A stretch of 64,000 nucleotides of DNA from Acidobacteriota bacterium (GTDB taxonomy: Bacteria; Acidobacteriota; Blastocatellia; Pyrinomonadales; Pyrinomonadaceae): the NCBI GenBank assembly GCA_003697135.1, contig RFGC01000047.1, positions 1 to 64,000 of the forward strand, in the 5' to 3' direction. Under the pieces are notes generated by a model. The model did not search any database. It had not been told where the DNA came from and saw only the letters and a program-made list of their open reading frames with translations. Positions 1 to 64,000 of the stretch are shown piece after piece. Position numbers and translations under genes: made by a program. Each line of letters starts with the position of its first letter. Within the stretch, counting starts at the first letter, position 1.

Positions 1-2
1 AG

Positions 3-593
3 GAACTGGCAGAGGCTCAACAGAAACTAGCAGAAGCTCAACAAAGAACCGAGCAGAGACTCGAAGAACTTGCCGAGGCACAGCAAAGAACTGAACAGAG
101 ACTAGAAGAACTGACAGAAGCTCAGAAAAAGACAGAAAAAGGACTTCAAGAGCTTTCAAAAGAAGTCAAAACGCTTACCGAGGAACACAAGAAGACACGG
201 GAACAACTCGGTGGGCTTGCTCATACTTTCGGATACTATCTTGAGAATGAGGCTCATAAATACCTTCCGAAAATTCTCCAAGAAAGATATTCTTTCACGC
301 TTGAAGGAGATTTACGCAGAACCTTCATAGAGATTTCGAGCAACGTCTATGAGGAAATAGATATATTTGGTTTTGCGAGAAAGGATAATGAAAGATACGT
401 TATTCTCGGTGAATGCAAAACGCAACTGAAAAAGCGAGATATAGATAGATTCTTGGAAAGAGTTGAGAGAATAAAGAGGTTTTTTACTGAAAAACCGTTT
501 GTCATTTTCGTAACTCATCAAGTAACGGTTAGCGTCATAAAATATGTTGACTCGCTCGGATTCCCTGTGTTTTACAGCTATGAATTTCGCTAG
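3..593 (+). CDS. Coiled-coil PD-(D/E)XK nuclease-like protein (5' truncated)
   Basis: The reading frame is open from the window edge to a TAG, so the N-terminus lies outside. The first ~65 visible residues are Glu/Gln/Leu-rich heptads with a 14-residue repeat unit (two near-identical copies at bases ~37-120), which predicts a long coiled coil. After a short linker (HTFGYYLENEAHKYLP) comes a compact alpha/beta domain with E-x-D in 'EEIDIFG' and 'VILGECKTQ', the D...ExK arrangement of PD-(D/E)XK nucleases. Known DUF3782-type proteins have this coiled coil plus restriction-endonuclease-like fold; their function is not established. No methylase or restriction partner is visible on this side. Confident on architecture, not on activity. 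Confidence 0.7.
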   Translation, partial: ELAEAQQKLAEAQQRTEQRLEELAEAQQRTEQRLEELTEAQKKTEKGLQELSKEVKTLTEEHKKTREQLGGLAHTFGYYLENEAHKYLPKILQERYSFTLEGDLRRTFIEISSNVYEEIDIFGFARKDNERYVILGECKTQLKKRDIDRFLERVERIKRFFTEKPFVIFVTHQVTVSVIKYVDSLGFPVFYSYEFR

Positions 594-642
594 AAACTGC
601 TAACTAACACGCATTCAGATTGTCAAACTCAAGTCACAAAAT

Positions 643-1197
643 TTATTCCCGATTTTCAGAAGTCGTTCTCTTTGAATTTGAATCCTCTTGTAACCTCGGA
701 AGGTCCCGCTGATTCGATGATTCTTTATGTGCTTCTTGCAAATTCGGAAAGTATTCCTGTATTTGACGATTAAGCTCTTCAACGCTTTCCTGCGCCTTTT
801 TGAGATTTTCTTCCACAAATTTTTCTTTTGCAATCTTCCATTTTCCGTCTTCTTTAACGAAGAAAACAGTTTCCCAAGTTTCGTAGGGAGTCTTGATTTC
901 AACTCTTGCTTGATCTCCTTCGATTCTTTCGTTTTTATACTCAACCTTTGTTTGATGCTCGGAAAAGAGAGTTTCTTGTTTTATCACTTCATCTAAGGAG
1001 ATATTTCGGGCTTGAGCTTCTTGTTCTGCCATTTTCACTGATTCTTTTGAAAGAAGCGATCTCATCGTTGCTGAATCGCCTTTTTTGAAAGCAATCATGT
1101 ATTCTCTCAAGACCTCAACTGGTCTTTTCTCTTCCTTCTCTTCAGAGCTACAAGCAAGAATCGAAAGTAACAAAATAATCAAAACAAATGCTCTCAT
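643..1197 (-). CDS. Small lipoprotein with NTF2-like/DUF4878-type domain
   Basis: 184 residues. The N-terminus is a lipoprotein signal peptide ending in LSILAC, so the mature protein should be lipid-anchored at Cys16. Residues ~28-130 (a 'REYMIAFKKGDSATMRSLLS' helix, then beta-rich sequence ending 'WETVFFVKEDGKWKIAKE') resemble the DUF4878/SnoaL-like NTF2 fold common in envelope lipoproteins. The last ~50 residues are polar and probably disordered. It is divergent from the downstream dehydratase gene. Specific function unknown. Confidence 0.7.
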   Translation of the reverse strand: MRAFVLIILLLSILACSSEEKEEKRPVEVLREYMIAFKKGDSATMRSLLSKESVKMAEQEAQARNISLDEVIKQETLFSEHQTKVEYKNERIEGDQARVEIKTPYETWETVFFVKEDGKWKIAKEKFVEENLKKAQESVEELNRQIQEYFPNLQEAHKESSNQRDLPRLQEDSNSKRTTSENRE

Positions 1198-1265
1198 TTT
1201 GATTGCTCTCGATTGTTAGATATAATCCGAAACGAAAGTATAGCTCAAAAGTGGGGAATAGAGGA

Positions 1266-1553
1266 ATGCAGAGGCGAAAATTGTCAGAGCAGGAAATCGA
1301 AAGCCATCTTGCCGAATTGAAAGGCTGGGAAGTCGTCGAATCAAAACTTAAAAAGAGATTCTCTTTTCCGAATTTCCGTGAGAGCCTGTCTTTTGTAAAC
1401 AAGGTCGGGGAAATTGCTGAAGAAATGGCTCACCATCCTGATATTTTCTTCGGGTGGGGATATGCAGAATTTTTCATCACCACTCACAGCGAAGGCGGAT
1501 TAACGCAACTAGATTTCGCTCTAGCTAAAGAAATCGATAAAATTGCGACCTAG
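1266..1553 (+). CDS. phhB: Pterin-4a-carbinolamine dehydratase
   Basis: Dehydrates 4a-hydroxytetrahydrobiopterin, recycling the pterin cofactor of aromatic amino acid hydroxylases; some bacterial members serve in molybdopterin or other pterin metabolism. The 95-residue product carries the active-site 'AHHPDIFFGWGYAEFFITTHSEGGLT' block (HHPD, then a His before GGLT) and the closing 'LDFALAKEID'. I start at ATG 1266, which gives the family's usual length; an upstream in-frame TTG at 1203 would add 21 unrelated residues. No phenylalanine hydroxylase is nearby, so the physiological pterin is unknown. Confidence 0.88.
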   Translation: MQRRKLSEQEIESHLAELKGWEVVESKLKKRFSFPNFRESLSFVNKVGEIAEEMAHHPDIFFGWGYAEFFITTHSEGGLTQLDFALAKEIDKIAT

Positions 1554-1599
1554 CCTGCTGGTAAACACACGCAAATAACAGCTAGAGCTTGATTTGCTT

Positions 1600-1623
1600 A
1601 ACCTATCTCCTTTCGCTTATACT
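1600..1623 (+). promoter_or_regulatory. Candidate sigma70 promoter for icd
   Basis: TTGCTT (1594-1599) and TATACT (1618-1623) are separated by 18 bases and lie 40 bases before the icd start codon. The -10 is good, the -35 only moderate, so the call is tentative. Confidence 0.4.
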
Positions 1624-1663
1624 ATTGATTTTCTGATTAAATCAAACAAGGGATAGAAAAGTT

Positions 1664-3130
1664 ATGGGAAATGTTCCGATTACGGTTGCTAAAGGTGATG
1701 GGATTGGTCCCGAAATAATGGATGCGACTTTGCATATTCTCAAAGAAGCAGGTGCAAGGATTGAAATAGAAGAAATTGAAATAGGAGAAAAAGTTTATCT
1801 CGCCGGAAACACAGCAGGAATAGCTCCCGAATCTTGGGAATCAATAAGAAGAACGAAGGTTTTCTTGAAAGCTCCGATAACAACGCCTCAGGGTGGTGGC
1901 TATAAGTCTCTAAACGTTACGGTTCGCAAAGCTTTAGGACTTTTCGCAAATGTTCGACCTTGTGTTTCTTATCATCCCTTCATCAAGACAAAACACCCCG
2001 GCATGGACGTTGTCATAGTCCGAGAGAATGAAGAAGACACATACGCTGGGATCGAGCATCGGCAGACAAACATGGTCGAGCAGTGCTTGAAGCTCATAAC
2101 CAGACCAGGTTGCGAAAAAATCATCAGATATGCCTTTGAATATGCTGTTCGCAACAACCGCAAAAAAGTCACGGCTTTCATCAAAGATAACATAATGAAG
2201 CAAACTGACGGGCTTTTTCATAAATTGTTTGACGAAATCGCAAAAGAATATCCTTCGATTCAAGCCGATCATTGGATTGTTGATATAGGAGCCGCAAAAC
2301 TGGCGGACACTCCCGAAAACTTCGATGTTGTCGTAATGCCAAACCTCTATGGAGATATTCTCTCGGACGTAGCGGCTCAGATCGCTGGTTCCGTTGGTTT
2401 GGCAGGCTCAGCAAACATAGGTGAACACATAGCCATGTTTGAAGCTATCCATGGCTCTGCGCCGCGTAGAGCAGGACAAAATTTAGCCAATCCTTCGGGC
2501 CTTTTCTTAGCCGCCGTTATGATGCTAGTTCATATCAACCAACCTGATGTTGCCGAATTATGCCATAACGCATGGCTTAAAACCATCGAAGATGGTATCC
2601 ACACCTACGACATTTACGAAGAAGGTGTTTCAAAGCAAAAAGTCGGCACCAAAGAATTTGCACAAGCCGTAGTCGAAAGACTTGGTCAGAAGCCAGAAGT
2701 TCTGAAACCGGTGCAATATAAATCTGCTGAAGAGCTGGATCAGATGCCTAGAAAACCCCTTTACTCTGTTCCGGAACCAGAAAAGAAAGAGCTAATGGGT
2801 GTTGATGTTTTCGTTCATTGGTGGAATGGCAAGTTCTACGGTTCTGCTGAAGAATTCGGCAAGAAAATAGAACAGCTAAACGGTGACGGTTTGAAATTGC
2901 AGATGATTTCAAATCGTGGCACGAAAGTTTATCCCGATGGTCTTCCGGATACTTTCTGCGTCGATCATTGGAGATGCCGTTTCATCTCAACCGACGGTAA
3001 TCCTATAACCCATCAACAAGTAATCAACTTGCTCACACGCTTTCAACAAGCAGGTTTCGATTTTATAAAAACTGAAAATCTTTATTACTTCAACGGCAAG
3101 CCCGGATTCTCGCTTGGGCAAGGCCAGTAA
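1664..3130 (+). CDS. icd: Isocitrate dehydrogenase with C-terminal extension
   Basis: Oxidative decarboxylation of isocitrate to 2-oxoglutarate in the TCA cycle. Residues 1-335 form the isocitrate/isopropylmalate dehydrogenase fold: 'GDGIGPEIMDA' at the N-terminus, substrate-binding 'SLNVTVRKALGLFANVRP', 'DVVIVRENEEDTYAGIEH', metal-binding 'NLYGDILSDVAAQIAGSVGLAGSANIG', then 'AIHGSAPRRAGQNLANPSGLFLAAVMML'. About 140 additional residues ('VDVFVHWWNGKFYGSAEEFG...') match the C-terminal domain of the long Thermus/Rickettsia-type enzymes; 488 residues fits that class. NADP preference is usual for the class but not proven here. A kinase gene follows 11 bases later. Confidence 0.93.
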   Translation: MGNVPITVAKGDGIGPEIMDATLHILKEAGARIEIEEIEIGEKVYLAGNTAGIAPESWESIRRTKVFLKAPITTPQGGGYKSLNVTVRKALGLFANVRPCVSYHPFIKTKHPGMDVVIVRENEEDTYAGIEHRQTNMVEQCLKLITRPGCEKIIRYAFEYAVRNNRKKVTAFIKDNIMKQTDGLFHKLFDEIAKEYPSIQADHWIVDIGAAKLADTPENFDVVVMPNLYGDILSDVAAQIAGSVGLAGSANIGEHIAMFEAIHGSAPRRAGQNLANPSGLFLAAVMMLVHINQPDVAELCHNAWLKTIEDGIHTYDIYEEGVSKQKVGTKEFAQAVVERLGQKPEVLKPVQYKSAEELDQMPRKPLYSVPEPEKKELMGVDVFVHWWNGKFYGSAEEFGKKIEQLNGDGLKLQMISNRGTKVYPDGLPDTFCVDHWRCRFISTDGNPITHQQVINLLTRFQQAGFDFIKTENLYYFNGKPGFSLGQGQ

Positions 3131-3141
3131 GGAGCGAACAA

Positions 3142-4080
3142 ATGTCTGTAACCGTTGTTGGTTCGATTGCATTCGACTCACTAGAAACTCCTTTCGGGAA
3201 ACGAGAAAGAGTTTTGGGCGGTGCGGCAACGCATTTTTCTCTCTCGGCAAGCTTTTTTACGAAAGTCCGTGCTGTTGGAGTTGTCGGCGGGGACTTCACC
3301 GAAAAAGAATGGGAAGTTTTCAAACGCCACAACATCAACACCGATGACGTTGAAATAGTGCCTGATGGAAAAACCTTTTTCTGGCGCGGCAGATACGACT
3401 ACGACATGAACGTTGCCCACACGCTCGAAACTCAACTAAATGTCTTCGAGCATTTTCAGCCGAAGTTATCTCAAGAATCAAAAAAATCGCGCCTTTTATT
3501 TTTGGCTAACATCCTGCCGACTTTGCAAAAAAAAGTTCGTGAGCAATGTCCTAATGCCGAATTCGTCGCAATGGACACAATGAATTTCTGGATTTCTTCA
3601 ATGAAAGAGGATGTCATCGAAACAATGAAAACCGTTGATTGCATGATAATCAACGATGCGGAAGCTAGACAATTGGCGGAAGAACCTAACATTCACAAAG
3701 CGGCTAGGAAACTGATGAATATAGGTAATCTGAAAGCTCTGGTCATCAAACGCGGCGAATACGGCGCTATTCTCTTCACGAAGGATTCTTTCTTTGCCTG
3801 CCCTGCTTATCCGCTAGAGTCGGTGTTTGATCCGACAGGCGCAGGCGACACTTTCGCAGGTGGCTTCATGGGCTACCTAGCAAGCCAAAAGGAAATAAAC
3901 GAAGATGCAATGCGTCGCGCAATGATCTACGGCTCCGTAATGGCTTCGTTCAATGTCGAAAAATTTGGCACGGAGCGAATTGATGAGCTTGAATATCATG
4001 AAATAAATCAGCGCTTTCGCGAATTCAAAAGAATGACGCACTTTGACGATATACCGTTCGAGCGAACAACAACGGTTTGA
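3142..4080 (+). CDS. PfkB-family carbohydrate/nucleoside kinase
   Basis: 312-residue ribokinase-fold kinase. The N-terminal glycine signature is 'VLGGAATHFSLSASFF' and the catalytic C-terminal motif is 'DPTGAGDTFAGGFMGYLA', whose Asp is the catalytic base. An AAGGAG ribosome-binding site lies 7 bases before the ATG. Substrate cannot be read from the sequence; short members of this family phosphorylate ribose, adenosine or related sugars. It follows icd by 11 bases and overlaps the next gene's ATG by one base, so it is probably cotranscribed with both. Confidence 0.8.
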   Translation: MSVTVVGSIAFDSLETPFGKRERVLGGAATHFSLSASFFTKVRAVGVVGGDFTEKEWEVFKRHNINTDDVEIVPDGKTFFWRGRYDYDMNVAHTLETQLNVFEHFQPKLSQESKKSRLLFLANILPTLQKKVREQCPNAEFVAMDTMNFWISSMKEDVIETMKTVDCMIINDAEARQLAEEPNIHKAARKLMNIGNLKALVIKRGEYGAILFTKDSFFACPAYPLESVFDPTGAGDTFAGGFMGYLASQKEINEDAMRRAMIYGSVMASFNVEKFGTERIDELEYHEINQRFREFKRMTHFDDIPFERTTTV

Positions 4081-4856
4081 TGAGAGCAGAGAAACAAAGC
4101 CAAACTATTCATATAAGCCTTTCAAACTCAAAGACGGCGTTAATTCTTGCGTTTATCTTTTTGCTAGTATTCGTTGCCGTCTTGATAGGTCTAGCCACTT
4201 TTCTCACGTTGAAACTGGTTGAAGTTGAAGCCCAAACCCGAACCATTTTCCTAGTCGTATGCTTGCCAATCGTAGGTTTGGCACTAGGTACCTTCTTGAT
4301 TCTTCAGAAATCGGAAAGAATCTTGCGAAACAAACATGAAGAACTTTGGCAGTTGATGCTACCTGAAGCGCAAAAAAGAAAGTTGAGTGTTGAAGTTAAA
4401 GAATTGTGCGAAACTTTGGGTATAGATGAAGAAGAACTGCCCCAAGTCTGCGCTGCCTATGTTTTGGCTGAAGATTTGACGCTTAGGCAGATAGAACAAG
4501 AAAAGAAAGTCACACTAAAACGCCATGTTAAATTCGGCAATGATGAATTCACGGCTGTTTTCTTTGAAAAAGACTATTTAACGCTTGTTGAAGTAATGTT
4601 CATCGCAAGCTCCACAATTGCGCAGGAGAAAATCAATGCTGTTCTGAGCAAAGCCGAATCTGTAAGAAAAAAACTCGAAAAAATTAAGCCACCTAAAAAA
4701 GTAAAACTCTTATTAGCCATGGTTACTCAACTCGATCAGCAAGATGAGACAAAACTTCGTGCATCCTTAGCTAGGAAATTTTCTGCAACAACAATTGATA
4801 TAGACATTCGCTTTTTTGATTTTGAAGCTCTACAAAAAATTTACATGGAAGATTGA
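4080..4856 (+). CDS. Membrane-anchored protein of unknown function
   Basis: 258 residues. Two hydrophobic helices near the N-terminus (about residues 18-45 and 56-77) anchor it in the membrane, followed by ~180 charged, mostly helical cytoplasmic residues. I do not recognise the soluble part. The ATG overlaps the kinase stop codon (TGATG); an alternative TTG start three bases earlier is less likely. The stop TGA lies only two bases before the fabI ATG, so the three genes read as one operon. Confidence 0.6.
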   Translation: MRAEKQSQTIHISLSNSKTALILAFIFLLVFVAVLIGLATFLTLKLVEVEAQTRTIFLVVCLPIVGLALGTFLILQKSERILRNKHEELWQLMLPEAQKRKLSVEVKELCETLGIDEEELPQVCAAYVLAEDLTLRQIEQEKKVTLKRHVKFGNDEFTAVFFEKDYLTLVEVMFIASSTIAQEKINAVLSKAESVRKKLEKIKPPKKVKLLLAMVTQLDQQDETKLRASLARKFSATTIDIDIRFFDFEALQKIYMED

Positions 4857-4858
4857 TT

Positions 4859-5623
4859 ATGCTTTTGGAAAACAAAATTGGTCTGGTAATCGGAGTTGCC
4901 AATCAACGCTCGATAGCATGGGCTTGCGCTGAAGCTTGCTTGAGTCAAGGTGCAACGCTTTCGTTTACATATCAAAACGAAAGACTCAAAGAAAAGGTTG
5001 AAAAGCTCACAGCAAATTTGCCCAACAGATTGCTTATGCCTTGCGATGTCACCGATAGAAGCCAAATCCAGGCAGTCTTTGATGAAATTGAAAAACATTA
5101 CGGAAGACTCGATTTTTTGATTCATTCGATAGCCTACGCTCCGCGAGAAGCTCTGGAAGGAGAGTTTTTAGAAACCAGTCGCGAGGCATTTTTGATGTCG
5201 CTAGAAATAAGTGCATACTCGCTGATTGAGCTTTCAAGACATGCAAAGAGGCTGATGACAAACGGCGGGAGCATTGTCACTATGACTTATTATGGTTCAG
5301 AAAAAGTTGTTCCGAACTACAATGTGATGGGCGTTGCAAAGGCCGCTTTGGAAGCCTCTGTTAGATACCTTGCCTTCGATCTAGGAAAATACAGCATTCG
5401 AGTAAATGCAATCAGCTCAGGTCCTATAAAAACGCTCGCCGCCATGGGAGTTGGTGACATCGGCAAGATGCAGAGCATCGTAGCTGAACGAGCACCGCTT
5501 AAAAGAAATGTCCAAGCAAGCGAGGTAGGAAATACAGCTCTTTTTCTGCTAAGCGATCTTTCTTCGGCAATCACGGGAGAAACCATCTACGTTGATTGCG
5601 GCTACAATATCATGGGGATTTGA
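4859..5623 (+). CDS. fabI: Enoyl-[acyl-carrier-protein] reductase (NADH)
   Basis: Catalyses the last reduction of each fatty-acid elongation round. The short-chain dehydrogenase fold is FabI-type: N-terminal 'GVANQRSIAWACAEA' nucleotide-binding loop, 'CDVTD', 'LIHSIAYAP', and the catalytic Tyr-x6-Lys in 'NYNVMGVAKAALE' following 'MTYYGSEKVVP'. 'SGPIKTLAAMGV' and the C-terminal 'ETIYVDCGYNIMGI' are also standard. ATG 4859 gives the expected 254 residues; the alternative TTG at 4853 adds two. Confidence 0.93.
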   Translation: MLLENKIGLVIGVANQRSIAWACAEACLSQGATLSFTYQNERLKEKVEKLTANLPNRLLMPCDVTDRSQIQAVFDEIEKHYGRLDFLIHSIAYAPREALEGEFLETSREAFLMSLEISAYSLIELSRHAKRLMTNGGSIVTMTYYGSEKVVPNYNVMGVAKAALEASVRYLAFDLGKYSIRVNAISSGPIKTLAAMGVGDIGKMQSIVAERAPLKRNVQASEVGNTALFLLSDLSSAITGETIYVDCGYNIMGI

Positions 5624-5630
5624 AAGACCT

Positions 5631-6392
5631 ATGAAAGGTGATAAAAAGGATTCAAAAGTGCCAAAAACAATAGCAGAAGTCAAGCAGGAAAAGGAAGAAA
5701 AATCATTCTGGCGGTTAACAGAAGACGAAATCTTGCTACGCTCACCAGAGCCTACTGATAGTTATTACAACTCTGACTCGTGGCGAGTTTTTCGCATCAT
5801 GAGTGAATTTGTAAGCGGTTTTGACTCGATGGCAACAGTGACAAGAGGAGTTTCTGTTTTCGGTTCAGCCAGAACAAAAGAAGATGATCCGTATTATCAG
5901 GCGGCAATGGAAACAGGAAGACTCCTAGCGGAAGCTGGATTTGAGGTCATAACTGGTGGTGGTCCTGGCATAATGGAAGCCGCTAATCGCGGAGCTTTTC
6001 TCGCAGGTAAAACCTCTATCGGCTGTAACATCGAACTCCCAATGGAGCAAATACCTAATCCTTACCAAACGAAGGCACTGAAATTCAAATATTTCTTTGT
6101 GCGAAAAACTATTTTTATCAAATACTCAAACGCTTACATCATCTTCCCCGGCGGATTCGGCACTTTAGATGAGCTTTTTGAAGCACTAACTTTGATCCAA
6201 ACCAGAAAAATCCGCAATTTTCCTCTTGTTTTATTCGGCTCTCAATACTGGCGCGGGCTTCTTTCATGGATAACTTCAACAGTTTTGAAAGAAAAAAATA
6301 TAGACCCTGAAGACTTAGGGCTGATTTATCTAACTGATTCACCGAAAGATGCTGTTGATTTCATCGCTAAGGTTTTGGAAGAAAGCGAATAA
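5631..6392 (+). CDS. LOG-family nucleotide phosphoribohydrolase-like protein
   Basis: 253 residues with the two LOG-family signatures: 'VITGGGPGIMEAANRGA' and 'IFPGGFGTLDELFEALTLIQT', which form the nucleotide 5'-monophosphate binding and catalytic site. Characterised relatives cleave cytokinin riboside monophosphates or other nucleotide N-glycosidic bonds; in most bacteria the natural substrate is uncertain. The ~60 residues before the Rossmann core are charged. I choose ATG 5631 just after the fabI stop rather than the in-frame TTG at 5592, which lies inside fabI. Confidence 0.82.
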   Translation: MKGDKKDSKVPKTIAEVKQEKEEKSFWRLTEDEILLRSPEPTDSYYNSDSWRVFRIMSEFVSGFDSMATVTRGVSVFGSARTKEDDPYYQAAMETGRLLAEAGFEVITGGGPGIMEAANRGAFLAGKTSIGCNIELPMEQIPNPYQTKALKFKYFFVRKTIFIKYSNAYIIFPGGFGTLDELFEALTLIQTRKIRNFPLVLFGSQYWRGLLSWITSTVLKEKNIDPEDLGLIYLTDSPKDAVDFIAKVLEESE

Positions 6393-6405
6393 CCTTCGAG
6401 AAAAG

Positions 6406-7944
6406 TTACAGTTCAATCAATTCCAGGCTTTCCCCGGTCATTTCAACCGGTTTTTCGATTCCCAAAATTTCCAAAATCGTGGGAGCAACATCCTTCAAAG
6501 CCATATTTGGCCTGAGTTTCATGGTTTTCGAGCTTTCGTCTATCAAGTGAAAAGGCACGGGATTGGTAGTATTCGCAGCATTTGGCTTGCCGGAGCTTGA
6601 GATCATCTCTTCAGAATTGCCATGAGTGCTTGTTATGATTACCACTCCCTGCATTTTCAAAACTTTTTCAACAATTGCCCCAATGCAAGTATCAATGAAT
6701 TGGACTGCTTCAATAGTTTTCTCCAGACTTCCGAGTTTAGCCGCTGCTTCCGGAGCATCGAAATCAACTATCAAGACGTCGTCTTCATTTTTTTCAAGAC
6801 ACCACAAGACGGCATCTGTAATCTTGAAACTTTCTTTTTCAGGCGCAAACCCATTGCTCAAGTTTCTGGGTTTTATTGAGATATACTTCTCGATATTTCC
6901 AGGAGCTTGAAATCCCGAATCGAAAGATTCCGTCACAAGCTGTATCCTTTCTTCTCCTGCTATGCGACAATTCGAGATGCCATAGTTTGTAAAAACCTCT
7001 GCCAACGTTCCCTGGTATTCTTCCTTAGGGAAAGCAAAGCGAAGATTTAAGCCCCTGCAATACTCTGTAAGACAAACCGCATGAATTCTGGGTTTAGACG
7101 CACCTGAGAATTTATCATTTTGCACCAGAGCCTTTACAAGTTGTCGCATTCCATCAGCTCTATGATTGAAGAAGATCACAACGTCACCGTCTCTGATGGT
7201 AGCCACTGGATCCCCTTCACGGTTGATCAGAACGATAGGTCTGATGTATTCATCGGAGATGCCTCGCAAGAAAGCCTCACGCACCGCATGTGCTGCATTT
7301 ATTGCTTTTTCACCCTCAGCGTGAACCAGCATTGTGTATGCACGGGCAGTCAAACCCCAATTCTCGTCCTTATCCATCGCGAAATACCTACCGCAGATGG
7401 TTGCAATCTTGCCTACACCGATTTCATTCATTTTGACTTCTAAAGCCTCGATATAAACGTCACCAGTGCGAGCAGGCACATCTTTTCCGTCCAAAATCCC
7501 ATGGACAAAAACCCTTTCAACTCCGTGATTTTTTGCCATTCTAAGAAGCGCAAATAAAGCCTCCTGCGAAGAGTGAACCTCGGCGTTGCTCAGCAACCCT
7601 ATCAAATGAAGTGAAGATTCTCTTGCTCTCTGCATCGCTTCGATAAGCGCAGGATTTGAGTAGAACGCGCCCGATTCTAGCGCCTGCTTGATCCTTACAA
7701 TATCAGTTTGAACAATCCTTCCGGCTCCTATGTTCATGTATCCAATCTGGCTATCTCCAGCAGTTCCTTCTGGTAGTCCAACCCTTGTTCCAGAAGCCTT
7801 CAGAAGCGTTCGTGGATACTCCCTACAAATCCAGTCGTAATAGGGTTTGTGAGCTAAAGCTATTGCATTACCGCTTTTTTGCGGGCGGTAGCCCCAGCCT
7901 GCAATCACTATCAAAACAAGAGGTCTTCTGAGAGGTGGCTCCAT
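6406..7944 (-). CDS. Degenerate cofactor-independent phosphoglycerate mutase homologue (probable pseudoenzyme)
   Basis: The 512-residue length and fold landmarks match GpmI: 'GNAIALAHKPYYD', 'ASGTRVGLPEG', 'NIGAGRIVQTD', 'VHGILDGKDVPARTGD', 'GRYFAMDKDENW', 'TTNPVPFHLID'. GpmI normally uses two Mn/metal ions. Compared with E. coli/Geobacillus GpmI, the metal Asp of 'DGWG' is Ala15; the Asp and His of 'PDMVGH' are Glu399 and Lys403; the Asp of 'ADHGN' is Thr440; the His of 'TAHTTNP' is Asn458; the Lys of 'EKYAHVT' is Arg. The nucleophile Ser65 and His441 remain. Because the frame is intact and long, I read this as a retained protein with a changed role, not a decaying gene. Ordinary mutase activity is unlikely. 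Convergent with the LOG gene. Confidence 0.8.
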   Translation of the reverse strand: MEPPLRRPLVLIVIAGWGYRPQKSGNAIALAHKPYYDWICREYPRTLLKASGTRVGLPEGTAGDSQIGYMNIGAGRIVQTDIVRIKQALESGAFYSNPALIEAMQRARESSLHLIGLLSNAEVHSSQEALFALLRMAKNHGVERVFVHGILDGKDVPARTGDVYIEALEVKMNEIGVGKIATICGRYFAMDKDENWGLTARAYTMLVHAEGEKAINAAHAVREAFLRGISDEYIRPIVLINREGDPVATIRDGDVVIFFNHRADGMRQLVKALVQNDKFSGASKPRIHAVCLTEYCRGLNLRFAFPKEEYQGTLAEVFTNYGISNCRIAGEERIQLVTESFDSGFQAPGNIEKYISIKPRNLSNGFAPEKESFKITDAVLWCLEKNEDDVLIVDFDAPEAAAKLGSLEKTIEAVQFIDTCIGAIVEKVLKMQGVVIITSTHGNSEEMISSSGKPNAANTTNPVPFHLIDESSKTMKLRPNMALKDVAPTILEILGIEKPVEMTGESLELIEL

Positions 7945-8020
7945 AAATCTCCAAACTCCTTGTCTAGAATATCAAAAAACTGCTTGCATTGAGAATACCT
8001 AATTCTTCCTTGACCTATCC

Positions 8021-8758
8021 ATGAACAATAAGCTAATCTTTGTTTTGAAGTTCATCAGAAAAATGTTTGGTAGAAGAAGAAAGAGTTTTACTTTCGGGAC
8101 AATATCTGCCGAAGATGACTCAACTATTGAAATTCATGACTTTAGAAAGGAAGCCCGCAACCATCTTCTACTGGAGATTTTTAGATTCGTTCGAGACATC
8201 TTTCTAATCATTCCTATTTTTATTCTGATCGGTGTCTTCGTCGTGCAACCTGTGATAGTTGAAGGAACTTCGATGCTACCTGTTCTTCACGATGGTGAAA
8301 GACTTCTGGTTAATAAGCTCATCTACTACAAAATCCAAAGATACAGTTGGGGACATATCGAGCGCGGCGATATTGTGGTTTTCTGGTATCCGAAAGACCC
8401 GGAAAAAAGCTTTGTGAAAAGAGTCATTGGCCTTCCGGGAGAAACCATTGAAATCAGAAACGGCGTCGTTTATATCAACGGTAGAAGATTGCATGAAAAA
8501 TACCTCGAACCTACCTACAACCACAGCACCTTGAATTTTCCTCTTAGAAAGATTGATGAGCATCACTACTTTGTGATGGGAGATAATCGGGACAACTCTT
8601 CGGATTCGAGATATTGGGGACTTGTCCCTGAGAAATACATTTACGGCAAAGCTTTCTTTAGGTTTTGGCCATCGAATATCGGATTCATAGAGAAAGGCGA
8701 ATACGAACTCAACCTTGAAAAGGGAGACAATTTAGCAAAGGAAGAGGAAGAATTGTGA
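8021..8758 (+). CDS. lepB: Signal peptidase I
   Basis: Inner-membrane serine/lysine protease that removes Sec and Tat signal peptides. A cytoplasmic basic N-terminus of ~55 residues leads into one membrane helix (about 58-78). The catalytic Ser84 sits in '[10 protein letters not shown]' and the general-base Lys133 in '[11 protein letters not shown]'; the conserved '[14 protein letters not shown]' follows. 245 residues is normal for a single-span enzyme. The stop overlaps the carA GTG start (GTGA), so the two are translationally coupled although functionally unrelated. Confidence 0.93.
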
Positions 8759-9858
8759 GAGCAACAAAACCTGCTATTTTGGTTCTTGAGGACGGAAGGA
8801 GTTTTCGCGGATACTCTTTTGGCGCTGAAGGTGAGACCTTTGGCGAAATGGTTTTCAATACCGCAATGACAGGCTATCAGGAAATCCTTACAGACCCGAG
8901 TTATGCTGGTCAAATCGTTTGCATGACTTATCCCTTGATCGGAAACTACGGCGTGAACTCTCAAGATGTAGAATCCCGAAGACCATGGGTTGAAGGCTTC
9001 GTCGTGCGTGAAGTTAGCCGATTCGTTTCGCACTGGCGAGCTACGGAAACTTTAGATTCATACCTGAAGCGCTACGGCATCGTAGGGATCGAACACATTG
9101 ACACTCGGGCGCTCGTAAGGCACATACGCGACAAAGGCGCTATGCGAGCCGCTATCTCGACGACTGATTTAGATGAAGTAAGCCTTCTTGAGAAAGTTAA
9201 GAATTCTCCAGAAATGATAAACCGCGAGCTTGCGAGCTTCGTGACAATACAAACTCCTTACGAATTTCCTGCCGAAGGAGAAGAAAAGTTCCATGTCGTA
9301 GCTTACGACTTCGGAGTCAAGACAAATTCTCTACGGGAGCTTGCAAAAAGAGGCTGCCGCATAACGGTTGTTCCTGCCGACACACCTGCGGAAGAGGTTT
9401 TGCAGATGAACCCTGATGGCATCTTCCTTTCAAACGGGCCCGGCGATCCTGCTTCGATGAAAAAGATTTTCCCGGAAATCAAGAAGCTAACCGAAACCAA
9501 AAAGCCCATGTTCGGAATCTGCCTCGGTCATCAAATCATAGGACAAATTTTCGGCGGAAAAACCTACAAATTGAAGTTCGGACACAGAGGAGCTAATCAA
9601 CCTATTATGGACTTAACAACTCGAAAAGTCGAGATAGCTTCCCACAATCACGGCTTTGCCGTTGACGCTGATTCTCTTTCGGAAGAAGTGGAAATCACTC
9701 ATATCAATCTGAACGATAAAACCGTTGCAGGACTAAGGCATAAGTTCTTACCTATCTTCTCAGTCCAATATCACCCTGAATCTGCGCCTGGCCCACACGA
9801 TTCAAAATATCTGTTCGATAGATTTATAGAGTTGATGGAAAAAAATAAACGAAAATAG
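8755..9858 (+). CDS. carA: Carbamoyl-phosphate synthase small subunit
   Basis: Glutaminase subunit that channels ammonia to CarB for arginine and pyrimidine synthesis. N-terminal domain begins '[15 protein letters not shown]' with '[18 protein letters not shown]'; the class I glutamine amidotransferase domain has nucleophile Cys256 in 'FGICLGHQ' and the catalytic His-x-Glu in '[12 protein letters not shown]'. 367 residues is typical. Start is a GTG overlapping lepB. The carB gene is not adjacent; crcB follows after 23 bases. Confidence 0.94.
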
Positions 9859-9881
9859 GAGAGTTTGTCGAGTTTTTCAAA

Positions 9882-10265
9882 ATGCACAGACTTCTGCTGA
9901 TAGGTTTAGGCGGTTTTGTAGGTTCGATTCTTAGGTATCTTGTAAGCGGATGGGTTCAAAACTTAAGCAATAGTTTTTCCTTTCCCTTTGGGACTCTGGC
10001 GGTGAACTTGATTGGATGCTTCGTAATCGGTTTTCTTTCCTACCTAGCTGAAGAGCGCGGCGTCTTCACAACGGAGGCTAGATTACTGATTTTTACTGGT
10101 TTTCTGGGAGGTTCCACTACGTTTTCTACCTTCGGTAACGAAACAGTAAATCTGTTTCGGGATGGCGAAAGTTCTCTGGCATTTTTTAATATCGGCTCTC
10201 ATATCGTTTTCGGTATTCTTTTTGTTTGGATAGGTAGAGCAATCGCTTATTTGATTTGGAAATAG
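9882..10265 (+). CDS. crcB: Fluoride ion channel/exporter Fluc
   Basis: Small dual-topology membrane channel that exports fluoride. 127 residues with four hydrophobic helices and family motifs 'GGFVGSILRYLVSGW', 'FPFGTLAVNLIGCFVIGFL' and 'TGFLGGSTTFSTFGNETV' (the TTFSTF pore segment). A DUF190 gene follows after 45 bases, a pairing seen in many bacteria. I looked for a fluoride (crcB) riboswitch, but only 23 bases separate this gene from carA, leaving no room. Confidence 0.92.
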   Translation: MHRLLLIGLGGFVGSILRYLVSGWVQNLSNSFSFPFGTLAVNLIGCFVIGFLSYLAEERGVFTTEARLLIFTGFLGGSTTFSTFGNETVNLFRDGESSLAFFNIGSHIVFGILFVWIGRAIAYLIWK

Positions 10266-10310
10266 AATTCGCTTTTGAGGTTCAGTTTTTTTGAACAGGA
10301 GCAAGGCAAT

Positions 10311-10655
10311 ATGTCCCTGCAAAAAGAAGGTTATCTTTTGAGAATCTTCATAGGAGAAAGCGACCGTCACAGTAGCGGAAAGTTGCTTTATGAATGGATT
10401 GTAAGGAAAGCTCGTGAAGAAGGATTGGCAGGAGCTACCGTCTTGCGTGGAATCATGGGCTTTGGAGCAAATAGCCGAGTTATACACACTTTCAAGATCG
10501 AGAGACTTTCTGAAGATTTGCCTATTGTTGTCGAAATAGTTGACACGCGCGAAAAACTCGAAAAATTTCTCGAATCTATAGATGCAGAAATCGGAGCAGG
10601 CTTGGCCACTTTGGAAAAAGCAGAAGTTAGGTTTTATCGCGAAAGCAAATTATAA
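10311..10655 (+). CDS. DUF190 (PII-like) protein, fluoride-gene partner
   Basis: 114 residues matching the DUF190 family, a ferredoxin/PII-like fold: 'LLRIFIGESDRHSSGKLLYEWIVRKAREEGLAGATVLRGIMGFG' followed by 'LPIVVEIVDTREKLEKFLESID'. Start chosen at ATG 10311 because AGGAG lies nine bases upstream; the in-frame TTG at 10275 would add 12 residues without a ribosome-binding site. DUF190 genes commonly neighbour crcB, suggesting an accessory or sensory role in fluoride resistance, but the molecular function is not established. Confidence 0.85.
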   Translation: MSLQKEGYLLRIFIGESDRHSSGKLLYEWIVRKAREEGLAGATVLRGIMGFGANSRVIHTFKIERLSEDLPIVVEIVDTREKLEKFLESIDAEIGAGLATLEKAEVRFYRESKL

Positions 10656-10785
10656 AAATTTTGTTTCCACAGATAATCCCTCACCAAACTTAAAGACTAC
10701 ATTTGAATTATTCGCTCAAATTGGCAATAATTTTGCTTTTGCTTAAAGTCTTTCAAAAATTCAGGATAGAAGAGAGGAATAAAAA

Positions 10786-12963
10786 ATGGAACTCTGGCTA
10801 GTTCTGATAATAAGCATTTTGGTTATCGGTTTTGCGTTGTTTTTGTTGCGCGATGTTTTAAGGCGCGATATGGGAAGCGAAGAAATGCAAAAGATTTCGG
10901 GAGCAATCAAAGAAGGTGCAGAAGCCTTCTTGAGACGGCAAAATAAAACTATCGGAATGCTCGCCGTCGTTGTTGCCGCGCTGCTTTTCATTCTCTATGC
11001 TTTCTTGAGAGAGAGAAGCTCGGCTGACCCAGTAGAACCTGTTTGGCTCGCTGTTTGGACTGTGGCTTCGTTTATTTTCGGAGCGATTTGTTCAGCCGTA
11101 GCCGGATACGTTGGAATGTGGGCTTCAATCCGCGCAAACATCAGAACAGCTTCTGCCGCTACGAGAAGTTTGAATGAAGCTCTACAAATAGCCTTAAGGG
11201 GCGGAGCAGTCGCAGGATTATTCGTCGTTGCAATGTGCATGCTCGGAATTAGCCTCCTTTTCTTGCTTGTCAAGCAAGTCAGCGATGTTCCTGCTGAGAA
11301 AATCCCACTGATGATAGTGGGTTTCGGATTTGGAGCTTCGTTTGTTGCTCTTTTTGCCCAACTTGGTGGCGGCATTTACACGAAAGCGGCAGACGTTGGG
11401 GCAGATTTAGTTGGAAAGGTCGAGGCGGGAATACCCGAAGATGATCCTCGTAATCCGGCTGTTATCGCTGATTTGGTAGGTGATAATGTTGGTGACTGTG
11501 CTGGCCGCGGAGCAGACCTTTTTGAATCAACTGCTGCTGAAAACATCGGAGCTTTGATTCTCGGAGCAACGCTTTTTTCTGCAAATGCATCAATGTTCGC
11601 ACCTTCCCAGCAACTCGGCGTTATTCTCTTCCCTTTGGTTGTTTCTGCTCTTTGCATGATAGCTTCAATCATAGGGGTCATGATTGTCAAAACTCCTGAA
11701 AATACCGACAATCCGATGAAAGCTCTAAATCGCGGCTATTATGTAACTGCATTCTTAGGAGCGATTATCTTCGGTGTGACTTGTTATTTCCTTTTGAACA
11801 CACCAAAAGCACCAAACGCATGGATTTACTTCTGGGCATGCGGAATCATCGGGCTTTTAACTTCGGTTGCATTCTTATTCATAACTCGTTACTACACTGA
11901 ATCTGACTATCGCCCTGTTCAAAGCATTGCAAAAGCCTCAACAACAGGCCCTGCAACAAATATAATCAGCGGAATAGCTGTTGGCTTGGAGTGTGTTGCA
12001 ATTCCTGTGATAGTTATAGCCGTAGCATTACTAGCTGCTTACTATCTTGCTGAAGCTTCCGGTCTCAGAGATGCCGGGCTTTTTGGAACTGCTGTTGCAA
12101 CTGTGGGAATGCTCGGAACTGCTGGCTACGTTCTGGCAATGGATACCTTCGGACCGATAACCGACAACGCTGGTGGGATTGTTGAAATGTCGAATCAGCC
12201 AGATTCTGTCCGTGAAAAGACTGACAAACTCGATGCTGTCGGAAATACCACAAAAGCACTTACAAAAGGTTATGCAGTTGGCTCCGCAGCACTAGCCGCC
12301 TTCTTGCTTTTCTCTGCATATCTAGATGAAGTCAGGCACTACGGACTTTATCTTGACTCTGTGAATCTGTCGAAACCTGCTGTTTTCATCTGTGCTTTAC
12401 TCGGAGCGATGTTAGTTCTGCTTTTCTCATCTCTTGCGATAAGAGCTGTAGGCAAAGCGGCACAGGTTGTTATAGAAGATGTTCGTAATCAGTTCAAAGA
12501 AGACCCAGGAATTTTGCAAGGAAAATCTAAGCCGAATTATGGGCGCACGGTTGATATTGTTACTCGTGGGGCTTTGAAGCAAATGGTTCTACCAGGACTT
12601 TTGGCTGTCGGAATGCCTGTTGTTGTTGGGATAATTTTCAAATTCCTCTATGAAGCTCTGGGAGGACAGCAGGCATCTAACGCTGCAACCGGAGCCGAAG
12701 GTGTGGCCGCATTCTTGATGGTTGCAACAATTGTCGGAATCCTTATGGCTTTGTTTCTAAACAACGGCGGCGGTGCTTGGGACAATGCAAAGAAAATGAT
12801 CGAAGCAGGTGAATACGGTGGAAAAGGAAGCGAAGCTCACAAAGCCGCCGTCGTCGGCGATACTGTTGGAGACCCATTCAAAGACACTGCGGGACCAAGT
12901 CTCCACGTTCTAATAAAACTTCTTTCAACCGTCACACTCGTTTTAGCTCCGTTCTTCATCTAG
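10786..12963 (+). CDS. hppA: K+-independent proton-pumping inorganic pyrophosphatase
   Basis: Integral membrane pump coupling pyrophosphate hydrolysis to proton export. 725 residues, about 16 membrane helices. The pyrophosphate-binding loops are '[46 protein letters not shown]' and the C-terminal '[10 protein letters not shown]...[19 protein letters not shown]'. The K+-dependence determinant reads '[15 protein letters not shown]' (from residue 486): Lys replaces the Ala of K+-dependent enzymes, placing this one in the K+-independent, H+-pumping group. An AGAGGA ribosome-binding site precedes the ATG. It stands alone between crcB-DUF190 and a terminator. Confidence 0.95.
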
Positions 12964-12993
12964 TTTTCTACCTACAGCAAAACTCCATAAAGC

Positions 12994-13028
12994 AAAAAGC
13001 GACTGCCAAAATAAGCAGTCGCTTTTTT
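12994..13028. terminator. Bidirectional intrinsic terminator between hppA and dnaN
   Basis: A perfect 13-bp stem (12994-13006 with 13015-13027) with an 8-base loop. It has a T-run on its 3' side and an A-run on its 5' side, so it can terminate both hppA and the convergent dnaN. Confidence 0.9.
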
Positions 13029-13052
13029 ACTTCTAACCTACTTTGGTTAACT

Positions 13053-14309
13053 CTACAGTCTTAACGGCATTAAAACATAAACGTAGTTGTAGTCTTTCCA
13101 ACCAAGTGGTCTCATTAGAACTTGCGAATTGCTGTCGCGGAATTCAAACCTGATTCTTCCCTTTTCTTCATCTGAGCCATCTTTAGCAACTTCCCGAACC
13201 TTCACTTTATTTGACTCTATCTCCTTTTCTGTTTCTTCAACCGACTCAGCAGAGCTTTCCGATGCCTTCGATGCTCCCACAGACAAAACTACATCCAGAA
13301 ACTCCTGAATGTATTGAGAGTTAAATCCTATTGTGAAATCTTCTCCATCGTAAACAACAGGAATAACTTCCTTTGCTTCTCCATCTTGACTGAAAGCCTC
13401 TATAACAGCTTCATTTTTCATCAGCGTAATCTTGACAGCATGGCTCATTTCATCAGCCATAAGGCTTACTCTTCTAAGAGCCGCTCTCAGCGTAGCAGAA
13501 TCGAACTCTGCCACGAAGGGACTTTCCTTTGGAATAACGGCTTCGTAGTTCGGGAAATTCCCTACGAGTTTTCTAACAATCAAGCTACGGTTTTCCGAGG
13601 TGAAATAAAGATGCCTTTCATCTTCACCGAGGCCAAGCTTATTTTCATGACGACAAATCTTTGCAATCTCTTGCAGTGCACGCCTAGGTATTAAAATGTC
13701 TAGATTGCCTACCTCAGAAGATTCTCCTTCAAGGTCCTTCTCAACCATAGCTAATCTGTGTCCATCTGTTGTAACCATTCTGAGTTTTCTTCGACGGTTT
13801 TGAGACTTTCCGTCATTTTCGTTAACCGACAAGAACTTCGCAGCTGACAGCAAATAGCGAGACTGCTCCTGACTTATAGCAAAGCCAGTCATCTGAATAA
13901 AAGCCAAAAGCATATTTGAATCCAGTTGCGCGCCTACTTTCGTTTCAGCAGGCACTTCCGGGTATTCAGTTACGTCAATACTTGCTATTCTAAACTTAGC
14001 ATTTCCGCTCTCAACATGAACCCATGAAGACTCCTCGGCCCGAAAACGAATTTCTGGTAGATCCAATGATCTTGCTATGTCGAAAATTCTCTTTGCACTC
14101 ACCAAGACTGTGCCCTGCTCTGAAACTTGCGCAGGCATGTTAATATGCATTGTCATCTCCAAGTTGCTTCCTGTTACTCTAATTTTGTCCTCGCTAACCG
14201 ATTGGAAGAGAATACTCGATAGAGCCGGACTAATTGTCTTCTTATCTATGATGCCTTGTATAAATCCTATCTCTTCTTTGAGTGTCTCTTGCTTTATCGA
14301 AAATTCCAT
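13053..14309 (-). CDS. dnaN: DNA polymerase III beta sliding clamp
   Basis: Forms the ring clamp that tethers replicative polymerase to DNA. 418 residues with three repeated clamp domains ('MEFSIKQETLKEEIGFIQGI' opening; 'MVTTDGHRLAMVEKDL'; C-terminal 'YVYVLMPLRL'). ATG 14309 is supported by AGGAG eight bases upstream; the longer frame to 14408 runs into the origin and is not coding. The third domain contains an unusual ~35-residue Glu/Lys/Ser-rich insertion ('ASESSAESVEETEKEI...DGSDEEKG') just before the last strands. It lies beside oriC, downstream of dnaA in the same direction. Confidence 0.94.
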   Translation of the reverse strand: MEFSIKQETLKEEIGFIQGIIDKKTISPALSSILFQSVSEDKIRVTGSNLEMTMHINMPAQVSEQGTVLVSAKRIFDIARSLDLPEIRFRAEESSWVHVESGNAKFRIASIDVTEYPEVPAETKVGAQLDSNMLLAFIQMTGFAISQEQSRYLLSAAKFLSVNENDGKSQNRRRKLRMVTTDGHRLAMVEKDLEGESSEVGNLDILIPRRALQEIAKICRHENKLGLGEDERHLYFTSENRSLIVRKLVGNFPNYEAVIPKESPFVAEFDSATLRAALRRVSLMADEMSHAVKITLMKNEAVIEAFSQDGEAKEVIPVVYDGEDFTIGFNSQYIQEFLDVVLSVGASKASESSAESVEETEKEIESNKVKVREVAKDGSDEEKGRIRFEFRDSNSQVLMRPLGWKDYNYVYVLMPLRL

Positions 14310-14386
14310 ATTCTTCTCTCCTTTTTGATTTTTTCTTGATTCTTTAATTCTTCCAAATTTTCCAAAATTTCGGAAGTCTGCCCTTG

Positions 14387-14444
14387 CTACTACTATTACT
14401 ACTATCAAAATAAATTATTTTTTTATATCTAGTAGTAGTAATAG
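14387..14444. promoter_or_regulatory. Mirrored DnaA-trio-like arms around an AT-rich unwinding element
   Basis: Right arm 14430-14444 reads TAGTAGTAGTAATAG on the + strand, adjacent to a short GC-containing spacer (GAGCC) and then the first DnaA box. This is the order described for the B. subtilis DnaA-trio element. Left arm 14387-14406 carries CTA/TAC triplets, that is, TAG triplets on the opposite strand. Between them 14407-14429 is almost pure A/T. The right arm is a good DnaA-trio; the function of the left arm is inferred. Confidence 0.7.
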
Positions 14445-14446
14445 GA

Positions 14447-14468
14447 GCCTGTGGAAATGTGGAAAACT
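14447..14468. repeat. Direct repeat of a double DnaA box, copy 1
   Basis: A 22-base unit containing two DnaA boxes eight bases apart (start to start) is repeated exactly at 14616-14637, 169 bases away. Both copies are followed by similar 'aact' and 'tattgaaa/cattgaaa' sequence, so the duplicated module may be about 40 bases. Confidence 0.85.
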
Positions 14469-14615
14469 CACTTAACTCATTGAAAACAAAGGAGAAAAAT
14501 TTCCACAGTGGGCTGTGGAAAAATCCCGAAAACCTGTGGAAATCTTTTTTTCCTGTGGAAAATTTTTTGAAATTTTGAGTTTTCCACAGAGATCCACAGG
14601 GCATTTTTTGGGGTA

Positions 14616-14637
14616 GCCTGTGGAAATGTGGAAAACT
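14616..14637. repeat. Direct repeat of a double DnaA box, copy 2
   Basis: Identical to 14447-14468. The two copies bracket most of the remaining DnaA boxes of the origin. Confidence 0.85.
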
Positions 14638-14722
14638 TTTAACTAAGTATTGAAATGAGATAAGATACACGATTTTGAATTTTCAAAAATCTGTGGAAAA
14701 CTTTTTTGCCGAAAATCCGTAA

Positions 14723-16165
14723 CTAGCTGCAGATACAATCAATTAGCTCGTCAATGACCCTGTGGAAATTTTTATCTTCCTTTATCAGGGCATCTATTTT
14801 TTCGTAGGAATGGATTACAGTTGTGTGATGTTTGCCTCCGAAGGCTCTTCCTATTTCTGGAAAACTACTCTTTGTTAGTTTCTTGCACAAATACATTGCG
14901 ACTTGACGCGGAAAAGCTATTTGTCTGGAATTGTTTTTTGATTTTAGTTCTTCGACTGTTAGCTTGTAGTGAGCGGCTACTATTCTGGCGATTTTTTCAA
15001 TTGTTATTCCTTCTTCATTTTCAACAGGAACGAAATTCCTGATGGCATCTTGAGCCAGCATCTTTGAGATTGGCACGCCGCGAAGTGAAGAAATAGCTAT
15101 AAGTCTGATCAAGGAGCCTTCAAGTTCGCGGATATTGCTTTTTATTTTGCTTGCTATGTAAAACGCAACATCATCAGGAAGGAATATGCCTTCGAGGTCT
15201 GCTTTTCGCTTTAGAATCGCTATTTTGGTTTCCAGGTCCGGTGGCTCTATGTCTGCAATCAATCCCCACTCAAACCTTGAGTGAAGCCTTTCTTCGAGGG
15301 TGGGAATTTCGCGAGGTGCGCAATCGGAGGTTATGACTATTTGCTTTTGATTGTTATGTAGCGTGTTGAAAGTATGGAAAAATTCTTCTTGAGTTCTTTC
15401 CTTGCCTGCCATGAATTGAATGTCGTCCATCAGCAAGACATCTATGGAGCGGTATTTTTCCCTGAAAACCTGAGTTTTGTCATACCTGATTGCGTTTATC
15501 AGTTCATTCATGAACTTTTCTGCGGAAATGTAAGCTACGCGCATGTAGCGATTTCTTTCTTTGATGTAATGACCGATTGCATGCATTAGGTGAGTTTTTC
15601 CGAGTCCCACTCCACCGTAGATAAACAAAGGATTATATGTTTTCCCCGGAGCCTCAGCCGCTCTTAAACTTGCCGCATGAGCAAACTGGTTGCAGGAGCC
15701 AACTACAAAGGTTTGGAAAGTGTATTTTGGATTCAAAGCCGTTTCCGCAGGCTCAATGTCAACGAAATTCGCTGAGGAACTAAGGGAGCTAATCAAAATC
15801 TCAGGAGCGAATTTTTCGCCGTTTGCGTAACTTTCATGCTGAGGATTGTTTTCCGAGGAGAAGAAATCATCCTCGTTGCTGTAAAAACTTTCTTCAGGTT
15901 TTTCCTCCTCTATCTTCCATTCAATTTCGTATACCGGCAGTTTCAACTCGTGAATTACTTGCTTGATCAGGTCTGAATAATAAAGCTCTATCCAGTCTTT
16001 GTTGACCTGATTTGTTTTTAGGTAAATCACTTTGTTTTCTTCGTCCACCCTTTCAAACTGAATCGGACGGAACCAAGAATCGAAAATTTGCTTGTTAAGT
16101 CGTTTCTCGACCAATCCCAAGATAGTTTCCCAAACGTTTCCCTTATTTTCGGCTAAAGCTTCCAT
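14723..16165 (-). CDS. dnaA: Chromosomal replication initiator DnaA
   Basis: AAA+ initiator that binds DnaA boxes and opens oriC. Domain I (residues ~1-85) binds helicase and regulators; an acidic Asn/Glu/Ser linker (domain II) follows; domain III has Walker A 'GGVGLGKT' (184-191) and Walker B '[20 protein letters not shown]'; domain IV ends with the DNA-binding signature '[29 protein letters not shown]'. 480 residues is normal. A GGAGGAG ribosome-binding site precedes the ATG. DnaA boxes lie on both sides of the gene, allowing autoregulation. Confidence 0.96.
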
Positions 16166-16540
16166 AAAACTCCTCCGAAACGAAAGCTAAACTTCTATGA
16201 TAGCTTTTAAGCACTCCCAAGAGAATGTTCCTCACCTAAAGCAAAAATTCCAAAAAGCAAGTCTAAAACTAACAACCAAAAAGGGTTTCCCTGTGAAAAT
16301 CCGAAAAGTTTTCCACAGGTTTTTCCACAGGCTTGTCAATGGTCGCTTAAAAGCTTACCTTGAACTTTAAGTTTCCTATTATCAATTATTTACGGGAAAT
16401 TCTACTTCCCGAAACGGCGAAAAGAGTAACATAAAAAAAGGGAAAATGCAAGAAGAAATCCACAGGTTTGAGAAAAATTTTTTTCACTTCTGTAACCTCC
16501 TGCTTTCGTAGGTTTTGAGACAATTCTTTTGTGTTAGACT
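16166..16540. promoter_or_regulatory. dnaA upstream region with additional DnaA boxes
   Basis: No gene. Two perfect TTTTCCACA boxes sit at 16309-16317 and 16321-16329, and a TCCACA half-like site at 16459-16464. They lie about 145 and 300 bases upstream of the dnaA start and probably serve autoregulation or as a second origin subregion (bipartite oriC). The dnaA promoter should be here, but I cannot assign it confidently. Confidence 0.6.
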
Positions 16541-16579
16541 GTGTTCTTGATGAGATTTTTGGAATGTTTTTTGTGTTTT

Positions 16580-16990
16580 ATGCGCAGGAAAAGCAAGGAG
16601 AATGAAGTATTTAGGTTGATAAAGGAAGCAACAAAGGGGCTGTATTACGTAAGTGAAACAGATGCAAAATTGGAGCCTTTCATTGGCGGTAAAGTTGATG
16701 CTTTGACGAGAGAAGAGTTTCTGAAGCATTTTGGAGTTGGTGAGAAGGAAAAAGTTGAGGAGAGAGACTTTGAGAAGTTTTTTGAGAGGCTGGTTAAAGT
16801 TCAAGATTGGTATGGTGAACACGAGCGGGAAATGGCGAGGAAATACGAAAAACTGCAGAAGGTTATGAAAGAGAATCTTCGGGACTTGAAGGTTTTTAGA
16901 ATAGGCAGAGTTGAGATAGATATTTACGTAGTGGGAGTTGACTCACAAGGAAATTTGATGGGATTTAAGACGAAAGCGGTGGAAACTTAA
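16580..16990 (+). CDS. NuiA-family nuclease inhibitor-like protein
   Basis: The Anabaena NuiA protein binds and inhibits the non-specific DNA/RNA nuclease NucA. This product keeps the family pattern: 'LIKEATKGLYYVSETDAKLEPFIGG', 'FFERLVKVQDWYGEHEREMARKYEKLQKVMKENLRDLKVFRIGRVEIDIYVVGVDSQGNLMGFKTKAVET', ending in the typical KTxxVET. I start at ATG 16580 (136 residues); GTG 16541 or ATG 16550 would add a hydrophobic N-terminus. No clear ribosome-binding site helps decide. A NucA-type nuclease, frameshifted, is encoded at 46 kb. Inhibitor activity is inferred from family membership. Confidence 0.78.
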   Translation: MRRKSKENEVFRLIKEATKGLYYVSETDAKLEPFIGGKVDALTREEFLKHFGVGEKEKVEERDFEKFFERLVKVQDWYGEHEREMARKYEKLQKVMKENLRDLKVFRIGRVEIDIYVVGVDSQGNLMGFKTKAVET

Positions 16991-17027
16991 AGTCCCGAAA
17001 GAGTTTGAAGACCTACCAGAAGACGAG

Positions 17028-18623
17028 CTATGGTTTTTTGATGAAGAAAAAGTAAGAGAGAATAGACTGAACGACGCCGATAATCAATCCGAACAAAGCG
17101 CCGAAAAGTTCTATAGTTCGCAAATGTTCTTTCGCAACCGATAAAATCAGGCTCTCAAGTTTTTCGACCGGGTAACTGCTAATTTTCTGCCTGACTATTT
17201 CGCCAATGTTGAATTCTTTGATTGCATCGGGAAGTTTTTGTTTCGCACTTTCGAGAATCACTTCCGAGAGTTTCTCGCCCATTTCTTTGATTTTCTCTTC
17301 CGGGACATAATCAGACAGTTTCCCGATAGGCTTATTTAGAAATCTTTCGATCTGTTTGGAGATAGCTTGATTTATAGACTCTGCTGTGTCTTCTTGATAG
17401 AGAATGTTCAAGATGATTTTTGAAACTGATTTTTGGAGAGTTTCTTCCAGTTCGGGATGAACGATTTTCAGGACTGCGTCGATGCTGTGTGGACGAATTT
17501 TGTTAAGTAATTCTCTTATATAGGAATTTATGGACTCTCTCATTTCATCGCTTTGAAGAGCGCGTAAGATGCTTCTTGTTATTTGCTTCTTCAGGCTTTG
17601 CAAGTGGCTTTCAGAAATGTTGCCGATGACATCGGCAAGCGGTCGGCTCATTGCGTCGTCTATTGCGGACGTTAAGAACGATTTGGCTTCTGATGCGAAG
17701 AAATCGCCGTTAAGAGTTTCTTCTATTTTTCTGGGCAGAGAGTCGTTTATCAGGACATCTACTTCTTTGAACAGGTTTTCGCGGGAAACAAAGATTTTTT
17801 TGAAAAAAGGGAGATTTTCGTAGTAGTTGTGAACTTCTTTTTTTATTATCGAGCCTATCTGACTGCGGGTGCGTTCTGAGGTAGCGATTTCGGCGATTTT
17901 GTGCATTATTGGTTTAACTTGATCAGACGCTTTTTCCTTCAAGAGTTCAACAGCATCGGACGTAAAAAATTCTCCAAGACTGACTTTTGTTATCAGAATA
18001 TCGTTTACTTGCTTATCAACGAACTCATAAACCTTTGCCTCGAAATATGGCGATTTTAAGCTGGAGTAGATTTTATTTTGAAGAAAGTCAAGGAAAAGAT
18101 CAGCTTTTTCCTCTTCGAGAACAGTGGAAATGCGATTTGAAAGAAGACTGTTTAGTTTTTTTCCCACGAATTCATTGACCGATTGGGCTGTTTCAGGGCT
18201 TTTAAGTGTTTCTCGGATGTAGGTGCTGATTTTTCCTTCCAGAGAGGACAGAGCGTCCATGATAGGTTTTCGCAGTTTTTCGGGAAGAGCTTCTATCAGG
18301 GACGGTTGCGGAGATGAAAGAAGTTCCTGAGAAAACTCTTCAATTGCGGATTCGATTTTTCTTTTCAGGAAATCCTTTTCAAAGAGTTCTTCAAGTATAG
18401 TCTCTTGAGAAACAAGCTCTTCGCCGACAGCTCGTCCTATGGCAGATGCTAAACGATCTCTGTGGCGCGGGATCATGCCTTGTGGGAAGATAGTAAATCC
18501 GAAAAGTTTTATCGGGTAGCGCGGACGAAACAGCATTCTTACCGCTAGCCACGCTCCAAAATATCCGTGAAGGGTCGCAAACAAAATAAGCAAGAAAAAT
18601 TCAGTGATGTTCTGTAAAGTCAT
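17028..18623 (-). CDS. DUF445 family membrane protein
   Basis: 531 residues. The N-terminal membrane helix 'LILFATLHGYFGAWLAVRMLFRP' is followed by the DUF445 signature 'LFGFTIFPQGMIPRHRDRLASAIGRAVGEELVSQETI'. A very long helical region (roughly residues 70-490) comes next, with a C-terminal helix pair 'LFGALFGLIIGVVQSILSYFFF'. Topology is therefore a membrane hairpin closing a long helical, probably periplasmic or cytoplasmic, segment. The YheB/DUF445 family is widespread but has no firmly assigned function. The ATG lies 15 bases after the stop of the upstream small gene. Confidence 0.8.
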   Translation of the reverse strand: MTLQNITEFFLLILFATLHGYFGAWLAVRMLFRPRYPIKLFGFTIFPQGMIPRHRDRLASAIGRAVGEELVSQETILEELFEKDFLKRKIESAIEEFSQELLSSPQPSLIEALPEKLRKPIMDALSSLEGKISTYIRETLKSPETAQSVNEFVGKKLNSLLSNRISTVLEEEKADLFLDFLQNKIYSSLKSPYFEAKVYEFVDKQVNDILITKVSLGEFFTSDAVELLKEKASDQVKPIMHKIAEIATSERTRSQIGSIIKKEVHNYYENLPFFKKIFVSRENLFKEVDVLINDSLPRKIEETLNGDFFASEAKSFLTSAIDDAMSRPLADVIGNISESHLQSLKKQITRSILRALQSDEMRESINSYIRELLNKIRPHSIDAVLKIVHPELEETLQKSVSKIILNILYQEDTAESINQAISKQIERFLNKPIGKLSDYVPEEKIKEMGEKLSEVILESAKQKLPDAIKEFNIGEIVRQKISSYPVEKLESLILSVAKEHLRTIELFGALFGLIIGVVQSILSYFFFIKKP

Positions 18624-18638
18624 CTTTTTCCAGAACTC

Positions 18639-19022
18639 TCAGAATACCTGAAAGCCTTTTGAATTCAGGCAGAAATCGGCAAAATCCTTTAGCCACTGGT
18701 AGCTTACGGAGTAGTTTTTCCAAGCTTCGTCGGGATCACGATACAAGGTGCCGTCATCGGGTTCATCAGTTATGGTCAAGTTTATGAACATTCTCTTGTT
18801 AGGTTCAAGTTTCGGCAAAATCTCTTCGTAAAGTTTTCTGCCAATTAGATGTGCTTCGTCCATCTCGATTTTTATGCCGTTGCCACTTGATTCAAGCATT
18901 CTGAGTTTTGTTATGTTCATTATGTCCAAACTCCTAATGATTTCGAGCGTGGTTTTCCAACACCAAACGTTTGCGTGGAACTCGTAACCTTCGCTTCCCA
19001 TGTCTAGCAATGTGAAGCTCAT
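18639..19022 (-). CDS. Conserved-looking small hypothetical protein
   Basis: 127 residues, soluble, with a mixed alpha/beta composition; I do not recognise the family. Start ATG 19022 is supported by an excellent GGGAGGTGA ribosome-binding site; a GTG two codons upstream overlaps that site. The stop lies 15 bases before DUF445, so the pair is probably cotranscribed. Confidence 0.6.
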   Translation of the reverse strand: MSFTLLDMGSEGYEFHANVWCWKTTLEIIRSLDIMNITKLRMLESSGNGIKIEMDEAHLIGRKLYEEILPKLEPNKRMFINLTITDEPDDGTLYRDPDEAWKNYSVSYQWLKDFADFCLNSKGFQVF

Positions 19023-19160
19023 TTTCACCTCCCTAGTGTCTGTGGAATCTCAGCCACAAAAAATGCTAAAAGATTACAAAAATACAAGTCAACATGAGAA
19101 AAAGTTTCTTTTGGTAACGGAAAGTAGCTTTCGGCATTAGCCAAAGTTTTGTAATGATTC

Positions 19161-19166
19161 TATAAT
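19161..19166 (+). promoter_or_regulatory. -10 element of the purM promoter
   Basis: A perfect TATAAT ends only 13 bases before the purM ATG. Transcription would start about six bases upstream of the codon, leaving almost no leader. The -35 region is not recognisable. Confidence 0.5.
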
Positions 19167-19179
19167 CAAAGTTTCGGTT

Positions 19180-20202
19180 ATGTCAGATCGGATGTCCTAC
19201 GCAGACGCCGGAGTATCCATTGATAAAGCAAATCTTGCAGTAGCCAAAATCAAGGAACTAGCACGTTCTACGTTTAACGAACGAACCTTGACGGAGATAG
19301 GGAGCTTCGGCGGAATGTTTCTGGCTTCTTTCCCAGAAATCAAAGAACCTGTGCTGGTAGCTTCTACCGATGGAGTCGGGACAAAGCTAAAAATCGCTTT
19401 TCAAACGGGGATTCACAATACAGTAGGACAAGATTTGGTCAATCACTGTGTCAATGACATTCTGGTTCAAGGCGCAAGACCATTATTTTTTCTGGATTAT
19501 TTTGCAACCGGGAAATTGTCACCTGAAATAACTGCATTGGTCGTCGAAGGCATAGCAGAAGCTTGCAGACAAAACGGGTGCGTTTTGCTTGGAGGAGAGA
19601 CGGCTGAAATGCCGGGATTTTATGCAGATGGAGAATACGACTTAGCAGGTTTCATTGTAGGAGTAGTTGAGAAGGGTAAAATAATTGACGGAAGGAATAT
19701 AAAGAGTGGAGACGTAGTGCTTGGTCTTGCATCAAACGGGCTACAGACGAATGGATACTCTCTCGCCAGAAAGGTTCTTTTTGAGGTAGCTGGCTACAAG
19801 CCTGAAAGCTACATAGAAGAATTGGGAGAGACCCTTGCGGAGGCTTTGTTGAGAGTTCATCCCAGCTTTCTTAGGTCTTTAGAGGGTGTCCTTGATTCGG
19901 GCAAGATAAAGGGATTGGCTCACATAACCGGTGGAGGATTGATTGAGAACATTCCGCGTATACTTCCAGAAGGTTTGGCAGTCGAAATAAGGCGAGGGAG
20001 TTGGAAAGAGCTTCCTATCTTTGGACTCATACAAAAGCTTGGAAATATAGAAGATTCAGAGATGTTCAGAACTTTCAACATGGGGATCGGAATGGTTTTA
20101 ATCTGTGAGCGGAGCGACAAGGATTTTTTCATGGAAAAACTACAAAACTGTTTTGAGATAGGAGAAGTTATTGAAGGCAAAAGAACAGTTACAATAATCT
20201 GA
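19180..20202 (+). CDS. purM: Phosphoribosylformylglycinamidine cyclo-ligase (AIR synthetase)
   Basis: Closes the imidazole ring in purine biosynthesis using ATP. 340 residues: '[14 protein letters not shown]' N-terminus, '[19 protein letters not shown]', '[29 protein letters not shown]', '[13 protein letters not shown]', '[17 protein letters not shown]', '[18 protein letters not shown]' and '[14 protein letters not shown]' are all standard. No other pur genes are adjacent; ald follows after 16 bases and may share the transcript. Confidence 0.95.
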
Positions 20203-20218
20203 TGGGGAGAGGAGACGC

Positions 20219-21355
20219 ATGAAAATAGGGTTACCGAAAGAAATAAAGGATAACGAGTATAGAGTTGGATTAACACCGGCAGGGGTTAGAGCGTTAACCG
20301 ATGCCGGGCATCAGGTTTATGTCGAGAAAGGTGCAGGTGAGGGTTCAGGATTTTCCGATGAGCAATATATCAGAGCAGGTGGGAAAATCTTGGATCGGGC
20401 AGATGATGTGTGGGCAGAAGGCGAAATGATTGTGAAAGTCAAAGAGCCTATCGAGCCTGAATATGAAAGAATGCGCGAAGGGCAAGTTCTCTTCACATAT
20501 CTTCACCTTGCACCTGAAATAGAGTTGACTAAGCAGCTGATGCAAAGAAAAGTGACTGGAGTCGCTTATGAAACGATAATGGACAAACACGGAAACTTGC
20601 CCCTGCTTAAGCCAATGTCAGAAGTCGCGGGCCGTATGGCGGTTCAAGTTGGAGCGACTTATCTTGAGAAAATGAATGGCGGAAGAGGAATTTTGCTGGG
20701 AGGTGTTCCGGGTGTTCCACCGGCAAATGTAGTGATAATCGGCGGTGGAGTTGTTGGAACGGAAGCGGCAAAAATAGCTGTAGGCATGGGAGCAAGAGTT
20801 ACCGTTATTGATAAAAACCTTGAAAGATTAAGACAACTTGATGATATGTTCTTGTCTAGGGTTCAAACTCTTGCATCGAGCCGTTATCAGATTCATGAAG
20901 CCATCTCAAATGCTGATCTGATAATCGGAGCTGTTTTAATTGTAGGGGCGGCGGCACCGAAATTGGTGACCAGAGAAATGCTTAAAGACGTGCCGAAAGG
21001 AGCTGTCGTTGTTGACGTTGCCGTTGATCAAGGTGGATGCTTTGAAACTACGCGGCCAACAACGCATTCAAATCCGACATTTTACGAGGAAGGAGTCTTG
21101 CATTACTGCGTTGCAAATATGCCCGGTGCCGTTCCGAGAACCTCGACATTTGCTTTGACAAACGCGACCTTGCCATACGCCCTTGATCTCGCTAACAAAG
21201 GCTTTGAAAGAGCCATAGCGGAAGATGAGAGCTTGCGTCAAGGTGTAAACACCTATGCAGGCAAGTGCACATACAAGGCGGTTGCGGATTCTCAAGGCAT
21301 AGAATATACACCCTTAGAAACTCTTCTTGATTTAGCAGAAGCGGCCAGAAAGTAA
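20219..21355 (+). CDS. ald: Alanine dehydrogenase
   Basis: NAD-dependent interconversion of alanine and pyruvate plus ammonium. 378 residues beginning '[47 protein letters not shown]'; NAD-binding '[30 protein letters not shown]'; catalytic Lys/His region in '[27 protein letters not shown]'; '[24 protein letters not shown]' is diagnostic of Ald. A GAGAGGAG ribosome-binding site precedes the ATG. A strong hairpin follows the gene. Confidence 0.95.
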
Positions 21356-21361
21356 CTTTTA

Positions 21362-21409
21362 GCAGGTAGCAAGCGGAAGAAATTTTCAATGTTTCTGCTT
21401 GCTACTTGC
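21362..21409. terminator. Long hairpin between convergent ald and phosphatase genes
   Basis: Arms 21362-21382 and 21391-21409 pair over about 18 bp with few mismatches around a short loop. There is no T-run on the + side, but placement between two convergent stop codons supports a bidirectional termination or mRNA-protecting hairpin. Confidence 0.65.
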
Positions 21410-22831
21410 CTAGTCATTCATCAATTTGCTGAACAAAGATTGCCAGTCGCCCCAAATTGCCAGAGTCACACCTACGGATTGAATGTTCACGAAGAGAGTA
21501 TCTCCATCTTTTGAAAAAGTCGAGCCAGCAAATTCACTGTTGAGAAAATTTGGGGTTATGTTCTTTGCAAAATCGGCAATTCTGCCATCGGGAGTTAGAA
21601 TCCTGATGAAGTTGTCAATTGTTCCACCGTTACCAATGTAATCGCTATCTTCACAAATGAACAGAAAGTTTTTTGTTGGGTGCAAGCAGATGTTATCAGG
21701 CATATCGAGTAATTCTCTATCAGGTGACTCAAACAGCAAGGTCAGAGTGCCTTCATCTTTGCTTGTTGGAGTGTAAAGCCAAATTTGTCCACCGCCGTTG
21801 TTGCCACCACTTGTTGAAACGAAGTAAATTTTTCCGCTTTTTTCCGCATAAATGCCTTCGAGACGTGCAAAAATTGCGGCTCCTTTCTTCGCTCCCTGAT
21901 TGAATACAGCATGTTCGTCAACATCAGCTTCTTCTGGATCGGGATTGTCTATGTTTACCCAGCTTGCGGGTAAAGTTTTTCCTACTTTTTGCCCTTTTCT
22001 GGTATCGTAGTTATCAGCGTTTTTGACTTTCAGAATTTGCAAAGTGCCGCCTTCGAGTAGCTTCCCGTATTTTTTCGGCAAAAACCGGTAGAATCCTGCC
22101 GGATTGTTGTCTTCTGTTAAGTAAACTATGCCTGATTTGGCATCAACAGCAATCGCTTCATGAACAAACCGGCCCATTGCCTTGATGGGTGTAGGCGTCA
22201 CAGGTGCGTTTGCTGAAGCGAAAACTTCAAAGCAGTAGCCATGAGGTTTGAGAAATCCACCTTGTTTTTTGCCTTGTGGTGTTGTGATTACGGTTTTGCC
22301 AAGAGTTGTTTCTTCACATGAAATCCAGCTTCCCCACGGAGTTGGACCACCTGCGCAGTTTATGAGTGTGCCGCTTAGACTTACGAAGTCCTTGATAAGC
22401 TCACGGGTTTTGGGATTAACAATAAGCGTAGTCGTTCCGCCAGGAGCAGATTCATCGTAAGGATTTTGTCCTATCGCAGAAGTCGGTATTCTGCCTCCTG
22501 TGACTTCGTGATTTCTAATCAGCCTTAATTCGTTTCTCAAGTTGAAAGCCGCCATGCCGTCGTGTGATGGTGGCGTTATGTTGCCATCGGACATGCGGCT
22601 TTTCACTTTTCCAAAGGCGTTATACTGAAAACCTTTTGGCAAGGCTAGGAAGGTTTCACCTGTGTTTTTTGCAGGCGTTGGAATCAGTTCACCGAGTCCA
22701 TCAGCACGCAGTTTTTCTCGATCTTTTCCACTCAAAATGGCATTTATGCGATTCTGGAAACCGCTAAAGGCTAAAAGAGAACCACTCAGGGCTAAGCTTG
22801 AGCTTTTGAGGAAAAATCGGCGGTTTATCAT
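21410..22831 (-). CDS. PhoX-like (DUF839) secreted phosphatase with Tat signal
   Basis: 473 residues. The Tat signal 'NRRFFLKSSSLALSGSLLAFSG' implies folded export. The body has PhoX/DUF839 landmarks: 'ISCEET' (metal-binding Glu), 'KPHGYCFEV', 'GRFVHEAIAVDAKSGIVYLTEDN', 'GFYRFLP' and 'DNICLHPTKNFLFICED'. PhoX enzymes are Ca/Fe-dependent alkaline phosphatases used in phosphate scavenging. The signal closely resembles that of the next lipase gene. Substrate not proven; some DUF839 proteins are uncharacterised. Confidence 0.85.
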   Translation of the reverse strand: MINRRFFLKSSSLALSGSLLAFSGFQNRINAILSGKDREKLRADGLGELIPTPAKNTGETFLALPKGFQYNAFGKVKSRMSDGNITPPSHDGMAAFNLRNELRLIRNHEVTGGRIPTSAIGQNPYDESAPGGTTTLIVNPKTRELIKDFVSLSGTLINCAGGPTPWGSWISCEETTLGKTVITTPQGKKQGGFLKPHGYCFEVFASANAPVTPTPIKAMGRFVHEAIAVDAKSGIVYLTEDNNPAGFYRFLPKKYGKLLEGGTLQILKVKNADNYDTRKGQKVGKTLPASWVNIDNPDPEEADVDEHAVFNQGAKKGAAIFARLEGIYAEKSGKIYFVSTSGGNNGGGQIWLYTPTSKDEGTLTLLFESPDRELLDMPDNICLHPTKNFLFICEDSDYIGNGGTIDNFIRILTPDGRIADFAKNITPNFLNSEFAGSTFSKDGDTLFVNIQSVGVTLAIWGDWQSLFSKLMND

Positions 22832-22999
22832 AGCTTTAGCTTACACTACTAAAAATACAAGAACAAAGCTCGTGAGGCTTAAGTTTCGGTTAATCGTGAA
22901 AGCGTAATTTCAAGCGGTGAAAATGCTAAAAACATGACCGTTTCTTCGGAGCACAAAAACTCCAAACAGCAAGCTATTGTTTGAGATTTGTTAGTAAGC

Positions 23000-23716
23000 T
23001 CATGCCCCCAAATATGTCGGAGTGCTGAAGCCTATCAAATTGCCAAGATGATGCTTGGCGAACGGATTTCCACCTCTACTGGGAACGTTGATTATTCTCC
23101 CTACGCGGCTCATGTTAGGCGATATAATATCTATAATGTCCAGAATCTCTCCGGACACGACATAATTTACCACTAGATCGCCTCTTCTTGCTATTTGTTC
23201 CCTGTTTGCGGGTGTAAGATTCAAGGGAGCGGGATTAACTGTTGCGCATCTTTTACCTGCATGGATTGCTGCAAAAGAAGCTAACCCGCCGCCAAGAGAG
23301 TGTCCTACGACCATTTCGCAACCTGTGTTTCTGGCTAAGTCAAGGGCATTCAAATACTGGGCAGAAAGCCCAATCACCGCTTGCATTATATTATCCACCC
23401 AGTCAAGGGGTTCGTCTGTGCCCGAAAAGGCAAGGATTCTCCTATCACCTTCGACTAAAACAGCATGAAGTGGCCCTCTTTGATATTTCGCAACAGTTCT
23501 CCAGACCTTGCCCGTCACAGAACGCCACCTTCCAGAACGGAAATTTCTCTTATAGGCTAACCAGGACAGAGTTACAACGTCCAGATATTGGACACCATGC
23601 GCACTTGATACGCTTGGTGTGCTTGCGGCAAAAACACTGTTTTGAGAGCCTCCCAGAGCTAGTAAAGCTCCCCCCAAAGCTAAACTAGAACTTTTCAAGA
23701 ATGCTCTTCTGTCCAT
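23000..23716 (-). CDS. Secreted class 3 lipase-like hydrolase with Tat signal
   Basis: 238 residues. Tat signal 'DRRAFLKSSSLALGGALLALGG' is followed by an alpha/beta-hydrolase domain with nucleophile elbow 'VVGHSLGGGLASFAAIHAG', the 'LAFSGTDEPLDWVDNI' oxyanion strand common to Lipase_3 proteins, and a plausible catalytic Asp in 'GEILDIID' and His near 'FAKHHLGN'. Likely exported esterase or (phospho)lipase; substrate unknown. It lies downstream of hslO with a 199-base gap. Confidence 0.78.
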   Translation of the reverse strand: MDRRAFLKSSSLALGGALLALGGSQNSVFAASTPSVSSAHGVQYLDVVTLSWLAYKRNFRSGRWRSVTGKVWRTVAKYQRGPLHAVLVEGDRRILAFSGTDEPLDWVDNIMQAVIGLSAQYLNALDLARNTGCEMVVGHSLGGGLASFAAIHAGKRCATVNPAPLNLTPANREQIARRGDLVVNYVVSGEILDIIDIISPNMSRVGRIINVPSRGGNPFAKHHLGNLIGFSTPTYLGA

Positions 23717-23915
23717 AGTGGATTCTTACTTAGCATATTTCAAATACTTGTGCAACAGCAGAAAGCTATTGAAGTTGATCATTTACAAAATTTTTACAAA
23801 AATCCGAGATAAATTCATGTTTCTTAGAAGTGCAGATATGGTGGAATTGCGAGAGAGTTTCTTGATAAAAGCTTGAGCGGAAATGAGAGGAAGTAGGAAA
23901 GCTACTTTTAACTTG

Positions 23916-24803
23916 CTATTTGTAATTACTTAAAATTTTCATCAAATCTTCTTCATTCAGTTCGTATGTTTCGTTGCAAAATCCGCAGGTAACTTTTGCG
24001 CCTTTATCTTCTTTGAGCATCGCTTCTACCTCGCTCTTCTCCATTGCGGAAATCATCGAAATAACACGCTCTAGAGAACAATTGCAGGCAAATTTGACAG
24101 GTCTTTCTTGCAGGATTTCAAATTCCAGATTTCCTAGAGCAAGTCTTATCAAGTCTTCTACGGAAGCACCTTCGTTTATGACATTTGTAAGCTGAGGAGC
24201 TTTTTTTATTGTTTCCTCTATTGTCTCGATGGTTTTTTCATCAGCTCCAGGCATTATTTGAACCATAACGCCGCCTGCCGCTTTAACGAAAGGTTCTTTG
24301 TTTTGCAAAAGCACGCCCAAGATGACAGCTGAAGGAATTTGCTCCGACGTTGCAAGATAGTATGCAATATCTTCAGCTATTTCTCCTGAAATCAGCGGTG
24401 ATGAGCCTCGATAAGGTTCGCGATAAAACCCTACATCAAAACCTTCTTCTCTGATTACGTAAAGCATTCCTTTCCCGACCACTCCGCCGACATCAAATTT
24501 CCCATTTTTGGTTGGCAAATCGGCGAGAGGATTTTTAACGTAGCCTCGCACATTTCCTTGAGAATCAGCTTCGGCTACAATTCCGCCAATGGGACCATCT
24601 GATTCTATCACCAATGTTAGCCGATCAAAATCTTTCAAAGTTGATGCTAAAAGCAAAGCTCCTGTTAAAGTTCTTCCTAATGCTGCAGATGCCGTCGGTG
24701 CAGTTGCGTGCCGTCTTATGGCTTCCTCAACCGTTTCTGTCGTAATGGCTGACATAACACGAACCGTTCCATCTGCTGCTGTGCCTCGGATTATCCTGTC
24801 CAT
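23916..24803 (-). CDS. hslO: Redox-regulated chaperone Hsp33
   Basis: Holdase chaperone activated by oxidation and unfolding. 295 residues: N-terminal 'DRIIRGTAADGTVRVMSAITTETVEEAIRRH' and 'GPIGGIVAEADSQGNVRGYV'; C-terminal redox-zinc domain with Cys-x-Cys in 'KFACNCSLERV' and Cys-x2-Cys in 'VTCGFCNETYEL'. All four switch cysteines are present, so redox regulation should be intact. Confidence 0.94.
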   Translation of the reverse strand: MDRIIRGTAADGTVRVMSAITTETVEEAIRRHATAPTASAALGRTLTGALLLASTLKDFDRLTLVIESDGPIGGIVAEADSQGNVRGYVKNPLADLPTKNGKFDVGGVVGKGMLYVIREEGFDVGFYREPYRGSSPLISGEIAEDIAYYLATSEQIPSAVILGVLLQNKEPFVKAAGGVMVQIMPGADEKTIETIEETIKKAPQLTNVINEGASVEDLIRLALGNLEFEILQERPVKFACNCSLERVISMISAMEKSEVEAMLKEDKGAKVTCGFCNETYELNEEDLMKILSNYK

Positions 24804-24877
24804 CTCTTAAAGTTTCAACAATAGGGAATCAAAAAGTCAAATACGAAATCAAATGAATTCAAGATTTAGATGAAGTT

Positions 24878-24893
24878 GCACATTATTTTGTTA
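24878..24893. promoter_or_regulatory. NrdR box 1 (degenerate)
   Basis: Core CATTATTTTG (24881-24890) fits the NrdR consensus acaCWATATATWGtgt only partly (about 11 of 16). Its centre lies exactly 31 bp from the stronger box 2, which is the three-turn spacing typical of NrdR operators. Confidence 0.5.
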
Positions 24894-24908
24894 ATTTTTT
24901 AGTCAAAG

Positions 24909-24924
24909 CTACAATATATTGTGC
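24909..24924. promoter_or_regulatory. NrdR box 2
   Basis: CTACAATATATTGTGC has a perfect CWATATATWG core inside a palindrome (ACAATATATTGT). It lies eight bases upstream of the -35 element of the nrdJ promoter, as expected for repression of ribonucleotide reductase by NrdR. Confidence 0.75.
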
Positions 24925-24931
24925 TATAGGA

Positions 24932-24960
24932 TTGACAATTGGGTAGAAATTCGTTATAAA
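24932..24960 (+). promoter_or_regulatory. Sigma70-type promoter of nrdJ
   Basis: TTGACA (24932-24937), 17-base spacer, TATAAA (24955-24960). The start codon is 38 bases downstream with a GGAGGAG ribosome-binding site. Confidence 0.85.
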
Positions 24961-24998
24961 CGAGCAATGTTTGAAAAATCTAAACGGAGGAGATTTTC

Positions 24999-27569
24999 AT
25001 GATAGAATTTGTGACGAAGACCGACAAAGAAATGGAAAAGGCTAATGGGTTTAATGTTGGTTTTAGTGAGCTTGGGCTGAATGCGCAAAAAGTAGTATCG
25101 AAAAGATACAGCCTAAAAGATGAAGAAGGGAACCCGATAGAAACTTGGAAAGATATAGTTGCAAGAGTTGTTGCTCGGGTGGCGAGCGTGGAGAAAGATG
25201 CTGAAAAGCAAAGAGCTTTTTATAAAGCGCTTTCGGAGATAATGCTTCGGCGTGAGTTTATTCCGAACACGCCTTGCTTGGTGAACGCAGGAAAGCCTAA
25301 AGGGCAGTTGTCGGCGTGTTTCGTTTTGGAGGTTCCTGATTCGATAGAAGGGATAATGGAACATGCGAAGGCCTGCGCTTTGATTCACAAGTCGGGTGGT
25401 GGGACAGGCATGACTTATGAATTCATTCGTCCTGCCGGTGCAGTCGTGGCTTCTACACGCGGGGTCGCTTCAGGCCCAGTAAGTTTTATGCAGATTGTCA
25501 ATAGCATGACCGAGGTTGTCAAACAGGGAGGAGTTCGGCGCGGCGCAAACATGGGAATTTTGAGAGTCACGCATCCGGACATTTTGCGTTTCATCCATGC
25601 CAAAAACGATCAGGTTTCCCTGACGAATTTCAACATATCGGTTACTGTGACGGATCGGTTCATGGATGCTGTAGATCGGGGCGAATGGTTTCAGCTTGAA
25701 TTCGGTGGCAAACCATGGGAACGTCCGATTTACGATCCTGTTCAAGAAGGCGATTACTGCGTCTGGCGCCGTCCAGATGGCTCTACAGTCACGTTTGCAG
25801 ACCGTCGGCAGTTTCTTGCAACCGATTTTTCAAATCTTAGACGTGAAGACCCACCGCGTCCTGGAATGGTCTATGCTCCGGATGTATGGAATCGGATAAT
25901 AGCTTCGGCTCACATTTACGCCGAACCGGGCGTGATTTTTATAGACGAAGTTAATCGGCACAATTACCTTATGAATTCAATGGGGCCGATTTATGCTTGC
26001 AACCCCTGTGCCGAGCAACAACTTCATTTCAATAATGCTTGCAATCTCGGCTCGATTGATGTTGCTAAGTTCGTCCGATTCGCCGATAGCAACGGTCATG
26101 CTGCAGATTGGAATTCACAAATTGACTGGAAACGCTTGGAAATGGTAACGCGCTATTGTGTCAGATTCCTTGATAACGTCGTAGATGCTTGCCATTTTCC
26201 TTTACCAGCAATTACGGAAGTCGTTAGAAGAACTCGTCCCATAGGGCTTGGAATTATGGGATTTGCTGATGCACTATTGAAACTTCGCATCAGATATGGT
26301 TCTCCTGAGTCAATCCAAGTAATGGACAAACTAATGGGCTTTATCCGCCGCGTGGCTTGGGATGAGTCCTTGAAACTTGGCCGCGAGAAAGGCGTCTTTC
26401 CTGAGTTTGAAGCTAATCGAGATTTATACGAAAAATTCTTCTACGAAATCTTAGAGCTTCCGCGCTCAACAGAGCTTACGCCGCGCAATTACGAAGTAAC
26501 TACGATAGCACCTACTGGCACAATTTCACTAGTTGCGGAGACCAGTTCGGGCATTGAGCCGAATTTCAGTTGGGCATACGTTAGACGTGACTCGTTGGGA
26601 ACACGAACCTACGTGCATCCTTTGGCGGCACGTGCTTTAGGTCTAGAGGTTGACATGACGGATGAAGATTCCATAAGACGAGCGGCAGAGTTTGTTGTTG
26701 AAAATGAGCACAAACTTCCAGAATACTTTATTTCAGCTCATAAGATTTCTGCCAAGGAACACGTGTTGCTTCTTGCAGCAGCTCAGCGAAATGTTGATAA
26801 TTCCGTTTCAAAGACTTGCAATGGTGCGGCTGATGATACGGTTGAATCGGTTGATGCGCTTTATCGTCTGGCGCGGGAGATGGGCTGTAAATGTGTTGCT
26901 TACTATCGTGATGGTTCGCGTGATTCTCAAGTTTTGAACAAGGTTTCAACACCAACGGTTTCAAGCGAATCAGCGTCTGCGGGATCGGCCACTACTGTAA
27001 CAGCAGAAACTTCGGAAGCGCAAAAGGAAGCCATTGAAGAAAAACAAAGATTGTTTTTACCTCAAAGAGAAAAGGCTAGAAGCACTAAGGTTGAAGTCGT
27101 GAAATTTGAGCGTCCGCGTGAGCTTTTCGGTTATACTTGGCAGATTCCGTTCGACGGGCGAAATCTTTATGTGACTGTCAATACTGATGGTGAGCAAGTG
27201 CTGGAGGTTTTTGCGACCGGGCCTATTAGTCCGAGTGTTGGACTTTTGGCTTCAAAGATGCTTCGTGGTGGATTCGATCCAAAAGAGGTTGCAGCAAGTT
27301 TGAACAAAGTTACGGGAACACACGGCGTTTGGTTTAATGAAAGACTTCTCACTTCTCCAGAACAGGCTGTTGCTGAATGTTTGTTGATAACCGAAAGAAG
27401 ACTCAGAGGGCTTCCAGATTCACAAAGACAGATTGTTAAAAGAACTTCTGAAAGCGTAACTGAAGGTGCAGTGCCTTCAGAAAAGATATGTCCTGATTGT
27501 GGAGGCATAGTCGAAAAACAAGAAGGATGCGATCTTTGCAGAGATTGCGGTTACTCCAAATGTAAATAG
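24999..27569 (+). CDS. nrdJ: Adenosylcobalamin-dependent (class II) ribonucleotide reductase
   Basis: Reduces ribonucleotides to deoxyribonucleotides with a B12-derived radical, without needing oxygen. 856 residues with '[12 protein letters not shown]' and '[17 protein letters not shown]', the active-site '[20 protein letters not shown]' (Cys and Glu), '[26 protein letters not shown]' and a Cys-rich C-terminus '[26 protein letters not shown]' that shuttles electrons or binds zinc. No N-terminal ATP-cone is evident. I saw no cobalamin riboswitch in the leader; regulation is better explained by the NrdR boxes. Confidence 0.96.
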
Positions 27570-27595
27570 CCAACAATCAGGTGAGAAGTAAAATG

Positions 27596-27635
27596 AACGG
27601 CGAGCGGCAGGTTTTAATGCTGTTCGCCGTTTTTA
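27596..27635 (+). terminator. Intrinsic terminator of nrdJ
   Basis: A 14-bp stem (27596-27609 with 27618-27631, one mismatch region) with an 8-base loop followed by a T-run. It lies 26 bases after the nrdJ stop. Confidence 0.88.
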
Positions 27636-27749
27636 TTTGGGTTGCCGACTTAAAATTTTGCTTTTGAAGAACACGGAGGTATGGAGTTTTGTTTTTTTCC
27701 GAATAAATAGAGCCTTAGAGAGAGTTTTACAGGGACTTGTCGAGGGATT

Positions 27750-27840
27750 TGGTGCCGGAGGTCGGACTCGAACCGACATGGGCCGGTGAAGGCCCGCTAG
27801 ATTTTGAGTCTAGTGCGTATACCAATTTCGCCACTCCGGC
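27750..27840 (-). tRNA. tRNA-Leu(CAA)
   Basis: Acceptor stem GCCGGAG/CTCCGGC with discriminator A and encoded CCA (27750-27752). The anticodon loop CTCAAAA gives anticodon CAA (reads UUG); there is a long class II variable arm, and the T-arm contains GGTTCGAGTCC. All arms pair as expected for tRNA-Leu. Confidence 0.97.
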
Positions 27841-27857
27841 ACTTTCAGCAAAAACAA

Positions 27858-27886
27858 AATATAACCGCTTTTTTGTTTCGCGTCAA
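27858..27886 (-). promoter_or_regulatory. Sigma70-type promoter of tRNA-Leu
   Basis: On the minus strand TTGACG (27886-27881), a 17-base spacer and TATATT (27863-27858). The tRNA 5' end is 17 bases downstream of the -10. Confidence 0.8.
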
Positions 27887-27997
27887 ATTCTAATGACTTC
27901 TTTAGAAGCACGACTTTGAGTTTTCACTGGTGATGCGCTTTCAAGTATCTTTGTTTTTTCACCGTATTGTGACTTGTGATAATCTTTGTTTAAGCGT

Positions 27998-29179
27998 ATG
28001 AAAGCCGTTTCAATACTCGGTTCAACAGGTTCTATAGGTTGCAACACCTTGAGGGTTATAGAATTTTTGGGAGATTACCGAGTTGTAGGACTCGCTGCTG
28101 GGAGTAATGTTGAGAAACTAGCGGATCAAGTGGAGAAATTTCGTCCAGAGATAGTAGCTGTAAAAAACTATGAGTGTGCAAAAAAACTTTCTGGCGAACT
28201 TGAAGCTAGAGGAATTTTGAATCACCAACCCAAAATTCTTGTAGGTGAAGAAGGGTTAGTCAAGGTCGCAACGCATGAAAAGGCGGAAATAGTGGTTTCT
28301 GCTACGGTTGGTGCAACAGGTTTTGTCCCGACCTTGCGAGCTATAGAGACAGGCAAAAGAGTTGCACTTGCAAATAAGGAAACATTAGTTATGGCGGGAG
28401 AGTTGATGATGCAAGCAGCCGAAAAAAGTGGTGCAGAAATCCTGCCTGTTGACAGCGAGCACAACGCGCTTCACCAATGCCTCAGAGGAGAGAAAAAATC
28501 TGAGGTGAAGCGGCTTATCCTCACAGCTTCAGGAGGTCCTTTCAGGACGAAGACAAAGGCGGAGATTGAGAGAGCTACGGTCGAAGAGGCATTGAATCAT
28601 CCTAACTGGAAAATGGGAGATAAAATCACGATAGATTCGGCTACTTTGATGAACAAAGGATTAGAAGTTATCGAAGCCCATTGGCTTTTTGGTTTCGATC
28701 CCGAAAGAATTTCTGTTTTGATTCATCCGCAGTCTATTGTTCATTCAATGATAGAGCTAATTGATGGTTCGGTAATTGCTCAACTGGGCGTTACCGACAT
28801 GAAGCATGCGATCCAGTATGCTTTGACATTTCCAGAGCGAAGACCTTGTTGCTTGGAACCGTTGGATTTTAGAAAATTTTCAAAGTTGACATTTGAAGAA
28901 CCTGATGTGGAAAGGTTTCCATGTTTGCAATTGGCCTATGATGCTTTGAAAGTTGGCGGAACGATGCCTGCTGTAATGAACGCGGCTAACGAAGTGGCTG
29001 TTCAGGCTTTTTTAGACAGGAAGATTCGCTTAACCGATATTCCGAAAATTATCAAAATGGTCATGGAGTCTCACAAGGTTGAAAAACTGAAGGACCTAGA
29101 AACTGTCAAATCCGCTGATTCTTGGGCAAGGGAAGTGGCTGTTTCGGTATTAGTGGAAAAAGCTTTTCATTTGGCATAG
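27998..29179 (+). CDS. dxr: 1-Deoxy-D-xylulose 5-phosphate reductoisomerase
   Basis: Second enzyme of the MEP isoprenoid pathway (NADPH-dependent). 393 residues: 'MKAVSILGSTGSIGCNTLRVI' NADPH loop, 'VALANKETLVMAG', metal/substrate 'LPVDSEHNALHQCL', 'LTASGGPF', 'LNHPNWKMGDKITIDSATLMNKGLEVIEAHWLF' and 'IHPQSIVHSMIE'. I start at ATG 27998; an upstream TTG adds four residues. An extended -10 (TGTGATAAT, 27975-27983) lies only 14 bases before the ATG. rseP follows in the usual dxr-rseP order. Confidence 0.95.
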   Translation: MKAVSILGSTGSIGCNTLRVIEFLGDYRVVGLAAGSNVEKLADQVEKFRPEIVAVKNYECAKKLSGELEARGILNHQPKILVGEEGLVKVATHEKAEIVVSATVGATGFVPTLRAIETGKRVALANKETLVMAGELMMQAAEKSGAEILPVDSEHNALHQCLRGEKKSEVKRLILTASGGPFRTKTKAEIERATVEEALNHPNWKMGDKITIDSATLMNKGLEVIEAHWLFGFDPERISVLIHPQSIVHSMIELIDGSVIAQLGVTDMKHAIQYALTFPERRPCCLEPLDFRKFSKLTFEEPDVERFPCLQLAYDALKVGGTMPAVMNAANEVAVQAFLDRKIRLTDIPKIIKMVMESHKVEKLKDLETVKSADSWAREVAVSVLVEKAFHLA

Positions 29180-29225
29180 AGAATTGGGATTATATTTTCT
29201 ACGGAAACGGCGTTTTTCACGAGCA

Positions 29226-29254
29226 TTGACTCTAGCGTTTTTAGAACTTAAACT
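29226..29254 (+). promoter_or_regulatory. Candidate promoter before rseP
   Basis: TTGACT (29226-29231), 17-base spacer and TAAACT (29249-29254), ending 14 bases before the ATG. The -10 is imperfect; the geometry is right. Confidence 0.45.
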
Positions 29255-29268
29255 TGAAGTTAGCCAAT

Positions 29269-30630
29269 ATGATGGAAGTAGTAATAGCAATCTTAGCAGT
29301 TATCTTTGTTCTTGGTGTTGCCATAAACATTCATGAATTTGGGCATTTCATAATCGCCAAGCTCTTTAGAATGAGAGTTGAAGCATATTCATTTTTCGGT
29401 TTAGGGCCTAGAATCTGGGGATTCAAGATAGGTCATACTGATTATCGCATTTCAGCAATTCCTTTGGGCGCTTATGTGAAGCTATACGGAGATGAAGCGA
29501 CAGCTTCCCTAGAGGGCGGAGTTTCAAAAGAAGAGGAAGTTCCAAAACATGAGCTTTATGAGCTTAGGCCACGATGGCAGAAATTCCTTGTAATGATTGG
29601 CGGACCTTTGATGAACATTCTTCTAGCTCTTGCGATTCCTTTCATTATTGCCTTAACTTACGGAGTGCCTTCAAATCCTGCTCCTATAATTGGATTCGTC
29701 AAGCCCGGGGGCGAAGCAGAAAAAGCAGGCTTAAAACCTGGCGACCGAATCGTTAAATTTGATGGAATCGAAAATCCGACATGGCGAAGAATAGAAAGAG
29801 ATGCTCTTTTGATGCCTGAAAAACCGATTCCTATAACAGTTGAACGCGAAGGCTCAAGAGTGGATTTGTTTATAACTCCTGTCAAGGTGGTAGAAAATGG
29901 CCAAGCTTTCGGGATTTTGGATTTTGAACCTGATTTGGGAGCAGAGCCGGTTGTTGTAGGAAGACTTGAGCCAAGTATGCCCGCGGCACAATCGGGATTG
30001 CAAGTTGGGGATTGGGTTGTATCGGTTAACGGCAAACCTGTTCGCAACCGTCAAGAAATGAAAAAGCTCATAAATGAAGCAAAAGACCAGCCAATAAGGC
30101 TTTCTGTTGTCAGAAATGGAGAAAGACTTGAAATAGAAACCAGAGCTGTTCAGAAAGATAATGATTGGCTTATAGGCATTGGCTTTAACAACAACCTTTC
30201 ATCGGCTCGTGAATCAGTAGGAATTCTGGGAGCGCTTAATTTTGCTTGGGAAACGAACATGGAAATCTTGAGAATGACGGCAAAGGCATTTGGGCAGGTT
30301 TCAACAGGTGAAAGGTCTGCTAGAGATACGGTAGCAGGGCCAATTGGGATTGTGCAAATAATTGTTCAGATGGTAACAAGCGCAGGATTTTTAGGGCTTC
30401 TTTCACTTCTCGGAATCATCAGTTTGAATCTTGGGATATTCAACCTTTTACCAATACCACTTCTTGACGGTGGGCAAATCATGATGCTTGGAATCGAGAA
30501 GGTTTATAGCATGTTTGGAAAAACTATGTCCATGGCAATCAAGGAGAGAATTCAGATGGTTGGGTTGGTTCTAATTTTAATCTTGATTATACTAACGACT
30601 TTCAACGATATTTCAAGGCTTTTCAGATGA
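29269..30630 (+). CDS. rseP: Site-2 intramembrane zinc metalloprotease, RseP type
   Basis: Cleaves membrane-embedded anti-sigma factors or signal-peptide remnants. Zinc site 'HEFGH' lies in the first membrane helix; the third zinc ligand region is 'NLLPIPLLDGGQIMM'. Between them are two PDZ domains ('GFVKPGGEAEKAGLKPGDRIVKFDG' and 'GRLEPSMPAAQSGLQVGDWVVSVNG'), typical of Gram-negative RseP rather than single-PDZ RasP. About 453 residues, with terminal helices for four membrane spans. Start chosen at ATG 29269 (ATG 29272 and TTG 29254 are alternatives). Confidence 0.93.
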   Translation: MMEVVIAILAVIFVLGVAINIHEFGHFIIAKLFRMRVEAYSFFGLGPRIWGFKIGHTDYRISAIPLGAYVKLYGDEATASLEGGVSKEEEVPKHELYELRPRWQKFLVMIGGPLMNILLALAIPFIIALTYGVPSNPAPIIGFVKPGGEAEKAGLKPGDRIVKFDGIENPTWRRIERDALLMPEKPIPITVEREGSRVDLFITPVKVVENGQAFGILDFEPDLGAEPVVVGRLEPSMPAAQSGLQVGDWVVSVNGKPVRNRQEMKKLINEAKDQPIRLSVVRNGERLEIETRAVQKDNDWLIGIGFNNNLSSARESVGILGALNFAWETNMEILRMTAKAFGQVSTGERSARDTVAGPIGIVQIIVQMVTSAGFLGLLSLLGIISLNLGIFNLLPIPLLDGGQIMMLGIEKVYSMFGKTMSMAIKERIQMVGLVLILILIILTTFNDISRLFR

Positions 30631-30631
30631 G

Positions 30632-31624
30632 ATGAGTCGCGGTGAATCCGCTGTAAAAGGGAAACCAGAAATTTCTATTTTTCTTCCTGTTTTCAATGAA
30701 GAAGAAAATCTCCCTTTACTTCACGAAAAGATTACCAAAGCCATTGAGGAAATAGGAAAAGAAGTTGAAATCATTTACGTTGACGACGGTTCGACAGACA
30801 ACTCTTTGAGAGTTCTCAAGGAAATTGCGTTGCGCGATCGAAGAGTCAAAGTCATCGCTTTAAGAAGAAACTACGGGCAAACGGCCGCTATGAGCGCCGG
30901 AATTGACGCCGCTGCAGGCGAGATTCTGATTCCGATGGATGCAGATTTGCAAAATGATCCTTGCGACATTGCGAAATTGCTGCAAAAGCTCGATGAAGGC
31001 TATGATGTTGTATCAGGATGGAGAAAAGATCGCAAAGATAAACTAATAACTCGCAAAATTCCTTCGCAGATAGCCAACAAGCTGATCTCATGGATAAGCG
31101 GAGTTTATCTGCACGATTACGGCTGCACTTTGAAAGCTTATAGGCGTGAGGTTTTGGAGAACGTAAAGCTTTACGGTGAGATGCATCGTTTCATACCAAT
31201 TTATGCGAGCTGGGCGGGAGCCAAAGTTACTGAAGTGCCTGTAAATCATCATGCGCGCAAGTATGGAAAATCGAAATACGGTATTTCCAGAACTTTGAAA
31301 GTAGTTTTCGATTTGATGACGATAAAGTTCATGGCTTCCTATCAGACCAAACCGCTATATGTTTTCGGCACCTTTGGTTTGATTTGTTTGGCTCTTTCTT
31401 TGGTTTCAGGCATTTGGGCTTTATACCTGAAGATTTTCGAGAATACTTCATTTATCTTGACTCCGCTTCCGGTTATAACAGTTGTTTTGCTTGCCATCTC
31501 CGTTCAGTTTCTTCTAATGGGGTTGTTAGCAGAGATTTTGATAAGAACTTATCATGAATCACAGAATAAGCCTATCTATTTGGTGAAGGAAAAAGTCGGG
31601 TTTGACAAGAAATGTGTGGAATAA
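30632..31624 (+). CDS. Family 2 glycosyltransferase, DPM1/GtrB-like
   Basis: 330 residues. The GT-A domain has 'ISIFLPVFNEEENL', 'EIIYVDDGSTDNSL', 'LRRNYGQTAAMSAGIDAAAGEILIPMDADLQNDP' (metal-binding DxD) and 'HRFIPIYASWAGAKVTEVPVNHHAR..GKSKYG'. Two C-terminal membrane helices (about 240-262 and 275-305) place it with polyprenyl-phosphate glycosyltransferases, which charge undecaprenyl phosphate with a sugar for envelope glycosylation. It starts one base after the rseP stop and overlaps asnB by 13 bases. Confidence 0.88.
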   Translation: MSRGESAVKGKPEISIFLPVFNEEENLPLLHEKITKAIEEIGKEVEIIYVDDGSTDNSLRVLKEIALRDRRVKVIALRRNYGQTAAMSAGIDAAAGEILIPMDADLQNDPCDIAKLLQKLDEGYDVVSGWRKDRKDKLITRKIPSQIANKLISWISGVYLHDYGCTLKAYRREVLENVKLYGEMHRFIPIYASWAGAKVTEVPVNHHARKYGKSKYGISRTLKVVFDLMTIKFMASYQTKPLYVFGTFGLICLALSLVSGIWALYLKIFENTSFILTPLPVITVVLLAISVQFLLMGLLAEILIRTYHESQNKPIYLVKEKVGFDKKCVE

Positions 31625-33510
31625 CGGGCTGGATAAATTTAGCATCAAGCCGACAATCTGCAACTGAGGAAGAAGCAGAAATTTTGCGAAGAATGTGCGA
31701 TCGGATGCGACATCGCGGACCCGACTCTGCAGGTTTCTGGTTTGATGAAAAAGTTTGTTTGGGGATGAGAAGGCTTTCAATCATAGACCTTCAGACTGGA
31801 GATCAGCCTGTTTTCAACGAGGATAAATCTATTATCGCCATGATGAATGGCGAGATTTACAATTTTCGGGAGTTACGTTCTGACTTGGAAAAGAAAGGAC
31901 ACACTTTTCGCACAAAAACAGATACAGAAGTATTGCCTCATCTTTATGAAGAGTATGGAGAAGCAATGCTCAAGCATCTTAACGGAATGTTTGCTTTTGC
32001 TCTTTGGGATTCAAAGAAGCAAAAGCTTTTGATTGCACGAGATCGTTTCGGTGAAAAACCTCTCTTTTATGGAATTTTCAAGGACAAATTGATATTTGCT
32101 TCTGAGCCTAAAGTTTTGTTTGAGCATCCTTGCACATCAAAAGAGCTTGATCTACAGGCTTTGCGCTTTTATCTTTCCTTTGATTATGTTCCAGCACCGT
32201 TTTCGATTTACAAAGGGATCAGAAAATTGCCTGCTGCGCATTTCTTGAAGGTTGAAAATTCAACTGTTTCAATTGAACAATACTGGAGGCTTTCTTTCGG
32301 TGAGAAGATTGACATTTCGCTGGAAGAGGCGGTTGAAAAATTGCACGAACTTCTAGCAGACTCCGTAAAGATGCGCCTGATTGCAGATGTCCCTTTAGGG
32401 ATTCTGCTTTCAGGTGGTGTTGATTCTTCCACAGTGGCCGCTCTTGCAGCCGAGCATTCAAGCGGTAAAGTGAAAACTTTTTCTATTGGTTTCAGGGAAG
32501 ATTCGTTTGATGAATCGAAGTTTTCTCGGCTTGTTGCAAAGCATCTTGGAACTGAACATCATGAGGAAATTTTAAGCGTTGAAAAGGTGGCTGATTTGAT
32601 ATCTGACATCGGGCACTGGTTAGATGAACCTTTGTCGGATGGATCGTTGATTCCTACATATCTGCTCGCAAGATTTGTGAAACAGCACGTGACAGTTGCT
32701 TTGGGAGGTGACGGCGGAGATGAGATATTTGCGGGTTATCCTATGTATTTTGGACACAAACTTGTGAAAGCTTATCGGATGATCCCAAAGTTCTTAAGGC
32801 GAAACTTTATCGAGCCTGTAGTTGAAGCTCTGCCTGTTTCAACTAAAAATCTTTCATTTGATTACAAAGCAAAGCGTTTTGTGCGGGCTTCTGAGTATGA
32901 CTTTGCAGCGCGTCACCATCTTTGGTTTGGCTCTTTTTCGCTTCTTGAGCAAGAGAAGCTTTTGAGCGCAGATGTTCTTTCAAGCACAAATGGCGATATT
33001 TACGAACATGCAAGAGAACTACTTTCAGAGTGCGATGCCAATGACGACATCGAGAGAGCACAGTTTTTAGACATGAAGCTTTATTTAGCTGAAGACATTT
33101 TGACCAAAGTTGATAGAGCTTCAATGGCAGTTTCTCTTGAGGTCAGAGCACCTTTTTTGGATCCGCGAATAGCTGAATTCGTTGCAAAGTTGCCGCCAGG
33201 GTATAAGCTAAACGGAATGCAGGGTAAATTCTTGCTTAAGAAAACAGTAGAGAAACTTTTACCGAAAGAGGTTTTGAGGCGCCCAAAAAAGGGTTTTGGA
33301 ATACCGATAGCAGAATGGCTTAAAGGAAGACTGAATCCGTTTTTGCATGACATGCTCAATGCGGATAGGTTAAGAAAACAGGGAATTTTCAACGGTGATT
33401 ATGTCTCGAAGCTGATCAAAAACCATGAGCAAGGCAAAGTTTCCCACCACAAGGAGCTTTGGACTTTGTTGATTTTCCAAATATGGTTTGACAATTTCAT
33501 GCAAAATTAG
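31612..33510 (+). CDS. asnB: Asparagine synthase, glutamine-hydrolysing
   Basis: Makes asparagine, or amidates a carboxylate in surface-polysaccharide pathways. 632 residues. The Cys2 nucleophile is exposed after Met removal (MCGITGW); the N-terminal Ntn glutaminase has 'RHRGPDSAGFW' and 'MMNGEIYNFRELR'. The synthetase domain has the PP-loop 'LLSGGVDSSTVAALA' and 'LGGDGGDEIFAGYP'. The 13-base overlap with a polyprenyl-sugar glycosyltransferase hints at an envelope-polysaccharide role, but generic asparagine synthesis is equally possible. Confidence 0.9.
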   Translation: MCGITGWINLASSRQSATEEEAEILRRMCDRMRHRGPDSAGFWFDEKVCLGMRRLSIIDLQTGDQPVFNEDKSIIAMMNGEIYNFRELRSDLEKKGHTFRTKTDTEVLPHLYEEYGEAMLKHLNGMFAFALWDSKKQKLLIARDRFGEKPLFYGIFKDKLIFASEPKVLFEHPCTSKELDLQALRFYLSFDYVPAPFSIYKGIRKLPAAHFLKVENSTVSIEQYWRLSFGEKIDISLEEAVEKLHELLADSVKMRLIADVPLGILLSGGVDSSTVAALAAEHSSGKVKTFSIGFREDSFDESKFSRLVAKHLGTEHHEEILSVEKVADLISDIGHWLDEPLSDGSLIPTYLLARFVKQHVTVALGGDGGDEIFAGYPMYFGHKLVKAYRMIPKFLRRNFIEPVVEALPVSTKNLSFDYKAKRFVRASEYDFAARHHLWFGSFSLLEQEKLLSADVLSSTNGDIYEHARELLSECDANDDIERAQFLDMKLYLAEDILTKVDRASMAVSLEVRAPFLDPRIAEFVAKLPPGYKLNGMQGKFLLKKTVEKLLPKEVLRRPKKGFGIPIAEWLKGRLNPFLHDMLNADRLRKQGIFNGDYVSKLIKNHEQGKVSHHKELWTLLIFQIWFDNFMQN

Positions 33511-33568
33511 ACTTCCTTTTCTGAAGATGAATCTTCTTAACCTGTTTTGACTGATTTATCATAAAACT

Positions 33569-34927
33569 GTGACCACAATAGTTGCATTAGCTACGCCTTT
33601 AGGAAAGAGCGCAATTGCTGTAGTGCGATTGAGTGGCAAGGAGGCACTTGAAATAGCAAAGAAATTGACGAATGGATATAATTTCAAGCCGCGCTATGCG
33701 ACTTTACGAAAAATTTATGATCCTCAAACGGCAGAAATCATAGATGAAGCCGTTATAACCTATTTTCAAGCTCCGAAATCCTTTACGGGCGAAGATATTG
33801 TTGAGATAAGCTGTCATGGCGCGCCGATGGTTATTCGGCAAATTTTGGATGCTTGTTTATATTTGGGAGCGAGGATGGCAGAACCAGGGGAATTTTCCTT
33901 GCGTGCTTTGATGAACGGCAAGATGAATTTGACGCAAGTTGAGGCGATTAGAGATTTGATAGATGCTCAAACTCTAGCTGCGGCAAGACAGTCTATTCGG
34001 CAGATGAAAGGAGAAATTTCTAATCGTTTGCAGCCGCTAAAGGATAAGTTGCTCGATGTGATAGTGATTTTAGAATCCGCATTGGAATTTGTCGAAGATG
34101 ATTTGCCTGAGTATCAAACGGAAGAGATAAAAGCGAGTTTGACTGAGATTATAAATGATTTAGAGAAAATGGCATCTACGTTTAAGGCAGGTAAATTGTT
34201 AAGAAATGGTTTGAGAGTTGCTTTAGTGGGACGTCCAAATGTAGGAAAATCAAGTCTTTTCAACGCTTTGGTTGGTTATGAACGTGCAATAGTGACAAGC
34301 ATAGCTGGAACCACTCGCGATAGTATACATGAAAGCTTCAGTATAGATGGTATCCCAATATCTTTGATTGATACGGCAGGGCTAAGGGAAACGCAAGATG
34401 TAGTAGAAAGCATTGGGGTTGAGAGAACGAAGAAAGCTTTAGCAGATGCCGATTTGGTTTTGGTAGTTTTAGATTCATCAGAAGGTTTGAGGCAAGAAGA
34501 CAAGGAGATTTTGAAAGATGTAGAAAACCTTTGTCATTTGGTTGTTGTGAACAAGATTGACATAAAAAAGTTTGATTTGTTGAGAGAGATTCCTAGCAGC
34601 GTTAATGGTGAAGTGAAAATCGTTGAGGTTTCGGCGAAAACAGGTGAAGGATTGGAGTATCTCAAAAGAGCTATCCTAGAGCCTTTTCAGCAAGAAGGGT
34701 TAGATGATAAGGGTTTTTTGATAACTGATGCTAGGCATGCCGATCTTTTGCAGAGAGCAAGAGAAGAGTTAGAGAATTCCTTAATTCTGTTTGAGCAGAG
34801 GGCAAGCGAGGAAGTAGTTCTAGTAGGTCTTCATAACGCAATGAAATTCTTAGGCCAGATTACGGGGGAGGTTACAACGGAAGATATGCTAAATCGGATA
34901 TTTTCGACATTCTGCATAGGCAAATGA
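33569..34927 (+). CDS. mnmE: tRNA uridine-5-carboxymethylaminomethyl modification GTPase
   Basis: With MnmG it modifies wobble U34 of several tRNAs. 452 residues from a GTG start: the N-terminal folate-binding domain 'TTIVALATPLGKSAIAVVRLSG', helical domain, and inserted G domain with 'GRPNVGKSSLFNAL', 'AGTTRDS', 'DTAGLRET' and 'NKID'. It ends with the catalytic 'FCIGK' Cys motif. The partner mnmG lies 1.4 kb downstream, separated by an unrelated convergent gene. Confidence 0.95.
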   Translation: MTTIVALATPLGKSAIAVVRLSGKEALEIAKKLTNGYNFKPRYATLRKIYDPQTAEIIDEAVITYFQAPKSFTGEDIVEISCHGAPMVIRQILDACLYLGARMAEPGEFSLRALMNGKMNLTQVEAIRDLIDAQTLAAARQSIRQMKGEISNRLQPLKDKLLDVIVILESALEFVEDDLPEYQTEEIKASLTEIINDLEKMASTFKAGKLLRNGLRVALVGRPNVGKSSLFNALVGYERAIVTSIAGTTRDSIHESFSIDGIPISLIDTAGLRETQDVVESIGVERTKKALADADLVLVVLDSSEGLRQEDKEILKDVENLCHLVVVNKIDIKKFDLLREIPSSVNGEVKIVEVSAKTGEGLEYLKRAILEPFQQEGLDDKGFLITDARHADLLQRAREELENSLILFEQRASEEVVLVGLHNAMKFLGQITGEVTTEDMLNRIFSTFCIGK

Positions 34928-34967
34928 GCTTCCTCTGCGGGTTGGGTGTATATCAAGACTTGGTTTT

Positions 34968-35789
34968 TCAGAAGTTAGGCTCGGTGCGAATGTAGAATTC
35001 CAAAATTTCGGGAGGGCAATTATATTTTCTGCATTCCTCGTTCAATCTCTGGCTGTCTGAATTGAAAGAAAATAAAACGACTTGCCAACGGTTACTTTCT
35101 CTTTTCAAAAAGGCTTCTATTGTGTTAAAGTCTTTCGACAAGCGATATTGGCTGAGATCAACTCCACTGTTTTTCCATTCAAAAACGCTGTTCTTTTCTG
35201 GATCAAGAAGACCAACAGATACAAACGCCCATTCGTCTTTGATGCGCACGTAGAAAATGTCAAATCGGAATGCCTTTCTCGCTTTGAGAGAGGTTTTTAT
35301 AAGATTTCCTAACGAGTCTAGAATTTCTTTACGTTCGGGACTTCCGAGTTTAGGCACGTAATACGGGCGATTATGAGCGGTACGGTCATTTGTTGATGCT
35401 AGAAAAGAGTGTGACAGAGCTTTCCAGGATTCATTTTCTCTTTTGAGTTGAACGTTCATACATGCATTGAATTTGTTATCGTAGATGGAAAGATCGAGGT
35501 TGAAAGTTTTTTCTATATCAAAATAACTTCCATCTGCTTTTGACAAAGCTACGCAAACATTTGCATCATCTTTTCTTGCTTCCAAAAACACCACTCTAAA
35601 TTTGGTTTGACTTCCATCTTTGATTGTGTTTGCTAGATACAGGCGCAGGCTGTTTATGATTTCGCTGCGTTGAGTATCTTCTGCTTTCGTTGTAGTTCCT
35701 CTAGTGCTTGTATTTTGGGCGAGTGAATTTACGGTAATGATAGTTAGTAAAAAAAACATGAATAAGAGTTTCTTAATTTTCCAGATCAT
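34968..35789 (-). CDS. Secreted protein made of two tandem related domains
   Basis: 273 residues with a signal peptide ending near 'TVNSLAQ'. The mature part is an internal duplication. Residues ~42-135 and ~150-245 share the pattern R-x-EI-x-x-SL...F...V.L......F......DLS.Y...FN.....LKRE...W....SF (first copy 'RSEIINSL...KALSHSF', second 'RKEILDSL...QVVLFSF'). I do not recognise the domain. A GGAGGTGA ribosome-binding site supports the ATG. The gene sits isolated between mnmE and a long non-coding stretch. Confidence 0.65.
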   Translation of the reverse strand: MIWKIKKLLFMFFLLTIITVNSLAQNTSTRGTTTKAEDTQRSEIINSLRLYLANTIKDGSQTKFRVVFLEARKDDANVCVALSKADGSYFDIEKTFNLDLSIYDNKFNACMNVQLKRENESWKALSHSFLASTNDRTAHNRPYYVPKLGSPERKEILDSLGNLIKTSLKARKAFRFDIFYVRIKDEWAFVSVGLLDPEKNSVFEWKNSGVDLSQYRLSKDFNTIEAFLKRESNRWQVVLFSFNSDSQRLNEECRKYNCPPEILEFYIRTEPNF

Positions 35790-36288
35790 GACGCTTCACC
35801 TCCAAGTGCACAAAGGATCCAACTTTCTTCATTAGAGCGGTATTGTTGTCTTGAAGCCTTATTCCTCTACTGCCGAAAACTACATTTCCGCTTATACTTC
35901 GCTCGATCTAATTCAAGCCTATTTTAGATTTTTTTACAAAAACTTCAAAATAAATTCTGGTGGTTTCAGGTAATTGTTTTTTGAAACAAGACTGAAAAAT
36001 CCGTTTTTGTGGGGAAAGCTTTAATACTGATTTCTTGAAGAGAAACGATCCAAAAATTGCATGCGTGGTGCTTGACCGACCTAGTGGTTGGGAAAATTTA
36101 TGAGACTTGGGGCGGTTGAGTAGCTTAACTTGATGAGAGCAGTGCTCTTCGGAAATACAGAGCTAAGAGGACAGCGAAAAGAGAAGATTTGATATTTATT
36201 TGGAAAATAAATTCGCAGGTTCCCGCTCTCATATTTTAATTCTTCTCTGGTGTATAATCTAACTTCGGGTGGCTTTAGGTAAAGAACT
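35790..36288. other. 499-base stretch without a recognised gene
   Basis: It contains the ribosome-binding site of the minus-strand secreted protein at its left end and a TATAAT (36253-36258) 30 bases before mnmG at its right end. I find no open frame, tRNA or clear terminator. The middle (about 36060-36180) is somewhat richer in G than the flanks and could encode an RNA, but I recognise no family. Confidence 0.4.
36253..36258 (+). promoter_or_regulatory. -10 element of the mnmG promoter
   Basis: A perfect TATAAT 30 bases upstream of the ATG; no convincing -35 at the proper distance. Confidence 0.5.
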
Positions 36289-38157
36289 ATGTATTTCGAT
36301 GAAGTGTTTGACGTAGTTGTTATTGGGGCGGGACATGCAGGATGTGAAGCGGCTGCAGCAGCTGCGCGGCTAGGGGTGCAAACGGCTTTGGTGACGATAA
36401 ATTTGGATTTGATAGGTCAAATGTCTTGTAACCCTGCTATCGGGGGAATTGCCAAGGGGCATTTGGTGCGAGAGATAGACGCATTGGGCGGTGTGATGGG
36501 GCGAGTGATTGACCGAACAGGAATCCAATTTAGGCTTTTGAATCGTTCAAGAGGGCCAGCGGTTCAAAGTCCACGTGCTCAGGCGGATAGAAGCCTTTAC
36601 AGATTAGAAATGCGTCGAACTTTGGAAGGCGTCCCGAACCTTCATCTACGTCAAGGCACTGTTGTGGATTTTATAGTAAGAAATGATCAGATTTTCGGAG
36701 TGGAGCTTCAGGATACGAGAAGAATCGGAGCTAAGGCAGTAATCGTTGCGACAGGAACTTTTTTGAATGGAACTATTCACTCAGGAATGAGAACCTATTC
36801 TGCTGGTAGAGCAGGTGAACCTGCTTCAATAGAATTGGCGCAGAAACTTAGAGAGCTGGGTTTTCCTGTGGGCAGGTTGAAAACAGGAACTCCACCAAGG
36901 TTAGACGGCCGGACCATTGACTGGGACGCTTTTGAACCTCAGCCGGGAGATGAAAATCCAGTGGCTTTCTCTTTTGCAACGGAAAAAATCGAACAGCCAC
37001 AGATAACTTGTTACATTGGTTATACATCAGAAAAACTTCACCAACGTATTCGGGAGAACCTACACTTGTCACCGCTTTATTCTGGGAAGATCAAAGGAAT
37101 TGGGCCGCGTTATTGTCCTTCAATAGAAGATAAAGTAGTAAAATTTGCTGATAAAAATCGGCATCAGCTTTTCCTTGAACCGGAAGGCCATAATACAAAT
37201 GAAGTTTACTTAAATGGCTTTTCTACGTCTCTTCCTGCAGAACTTCAGCAAGAGTTGGTCAGGATGATTCCAGGTCTAGAGGAAGTTAAAATAATCAGAC
37301 CTGGTTATGCTATCGAGTATGATTTTGTTGACCCACGGCAGATAAAGCCCACTATGGAGACAATCAAGATAAAGGGGCTTTTCTTTGCCGGGCAAATCAA
37401 CGGCACCACTGGTTACGAGGAAGCGGCTTGTCAAGGACTGATTGCAGGAATCAATGCGGCTCTTTATGTTCAAAGTCGGCCTTCCTTTCAACTTCGTCGA
37501 GATGAAGCTTACATAGGCGTTCTAATAGACGACTTAATCAGAGATGGAGTTGATGAACCCTACAGAATTTTTACTTCAAGAGCGGAAGCACGGCTACTTC
37601 TGCGCCATGATAACGCTGATCGTCGTTTAATGCCGAAAGGACGCGAGCTTGGATTAGTAGGGGATGAAGATTGGGAGCGGTTTAATCGTCGCCGTGATAG
37701 GATAATGCGGCTACATAGAATCTTAGAAACCACGAGATTCAAGCGTTCTTCCACGGAATATGCTTCACTTTCTCAGCTTTTGGGTTGTGATTTGGGCGAT
37801 TCGATTTCACTAGCCCAGCTTTATCAAAGACAAGGTGTGACAGTTGATTTGATTTATCGTTTGCTGCCAGAACCTATAAGATCAGAATCCTCAATCAAGG
37901 AATTGGAATCAGCGCTTGCAGATATTGTTTACAAGGGTTACATAGAGAACCAAAAAAGTATCAATGAAAGGATCTATCATTATGACGAGTTAAAGATTCC
38001 TGAGAATTTTGATTTCCGCAAGGTTTCAGGTCTTTCAATGGAAATGATAGAGAGAATGGAGCGTGTTAAACCTCAGACTTTTGGACAACTGAGAAAGATT
38101 AATGGTTTGACGCCTGCTGCTGTTTCCACGGTTTTAGTTTATCTAACCAAAAAATAA
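36289..38157 (+). CDS. mnmG: tRNA uridine-5-carboxymethylaminomethyl modification enzyme, FAD subunit
   Basis: Partner of MnmE in wobble-uridine modification. 622 residues: FAD-binding 'VVVIGAGHAGCEAAAAAARLG', 'MSCNPAIGGIAKGHLVREIDALGG', 'GRLKTGTPPRLDGRTID', 'RYCPSIEDKVVKFADKNRHQLFLEPEG', 'FFAGQINGTTGYEEAACQGLIAGINA', and the C-terminal helical domain ending 'INGLTPAAVSTVLVYL'. The length is normal. It precedes parA-parB, as in many origin regions. Confidence 0.96.
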   Translation: MYFDEVFDVVVIGAGHAGCEAAAAAARLGVQTALVTINLDLIGQMSCNPAIGGIAKGHLVREIDALGGVMGRVIDRTGIQFRLLNRSRGPAVQSPRAQADRSLYRLEMRRTLEGVPNLHLRQGTVVDFIVRNDQIFGVELQDTRRIGAKAVIVATGTFLNGTIHSGMRTYSAGRAGEPASIELAQKLRELGFPVGRLKTGTPPRLDGRTIDWDAFEPQPGDENPVAFSFATEKIEQPQITCYIGYTSEKLHQRIRENLHLSPLYSGKIKGIGPRYCPSIEDKVVKFADKNRHQLFLEPEGHNTNEVYLNGFSTSLPAELQQELVRMIPGLEEVKIIRPGYAIEYDFVDPRQIKPTMETIKIKGLFFAGQINGTTGYEEAACQGLIAGINAALYVQSRPSFQLRRDEAYIGVLIDDLIRDGVDEPYRIFTSRAEARLLLRHDNADRRLMPKGRELGLVGDEDWERFNRRRDRIMRLHRILETTRFKRSSTEYASLSQLLGCDLGDSISLAQLYQRQGVTVDLIYRLLPEPIRSESSIKELESALADIVYKGYIENQKSINERIYHYDELKIPENFDFRKVSGLSMEMIERMERVKPQTFGQLRKINGLTPAAVSTVLVYLTKK

Positions 38158-38188
38158 TCTTGGGAAAGTTTTGAATGCAAAGAAAGTG

Positions 38189-38204
38189 CGTGTCACGTGC
38201 CACA
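38189..38204. promoter_or_regulatory. parS-like site 1
   Basis: CGTGTCACGTGCCACA matches 12 of 16 positions of the consensus TGTTTCACGTGAAACA and keeps the central CACGTG. It lies 59 bp (centre to centre) from site 2, immediately upstream of parA. Confidence 0.6.
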
Positions 38205-38247
38205 CTCACCATCCCAAAGGCTTTTGGATTCGTTATTAAGGTGGGGT

Positions 38248-38263
38248 TGTGTCACATGACACA
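38248..38263. promoter_or_regulatory. parS-like site 2
   Basis: TGTGTCACATGACACA is a near-perfect inverted repeat matching 13 of 16 positions of parS; the palindrome extends to TTGTGTCA-CA-TGACACAA (38247-38264). The T-to-G and A-to-C differences are symmetrical, suggesting a lineage-specific parS variant. Confidence 0.65.
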
Positions 38264-38390
38264 ATTTACCTCTTGATTTTTCTTTGGATCACTTGGATAT
38301 AGGTTGAGAATCTTTTGCCAACATTGTGAAAATTTGTTGAAGTATGCTAATTTATTCGCTGTTAAAATAGTGTAGAACATCAGGGGGAAA

Positions 38391-39185
38391 ATGGGGAAGA
38401 CGATTGCTATTGCTAATCAGAAAGGTGGTGTTGGCAAGACTACAACAGCAGTAAACTTAGCGGCGAGTCTGGCTTTTGAAGAAAAAAGAGTTCTCTTGGT
38501 TGATGCTGACCCTCAGGCGAATGCAACTTCTGGTGTAGGATTGCCAAGAGGATTTAGTAACAGAAAAAACCTCTACAACGTGATAGTAGGTAGAGAGCAG
38601 TTAAGAGAAGCAATTCGAGAGACGGAAGTGCCGCTGCTTTGGGTATTGCCTTCAGATAAAAATTTAGTGGGTGCAGAGATTGAATTGGTGGAGGTGGAAA
38701 ATAGGGAGTTCATTCTGAAAAAGATCCTTTCGGAAATAAAGGATGAATATGATTTTATCATAATAGATTGTCCGCCATCTCTTGGCTTAATGACGATAAA
38801 TAGTTTGACAGCGGCAGATTCTTTGATAGTGCCAATACAATGTGAATACTTTGCCTTAGAAGGAGTAACTGAGCTTTTTGATACATTGGCACGTCTTCGT
38901 CGAAGTTTGAATCCACACCTAGTTATAGAAGGGCTTTTACTGACCATGTATGACGAAAGAACTAATCTTTCAGCAGCCGTTGCAAAGGATTTAAGAGATT
39001 TCTATGGTGAGCAGGTTTTCAAAACTATAATTCCCAGAAATGTCAGGTTAGCGGAGGCTCCGAGCTACGGAAAACCTATAGTTCTATATGACATCCGTTC
39101 TCGCGGGGCGGAAAGTTACATGCAGTTGGCTAAAGAGATACTAAGTAAGGAGATGCGCAGCTATGGTAAGGAAAGCTTTAGGTAG
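38391..39185 (+). CDS. parA: Chromosome-partitioning ATPase ParA (Soj)
   Basis: Walker-type ATPase that moves ParB-parS complexes and influences DnaA. 264 residues: deviant Walker A '[18 protein letters not shown]' including the signature Lys, '[17 protein letters not shown]', Walker B '[14 protein letters not shown]', and '[16 protein letters not shown]'. The short form without an N-terminal helix-turn-helix is the chromosomal Soj type. A GGGGG run precedes the ATG. It overlaps parB by 23 bases. Confidence 0.95.
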
Positions 39186-40008
39186 AGGACTAAGTGCTTT
39201 AATTGGTGGAGAAATTTCTGGAGTTGATCGTGAAGAACTTTTGGATATAGACATTGACCTTATAGAGCCAAACTCTGAACAACCGCGAACCAGGTTTACA
39301 GAAAAGGAGCTTGAAGAATTATCACAGTCTATCAAAGCAAATGGAATTGTTCAGCCGATTGTTGTTCGCAGAAAAGGCAACGGGTATCAAATAGTTGCTG
39401 GGGAAAGACGCTGGAAAGCGGCGCAGATTGCAGGATTAAGCAAGGTCCCAGCGATAGTCAAGGATATTCCAGAGGAAAAATTGCTTGAACTGGCTTTGGT
39501 TGAAAACATTCAAAGACAAGAATTAAATCCAATGGAAGAGGCTAGGGCCTATAAGAAGTTAATCGAAAAATTCGGACTTACCCAAGAGAATCTCGCTGAG
39601 AGAATTGGAAAAGATAGAACCGTGATAGCTACGCATTTGAGATTATTGAAACTCCCTGAAGGAATACAAAAACTTATTGAAGAAGGAAAAATTACGGTGG
39701 GGCATGCAAAAGCGATTCTTGCGGTTGACGGGAGTGACTTGAGATGGGATTTAGCAAGAAAGATAGTGGAGCAAAAACTTTCAGTAAGAGAAGCTGAGAA
39801 ATTAGCAAGAACTTTGGGAAGGAAAAAGGAGGCGATAAGCATCCAAAGGGATGCGAATCTTGAGATGGCTGAAGTTAAACTTATGCGACATCTTGGAACA
39901 AAGGTTAGGATAGTTCCGAACAGAAGCGGTAAGGGTGGGAAAATAGAAATAGACTACTACAGTGAGACAGAGCTAGATGAATTATACCAGCGGTTGATGA
40001 AATGCTGA
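39163..40008 (+). CDS. parB: Chromosome-partitioning protein ParB (Spo0J)
   Basis: CTP-dependent clamp that loads at parS. 281 residues: '[16 protein letters not shown]' N-terminal ParA-interacting peptide, '[34 protein letters not shown]', CTP-binding '[21 protein letters not shown]' and '[20 protein letters not shown]', helix-turn-helix '[26 protein letters not shown]', and a C-terminal dimerisation segment. Two parS-like sites lie just upstream of the operon. Confidence 0.95.
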
Positions 40009-40496
40009 TTATTTTGGTTAAGTATTTTGGAATGTTAAGAGGTGCACTACTTTTTATAGGAGAAACGATTGGTTGGCAGGAGCTTTTGCTGATAGGAATG
40101 CTGGCTTTGATTTTCCTTGGCCCAAGAAGACTGCCTAAGGTAGCTAAAACCTTTGGGAAGGCAATGGCGGAGTTAAGAAGAGCCGGACAGGAATTTAAGA
40201 AAACTTGGGAGAAGGAGGTTGCTCTTGAGGAAGAAGAGAAAAGATTTCTTCAAAATCCATTTGATGAGAGTCTAATCTTGGCAGAGGAAAGATACAGCAA
40301 AGCAAATATGCAAAAAGATAATTCTGAAAGTTTTATTCCATCGAAGGAAATCGAGCTTTCTTCTAAATCTAAAAGCCTGTCTTCTCAGAAAGGTTTTGTA
40401 AGAAGGGTTGAGCAAAAGGAAAAAGAGATAGAGACCTCAGAGGATTTGAACAAAGATAAGACGGTAACGATTAACAGCAAGCAAAATTGGTTATGA
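40002..40496 (+). CDS. Twin-arginine translocase TatA/TatB-type subunit
   Basis: 164 residues. One membrane helix followed by the Tat signature 'FLGPRRLPKVAKTFGKAMAELRRAGQEFKKTWEKEV', an amphipathic helix, and a ~90-residue polar, probably disordered tail. The extended tail is more TatB-like, but TatA and TatB cannot be separated here. ATG 40002 overlaps the parB stop (ATGCTGA); ATG 40032 is an alternative that removes ten residues. Coupled to tatC by ATGA overlap. Tat substrates occur in this window (PhoX-like protein, lipase). Confidence 0.85.
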   Translation: MLIILVKYFGMLRGALLFIGETIGWQELLLIGMLALIFLGPRRLPKVAKTFGKAMAELRRAGQEFKKTWEKEVALEEEEKRFLQNPFDESLILAEERYSKANMQKDNSESFIPSKEIELSSKSKSLSSQKGFVRRVEQKEKEIETSEDLNKDKTVTINSKQNWL

Positions 40497-41533
40497 ACCA
40501 AGTGAGAGAAAGAGAAGAAGAACTCGGTGCTCAAATGACATTTCTCGAGCATTTAGACGAACTGCGCCGACGATTGATTTATTGCGTTCTTTTCATCGCC
40601 ATAGCATTTTTCGCTTGCTGGTTTGTATCTGACAAAATTTACAACTTTCTATCCGTTCCAGTTCGAGATGCTCTCAGAGAAGCTGAGCAACGTCAAATTC
40701 CCGTGCAGGGAATCAGAGGTGAAGAAAGGATAACTTCTTTGGCAACTTTGAAGGAAGGAGAAAAAGGAGTCTATGTTTTTGACAAACCTACAAGGTTGGG
40801 CGGAGTTGTTGTCCCCTCAGGAACAGCAGTGGCTGCGAAAATGGACAAGGATATTGAAGGACAAATAGGACTCTTCACCGACGAACCTATATTTTTGGGA
40901 AATACAGTTATTCCAAAAGGTGTTAAACTTCCGATAACTTTCAACGATAACACAAGCGCAGAGGAAAGGATGATTGTTACAACTGCAGTTGAGCCTTTCA
41001 CTCTCTACGTTACAGTATCGCTTTATACAGCAATAGCATTGTCTATTCCATTCTTGATTTACCAGATATGGGCTTTCGTTTCACCAGCCCTTTACAAACA
41101 TGAAAGAGCTTACATTACTCCTCTGATTTTTCTTTCAACGATTTCCTTTGTTGCCGGAGCCGCTTTCGCTTATTACATTTTGTTTCCGCCAGCAGTGAAA
41201 TATCTTTTGTCGTTGGGAGAAGATTTCCGCTTGCTTCTTCGCGCAAGTGACTATTTCGACTTCATAACGCTAATAATGCTAGCTATGGGTGTAATTTTCC
41301 AGATGCCAGCGATCGCCTATGTACTGGCTAGAATTGGAGTGATAAACGCCACGATGCTCTTAAAAGGTTGGCGGGTTGCAGTAATAGCTATTTTGTTTGT
41401 TGCGGCGATTATTTCTCCAACTGGAGATATTCCAAATTTGATTCTTTTTGCCCTACCGATGATGATTTTGTATGTGTGTTCAATTTTCATTGCTTGGTTT
41501 TTTGGAAGGAAAAGACAGATTCCAGCTAAGTAA
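40493..41533 (+). CDS. tatC: Twin-arginine translocase TatC with enlarged periplasmic loop
   Basis: TatC recognises twin-arginine signals. Conserved parts are 'MTFLEHLDELRRRLIYCVLF' (cytoplasmic tip and first span), 'SIPFLIYQIWAFVSPALYKHERAYITPLIF', 'FAYYILFPPAVKYLL', 'ASDYFDFITLIMLAMGVIFQMPAIAYVLA' and 'AIISPTGDIPNLILFALPMMILY'. Usual length is about 250 residues; this one has 346. The excess lies in the loop between spans 1 and 2 (about residues 55-165), which contains two similar beta-like motifs, 'GGVVVPSGTAV' and 'GNTVIPKGVKL'. ATG 40493 overlaps the preceding stop. Confidence 0.93.
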   Translation: MNQVREREEELGAQMTFLEHLDELRRRLIYCVLFIAIAFFACWFVSDKIYNFLSVPVRDALREAEQRQIPVQGIRGEERITSLATLKEGEKGVYVFDKPTRLGGVVVPSGTAVAAKMDKDIEGQIGLFTDEPIFLGNTVIPKGVKLPITFNDNTSAEERMIVTTAVEPFTLYVTVSLYTAIALSIPFLIYQIWAFVSPALYKHERAYITPLIFLSTISFVAGAAFAYYILFPPAVKYLLSLGEDFRLLLRASDYFDFITLIMLAMGVIFQMPAIAYVLARIGVINATMLLKGWRVAVIAILFVAAIISPTGDIPNLILFALPMMILYVCSIFIAWFFGRKRQIPAK

Positions 41534-41601
41534 TTGAGTGGTGTGCGAAAATCGATTCTCTCATGTAGCCTAAAGATAGGAAAAATTGTAAATTTGAATT
41601 T

Positions 41602-42261
41602 GTGGAGTTAACTGTCGCAATCACTGGAGCCTCAGGTGCTATTTACGCGTATAGAACTTTGAAACTTTTGGTTGAAAGCGGTGCTGTTTCGACTATAAAT
41701 TTGATAATGTCCAACAGCGCCATAACCGTTTTGCAAGTGGAGCTACAAGTTAATCTTCGTAATCCGACGACCGAAAAAGTTAATCGTTGGTTAGGACTTG
41801 CAGATAACTCAAAGTTAATACGCCTTTGGCAGTTAGATAATCTCGCAGCAAAGCCTTCTTCAGGTTCATACAAGCAGGAAGGAATGATAATAGTTCCATG
41901 TTCAATGGGAACGCTTGGGGCGATTGCATCTGGGGCTTGCACAAACTTAATTCACCGTGCGGCAGACGTTACGCTTAAAGAAGGAAGAAAACTTGTTTTG
42001 GTGCCAAGAGAATCGCCCTATAACGCTATTCATCTTGAGAATATGCTGAAGCTTGCTCATGCCGGAGCGAGAATTTTGCCTGCTAGCCCCGGTTTTTATC
42101 ACCGCCCGAAAACGATAGAAGAACTAGTTGATCATCTTTGTTATCGAATTCTAGATCAGTTTGGTATTCCGCATTCACAGAAAACGCAGTGGACAGGTAA
42201 GGAAGTAGAGGAAACGCAAGTAAATCTAGATGATTTTTCGCAAACACGGAGAAAATTGTAA
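41602..42261 (+). CDS. UbiX-family flavin prenyltransferase
   Basis: Makes prenylated FMN for UbiD-type decarboxylases. 219 residues from a GTG start: 'VAITGASGAIYAYRTLKLL', FMN/prenyl-phosphate site 'CSMGTLGAIASGACTNLIHRAADVTLKEGRKLVLVPRESPYNAIHLENMLKLA' and 'GARILPASPGFYHRPKTIEELVDHL'. Only 37 bases separate it from mqnD; futalosine-pathway menaquinone synthesis needs a UbiX/UbiD-type decarboxylation after MqnD, so this is probably the menaquinone flavin prenyltransferase. No ubiD-like gene is in the window. Confidence 0.88.
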   Translation: MELTVAITGASGAIYAYRTLKLLVESGAVSTINLIMSNSAITVLQVELQVNLRNPTTEKVNRWLGLADNSKLIRLWQLDNLAAKPSSGSYKQEGMIIVPCSMGTLGAIASGACTNLIHRAADVTLKEGRKLVLVPRESPYNAIHLENMLKLAHAGARILPASPGFYHRPKTIEELVDHLCYRILDQFGIPHSQKTQWTGKEVEETQVNLDDFSQTRRKL

Positions 42262-42298
42262 AATATAAATTTTGCCAAAATCCGCTATGGAGAAGATT

Positions 42299-43150
42299 AT
42301 GGACACGAAAGCAGAAGTTAAGAAAATCACGATTGCTCACTCTCCTGATTCCGATGACGCTTTCATGTTTTACGGATTAGCAACTAACAAAATAGACACA
42401 GGAAACATAAAATTCGATCATATTTTGAAAGATATTCAGACCTTGAATGAGGAGGCGTTCAAAGGAACATACGATGTAACAGCAATAAGCTTTCATGCAT
42501 ACTTTCATGTAACTGACAAGTATGTTCTTCTTCCACATGGAGCAAGCATTGGCAGAGGATACGGCCCTGTATTAGTTTCACTTGAGCCGCGCAAACCCGA
42601 AGAAATTAGCAAACTCAAAATAGCCGTGCCAGGCGAACTTACAACGGCATTTCTAGCTTTGAAGATTTACAATCAGGATTTCGATTATATTGTGGTGCCT
42701 TTTGACCAAATTATTGATGCAGTCAAGAAGGGAGAAGCAGATGCTGGTTTGTTAATTCATGAAGGACAACTCTTTTATAAAGATTTGGGCTTGGATAAGG
42801 TTTTAGATTTAGGCGAATGGTGGTATGAGAAAACGGGCGGATTGCCTTTGCCTATGGGAGGGAATGCTGTAAGGCGCGATCTTGGCATTGATTTGATGAG
42901 AGAAATTTCCAAGTATCTAAAGAAAAGCATTCAATACTCAATGGAAAACAGAGAAGACGCATTAGCTTATGCAATGCAATTTGCACGAGAAATGTCGCCT
43001 GAGCTAGCTGATCGTTTCGTCGCTATGTGGGTTAATGATCTGACGCTTGACTATGGTGAAGTTGGCCGAGAAAGCGTTAAACGCCTCTTGCGAGAAGCTC
43101 AGGAGAAAGGAATTATCAAAAATGCTGTCGAAATAGAGTTTGTTGAATAA
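42299..43150 (+). CDS. mqnD: 1,4-Dihydroxy-6-naphthoate synthase
   Basis: Converts cyclic dehypoxanthine futalosine to 1,4-dihydroxy-6-naphthoate in the futalosine route to menaquinone. 283 residues with a periplasmic-binding-protein-like fold: '[22 protein letters not shown]', '[37 protein letters not shown]', catalytic His in '[12 protein letters not shown]' and '[16 protein letters not shown]'. ATG 42299 is preceded by GGAGA; the upstream TTG and ATG are less likely. The other mqn genes are not nearby. Confidence 0.93.
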
Positions 43151-43185
43151 TTTAGCTTAGCGGCGAAACTTGCAGATCCTAGCTT

Positions 43186-44481
43186 ATGAAAAAGACCATA
43201 GCCTTGTGTTTTCTGTTACTTTTTCTTTGCTGTCACATTTTGGCACAGGGACGCTCGAAAAAGCCCATCATTGTAATTCCGGGATTGCTTGGTTCAGAAT
43301 TAGTCAACAAGAACACAGGTGAAAAAGTCTGGTTTAGATTGTCGCGATCAGAAGACGACGATCTGAGACTTCCGATTTCACCAAATTTGGTTGAGAATCG
43401 TGATAACTTAATCCCTGCCGATGTAATGCGGAAGGTAAAAATTGGTCTTCTAAGAGAACAGAAAATATATGAAAGCCTTATACAAAGACTGAGAGAAAGT
43501 GGCTATGTCGAAGCCGAATGGGAAAAGCCTTTACCAGAGAACTGCTTTTACCTTTTCGCATACGATTGGAGGCGCGATAACATCGAGAATGCCAAAATCC
43601 TTGTAGAGAAAATTGAATCTGTGAAGCAAAAACTAGGACGTCCTAGGTTGAAATTCAACGTAATTGCACATTCTATGGGTGGGTTGATAGCTCGCTATGC
43701 AGTAATGTATGGGGCATCTGAACCTCCTTCCGATGAATCCCTGCAACCTAATTGGGCAGGAGCAAAGCATTTCGATAAGATCTTCTTGCTTGGAACACCG
43801 AATCAAGGATCAATGCGCACCTTGAGGGCGTTGACAAAAGGCTTTTCGATATTTGGCATCAGTCTTAATTTGCCTTTCATTCAAAACCTAACTGTTTTCG
43901 ATCTCTTTACAATACCTTCGCTTTATCAACTTCTACCAAGCGGAAGGAGTTTGAAGATTTATGATGAAAATCTCAAGCCACTAAAGATCGACGTTTATGA
44001 TCCGCAAGTTTGGGAACAGTTTGGTTGGAGTATCTTTGGTGAAGATAAGGTTCCCGAAGAGTTCAAGTTTGATGTAGTCAATGTGCGTCAATACATTGCG
44101 TCGGTGCTAAAACGAGCTGAAAAGTTTCATAGGGCCATCCAAGCAGTTGATCTCGAAAAAGCTCCGGTGGAGTTTTACATTGTTGGTAGTAATTGCAAAC
44201 AAACTCTAAATGCTGCCGTGATTTACAAAGACAAGGAGAGATGGAAAATTTTATTTGAAGGAAGGGGTTTCCGAAAACAAAACGGCGAAAGAGTTTCTGG
44301 CAAAACTGTGGAGAAATTTCTTTATTCGTCAGGTGATGGTGTGGTTAGTGAGGAGTCATTTTTAGGTGGAAGCAAGAAACCTAGAAAAACGAGAGTTCAT
44401 CTAGAATGTGAAGCTCACGATCGCCTAATGTCCAACAGAAATGTCCAAAACTACATACTTCAGCGAATAAATGCTAAATGA
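43186..44481 (+). CDS. Secreted LCAT-like lipase/acyltransferase
   Basis: 431 residues. The signal peptide is 'KKTIALCFLLLFLCCHILAQG'. The alpha/beta-hydrolase domain matches the lecithin:cholesterol acyltransferase family (PF02450): 'KKPIIVIPGLLGSELVN', 'YDWRRDN' and nucleophile elbow 'VIAHSMGGLIARYAVMYG'; the predicted Asp/His are in 'SSGDGVVSEESF' and 'CEAHDRLM'. Bacterial members are phospholipases or esterases of unknown target. It converges with mtnD, overlapping by eight bases. Confidence 0.85.
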   Translation: MKKTIALCFLLLFLCCHILAQGRSKKPIIVIPGLLGSELVNKNTGEKVWFRLSRSEDDDLRLPISPNLVENRDNLIPADVMRKVKIGLLREQKIYESLIQRLRESGYVEAEWEKPLPENCFYLFAYDWRRDNIENAKILVEKIESVKQKLGRPRLKFNVIAHSMGGLIARYAVMYGASEPPSDESLQPNWAGAKHFDKIFLLGTPNQGSMRTLRALTKGFSIFGISLNLPFIQNLTVFDLFTIPSLYQLLPSGRSLKIYDENLKPLKIDVYDPQVWEQFGWSIFGEDKVPEEFKFDVVNVRQYIASVLKRAEKFHRAIQAVDLEKAPVEFYIVGSNCKQTLNAAVIYKDKERWKILFEGRGFRKQNGERVSGKTVEKFLYSSGDGVVSEESFLGGSKKPRKTRVHLECEAHDRLMSNRNVQNYILQRINAK

Positions 44482-45037
44482 TTGTGCTTGGTATGTAGAA
44501 AGTACCGAAGCAAAGTGGTTGGTATTTTTCGTCAATGCGACTGTTTGTATAATGTGGTGTCCAACCTTTTGGGTCTTGGAAAAGCCTTATAGCGCGAATG
44601 GTTTTGTCTTCACAAAGATTAAACCAATGCAAAGTTCCACGAGGCACGCAAATTAGATCGCCAGCCTGCACTTGAATGGAGAGAACATCGGAATTCTTCG
44701 GCGCTATGTGAAATAATCCGTTTCCTTTGACGATAAAGCGAACCTCATCTTCATCATGCCAATGTTCTTTGTTGAACTTGTTAAGCATTTCTTCAAGTCC
44801 GGGAGTTGTCGGGAAAATGTTGATTACATCGGCTGTCACATAGCCGCCTTCGGCTTTCAATTTTTCTATCTCAGGTTCATAAGCACGCAAAATTTCTTCT
44901 TCTGAAGCTTCGGGTGAAACTCTCGTTTCGTCTGCATCCCAGCGTTCATAACGAATGCCGATTTTTCCCAGATAAACCTTAATCTCATCTTCTGTCTTGA
45001 AAGTCAATCCTTTGTCTGGAACACTCAAAATGGCCAT
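44474..45037 (-). CDS. mtnD: Acireductone dioxygenase
   Basis: Oxidises acireductone in the methionine salvage pathway; the bound metal (Fe or Ni) decides the product. 187 residues, cupin fold with metal ligands in 'HWHDEDEVR' (His92, His94, Glu98) and His137 in 'GTLHWF'. I start at ATG 45037 ('MAILSV'); the frame extends nine codons upstream without family similarity. mtnB lies 290 bases further, same strand, after a decayed repeat fragment. Confidence 0.92.
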   Translation of the reverse strand: MAILSVPDKGLTFKTEDEIKVYLGKIGIRYERWDADETRVSPEASEEEILRAYEPEIEKLKAEGGYVTADVINIFPTTPGLEEMLNKFNKEHWHDEDEVRFIVKGNGLFHIAPKNSDVLSIQVQAGDLICVPRGTLHWFNLCEDKTIRAIRLFQDPKGWTPHYTNSRIDEKYQPLCFGTFYIPSTII

Positions 45038-45107
45038 AGAGAAAATTCTAAAATACCGCAACAATCAGAGCAAGACTTGCGTAAGACCGAACGATCATGA
45101 AATTTAA

Positions 45108-45230
45108 CTATTTTGTTATCAAAGAGATAGAAACTTCGACCCGAACATTAACGATGATGTTTCTGCGCTTGCTTTACAGTCTGACCGTAAGATTTTGGTT
45201 GGCATCGACTTTGCGAAAATCAACGGATAG
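45108..45230 (+). pseudogene. Remnant of a delta-60 repeat (beta-propeller-like) gene
   Basis: The frame starting at 45132 translates to NFDPNINDDVSALALQSDRK followed by ILVGIDFAKING and a TAG. This matches one unit of the delta-60 repeat (TIGR02608: F-P..N..V.ALALQ.DGKILVGGDF..ing). Stops flank it (45105-45107 and 45228-45230), and past the stop 'TRN' also fits the repeat. Real proteins carry many such repeats with an exported N-terminus, so this is a lone eroded fragment lying between mtnD and mtnB. Confidence 0.65.
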
Positions 45231-45326
45231 ACGCGCAACTGTCATGTTTGACAAGCGACACCCTTGCGTTACTTCGTTAAATGGTTCGCTTTACGTGGTA
45301 TGACCTATTCATCCGTTTGGGTGCTT

Positions 45327-45941
45327 TTATTTAAGAGTTCTCCCTAAAACTTCAAAAAGAAACTCAAAAATTTCAACATGCCTTCTTGCTTCTGTGACGT
45401 TTTTGCCCCATGTGTAAAGCCCATGCCGACGCAGGTATATCCCATGAATTTTCGGGTTTTCACGCAGGACGTTTTCTATTACGTGGGAAAGAGCGATGTA
45501 ATCCTGCGAGTTTTCTACAATTGGGACAGTTTCACGGTGTTCATGTGTAGTAACTTCCGATAAACCTTTTAGCATTTCATAGCCTTCAATTTCTATTGCC
45601 CCTGACTCGAAGAAATAATCCGAAAGAATCGTTCCCCAAACCGAGTGGGTATGAAGGATCGCACTAGCATCGGGTCTCATTCTGTAGATTGCTAGATGAA
45701 GAAGCGTTTCCGCAGAAGGACGTCCAAACCCTTGCAATACTTCGTCATTGTCATCTATTTCTAAAAAATTAGTTTCATCAAGTGCTCCTTTGTCATTGCC
45801 ACTTGCAGTGATGCAAAGTCTGAATGGATCACGCGAAATCAAAGCGCTAAAATTTCCGCTTGTTCCCAAAACCCAACCGCGGCGGTAGAATTCATAGCCT
45901 GCTAAAGAAAGTTGTCTGCAGAGTTCTTGAAAACCAGCCAC
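45327..45941 (-). CDS. mtnB: Methylthioribulose-1-phosphate dehydratase
   Basis: Zinc-dependent class II aldolase-fold enzyme of methionine salvage, acting two steps before acireductone dioxygenase. 204 residues: 'GWVLGTSGNFSALIS', catalytic Glu region 'RPSAETLLHLAIY', zinc ligands 'ILHTHSVWG' and 'YLRRHGLYTWGKNVTEARRHVEIFEFLFE'. The pairing with mtnD distinguishes it from L-fuculose-phosphate aldolase relatives. An enolase-phosphatase is not in the window. Confidence 0.88.
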   Translation of the reverse strand: MAGFQELCRQLSLAGYEFYRRGWVLGTSGNFSALISRDPFRLCITASGNDKGALDETNFLEIDDNDEVLQGFGRPSAETLLHLAIYRMRPDASAILHTHSVWGTILSDYFFESGAIEIEGYEMLKGLSEVTTHEHRETVPIVENSQDYIALSHVIENVLRENPKIHGIYLRRHGLYTWGKNVTEARRHVEIFEFLFEVLGRTLK

Positions 45942-46018
45942 AACTAAAGTCTATATGCAGGTTCTCTAAACTTCAAGTTAGCTTAGTATCGAGATTCTGC
46001 CTACGTAGCACGAGACGA

Positions 46019-46875
46019 TCAATCTATCCTTGTTTCCAAAACATCCTGCAAGCTTCTAGGTAAAATTGAGAAAAAGTCATAGCCTGTTTTTCTCTCTATC
46101 TCTCTAACGGTCGTTTTGTATTGTGACCACCGGTTACTTTTTATTCCATTGTCGTTCGGCATGGTAACAGCAATAACACGGGTTTGCTCATTGATTGACA
46201 AGGGTGAAGCTCCTTTGGGCAAAATCACAGCTATTTTCCAGAAATATCTTGGTATAGTAATTTTTTTCTTTTAATTTTGCCTTTGTAGCCGTAGTTGCCC
46301 GCTATGATGTAAACGTCGTAGTTTTGCCTAACTAAAGAACGCAAATAGGATTCCAGACTTTCCCATGGTCCTCGGTTTAGGTCGGGAGTTTGAGGAGCTA
46401 TATTGGTCATCAAAAAGGTTGAAGCCATAGCTTCTCTTGTGCTTGTTCTGTCAGCACTGGGGCAAAGGTGGCCTCTATCGTATCCTGTATTAGTGTAATC
46501 TCCGGGATAGGCTTTCGGAAAGCTACTCGGCAGCCTATTGTCAGGACGGAATGAATCTTCTCTATTCACGCTTCCTAAATTTGCTTGGGTGACTCGCCAC
46601 GCAACCCAGTTTGGAATTACTCTGTTCCTAGAATACGAAATAACCATGTAACTGTTCACGAGTAGATAGTTTTCCGGATTATTCGTGTCAGCGCCTGAGG
46701 GATTCCCGTAAGGCAGGAAAATTCTTAGAGCTTCTTCATTGGATAGCGGGCTTGATGTGTAGCTATAACCAAAGCTTAATTCCTGCAAAAGCGAGATTCG
46801 GCTTTCCGCTGGCAGGCTTGACGAAATCGCTAGGATTAAAAGCAAAAGAGTGATTATTCTCCTGTAAAACTTCAT
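46019..46875 (-). pseudogene. Secreted NucA-family DNA/RNA non-specific nuclease, frameshifted
   Basis: The first part (46875-46231) has a signal peptide and the beta-beta-alpha-metal core: catalytic 'YDRGHLCPSADRTS' (DRGH 133-136) and the metal Asn region 'TNIAPQTPDLNRGPWESLE'. It then stops. The remaining C-terminal third continues in another frame ('IPRYFWKIAVILPKGASPLSINEQTRVIAVTMPN'). The break maps to a run of seven A (minus strand; T-run 46261-46267): one additional A restores a single ~285-residue frame. It may be a true frameshift, a sequencing error, or polymerase slippage. The catalytic half is intact. Confidence 0.8.
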
Positions 46876-47094
46876 AACCTTTTCTCCTGAGTTTTTATTT
46901 GTGGATTCAAGTTAAAAGTGTAGCTTGAGAGGGCTTAAGAATTTGTTAAGGCCCTATGAGATCGAGATTAAAATTTTGTAAATTCTAGGTGAGTCTCGGT
47001 TTTTCTTAAAGTGAAAACTCAACAAGTGGTAATCGAAGGTTTGAAAAGGTGGCCTTGAACTTATGGATGAGTTCTGATTAACTAAACTTGATTT

Positions 47095-48678
47095 ATGACG
47101 AGAAAAATAAAGAGAGTGGGCTTAAGAATTGGGAAAATTCAAAAAGGCTTTTCCGATAACCATTCTTTTTTGATGGGGATAATCGTTTTTCTTTTGTTCT
47201 ACAGTGTCGCATGTTTCAAGCAAGAACCGGTAACGAACCAAAACGAAGGTTCGGAGGAGATGCAATTTTCAGAACTACAAACGTCGGTTGAGAGCGACGC
47301 TCCTTTACAAGTTTCACAAAAACCTGAAGACGTAGTGTTGGCAAGCAAGATTGATAAGTTGATAGAAACCAGTCGGTTCGCAAATGCTCGTTGGGGAATT
47401 TTTGTTGTTAGCCTAAAGGACGGAAGAATTTTGACTGCCAGAGACGCTAGAAAGCCTTTTATACCTGCTTCAGTTTTGAAGATTCTCACTTCCGCAGTGG
47501 CTTTGGACAAGCTTGGAGCTGATTTTCGTTGGCAGACAAAACTTTTCACAAACGGAAAAATAGAGGATTCCGTAGTGAAAGGAGATCTGATTCTTTACGG
47601 TCAAGGTGCTCCAGATTTCGATGAATCAGGGGTTGAGGAGTTGGTTCAGAAACTCAAAGCTAAAGGAGTCAAGAAAATCACGGGTGACATAATTGGTGAT
47701 GAGAGTTACTTCAGAGGTGATAAACTCGGCGATGGATGGGTTTGGAACGAAATTCAATGGTATTACGGTGCTGAAGCTTCCGCTTTGACGATAAATGCCA
47801 ACCAAGTTGGTATCCATTTACAAGGTAGCAAGGTAACTTCTACAAGCGAATTTGTAGAAATCAAAGCAGAAGTCCAGCGTAGTTCTAGCAATGAGATTGA
47901 CTCAATTGGCGTCAAGCGTGAGCTAGGAGAAAACAGCATCTACGTTTGGGGAGCAGGTGGAAATCTAGATGTGAGATTGGCCGTTCAAAATCCTGCCCTT
48001 TGGGCGGCGAAAATTCTCGATAAAAAGTTACGTCAATCGGGCATCGAAGTTCAGGGTAAGGTGAAATCTGTGGATTGGAAGTCAAAAGAAAAACTCGATC
48101 CTGAAAATGCTACTGAGATTGCTAGCATTCAAAGCCGACCTCTTGGTGAAATAGTTCACAAAATGAACAAGTATTCTGTAAATCTTTATGCAGAGTTGAT
48201 TTTGCGAACGCTCGGCAAAAAGTTCGGTAGCGAAACTTTAGAGCGGAATCCAAAGATGAGAAAAGTCAGAGGCGACGATAGAGCAGGTGCTGCTGTGATA
48301 GAAAAATGGTTGGAGGAAAAAGGAATCAAGCTTCAGGAAAATGAATCCATAAAGGACGGATCAGGGCTTTCAAGATTGAACCTGGTCACACCTGAAACGA
48401 TTGCTAGAGTTCTAATTGCGGCCACGAAGATCAAGAATTCGGATGTTTTTGCCAAGTCTTTACCAATTGCGGGAATAGACGGGACTCTGAGTGCAAGGCT
48501 TACGAATTTTGCGGGAAAAATAAACGCCAAAACAGGTTCAATTTCTTTTGTTAATTCCCTTGCAGGTTATATCAGGAAAAGAGATGAAACTATTGTATTC
48601 GTAATATTTTGTAACAATGCTTCAGCAGAAAGTGTTACGCTTATTGATAAAATTGTCTCAGAATTAGCCTCACACTGA
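47095..48678 (+). CDS. dacB: D-alanyl-D-alanine carboxypeptidase/endopeptidase, PBP4 type (S13)
   Basis: Trims peptidoglycan cross-links in the periplasm. 527 residues: N-terminal membrane/signal segment ending 'LFYSVACFK', which could be a lipobox; serine active site SxxK in 'FIPASVLKILTSAVALDKLG'; SxN in 'NKYSVNLYAELILRTLG'; KTG in 'NAKTGSISFVNSLAGYI'. The large S13 insertion domain lies between SxxK and SxN. ATG 47173 inside the signal region is an alternative start. Confidence 0.9.
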   Translation: MTRKIKRVGLRIGKIQKGFSDNHSFLMGIIVFLLFYSVACFKQEPVTNQNEGSEEMQFSELQTSVESDAPLQVSQKPEDVVLASKIDKLIETSRFANARWGIFVVSLKDGRILTARDARKPFIPASVLKILTSAVALDKLGADFRWQTKLFTNGKIEDSVVKGDLILYGQGAPDFDESGVEELVQKLKAKGVKKITGDIIGDESYFRGDKLGDGWVWNEIQWYYGAEASALTINANQVGIHLQGSKVTSTSEFVEIKAEVQRSSSNEIDSIGVKRELGENSIYVWGAGGNLDVRLAVQNPALWAAKILDKKLRQSGIEVQGKVKSVDWKSKEKLDPENATEIASIQSRPLGEIVHKMNKYSVNLYAELILRTLGKKFGSETLERNPKMRKVRGDDRAGAAVIEKWLEEKGIKLQENESIKDGSGLSRLNLVTPETIARVLIAATKIKNSDVFAKSLPIAGIDGTLSARLTNFAGKINAKTGSISFVNSLAGYIRKRDETIVFVIFCNNASAESVTLIDKIVSELASH

Positions 48679-48684
48679 AAAACA

Positions 48685-49308
48685 TCAGGGTTTTTGGTCA
48701 ATCTCTGTTTGTTTTGCAGTTGTGCTACCCGTGCCATCTGAGCCGCGTTTTTGGTCAGTCTCTGTTTGTTTTGCAGAGTTTTGTTCTTTCATAAGTTGTT
48801 CTGCAGTTTGAAGGATTTCATCTATCTTTCCTTCTCCTTGAATCCTTTTCACAATCTCACTTCGGGAGTTTATCAAAACATAAGAAGGGTAACCTAACAT
48901 GAATCTGCCTTCTGAATCTCTTTTAGCATATCTAAGAATGATTCTGAGACCGTTGACGCCGACCATGAAATCTAAAGGGTTTTTTCTCAGGTATTTGGCA
49001 ACTATTGTTTCGTTCTCTGCTGTGATTGCCAAAACCTCAAGATTTATTGCACGTGCCTTTAGTTGTTGGCTAAGCTTGGAGAATTCGTCTTTGCATATTA
49101 TACAGCTCGTTGCCCAAAATATGATGAGTAGGTTTTTCCCTTCAAAGTCCTCTAGTGAATATGTTTTGCCGTCCAAAGAGTCAACGAAAAAGTCATACGC
49201 TGGTTGAAGCTCAGATTTGCCATTTGCCTCAGGCTGCGCGTAAAGGAGTGAAAACGATAATAGAACTATAAAGAGAACTAGCCCAAATCTCATTTTACCC
49301 TTTCGCAA
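48685..49308 (-). CDS. Secreted TlpA/ResA-like thioredoxin-fold protein
   Basis: 207 residues. The signal peptide is 'GLVLFIVLLSFSLLYAQ'; the thioredoxin fold has redox motif 'WATSCIICKDEFSKL' (CxxC) and the cis-Pro strand 'LGYPSYVLINSRSEIVKRIQGEG'. Likely a periplasmic thiol:disulfide reductase. The C-terminus carries a short duplicated tail ('AKQTETDQKR...' then 'AKQTEIDQKP'), seen in the DNA as a repeat at ~48691-48718 and ~48751-48778. Convergent with dacB, six bases apart. Confidence 0.82.
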   Translation of the reverse strand: MRKGKMRFGLVLFIVLLSFSLLYAQPEANGKSELQPAYDFFVDSLDGKTYSLEDFEGKNLLIIFWATSCIICKDEFSKLSQQLKARAINLEVLAITAENETIVAKYLRKNPLDFMVGVNGLRIILRYAKRDSEGRFMLGYPSYVLINSRSEIVKRIQGEGKIDEILQTAEQLMKEQNSAKQTETDQKRGSDGTGSTTAKQTEIDQKP

Positions 49309-49378
49309 ACCAGCTTAAAGATGCGAAAATCTTAAAAAGAGTTTTTTCTAAAGCTAGCTCAAAACGGAATAAAAGTCA

Positions 49379-50482
49379 ATGCTTCTAAGAAAAATTGGGG
49401 TTGAAAATTTCCGCCAGCTAAGGGGAGAGTTTTACTGCTCAGAAGGTCTTAACATAATTTTCGGTCGAAATGGACAAGGCAAAACTAACTGGATGGAAGC
49501 GATTTATATCCTCGCAACAGGAAGCTCCTTTAGAACGTCGAAAATTCAGGAAACAATTGCTTTTGATAAAGAAATAGCTAGCATTTGGGGCGAAGTTCTT
49601 CAAGGCTACGACATAGAACGTTTTTTGCAAGTTTTTATCGAAAAGAAAAGAAGGCTCTTTTTCGTCAACGGAAAGAGAACAAGCATTGAAAATTATCTTG
49701 AAGAAATGCATGCAATCGTTTTCAACGCAGATCAACTCGAAATAGTTCGCGGCGCGCCCGAAGCCAGAAGAAAGTTTCTAGATTCAAGCATAGTTGCCAT
49801 TTATCCTGCGTTTTACAAAACTCTTTCCGATTACAACCGATGTATAAAACAAAAGAACGCCTTGTTAGAAGAAGCTCAGAAAAGAGAATTGCCGAAGTCT
49901 TATGTTGCTGAAAGAATCGAGCCTTGGAATGAACAGATAATTCATCTAGCTTACAGAATACACAAAGCGCGCATTCGATATGTTGAATTGCTAAACGAAA
50001 TCTTGAAGGAAAAGTTATTCGCATTTGGTGAGGAAGAAGTTTCGTTGAGATACGTTTCTTCACTAGAAGGGAAAGGGGATTTGTCGAACTATGAGTCTTT
50101 GATGAGAGAGAGGTTGGATTTGAGACTCGAAGCAGAGATGGCGGTTGGACATTCACTCGTCGGAGTTCATAGAGACGACATGGAAATAAAAATCAACGGC
50201 TGGGATGTGAGAAAATACGGTTCGAGTGGCCAGCAGCGAAGTGTTTTGTTTCTACTACTGCTTGCTAATTTAACCATTTATCGTGGACGCACTGGAAGGT
50301 ATCCGCTTTTCTTGATTGATGATATAGATGCAGAATTAGACTACATGCGTCTTGAGAGACTTCTGGCGTTTCTGGACAGTAGGTCTCAAACATTTGTCAC
50401 AACTTCAAAGGAAAGTTTTATGGAAAGATTTCGTTTCATGGGAAGGGTTTTTATGGTTGAGGATGGGAGGATTTTTAGTTGA
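49379..50482 (+). CDS. recF: DNA replication and repair protein RecF
   Basis: SMC-like ATPase that loads RecA at gaps through RecOR. 367 residues: 'LRKIGVENFRQLRGEFY', Walker A 'FGRNGQGKTNWMEAIYILATGSSFR', 'FLDSSIVAIYPAFYKTLSDYNRCIKQKNALL', ABC signature 'YGSSGQQRSVLFLLLLANL' and Walker B 'PLFLIDDIDAELD'. It is separated from dnaN by 35 kb but remains within the same origin-proximal region. Confidence 0.94.
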   Translation: MLLRKIGVENFRQLRGEFYCSEGLNIIFGRNGQGKTNWMEAIYILATGSSFRTSKIQETIAFDKEIASIWGEVLQGYDIERFLQVFIEKKRRLFFVNGKRTSIENYLEEMHAIVFNADQLEIVRGAPEARRKFLDSSIVAIYPAFYKTLSDYNRCIKQKNALLEEAQKRELPKSYVAERIEPWNEQIIHLAYRIHKARIRYVELLNEILKEKLFAFGEEEVSLRYVSSLEGKGDLSNYESLMRERLDLRLEAEMAVGHSLVGVHRDDMEIKINGWDVRKYGSSGQQRSVLFLLLLANLTIYRGRTGRYPLFLIDDIDAELDYMRLERLLAFLDSRSQTFVTTSKESFMERFRFMGRVFMVEDGRIFS

Positions 50483-50503
50483 CCTGAAAACTCTTTTGAC
50501 AGC

Positions 50504-51241
50504 TCATTTCAGCAAGTTCTGTTTTTGCATATATTCTTGTAGTATCTGGTTTGATCGAGAGATGCTTTTTAATGCCCATTCTAGAAGAACTTGAATTTTC
50601 TCTGCTTCCGTTAATTTCCACTGAACGTTTGATTGACGCAATCGGCGAGTGGTTTCGTAAAGAATTATTGCCGTTGCAACAGAGATGTTATAGCTTTCGG
50701 TAAAGCCGTAAATTGGAATTTTGACGAATGAATCTGCCATTTCCAAAACTGTTTGTGTTAGACCTTCTTTTTCACCTCCCATAATGAAAGCTATGGGAGC
50801 ATCAAGCTCAAGTTCGTGAATAAGAAGAGTTTTTTCATGCGGAGTAGCGGCAACGAGTCGGTAACCTTGCTTTTTCAGTGTTTGCAGGCATTCCGCAGAG
50901 TTGTTTTGTCCCTTTTTGTCATAGATGTAAATATCTAACCACTTATCAGCTCCTTTTGCAATTCCTTTGGCAATTTTGTATTCGTGCCGATTTTCAATGA
51001 TGTGAACCGATTGAATCCCAAAGCATTCAGCGGTTCTAACGACGGCACTTGCGTTGCGTTCTTGATAAATATCTTCAACCGCCACTGTTAGGAAGTAGGT
51101 TCGATTCTCGATAACCTTCTCAAATATCTGCCTTCTTCGTGGTGTCAGATAGTTTTTCAGGTATTCCCACAGGAGCTTCTTTTCTTCGAGACTGAGAGCA
51201 TTCAGCAGAGTTGACCTATGGTTTTTTCTTGCGGTATTCAT
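50504..51241 (-). CDS. trmH: tRNA (guanosine-18-2'-O)-methyltransferase, TrmH
   Basis: SPOUT enzyme methylating Gm18 in the tRNA D-loop. 245 residues: 'YLTPRRRQIFEKVIENRTYFLTVAVEDIYQERNASAVVRTAECFGIQSVHIIEN' is characteristic of TrmH, followed by the knot region 'FIMGGEKEGLT' and 'IPIYGFTESYNISVATAIILYE'. The usual ESLN is ESYN here. It converges with recF, 21 bases apart. Confidence 0.88.
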   Translation of the reverse strand: MNTARKNHRSTLLNALSLEEKKLLWEYLKNYLTPRRRQIFEKVIENRTYFLTVAVEDIYQERNASAVVRTAECFGIQSVHIIENRHEYKIAKGIAKGADKWLDIYIYDKKGQNNSAECLQTLKKQGYRLVAATPHEKTLLIHELELDAPIAFIMGGEKEGLTQTVLEMADSFVKIPIYGFTESYNISVATAIILYETTRRLRQSNVQWKLTEAEKIQVLLEWALKSISRSNQILQEYMQKQNLLK

Positions 51242-51300
51242 AAAGTTTTTGATTACTTCGATCGCAATTACTCGAAAGTTTTACCGATTGGCAAGGATAT

Positions 51301-51723
51301 TTATTTTGTAGAGACCGCTATTTTTTCGATGGTGCTCGAAAGCTCGGAAAGTTTCTTTTTGACGCTGATTTTAAGACTATCTGATATATTTTCTCCTGAT
51401 GCTTTTAGATTTTCCAGTATATCCAAAAGTTCTTTTGCTTCGGAGATAGCTTTATTTATGTTCTTTTTTACTTCGGATTCAGTTGAGGTAGATTCTCCGG
51501 CGGTGAGTTTTTTTGCTTCCATGATTCCCCAATGAGTAATGCGAACGTGATGAGGTCTTTTGTCTTCGGTTATCCAGCCTTCTCTTGAAAGTCTTTCAAG
51601 TATGTCTGAGTAGCTAGAATAATAGCCTGTGGCTTTCAGAAGTTCTTTGAAATCAACAGGTTTGCTGTCTTTGCCTTGAGCCGCTTCGTAGATTTTTACT
51701 AGAACGAAGTGATAAGTATCCAT
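51301..51723 (-). CDS. Small protein with winged-helix-like N-terminus and coiled-coil C-terminus
   Basis: 140 residues. Residues ~1-70 ('FVLVKIYEAAQGKDSKPVDFKELLKATGYYSSYSDILERLSREGWITEDKRPHHVRITHWGIMEAKKL') look like a winged helix, as in transcriptional regulators. Residues ~80-140 are helical and likely coiled coil. No ligand domain. Function unknown; possibly a small DNA-binding regulator. It lies between glk and trmH on the same strand. Confidence 0.6.
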   Translation of the reverse strand: MDTYHFVLVKIYEAAQGKDSKPVDFKELLKATGYYSSYSDILERLSREGWITEDKRPHHVRITHWGIMEAKKLTAGESTSTESEVKKNINKAISEAKELLDILENLKASGENISDSLKISVKKKLSELSSTIEKIAVSTK

Positions 51724-51818
51724 AAATCTTCGGATTTCCTAGAAACTTTTACATTCAATTTATCACAAAAGATGCGAAAGCATCAAAAATTTTTAACATT
51801 CGCTTTGTAGAGAATGTT

Positions 51819-52781
51819 TTATATGCCTGGCGTTGCGACAGATTTCATTTTATCGAAGGCTATTTTTGCGGCGCCTAGAACTCCAGCCATTTCACCTAAT
51901 TCAGCCTTTAGCAGTTTTGCTCTTTGAGCAGGCTCTTCATAGGCTCTTTTGCGTATTTGTTCAATTGTATATGGAATAAAAAGCTCCCAACCTTCGCTTG
52001 CTCCACCACCGATGACGATTGCTTCTGGATTCAAAACATTTATCAATCCAGCTAGACCTATGCCTAGGTAAGTTCCCATCTGTTCAAAAACTTTTAGTGC
52101 TAGTTTGTCGCCTTGTTTTCCAGCTTCATAAACGTCTTTTGCTGTAAGAAATAGTCGGCTGTAGAGTGGTGATCTCGGATAATCACATCTAAATTCTTTT
52201 GTCATTCTGATTATTGCTGATGCGGATGAATACTGTTCCAAACAACCTCTTGAACCGCATCCGCAAGAAGCACCCATTGGCTCGACGGTTATATGGCCTA
52301 TCTCGCCTGCTGTGCCGTCAATTCCGCGCCAAAGTTTGCCGTCTAAAATAATTCCACCGCCAACACCGGTTCCTAGCGTGACCATTACAATTGAGTTAAA
52401 ACCTCTCGCCGAGCCAAAATTTTGTTCGCCTATCGCGGCCGCGTTTGCATCATTTTCTAAAAAGCACTGAATTTTCAGTTCATTTTCTAAAACCGAGCAA
52501 ATAGGCATTCCATCTAAAGCGGGAACATTTGGAGCTTTCATGATTATGCCCTTTTCAGAATTCAAAGTTGCCGGAGCGGCTATTCCCAAAGCATTGACTT
52601 CGTAACCGACTCTTCTGGCTTCATAAGAACACTCTTCAGCCAGCGAAACTATCTTTCTTATGATTTCTTCTCGTGTTTTTGGTGTTTCGCTTCTAGATTG
52701 ATAAAACATCTTTCCGTCTTTATCCACTAAGGCCATTCTTAAGTTTGTTCCGCCTAGGTCACAAGCCAATACAACTTTCAT
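51819..52781 (-). CDS. ROK-family glucokinase
   Basis: Phosphorylates glucose or a related hexose with ATP. 320 residues: 'LACDLGGTNLRMALVDKDG' phosphate-binding loop, 'ENDANAAAIGEQNFG' with the catalytic Asp, 'VTLGTGVGGGIILDGKLWRG', and zinc-binding ROK motif 'GCGSRGCLEQYSS' preceded by 'EIGHITVEP'. No transporter or repressor neighbours; glucokinase is the most likely of the ROK specificities because no helix-turn-helix is attached. Confidence 0.87.
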   Translation of the reverse strand: MKVVLACDLGGTNLRMALVDKDGKMFYQSRSETPKTREEIIRKIVSLAEECSYEARRVGYEVNALGIAAPATLNSEKGIIMKAPNVPALDGMPICSVLENELKIQCFLENDANAAAIGEQNFGSARGFNSIVMVTLGTGVGGGIILDGKLWRGIDGTAGEIGHITVEPMGASCGCGSRGCLEQYSSASAIIRMTKEFRCDYPRSPLYSRLFLTAKDVYEAGKQGDKLALKVFEQMGTYLGIGLAGLINVLNPEAIVIGGGASEGWELFIPYTIEQIRKRAYEEPAQRAKLLKAELGEMAGVLGAAKIAFDKMKSVATPGI

Positions 52782-52960
52782 CAGAATGCTCCTCTCTTTT
52801 AAGTAGTGCAGATTTTAATTTCAACGACTAAACCGCTGTTGTCAAGCTAAGTTAAAGAGTTTCCTGAAATAGCTCAAAAAAACTTTTTCAGATTTTGCAA
52901 GCTGTGAAAGGTGCGATTTATCATTTAGGGTTAGACAAGATTAAGTTGAGGAGAGCTTCT

Positions 52961-54913
52961 ATGTCGGAAAAGATTGAATCCATTCTTCAAGAGAGCAGAG
53001 TATTCATGCCACCATCTGAGTTTTCGTCTAAGGCGCATATTAAGAGTTTTGAAGAATACGAGCGGCTTTACAATGAAGCGGCTAAGGACACCGAAAAATT
53101 TTGGGCTTCGATTGCGGAAGAGAATCTTCATTGGTTCAAAAAGTGGGACAAAGTTTTAGAGTGGAACGAGCCACATGCAAAATGGTTCATCGGCGGCAAA
53201 ATAAATGCTTCATACAACTGCCTTGATCGTCATGTGCAAACGTGGCGTCGGAACAAAGCGGCGATTATTTGGGAAGGCGAGCCAGGTGAAGTTCGCACCT
53301 TGACCTACCAGCAACTTTTTCGTGAGGTTTGTAAGTTTTCAAATGTTTTGAAAAGTTTGGGTATCAGAACGGGCGACAGAGTAGCAATCTACATGCCTTT
53401 GATTCCCGAAGTCATAGTTGCAATGTTAGCTTGTGCGAGAATAGGAGCAACTCACACCGTAATTTTCGGTGGTTTTTCAGCCGAAGCTGTAAGCGACAGA
53501 GTCAACGATTGTCAATGCAAACTTATCATAACGGCTGATGGCGGCTACAGGCGCGGCGGCGAAATAAGACTAAAAGACACGGTTGATTTGGCAATGCAAA
53601 AAACGCCTTCGGTTGAAAAAGTGATTGTCTTTCGTCGAACAGGCTCTGCGGTCAACATGCAACAAGGACGTGACTATTGGTGGCATGAATTGATGGAAAA
53701 AGCCAACGAAAATTGTCCAGCAGAGGAACTTGATAGTGAACATCCGTTGTTTATTCTTTACACTTCAGGCACGACAGGGAAGCCGAAAGGAGTTCTGCAT
53801 ACAACGGGCGGATATTTAACCGCAGTGAACATTACTTCAAAATGGGTTTTTGATCTGAAAGACGAAGATATTTATTGGTGTTCGGCAGATGTTGGTTGGA
53901 TCACGGGGCATAGTTACGTTGTTTATGGACCCTTATCAAACGGTGCTACAGTGCTCATCTATGAAGGTGCGCCGAATTATCCTGATTTCGACCGTTTTTG
54001 GGCAATAATCGAGAGGCACAAGGTCAACATTTTCTACACGGCTCCAACAGCTATAAGGTCTTTTATCAGATGGGGCGAGGAATACCCTTCAAGGCATGAT
54101 CTATCGAGTTTAAGACTTTTGGGAACTGTCGGCGAGCCTATAAATCCAGAGGCGTGGATGTGGTATTACAAGGTTATCGGCAAGGAAAGATGCCCGATTG
54201 TTGATACATGGTGGCAGACCGAAACGGGTTCGATAATGATTTCTCCGCTTCCCGGTGCAACTCCGCTTATTCCCGGAACAGCTACAAGACCTTTGCCAGG
54301 AATTTTTGTTGATATTCAAACCAAAAAAGGCGAATCCGTTGGAGTCGGAGAAGGCGGTTATCTGGTGATTACTAAACCGTTCCCATCAATGTTAAGAACC
54401 ATTTGGGGCGATGATGAAAGATACAAAAGACAATACTGGTCGGAAATTCCGCATGTTTATTTCACCGGTGATGGTGCTAGAAGAGATGAGAGAGGCTATT
54501 TTTGGATAATGGGAAGAGTTGATGATGTTATCAACGTGAGTGGACATCGGCTTGGAACGGCAGAGATCGAATCTGCTCTGGTTTCACATCCTTTGGTTGC
54601 GGAAGCAGCAGTTGTCGGAAGACCTGATGAAATCAAAGGTCAAGCCATAGTGGCTTTTGTTACGCTTGAAGGTGGAAGAGAAGGAAGCAAGGAACTCAAA
54701 GAAGAACTTCAACAGCACGTTGTCAAAGAGATAGGTTCGATTGCAAAGCCCGACGAAATTCGTTTTACTGATGCACTCCCGAAAACTAGAAGTGGCAAAA
54801 TCATGAGACGACTTCTGCGTGAGCTTGCCGTTAGTGGCGTGGTTGCAGGCGACGTGACTACTCTAGAAGATTTTTCTGTGCTAGAAAAGTTGAGACTTGA
54901 CGAGGAAGAATGA
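52961..54913 (+). CDS. acsA: Acetyl-coenzyme A synthetase
   Basis: Activates acetate to acetyl-CoA through acetyl-AMP. 650 residues: '[35 protein letters not shown]', ATP loop '[21 protein letters not shown]', '[32 protein letters not shown]', '[44 protein letters not shown]', and the acetylation-regulated Lys in '[16 protein letters not shown]'. ATG 52961 is preceded by GAGGAG; the frame extends 22 codons upstream without similarity. Confidence 0.95.
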
Positions 54914-55059
54914 GCATTTAGTCCCGTAAAAGGCTTTTGCAATTTACCGACAGAGAGAATCTGAATCCCTTTTGAGAAAAAGCGAAGGTTTAGTTTTCTC
55001 CAATGACTTCAGTTAAACTAACAAAGTAGCTTGGGCTATTTTTTGCGTGCTTTCGACAA

Positions 55060-57525
55060 GTGAGTGTTGGAGCAGAAGAAAAACCCGATTCTTTCGTAGA
55101 GGTAGCTTTGCCAATTCCTTTAAGGCAAACCTTTACCTATCTTTTACCGAGTGCCTTTCGGGGAAGAATCAAGTTGGGATCAAGAGTAGTAGTTCCCTTC
55201 AAAAACAGGAAGTTAATAGGATACGTAGTTGCATTTCATGAGGACTTATCAGAATCAGATGAGTTCGATCTCAAAGAAGTCATCGAGGTTCTCGATGAAG
55301 AGCCAATGATAACTCCTTCGATATTGAAGCTAACACAATGGGCGGCTGATTATTACATGGTTTCATGGGGCGAGTTGCTAAAGGCGGCGCTTCCTGCAGG
55401 TATAAATTTCAAATTCGATAAATTCGTTGGAATAACCTCTGAAGGCATTGACGAGTTTCTCAAACTGGAAGTCGAGCCTAAAACTTTGAAAATGAAAATT
55501 CTAAAGTTTTTATCGGATAAGGCAGACGTTCGGCTAAAGGAGTTAGAAAAAAGTTTCGGAAAAAGGCAACTTGGTAAAGCTCTCAAAGAACTCGAAGAAA
55601 GAAAATGGATAAATGTTTCTTCTAAACCGTTGACCGTCACAGCAAAGCCTAAATTTCGCAAAATTGTTTGCATCAAAGAGCTAAACGAAGAAATGTTTGA
55701 ATCGCTAAGCGAAGAAGAAAGAGACGTTGTAGGTTTTCTGCAAGCTAGCGGGGGCAGACTTTTCTATACGGATTTGATTGCACAAACTAAAGCTTCCGTT
55801 CTGAAAAATCTTCAGCGAAAGGGAGTTTTGGATATAGCTTCTGTTGAGGTTTTTCGTAGTCCTTTTGAAAACTTGTCGGTTAAATCAGAGGAAAAAGAAG
55901 CTGTAAAGTTGAATCCTGAACAGAAGAAGGCTTGTAAAGAAATAAAAGAGGCGATAGAATCTGGCAAATATCGAACTTTTCTGCTTCATGGAGTTACTGG
56001 AAGCGGAAAAACAGCTGTTTATGTGCAAGCGATAAAAACCGCTCTTGCATGTGGCAAAACAAGCCTTTTTCTTGTTCCGGAAATTTCATTAACACCAGCA
56101 TTTTCTCGATATTTGCATTCGGTCTTCGCTGATGAAGTCGCTATTCTTCACTCTGCGTTATCTGCAGGTGAAAGATTCGACGAATGGCGACGGATAAAGT
56201 TAGGAAAAGCGCGGGTAGTTATTGGAACTCGTTTGGCTGTTTTTGCTCCGCTTGAAAATTTAGGTTTGATCATAGTTGATGAAGAGCATGATTTGTCGTA
56301 TCGGCAACAGGAAATGCCATTTTACAATGCTAGAGACCTAGCAGTGGTTCGTGCGAAATTTGCAAATGCCGTTGCTGTTTTAGGTTCTGCAACACCTTCG
56401 ATGGAAAGTTTCTACAATGCTTCCACCGGCAAATATGCTTATCTTCATCTGCCTAATCGCGTGAAGAGTCCGCATCTTGCAAGTTACGAATTAATTGACA
56501 TGCGGCAGGTTGTCAAGAAGGAAGGCAGAGACGTTGTCATTTCTTCTGCTTTAATGAAGGCGCTGGAAGAGACTTTGTCGGAGGGTAAGCAAGCAATAAT
56601 TTTCTTAAATAGGCGTGGCTATTCGCAGTTTATCGTTTGTCCTAACTGCGGCGAAACTTGCCGTTGCAAAAACTGCGATATAACCTTGACTTATCACAAA
56701 CAAAAGAGAATTCTGCTTTGTCACTACTGCAATTTCCAAATGTCTCTTCCTTCAGAATGTCCTTTTTGCCAATTCCGACAATTTTATTTTGTTGGTGAAG
56801 GCACCGAAAAGGTTGAAGAAATTCTCAGAGCAAGATTTTCTTCATACAAAATAGCACGAATTGATAGAGATGTGGTTAGGAAGAGAACACAGTTGGAAGA
56901 CACTCTCGAAAAATTTGCAAGCGGTGAGATTGACATTTTGATTGGAACACAGATGCTTTCAAAAGGGCATGATTTTCCAAATGTAGCTCTAGTTGGCGTT
57001 ATTTCAGGAGATAATGTTTTAGGACTACCTGACTTCAGAGCAGCTGAGCGAACCTTTCAATTGATTACCCAAGTTGCTGGACGTGCTGGACGCGCTGCAA
57101 AAGGTAGAGTTTTGATTCAAACTTTTCACCCAGAACATTATGTTTTTTCGTGCGGGCAAGATTACCTAAGGTTTTACCAAAAAGAGATCGAGTTTCGTAA
57201 AAGGCTAAATTATCCGCCTTTCAGCGTGATTGCTTGCATACTAGTCCAGCATCAGGACGAGAAATATGCTTTGGGTAATGCGATGATTTTCAAAGAATGT
57301 TTGGATAAAGCAAAACAAGCTCTGCATGCTGACTTGACAGTGTTTGATGTTGCCCCTGCCCCAATTTCAAAGCTAAAGGGCAAATACCGCTTTCAGATTC
57401 TCATAAGGTCGAAAAGCCGCAAGCAAATCCATCAAGTCCTTGAATTAGCAATCTCCACGGTAGAGGAAGCAAATTGTGACTTCCGCACAGTCACCGTTGA
57501 AATAGACCCGATAAGCCTTGTATGA
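55060..57525 (+). CDS. priA: Primosomal protein N', replication-restart helicase PriA
   Basis: Restarts stalled replication forks. 821 residues: N-terminal 3'-end-binding domain ('ALPIPLRQTFTYLLP', 'GSRVVVPFKNRKLIGYV'), helicase motif I 'LHGVTGSGKTAVYVQAI', motif II 'IIVDEEHDLSYRQQE', zinc-binding cysteines from 'CPNCGETCRCKNC' to 'CPFCQ', and 'GTQMLSKGHDFPNVALVGVI'. Start is a GTG at 55060; no clear ribosome-binding site, so it could begin slightly later. Confidence 0.95.
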   Translation: MSVGAEEKPDSFVEVALPIPLRQTFTYLLPSAFRGRIKLGSRVVVPFKNRKLIGYVVAFHEDLSESDEFDLKEVIEVLDEEPMITPSILKLTQWAADYYMVSWGELLKAALPAGINFKFDKFVGITSEGIDEFLKLEVEPKTLKMKILKFLSDKADVRLKELEKSFGKRQLGKALKELEERKWINVSSKPLTVTAKPKFRKIVCIKELNEEMFESLSEEERDVVGFLQASGGRLFYTDLIAQTKASVLKNLQRKGVLDIASVEVFRSPFENLSVKSEEKEAVKLNPEQKKACKEIKEAIESGKYRTFLLHGVTGSGKTAVYVQAIKTALACGKTSLFLVPEISLTPAFSRYLHSVFADEVAILHSALSAGERFDEWRRIKLGKARVVIGTRLAVFAPLENLGLIIVDEEHDLSYRQQEMPFYNARDLAVVRAKFANAVAVLGSATPSMESFYNASTGKYAYLHLPNRVKSPHLASYELIDMRQVVKKEGRDVVISSALMKALEETLSEGKQAIIFLNRRGYSQFIVCPNCGETCRCKNCDITLTYHKQKRILLCHYCNFQMSLPSECPFCQFRQFYFVGEGTEKVEEILRARFSSYKIARIDRDVVRKRTQLEDTLEKFASGEIDILIGTQMLSKGHDFPNVALVGVISGDNVLGLPDFRAAERTFQLITQVAGRAGRAAKGRVLIQTFHPEHYVFSCGQDYLRFYQKEIEFRKRLNYPPFSVIACILVQHQDEKYALGNAMIFKECLDKAKQALHADLTVFDVAPAPISKLKGKYRFQILIRSKSRKQIHQVLELAISTVEEANCDFRTVTVEIDPISLV

Positions 57526-57670
57526 GAAATATTGCTAAGCGTTTCTCCGAAAGGAAGATTGGGTGTTTCAAAAAAATGTTTTTCAGGAAAAATCCTATCA
57601 TTATTACCTTACATGATCATTGTAAAGAGCTTGTAATTTGGCTATCTGCGTAGTAGTATAAGATGAAAAG

Positions 57671-57686
57671 GTCTTATTTTTAAGAC
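57671..57686. promoter_or_regulatory. Inverted repeat (candidate operator 1)
   Basis: GTCTTA-TTTT-TAAGAC, perfect 6-bp arms, about 105 bases upstream of the DHS-like gene. The GTCTTA half-site recurs at 57751-57756 as GTCTTG. Confidence 0.45.
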
Positions 57687-57764
57687 GTTTATTGGTTGTG
57701 ATAATTTTGGAAGTGTTGCTGATTTAAGGATGAGGTTATTTGCACTTGCCGTCTTGAAGATTGA

Positions 57765-57788
57765 GTCTAAAACTTATATTTTTTAGAC
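57765..57788. promoter_or_regulatory. Inverted repeat overlapping the -10 (candidate operator 2)
   Basis: Perfect 8-bp arms GTCTAAAA (57765-57772) and TTTTAGAC (57781-57788) surround an 8-base centre containing TATATT (57775-57780), a likely -10. The ATG is four bases past the right arm, so a repressor here would block the operon promoter directly. Confidence 0.55.
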
Positions 57789-57791
57789 ATT

Positions 57792-58769
57792 ATGGAAAAC
57801 GGCAAAATTACTCAATTTCTGAAGCATCATTTTCGGCATTTTAACGCTGCCGCTTTAGTGGATGCGGCAGAAGGCTATAAGCGCCATATTGAAAGAGGCG
57901 GCAAGATGATGATTACACTTGCAGGTGCGATGTCAACGGCTGAGCTTGGACTTTCTTTGGCTGAAATGATCCGCCAAGATAAAGTCCATATAATTTCCTG
58001 CACTGGTGCGAACTTGGAGGAAGACATTTTCAACCTGATTGCGCATGATTTTTATGAGCGTGTTCCGAATTATCGTGATTTAACGCCGGAAGATGAAAAG
58101 GCTCTTCTTGAAAGACGCATGAATCGAGTAACTGATACCTGCATTCCCGAAGAAGAAGCGATGAGAAGATTAGAAAGCGTTTTGATGGAAGAATGGACTG
58201 AGGCAGAGTCGAGAGGCGAAAGATACTTCCCACATGAATTCATGTATCGTGTCCTTCTTTCGGGAAAGCTTGAGAAATACTACCAGATAGACCCAAAAGA
58301 CTCTTGGGTTTTAGCGGCGGCAGAAAAGAATTTGCCAATGGTTGTTCCCGGTTGGGAAGACTCGACAATGGGCAACATGTATGCGGCGCGATGTATGGCT
58401 GGACAGATAGAAAACGTTCACACAGTTCGCACAGGTGTAGAATACATGATAGAGCTTGCGCGTTGGTATATTGAACAGTCAAAACAAGCTCCAATAGGCT
58501 TTTTCCAGATAGGCGGCGGTATTGCGGGCGACTTCCCTATTTGTGTGGTTCCCATGCTACATCAAGACTTAAAACTTGATGGGATACCTGTTTGGAGCTA
58601 TTTTTGTCAAATATCTGATTCGACCACAAGCTATGGTTCTTATTCGGGAGCAGTTCCGAACGAAAAAATCACATGGGGCAAGCTCGATGTTGACACACCA
58701 AAATATGTCATCGAATCTGATGCGTCAATAGTTGCACCTTTGATTTTTGCAATCGTTTTAGGTTGGTGA
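57792..58769 (+). CDS. Deoxyhypusine synthase-like protein (bacterial clade)
   Basis: 325 residues, NAD-dependent aminobutyl/aminopropyl-transferase fold. NAD and active-site blocks are present: 'ITLAGAMSTAELGLSLAEMI', 'ISCTGANLEEDIFNLI', 'VPGWEDSTMGNMYA' and 'TTSYGSYSGAVPNEKITWGKLD', whose Lys297 corresponds to the lysine that forms the covalent imine. The eukaryotic/archaeal KHH substrate motif after GGG is replaced by 'GGGIAGDFPI' (241-250). Bacteria have no eIF5A substrate, so a polyamine or guanidino substrate is expected; homospermidine synthases arose from this family. First gene of a three-gene operon, eight bases before an amidohydrolase. Confidence 0.85.
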   Translation: MENGKITQFLKHHFRHFNAAALVDAAEGYKRHIERGGKMMITLAGAMSTAELGLSLAEMIRQDKVHIISCTGANLEEDIFNLIAHDFYERVPNYRDLTPEDEKALLERRMNRVTDTCIPEEEAMRRLESVLMEEWTEAESRGERYFPHEFMYRVLLSGKLEKYYQIDPKDSWVLAAAEKNLPMVVPGWEDSTMGNMYAARCMAGQIENVHTVRTGVEYMIELARWYIEQSKQAPIGFFQIGGGIAGDFPICVVPMLHQDLKLDGIPVWSYFCQISDSTTSYGSYSGAVPNEKITWGKLDVDTPKYVIESDASIVAPLIFAIVLGW

Positions 58770-58777
58770 GGTGGCTT

Positions 58778-60259
58778 ATGAAGTATGATTTGATAATCAA
58801 AAACGGAACGGTTGTTTTTCCGTATCAAGGAGAAATAAATTGTGAAATCGGCGTAAAACAGGGCAAAATTGCTACGATAAGCGATTCGATAGATTCAAAT
58901 CTAGGTGAGCAGGTGCTTGACGCTAGAGGTAAGTATGTTTTTCCCGCTGCCATTGATTCGCATTATCACGTTGGCATATATCGTCCGCATTCGGAAGATG
59001 CTGAAAGTGAATCGCGCACGGCTTTGGTTGGCGGTGTCGGCACAATAATAAGTTACTTCCGAACTGGACATCATTACTTAAACAAGACAGGACCTTATCG
59101 AGAGATTTTTCCTGAGGTTTTAGCACTTTCAAACGGTCATTTCTATACGGATTATTGCTATCACATTGCGCCGATGACCACGCCGCAACTTGATGAAGTC
59201 GAGTGGCTTGTTGAAGAGGCAGGAGTTACATCTTTCAAGTTTTATATGTTCTACAAAGGGTTAACACTTGCGGCTGACTCAACAAAGGGAAGCGAATATA
59301 CAATGGCGGAAAACTATGATTTAGGGCATCTTTACGAACTAATGACACGTGTTGCAAAAATGGCAGAAAAGTATCGTGGAAAGACTCGGATATCTTTGAG
59401 TTTGCACTGTGAAAATCCTGAGCTTATTCGTGTTTTTATCGAGCGAGTAAAGAAGCAGGGTTTAACTGGACTAAAAGCCTACAGCGAAGCGCGTCCGCCG
59501 CTAACGGAAAAATTGTCAGTCCACGAAGCCGCAATTCTAGCTGATGCTACGGGCTGTCCGATAAACTTGTTGCATCTATCAAGTCGCGAAGCTCTGCAAG
59601 CCGGAATTGACGTAAGACGTGCTTATCCGAACCATGATATAAAACTTGAAACAACGCTTCACCATCTTGCATTGGACTACGAAGAGCTTGAGAAATCTGG
59701 GATCGGGATGAGAGCGAAAGTGAACCCGCCGATTAGAACACGCGAGCATAGCGAGTTCTTATGGGAAGGAATCATTAAAGGTCATGTTGACACTGTAGTT
59801 TCCGATCATGCTTGTTGTGGCGAAGAGCATAAAAAGAAAGGAGTTTGGGATTCGCTTCCCGGTTTTGGTGGAAGTTCAATTCTTTATCCAATCATGCTCA
59901 GTGAAGGTGCGCATAAACGCAACATTCCGCTTTCCAGGATTGCTGAATTAGTTTCGGCGAATCCAGCTAGGATTTTCGGCTTGTATCCGAAGAAAGGTTG
60001 CATTGCTATAGGTTCAGATGCTGACTTTACAGTGATTGATATGAACATTGAAAAACCTGTTCGTGCTGAAGAACTCCTTTCAGCGCAAGATCACACGCCG
60101 TTTGAAGGGTTCATTGCGAAAGGTTGGTCAACTCAAACAATCGTGCGCGGTAAGATAATGTTCGACAATGGGAAAGTTACCGAAGAAAAATGCGGTGAGT
60201 TCATAAAACGTCCCGTTTTTCTGCACGATCAAATTCGAGCCGAAAAAGCGAGTGAATAA
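58778..60259 (+). CDS. Dihydropyrimidinase/hydantoinase-type cyclic amidohydrolase
   Basis: 493 residues with the full binuclear-metal set of the family: His62 and His64 in 'AIDSHYHV', the carboxylatable Lys154 in 'TSFKFYMFYKG', His210 in 'LSLHCENPEL', His266 in 'NLLHLSSREAL' and Asp343 in 'VVSDHACC'. N-terminal 'DLIIKNGTVVFPYQGE' and C-terminal 'IGSDADFTVIDMN' belong to the composite beta-sandwich. It hydrolyses a cyclic amide or ureide; the exact ring is unknown. GAGGTGG precedes ATG 58778. Its position between a DHS-like enzyme and a transporter suggests a common pathway. Confidence 0.88.
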   Translation: MKYDLIIKNGTVVFPYQGEINCEIGVKQGKIATISDSIDSNLGEQVLDARGKYVFPAAIDSHYHVGIYRPHSEDAESESRTALVGGVGTIISYFRTGHHYLNKTGPYREIFPEVLALSNGHFYTDYCYHIAPMTTPQLDEVEWLVEEAGVTSFKFYMFYKGLTLAADSTKGSEYTMAENYDLGHLYELMTRVAKMAEKYRGKTRISLSLHCENPELIRVFIERVKKQGLTGLKAYSEARPPLTEKLSVHEAAILADATGCPINLLHLSSREALQAGIDVRRAYPNHDIKLETTLHHLALDYEELEKSGIGMRAKVNPPIRTREHSEFLWEGIIKGHVDTVVSDHACCGEEHKKKGVWDSLPGFGGSSILYPIMLSEGAHKRNIPLSRIAELVSANPARIFGLYPKKGCIAIGSDADFTVIDMNIEKPVRAEELLSAQDHTPFEGFIAKGWSTQTIVRGKIMFDNGKVTEEKCGEFIKRPVFLHDQIRAEKASE

Positions 60260-60260
60260 G

Positions 60261-61544
60261 ATGAAGGTCAAGTTTTTCTATGGCTGGATTATAGTTGCGA
60301 TTGCAACGTTGTCGCTGCTTATTAGCAACGGTCTCTCGATAGGAGGCTTTCCTGTATTCTACAAATCCATTCGCGAAGACTTTGTCAGAATCGGCGCTGT
60401 AGAGGCAAGCCAAGCGGAAAGTTTCATTGGCCTTGGTGCGGCGTTGACCTTCTTGACTGCGGGCTTCATAAGCCCTTTTGCAGGCTGGCTTATTCAAAAA
60501 TTTTCGACAAAGAAAATGATGATTGTGGGATGTTTCATACTAGGCATAGCCTTGATCCTACATTCACAGGCACAAACAGCTTGGCTTGTTTATTTTTCCA
60601 GAATCTTGATGGGAGCATCTTTAGGATTTGTAGGTGTTCTAGCAACCACCGTGTTAGTTGCAAGCTGGTTTGTTCGTCTTCGTGGCACTGCGATTGGAAT
60701 ACTCTTAACGGGAACTAGCTTTGGCGGAGTTTTGATTCCACAGATTGCCAGTCCTTTAATCGAAAGATACGGCTGGCGGACAGCTATGATTTCGGTTAGC
60801 TTGATAATATGGCTTATACTTCTGCCAGCCATTATTTTCCTGGTCAAAAACAAGCCTTCTGAAATCGGACTTTTCCCAGACGGCGATGAATCGCCTATTG
60901 ATGAAAATGTCGCCGTCAACGTTAAAAACCAAGAAGGACTTACGCTTTTTGAAGCGATGAGAACCCCGATATTTTGGGTGTTCGCTTTGTGCGCCGCTTT
61001 GATTTTTTATCCGATTTTCGTAACCAGTCAGCAGTTCATACTTTATTTGCAGAGCGAAAAGATCGGGCTTTCGCTTCAACAAAGTAGTTATGCTCAATCC
61101 GCTTTGTTTATAGTGAGTGTCGCTGGTAAATTTTTCTTCGGATTTTTAAGTGATAGAATGTCGCCAACCAAAGTGATGTTGATTTGCTGCACCGTGATGT
61201 TCTTAGCAACCCTGATTCTACTGAATCTGACTGCTATAACGGCGTTTATTTTTCTCATTCCGTTCGGGCTTGGTTATGGCGGGACTTTTGTGCTTTTGCA
61301 AAGATTGGTTGCTGATTACTTTGGCAATAGAGACTATCCGAAAATCTTGGGCGTGATTACGGTTGTGGAGACAGTTGGAGCTTCCGTTGGTGGAATAATT
61401 ACAGGAAGATTAGCCGACATGGCTGGCGGTGATTACACACAAGCGTTTTATGCGGTTATTATCGTTACTGGTTTGGCATTGGCATCGGTTATAGCACTCA
61501 GCTTTATGCATAAAGAACGAAAACCAGCAATTCAGATTTCCTAG
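60261..61544 (+). CDS. MFS transporter, monocarboxylate/oxalate-formate-like
   Basis: 427 residues, twelve predicted membrane helices with a longer central loop (about residues 200-235, 'KNQEGLTLFEAMRTPIF'). The opening 'MKVKFFYGWIIVAIATLSLLISNGLSIGGFPVFYKSI' and the central 'F.AM.TP.FW' motif are typical of the monocarboxylate-porter/OFA-like MFS branch. It follows the amidohydrolase after one base (GTG 60252 overlapping that gene is an alternative start), so it probably imports the amidohydrolase substrate or exports the product. Confidence 0.85.
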   Translation: MKVKFFYGWIIVAIATLSLLISNGLSIGGFPVFYKSIREDFVRIGAVEASQAESFIGLGAALTFLTAGFISPFAGWLIQKFSTKKMMIVGCFILGIALILHSQAQTAWLVYFSRILMGASLGFVGVLATTVLVASWFVRLRGTAIGILLTGTSFGGVLIPQIASPLIERYGWRTAMISVSLIIWLILLPAIIFLVKNKPSEIGLFPDGDESPIDENVAVNVKNQEGLTLFEAMRTPIFWVFALCAALIFYPIFVTSQQFILYLQSEKIGLSLQQSSYAQSALFIVSVAGKFFFGFLSDRMSPTKVMLICCTVMFLATLILLNLTAITAFIFLIPFGLGYGGTFVLLQRLVADYFGNRDYPKILGVITVVETVGASVGGIITGRLADMAGGDYTQAFYAVIIVTGLALASVIALSFMHKERKPAIQIS

Positions 61545-61592
61545 CCACCAAGGCTGTGATTTTCAGAAGATTTGCAAAAAAGGAGGCGGATC

Positions 61593-61889
61593 ATGAAGCA
61601 CTTTTTCTTCACACTTCACAGGCTACCAAAAAGGGATACAGTCTCTGATGAGTTTGCACAGAGCGTTTTACAAAAACACACAGCTTATTTCAAGGAATTA
61701 GGAAAACAAGGAAAATGCCTTATGGCAGGGCCTTTCGCCGATCAAAAAGGTCCTCTAGGCGCTGGATGCTATGTGTTTTGTGCAGAGTCGGAAGAAGAAG
61801 CAAAGAAGATGGCATCTGAAGACCCGCTCGTTGTCGAGGGGCTTTATGAATTCAGAGTCTATGAATGGATAAAAGTTGTGCCTGAGTAG
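61593..61889 (+). CDS. YCII-related small protein
   Basis: 98 residues with the YciI fold pattern: 'FFFTLHRLPKRDTVSDEFAQSVLQKHTAYFKELGKQGKCLMAGPFADQKGPLGAGCYVFCAESEEEAKKMASEDPLVVEGLYEFRVYEW'; His and Asp of the putative active site are present. AGGAGG precedes ATG 61593. Family enzymes include dehalogenase-like and isomerase-like proteins; function here is unknown. It lies 48 bases after the MFS gene and may belong to the same operon. Confidence 0.8.
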   Translation: MKHFFFTLHRLPKRDTVSDEFAQSVLQKHTAYFKELGKQGKCLMAGPFADQKGPLGAGCYVFCAESEEEAKKMASEDPLVVEGLYEFRVYEWIKVVPE

Positions 61890-61951
61890 ATTTCTACAAC
61901 AGACCTAAAAAACTGAAACTTTCCCAGTCCAAAACTCGTTTTTCGTAAGAG

Positions 61952-62560
61952 ATGTTTTGTCCTGTTTGTGGACATAAGCAAATAAGTCAAAATGTTAGGT
62001 TTTGTTCCAAATGCGGCTTCCCGCTTAGCGATATTTCTTTGTTGATAAGCAAGGGAGGATATTTGACTACTGGCGGAAAGAAAGATTCTCCTCGCAAAAG
62101 AGGTCTGAAGCAGGGACTTTTTATTTTCCTGTTGACATTTTTAGTCGTACCGCTGTTGGCGATTTTGTCTGAGATTTATGGGATAGAAGAGGCATTCGTT
62201 GCTATTTCTGCAGTTTTGTTTTTTATGGGTGGGATAATAAGAATGGCTTATGCACTGATGTTTGAAAGTGGGGATTATGCGAGTCTTCAAGAGCAAAATT
62301 CTCAGTTCCTTGCGATGCCCAACAAGATGGAGCTCTCATTAGAAAAGGCTTTGCCGTCAGAAATGGATCAGAGTGATTTGCTTCAAGCTCGAACTCAGGA
62401 AGATTTGTTTCAGCTTGAACAATTGAAATTCAAGCTACCCGCGAGCGTTACTGAAGAAACCACAATGCTTTTTGAAACAGGACTTTCTGGTGAAAAATCT
62501 TCCGTTGAGGAGGTTTCTCAAACTGAGGAAGTTTCATCTCCATTCAAAGAATCCAAATAA
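61952..62560 (+). CDS. Zinc-ribbon membrane protein
   Basis: 202 residues. The N-terminal zinc ribbon is CPVC-x14-CSKC ('MFCPVCGHKQISQNVRFCSKCGFPL'), followed by two membrane helices (about residues 51-72 and 78-105). A ~95-residue acidic, probably disordered C-terminal tail follows. Similar 'zinc-ribbon plus membrane' proteins are common and mostly uncharacterised. Convergent with the next lipoprotein gene, three bases apart. Confidence 0.7.
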   Translation: MFCPVCGHKQISQNVRFCSKCGFPLSDISLLISKGGYLTTGGKKDSPRKRGLKQGLFIFLLTFLVVPLLAILSEIYGIEEAFVAISAVLFFMGGIIRMAYALMFESGDYASLQEQNSQFLAMPNKMELSLEKALPSEMDQSDLLQARTQEDLFQLEQLKFKLPASVTEETTMLFETGLSGEKSSVEEVSQTEEVSSPFKESK

Positions 62561-62563
62561 TGT

Positions 62564-62935
62564 TTATTTGTTTGCGAATTTTCTATCTTCTTCAATCAAA
62601 GCTAGACCATAGTTTCTGCCGTTTATGGTAACTCCTGTTTGGATTTTCCCTTTGATGCCGACTCTAGCGCCTTTCGATGGAACAGCATTGTTCGTCAATA
62701 CCCAAATTTCGCCTGTTCCGTCGTTTACCTTGTATGCTCCTCCTCTGAATCCTTTTATAATCGGTGCGGAAACTCCGAAACTATTTTCTACTGTCCCAGC
62801 AATTGTTACCTTTTTCCCATCGAACTTTGAAGGATTGGCTTCAATTTCGCCTATCATTGTTCTGCTAGGACATGCCGCCGAAAGAAGACTCAAAGCCAAA
62901 ATCAACAAGATGTTTGGAATTCTTTTCACTTTCAT
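62564..62935 (-). CDS. OB-fold (tRNA_anti-like) lipoprotein
   Basis: 123 residues. The lipobox LSAAC gives a lipid-anchored protein; the mature part 'MIGEIEANPSKFDGKKVTIAGTVENSFG...YKVNDGTGEIWVLTNNAVPSKGARVGIKGKIQTGVTINGRNYGLALIEE' follows the small beta-barrel pattern seen in tRNA_anti-like/NlpE-type envelope proteins. Ligand unknown. Confidence 0.75.
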   Translation of the reverse strand: MKVKRIPNILLILALSLLSAACPSRTMIGEIEANPSKFDGKKVTIAGTVENSFGVSAPIIKGFRGGAYKVNDGTGEIWVLTNNAVPSKGARVGIKGKIQTGVTINGRNYGLALIEEDRKFANK

Positions 62936-63031
62936 ACTTACCTCGCTATTTTCATAAATTGCGAAACAACAGATTCATTCCTTCGGCCAAAAGTTGCTAA
63001 ATTTTTCATATCAAAATCAAGTAGTTGAAAA

Positions 63032-63066
63032 CAAAAATGGCCTCGCCGAAGTTTGCGAGGCCATCT
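63032..63066 (-). terminator. Intrinsic terminator of the TPR/TonB gene
   Basis: A perfect 10-bp stem (63037-63046 with 63055-63064), 8-base loop, followed on the minus strand by a T-run. It lies 27 bases past the stop codon. Confidence 0.88.
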
Positions 63067-63090
63067 CTCTACACAGCAAGAACTTAGATT

Positions 63091-64000
63091 TTATCTAGAG
63101 AAGTTAAACACAATAAAGCCTCTTGCCTTAACTGGTTTTCCTTCGATAGTTCTAGGCTTGAATTCCGATCTTTTGGCAGCATCTTCACAAGGCCCACGTA
63201 AGAGACTATGTCCTTCCACTGCCTTTGCTGAGATAACTTTTCCTTGTTCATCCCATGTAACCTCAACTTTTACTTGACCGCCTATCCCTGCTTTTTGAGC
63301 TACTTGAGGATAAACAGGTCTTACTAGTCTCACAATGTCTGAAGAAGTTATTTGACCTACACCGATTATTACATCTGACAAGTCACTATCAATTATCGAG
63401 TTTATTTGTTCTTCAGTAACTTGTGGTTTAGGATTGCTTGGTTGATTTTTAGCTACCTCGTTTTTAGGTTCAGGTTTAGGTTCGGGTTTTGGTTCAGGCT
63501 TGGGTTCAGGTTTGGGTTCAACTTTTTTAGGCTCATCCTTAGGCTGATTTTTGGCTACCTCGTTTTTGGGTTCAGGTTTTGGTTCAGGTTTAGGTTCAAC
63601 TTTCTTAGGCTCATCCTTAGGCTGATTTTTGGCTACCTCGTTTTTGGGTTCAGATTTAGGTTCGTTCTTGGGTTCAACCTTTGGCTGTGTTACTGAGGGT
63701 TGCACTGGAGGTTGAACAGGGGGTGTTGTTCCGGTTGAAGCAACTTGATTTTGCGGTGGTGATGGTGTTGGTCTCGGTAACCGTGCTGTTAGATTTTTCA
63801 GTGCATTTTTGGCTTGTTCATTGTTGGAGTCAAGTTCGACAGCCTTTTGATAGTCTTCCAAGGCTTCTTCTAGGTTCCCGCTTTTTTCATGAAGTTGAGC
63901 ACGATAGAAGAAGGCAGAAGCGTCTTTCGGATTTAGCTCAATAGCTTTATTGTAGTCAGCTAAGGCAAGGTCGTAGTCCTGAGTATTAAACAAAGCGAAT
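63091..64000 (-). CDS. TPR protein with Pro/Glu/Lys repeats and TonB C-terminal domain (5' end missing)
   Basis: The frame runs off the window edge, so the N-terminus is absent. Visible order: two TPRs ('DYDLALADYNKAIELNPKDASAFFYRAQLHEKSGNLEEALEDYQKAVELDSNNEQAKNAL'), a ~120-residue linker rich in KPEPK and 'NEVAKNQPKDEPKKVE' repeats (DNA repeats at ~63490-63670), then a TonB-like C-terminal domain ('VRPVYPQVAQKAGIGGQVKVEVTWDEQGKVISAKAVEGHSLL...AAKRSEFKPRTIEGKPVKARGFIVFNF'). The Pro/Lys linker resembles the periplasm-spanning TonB spacer. Fusion to TPRs suggests an envelope scaffold more than an energy transducer. Confidence 0.85.
   Translation of the reverse strand, partial: FALFNTQDYDLALADYNKAIELNPKDASAFFYRAQLHEKSGNLEEALEDYQKAVELDSNNEQAKNALKNLTARLPRPTPSPPQNQVASTGTTPPVQPPVQPSVTQPKVEPKNEPKSEPKNEVAKNQPKDEPKKVEPKPEPKPEPKNEVAKNQPKDEPKKVEPKPEPKPEPKPEPKPEPKNEVAKNQPSNPKPQVTEEQINSIIDSDLSDVIIGVGQITSSDIVRLVRPVYPQVAQKAGIGGQVKVEVTWDEQGKVISAKAVEGHSLLRGPCEDAAKRSEFKPRTIEGKPVKARGFIVFNFSR

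Follow-up and report, generated by a model that had tools for sequence, protein, structure and literature searches.

The established mechanism of iPGMs, the phosphoglycerate mutases of the GpmI type, follows a phosphoserine route, and the phosphoglycerate mutases (PGAMs) of plants are iPGMs. According to a 2010 survey, two mutase types, dPGM and iPGM, have been gained and lost in a patchy manner, with 115 genomes out of 702 carrying both (Foster et al., 2010; PMC2964296). Term searches of its text turned up truncated and stop-containing pseudogenes, and no conserved ligand-less iPGM. The plant PGAM moonlights with enolase and pyruvate kinase, and a mutant altered at four active-site residues keeps a non-catalytic role (PMC7481185). 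Within the literature collection searched, no paper on an iPGM pseudoenzyme was retrieved.

Here we describe a gpmI-like gene, hereafter pseudo-gpmI, from a member of the Pyrinomonadaceae (Acidobacteriota), located in a stretch of 64,000 nucleotides that was analysed as a whole and that we call the window. It resembles the described GpmI/iPGM enzymes (TIGR01307; PDB 1ejj, 1o98, and 1o99) by its length, its two-domain fold, the serine of the window copy, a partial substrate pocket and, in relatives, a frequent position downstream of eno, but it differs from them by a destroyed dinuclear metal site, a replaced lysine, a broken RxDR motif and, near the substrate motifs, fixed residues that are peculiar to its clade. 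As in genomes with both dPGM and iPGM, e.g. Escherichia coli with GpmA and GpmM, two unrelated mutase families are present in one genome, although both E. coli proteins are active mutases according to the same survey (PMC2964296). The plant PGAM is likewise a phosphoglycerate mutase with a role separable from catalysis, yet it is an active enzyme whose dead version is a laboratory construct, whereas the acidobacterial dead version is natural (PMC7481185). With other pseudoenzymes, e.g. those of duplicated families, pseudo-gpmI shares a retained fold, an inferred loss of catalysis and purifying selection, but unlike them it would have arisen through displacement by an unrelated enzyme and not through gene duplication (PMC6549527).

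A full-length iPGM homologue and its active site

Pseudo-gpmI occupies positions 6406 to 7944 of the minus strand and encodes a full-length iPGM homologue of 512 amino acids, as indicated by its frame, profile matches, an AlphaFold2 model and fold matches. The frame is clean, without any internal stop, and a Shine-Dalgarno-like AAGGAG (7956 to 7961, minus strand) lies 11 bases 5' of the ATG. The protein reaches 453.5 bits against TIGR01307, above the curated cut-off of 330.65, and this equivalog-level profile constitutes an annotation trap, as it would label the protein an active mutase; against NF003897, however, it scores only 369 vs. 862. Pfam recognized an iPGM_N and a Metalloenzyme domain, the former (PF06415, the transferase domain) spanning residues 85 to 295 (7060 to 7692, minus strand) and being, according to a comparison of domains, the region of strongest constraint in the clade described below. 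Searching the PDB with the sequence retrieved 1ejj (E 7e-119), and identity to the iPGM of Bacillus stearothermophilus amounts to 39%. The AlphaFold2 model (mean pLDDT 90.6, pTM 0.82) is predicted to adopt the two-domain fold, phosphatase-like plus transferase, with a TM of 0.86 to both 1o99 and 1ejj, the top fold match being 1o99, the S62A mutant of the B. stearothermophilus enzyme. Elsewhere in the window, dnaN- and dnaA-like genes are found at 13053 to 16165, about 5–8 kb from pseudo-gpmI, which may lie close to the chromosome origin in this genome.

Substitutions are given relative to the numbering of the B. stearothermophilus iPGM, for which we take the assignment of metal ligands and substrate contacts to be established knowledge. 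Two of the seven metal ligands are kept and five are replaced, and the membership test for the dinuclear site is not met. On the minus strand, the alignment places Ala15 (7900 to 7902) at Asp12, Glu399 (6748 to 6750) at Asp403, Lys403 (6736 to 6738) at His407, Thr440 at Asp444 and Asn458 (6571 to 6573) at His462, while His445 is retained as His441, next to Thr440 (6622 to 6627 for the pair). The catalytic Lys336 has become Arg333 (6946 to 6948, minus strand), and the RxDR substrate motif reads R-A-D-G (residues 262 to 265; 7150 to 7161, minus strand), Gly265 standing for its second arginine (R264). All these changes had been listed in a first-pass annotation made from the sequence alone and proved real on alignment, in its own numbering, as did the retained Ser65, the preserved length and fold and the clean frame; it had overlooked two further changes, R191 to Lys192 and R153 to Lys154. 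With Arg333, Lys192 and Gly265 instead of the catalytic Lys336 and of the substrate residues Arg191 and Arg264, the test for these three residues is not met either. Retained residues include His124 (H123), Asp155 (D154), Arg186 (R185) and Arg262 (R261), as well as, in the window copy, the nucleophile Ser65 (S62; 7750 to 7752, minus strand), a position that holds Ala, Pro or Thr in 35 of the 53 clade members. With ligands missing from both metal sites and the catalytic lysine gone, the window protein is not expected to operate by the established phosphoserine mechanism, an inference from that mechanism and from the residues present.

GpmA and ligand state in the window genome and its relatives

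Another mutase is encoded in the same genome. A search for other mutases, suggested in the first-pass annotation, returned a complete and canonical cofactor-dependent GpmA on contig C14 (L032), with 400 bits to TIGR01258 and an E-value of 2e-116 against solved dPGMs, but no second GpmI, pseudo-gpmI being the only gpmI-like gene of this genome. With GpmA and an enolase (contig C40) both present, the mutase step is covered. ApgM was rejected as a substitute, with only weak matches below the cut-off, and GpmA is the replacement. A 298-amino-acid protein of this genome (G000, contig C19; L034:1432-2328, minus strand) matches the archaeal-type mutase family with 29 bits, far below the cut-off, and is probably a separate member of the alkaline-phosphatase superfamily, of unknown role. 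Pseudo-gpmI itself is located on contig C24, separate from eno, and has no operon link to enolase there.

GpmI was aligned from 100 genomes belonging to the Pyrinomonadaceae and to its class, three of which had no clear GpmA match, lay within the GpmA-bearing group and were set aside from the counts. All genomes without GpmA (44/44) retain seven of seven ligands; among those with GpmA, 45 of 53 carry a degenerate GpmI that lost one to six ligands and 8 of 53 an intact one. A collection scan outside the clade yielded 76 GpmIs, all of them (76/76) with 7/7 ligands and 8/8 catalytic residues, i.e. no degenerate copy among these 76. Sequencing or assembly error and chance were excluded as explanations, since the genus mate of the window genome (G001) keeps 3/7 ligands and about 45 relatives each exhibit their own ligand losses. 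In an independent-pairs test of GpmA presence against degeneration, every informative pair pointed in the same direction, the contrasts being too few for significance; since a single ancestral gain is common to most GpmA-bearing genomes, the association depends on a small number of independent events. The first-pass annotation had reasoned that its pseudoenzyme would be refuted if this were the sole mutase of the genome and relatives restored the ligands. Neither condition holds: GpmA is present, the relatives with 7/7 ligands are mostly those without GpmA, and the alignment of homologues that it had called for revealed ligand losses fixed across many species.

Frames are full-length in nearly all complete GpmI loci of the relatives, and some GpmA-bearing genomes are entirely without GpmI. 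In G066, G006, and G093 (L126, L127, and L128, respectively), the row eno-GNAT-gpmI-...-tdk is intact save for gpmI, of which no remnant was detected; since at least three relatives deleted the gene, its role is dispensable. In many relatives gpmI is located downstream of eno, and its retention by operon polarity alone was considered; it is unlikely in view of the clean deletion of gpmI from the eno row of these three genomes and of its retention away from eno in the window genome.

G057 belongs to a different family of this class, and its GpmI, encoded directly downstream of gpmA, carries D12S and H445N (L130:3478-5898) without the clade signature, which is an independent displacement in progress; when family f6 was searched for similar cases, ligand loss among full-length copies was seen in G057 only. 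Genus g18 (L009, L049, L054) harbors 7/7 metal ligands but shows R191 replaced by Ser and R264 by Gly, and its order of loss differs from that of other lineages. The GpmA-type matches of G038, G042, G046, G050, and G054 are without model positions 123–145 and perhaps resemble the shorter dPGMs described in Chlamydia and cyanobacteria in the 2010 survey (PMC2964296). In L102 (G081, OLB17), the frame of pseudo-gpmI is broken near the C-terminus and a second short piece follows in another frame, which is either a real frameshift or an assembly error.

Phylogeny, fixed residues and selection

In a tree built without active-site columns, the GpmIs of the main GpmA-bearing group, the Pyrinomonadaceae, form one clade of 53 members (SH-aLRT 100, stem of 0.43 changes per column), of which the window genus is the basal branch; this is a quick tree, in which long branches such as that genus may be misplaced. 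Constraining the 45 degenerate family members to monophyly costs 73 log units, and a scenario in which the metal site was lost only once, in an ancestor, is rejected (AU p = 1e-9). Irreversible counting gives seven losses, six within the clade and one in G057. Eight residues (I149, R158, T159, D161, L225, H260, A401, and A406 at B. stearothermophilus positions) characterize the clade, in which each reaches 91–100%. They are present in all 8 members that have every metal ligand, whereas neither canonical GpmI nor the GpmA-bearing outsiders G128, G041, and G057 carry them as a set. In the window protein, they include Arg159-Thr160-x-Asp162 (7459 to 7470, minus strand), beside the substrate loop, found in 96–100% of the 53 members and rare in canonical GpmI, and His261 (7162 to 7164, minus strand), which replaces Phe260, adjoins the substrate Arg261 and occurs in 53/53 members and 0/48 outside. 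As they occur in fully liganded members and not in GpmA-bearing outsiders, these residues appear to have preceded the metal losses and not to be a mere effect of having GpmA. Judging from this distribution, the clade-specific changes are most likely older than the metal losses, and a change of role probably came before the loss of catalysis.

Pairs of degenerate copies exhibit a dN/dS (omega) of 0.042–0.131 at dS 0.28–1.3, near that of neighbouring housekeeping genes, the adjacent enolase, CBS-domain and thymidine kinase genes giving 0.02–0.08 in the same pairs. At a matched transferase-domain identity of 0.6–0.7, metal-domain identity is 0.75 in canonical vs. 0.50 in degenerate pairs; of the two domains, the metal domain is the slower to evolve in canonical GpmI, and the reverse holds in degenerate copies. 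Omega by domain is consistent with this comparison in most pairs: in genus g9, the transferase domain usually has a lower value than the metal domain, whereas most canonical pairs show the opposite. The focus of selection has shifted away from the metal domain and onto the substrate (transferase) domain. The window protein is 62% identical to that of its genus mate, with pN 0.27 and a saturated pS of 0.80, which implies constraint in the window genus, the pair being too diverged for a proper dN/dS and an exact ratio; of the 85 near-invariant positions of the transferase domain, the window protein deviates at 9. Two criteria for a pseudoenzyme are fulfilled, the loss of catalytically essential residues and purifying selection in relatives, a non-catalytic function being inferred only. 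The view of a retained pseudoenzyme and not of decay, put forward in the first-pass annotation, is thus upheld by the GpmA of the genome, by losses fixed across many species, by the low dN/dS and by relatives that have either a full-length gene or a clean deletion.

Possible roles of the retained protein

The window protein is very probably a retained, selected non-mutase, as far as its residues can tell, and the GpmI of this clade almost certainly serves another purpose now. In our preferred reading, to which we give a probability of roughly 0.55, it is a selected pseudo-iPGM that stems from gene displacement, kept part of its phosphoglycerate pocket and acts by binding, its function, ligand and partner being inferred. 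By non-orthologous gene displacement, an ancestor within the Pyrinomonadaceae would have acquired GpmA, which would have freed GpmI from catalysis. GpmI would then have taken on, or kept, a role of its transferase-domain pocket, the surroundings of which would have been altered and then fixed, and the metal centre would afterwards have been lost several times independently, the window genus included. A phosphoglycerate-type ligand may still be bound via His124, Asp155, Arg186 and Arg262, and the protein would act without catalysis by contact with another protein, most likely a component of lower glycolysis (enolase or GpmA, for instance); as a binding protein without metal, it would sense a phosphoglycerate-type metabolite and act on this partner. 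The detailed order of these events and the regulatory action are likewise inferred, and the step to a ligand-binding regulator is tentative, a little short of an even chance, with no binding or interaction data.

A metal-free ligand-binding role is plausible, since a dead plant PGAM keeps a non-catalytic role and since a nucleophile-dead S62A iPGM was crystallised with 2-phosphoglycerate, according to the title of entry 1o99. Against enolase as the partner, gpmI is apart from eno in the window genome, where operon support is lacking, and the loss of R191 and R264, frequent in the clade, would weaken binding of the original substrate. Between the regulator, the scaffold and the phospho-ligand sensor proposed in the first-pass annotation, a role in ligand binding is favoured by the move of constraint towards the transferase pocket, although the specific role cannot be shown from sequence. 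It is also possible, though we would not count on it, that GpmI, once displaced by an unrelated enzyme, was remodelled in this clade at its substrate pocket and became a new sensor of phospho-metabolites, or a new enzyme, that works without metal, the pocket being fixed first and parallel losses of the metal centre following.

Neither a purely structural role nor a new metal-independent reaction can be ruled out. GpmI may always have had a role independent of catalysis, e.g. docking in a lower-glycolysis assembly, which alone survives and needs no ligand: that catalysis was lost repeatedly and independently while the protein persisted suggests an earlier second role, the eno-gpmI order is conserved in many relatives and a dead plant PGAM restores organelle association (PMC7481185), but a constraint focused on the transferase domain and new residues fixed by the substrate motifs indicate more than passive surface retention, and we regard this explanation as unlikely without dismissing it. 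Less likely still, the transferase domain may have a new metal-independent activity, for which the new invariant His261, Asp162 and Arg159 would stand beside the kept His124, Asp155, Arg186 and Arg262. These new polar residues reach 98–100% in the clade and adjoin the substrate motifs in sequence, and the transferase-domain omega is very low in genus g9; however, the window protein departs at 9/85 near-invariant transferase positions, a candidate reaction is lacking and no relative is known to function without the metal domain.

Slow decay of a gene made redundant by the arrival of GpmA would agree with ligand loss only where GpmA is present and with deletion in several GpmA-bearing relatives, but it is very improbable, being already contradicted for genus g9 by an omega of 0.04–0.13 at dS 0.28–1.3, and being opposed by full-length frames in nearly all complete loci, by new residues fixed clade-wide and, in the window genus pair, by pN 0.27 vs. 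a saturated pS of 0.80. The test for a decaying pseudogene (relaxed selection, frameshifts, stops) is not met, the frame being clean and omega low in relatives. That the protein is still a mutase, whether through an altered metal site or by a mechanism with one metal or none, could be argued from its Ser65 and His441 and from clade members with 7/7 ligands, but is hardly credible when both metal sites are short of ligands, the catalytic lysine is an arginine, the serine nucleophile is absent in 35/53 clade members and GpmA already performs the step.

Read as a selected pseudo-iPGM, the GpmI of the Pyrinomonadaceae is an ancestral enzyme without its catalytic centre that dozens of species maintain by strong selection, and versions that are intact, damaged in part, fully broken or deleted coexist. 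It provides a replicated natural experiment on what remains for an old enzyme once an unrelated one takes over, and a testable route to the non-catalytic roles of a central glycolytic enzyme.
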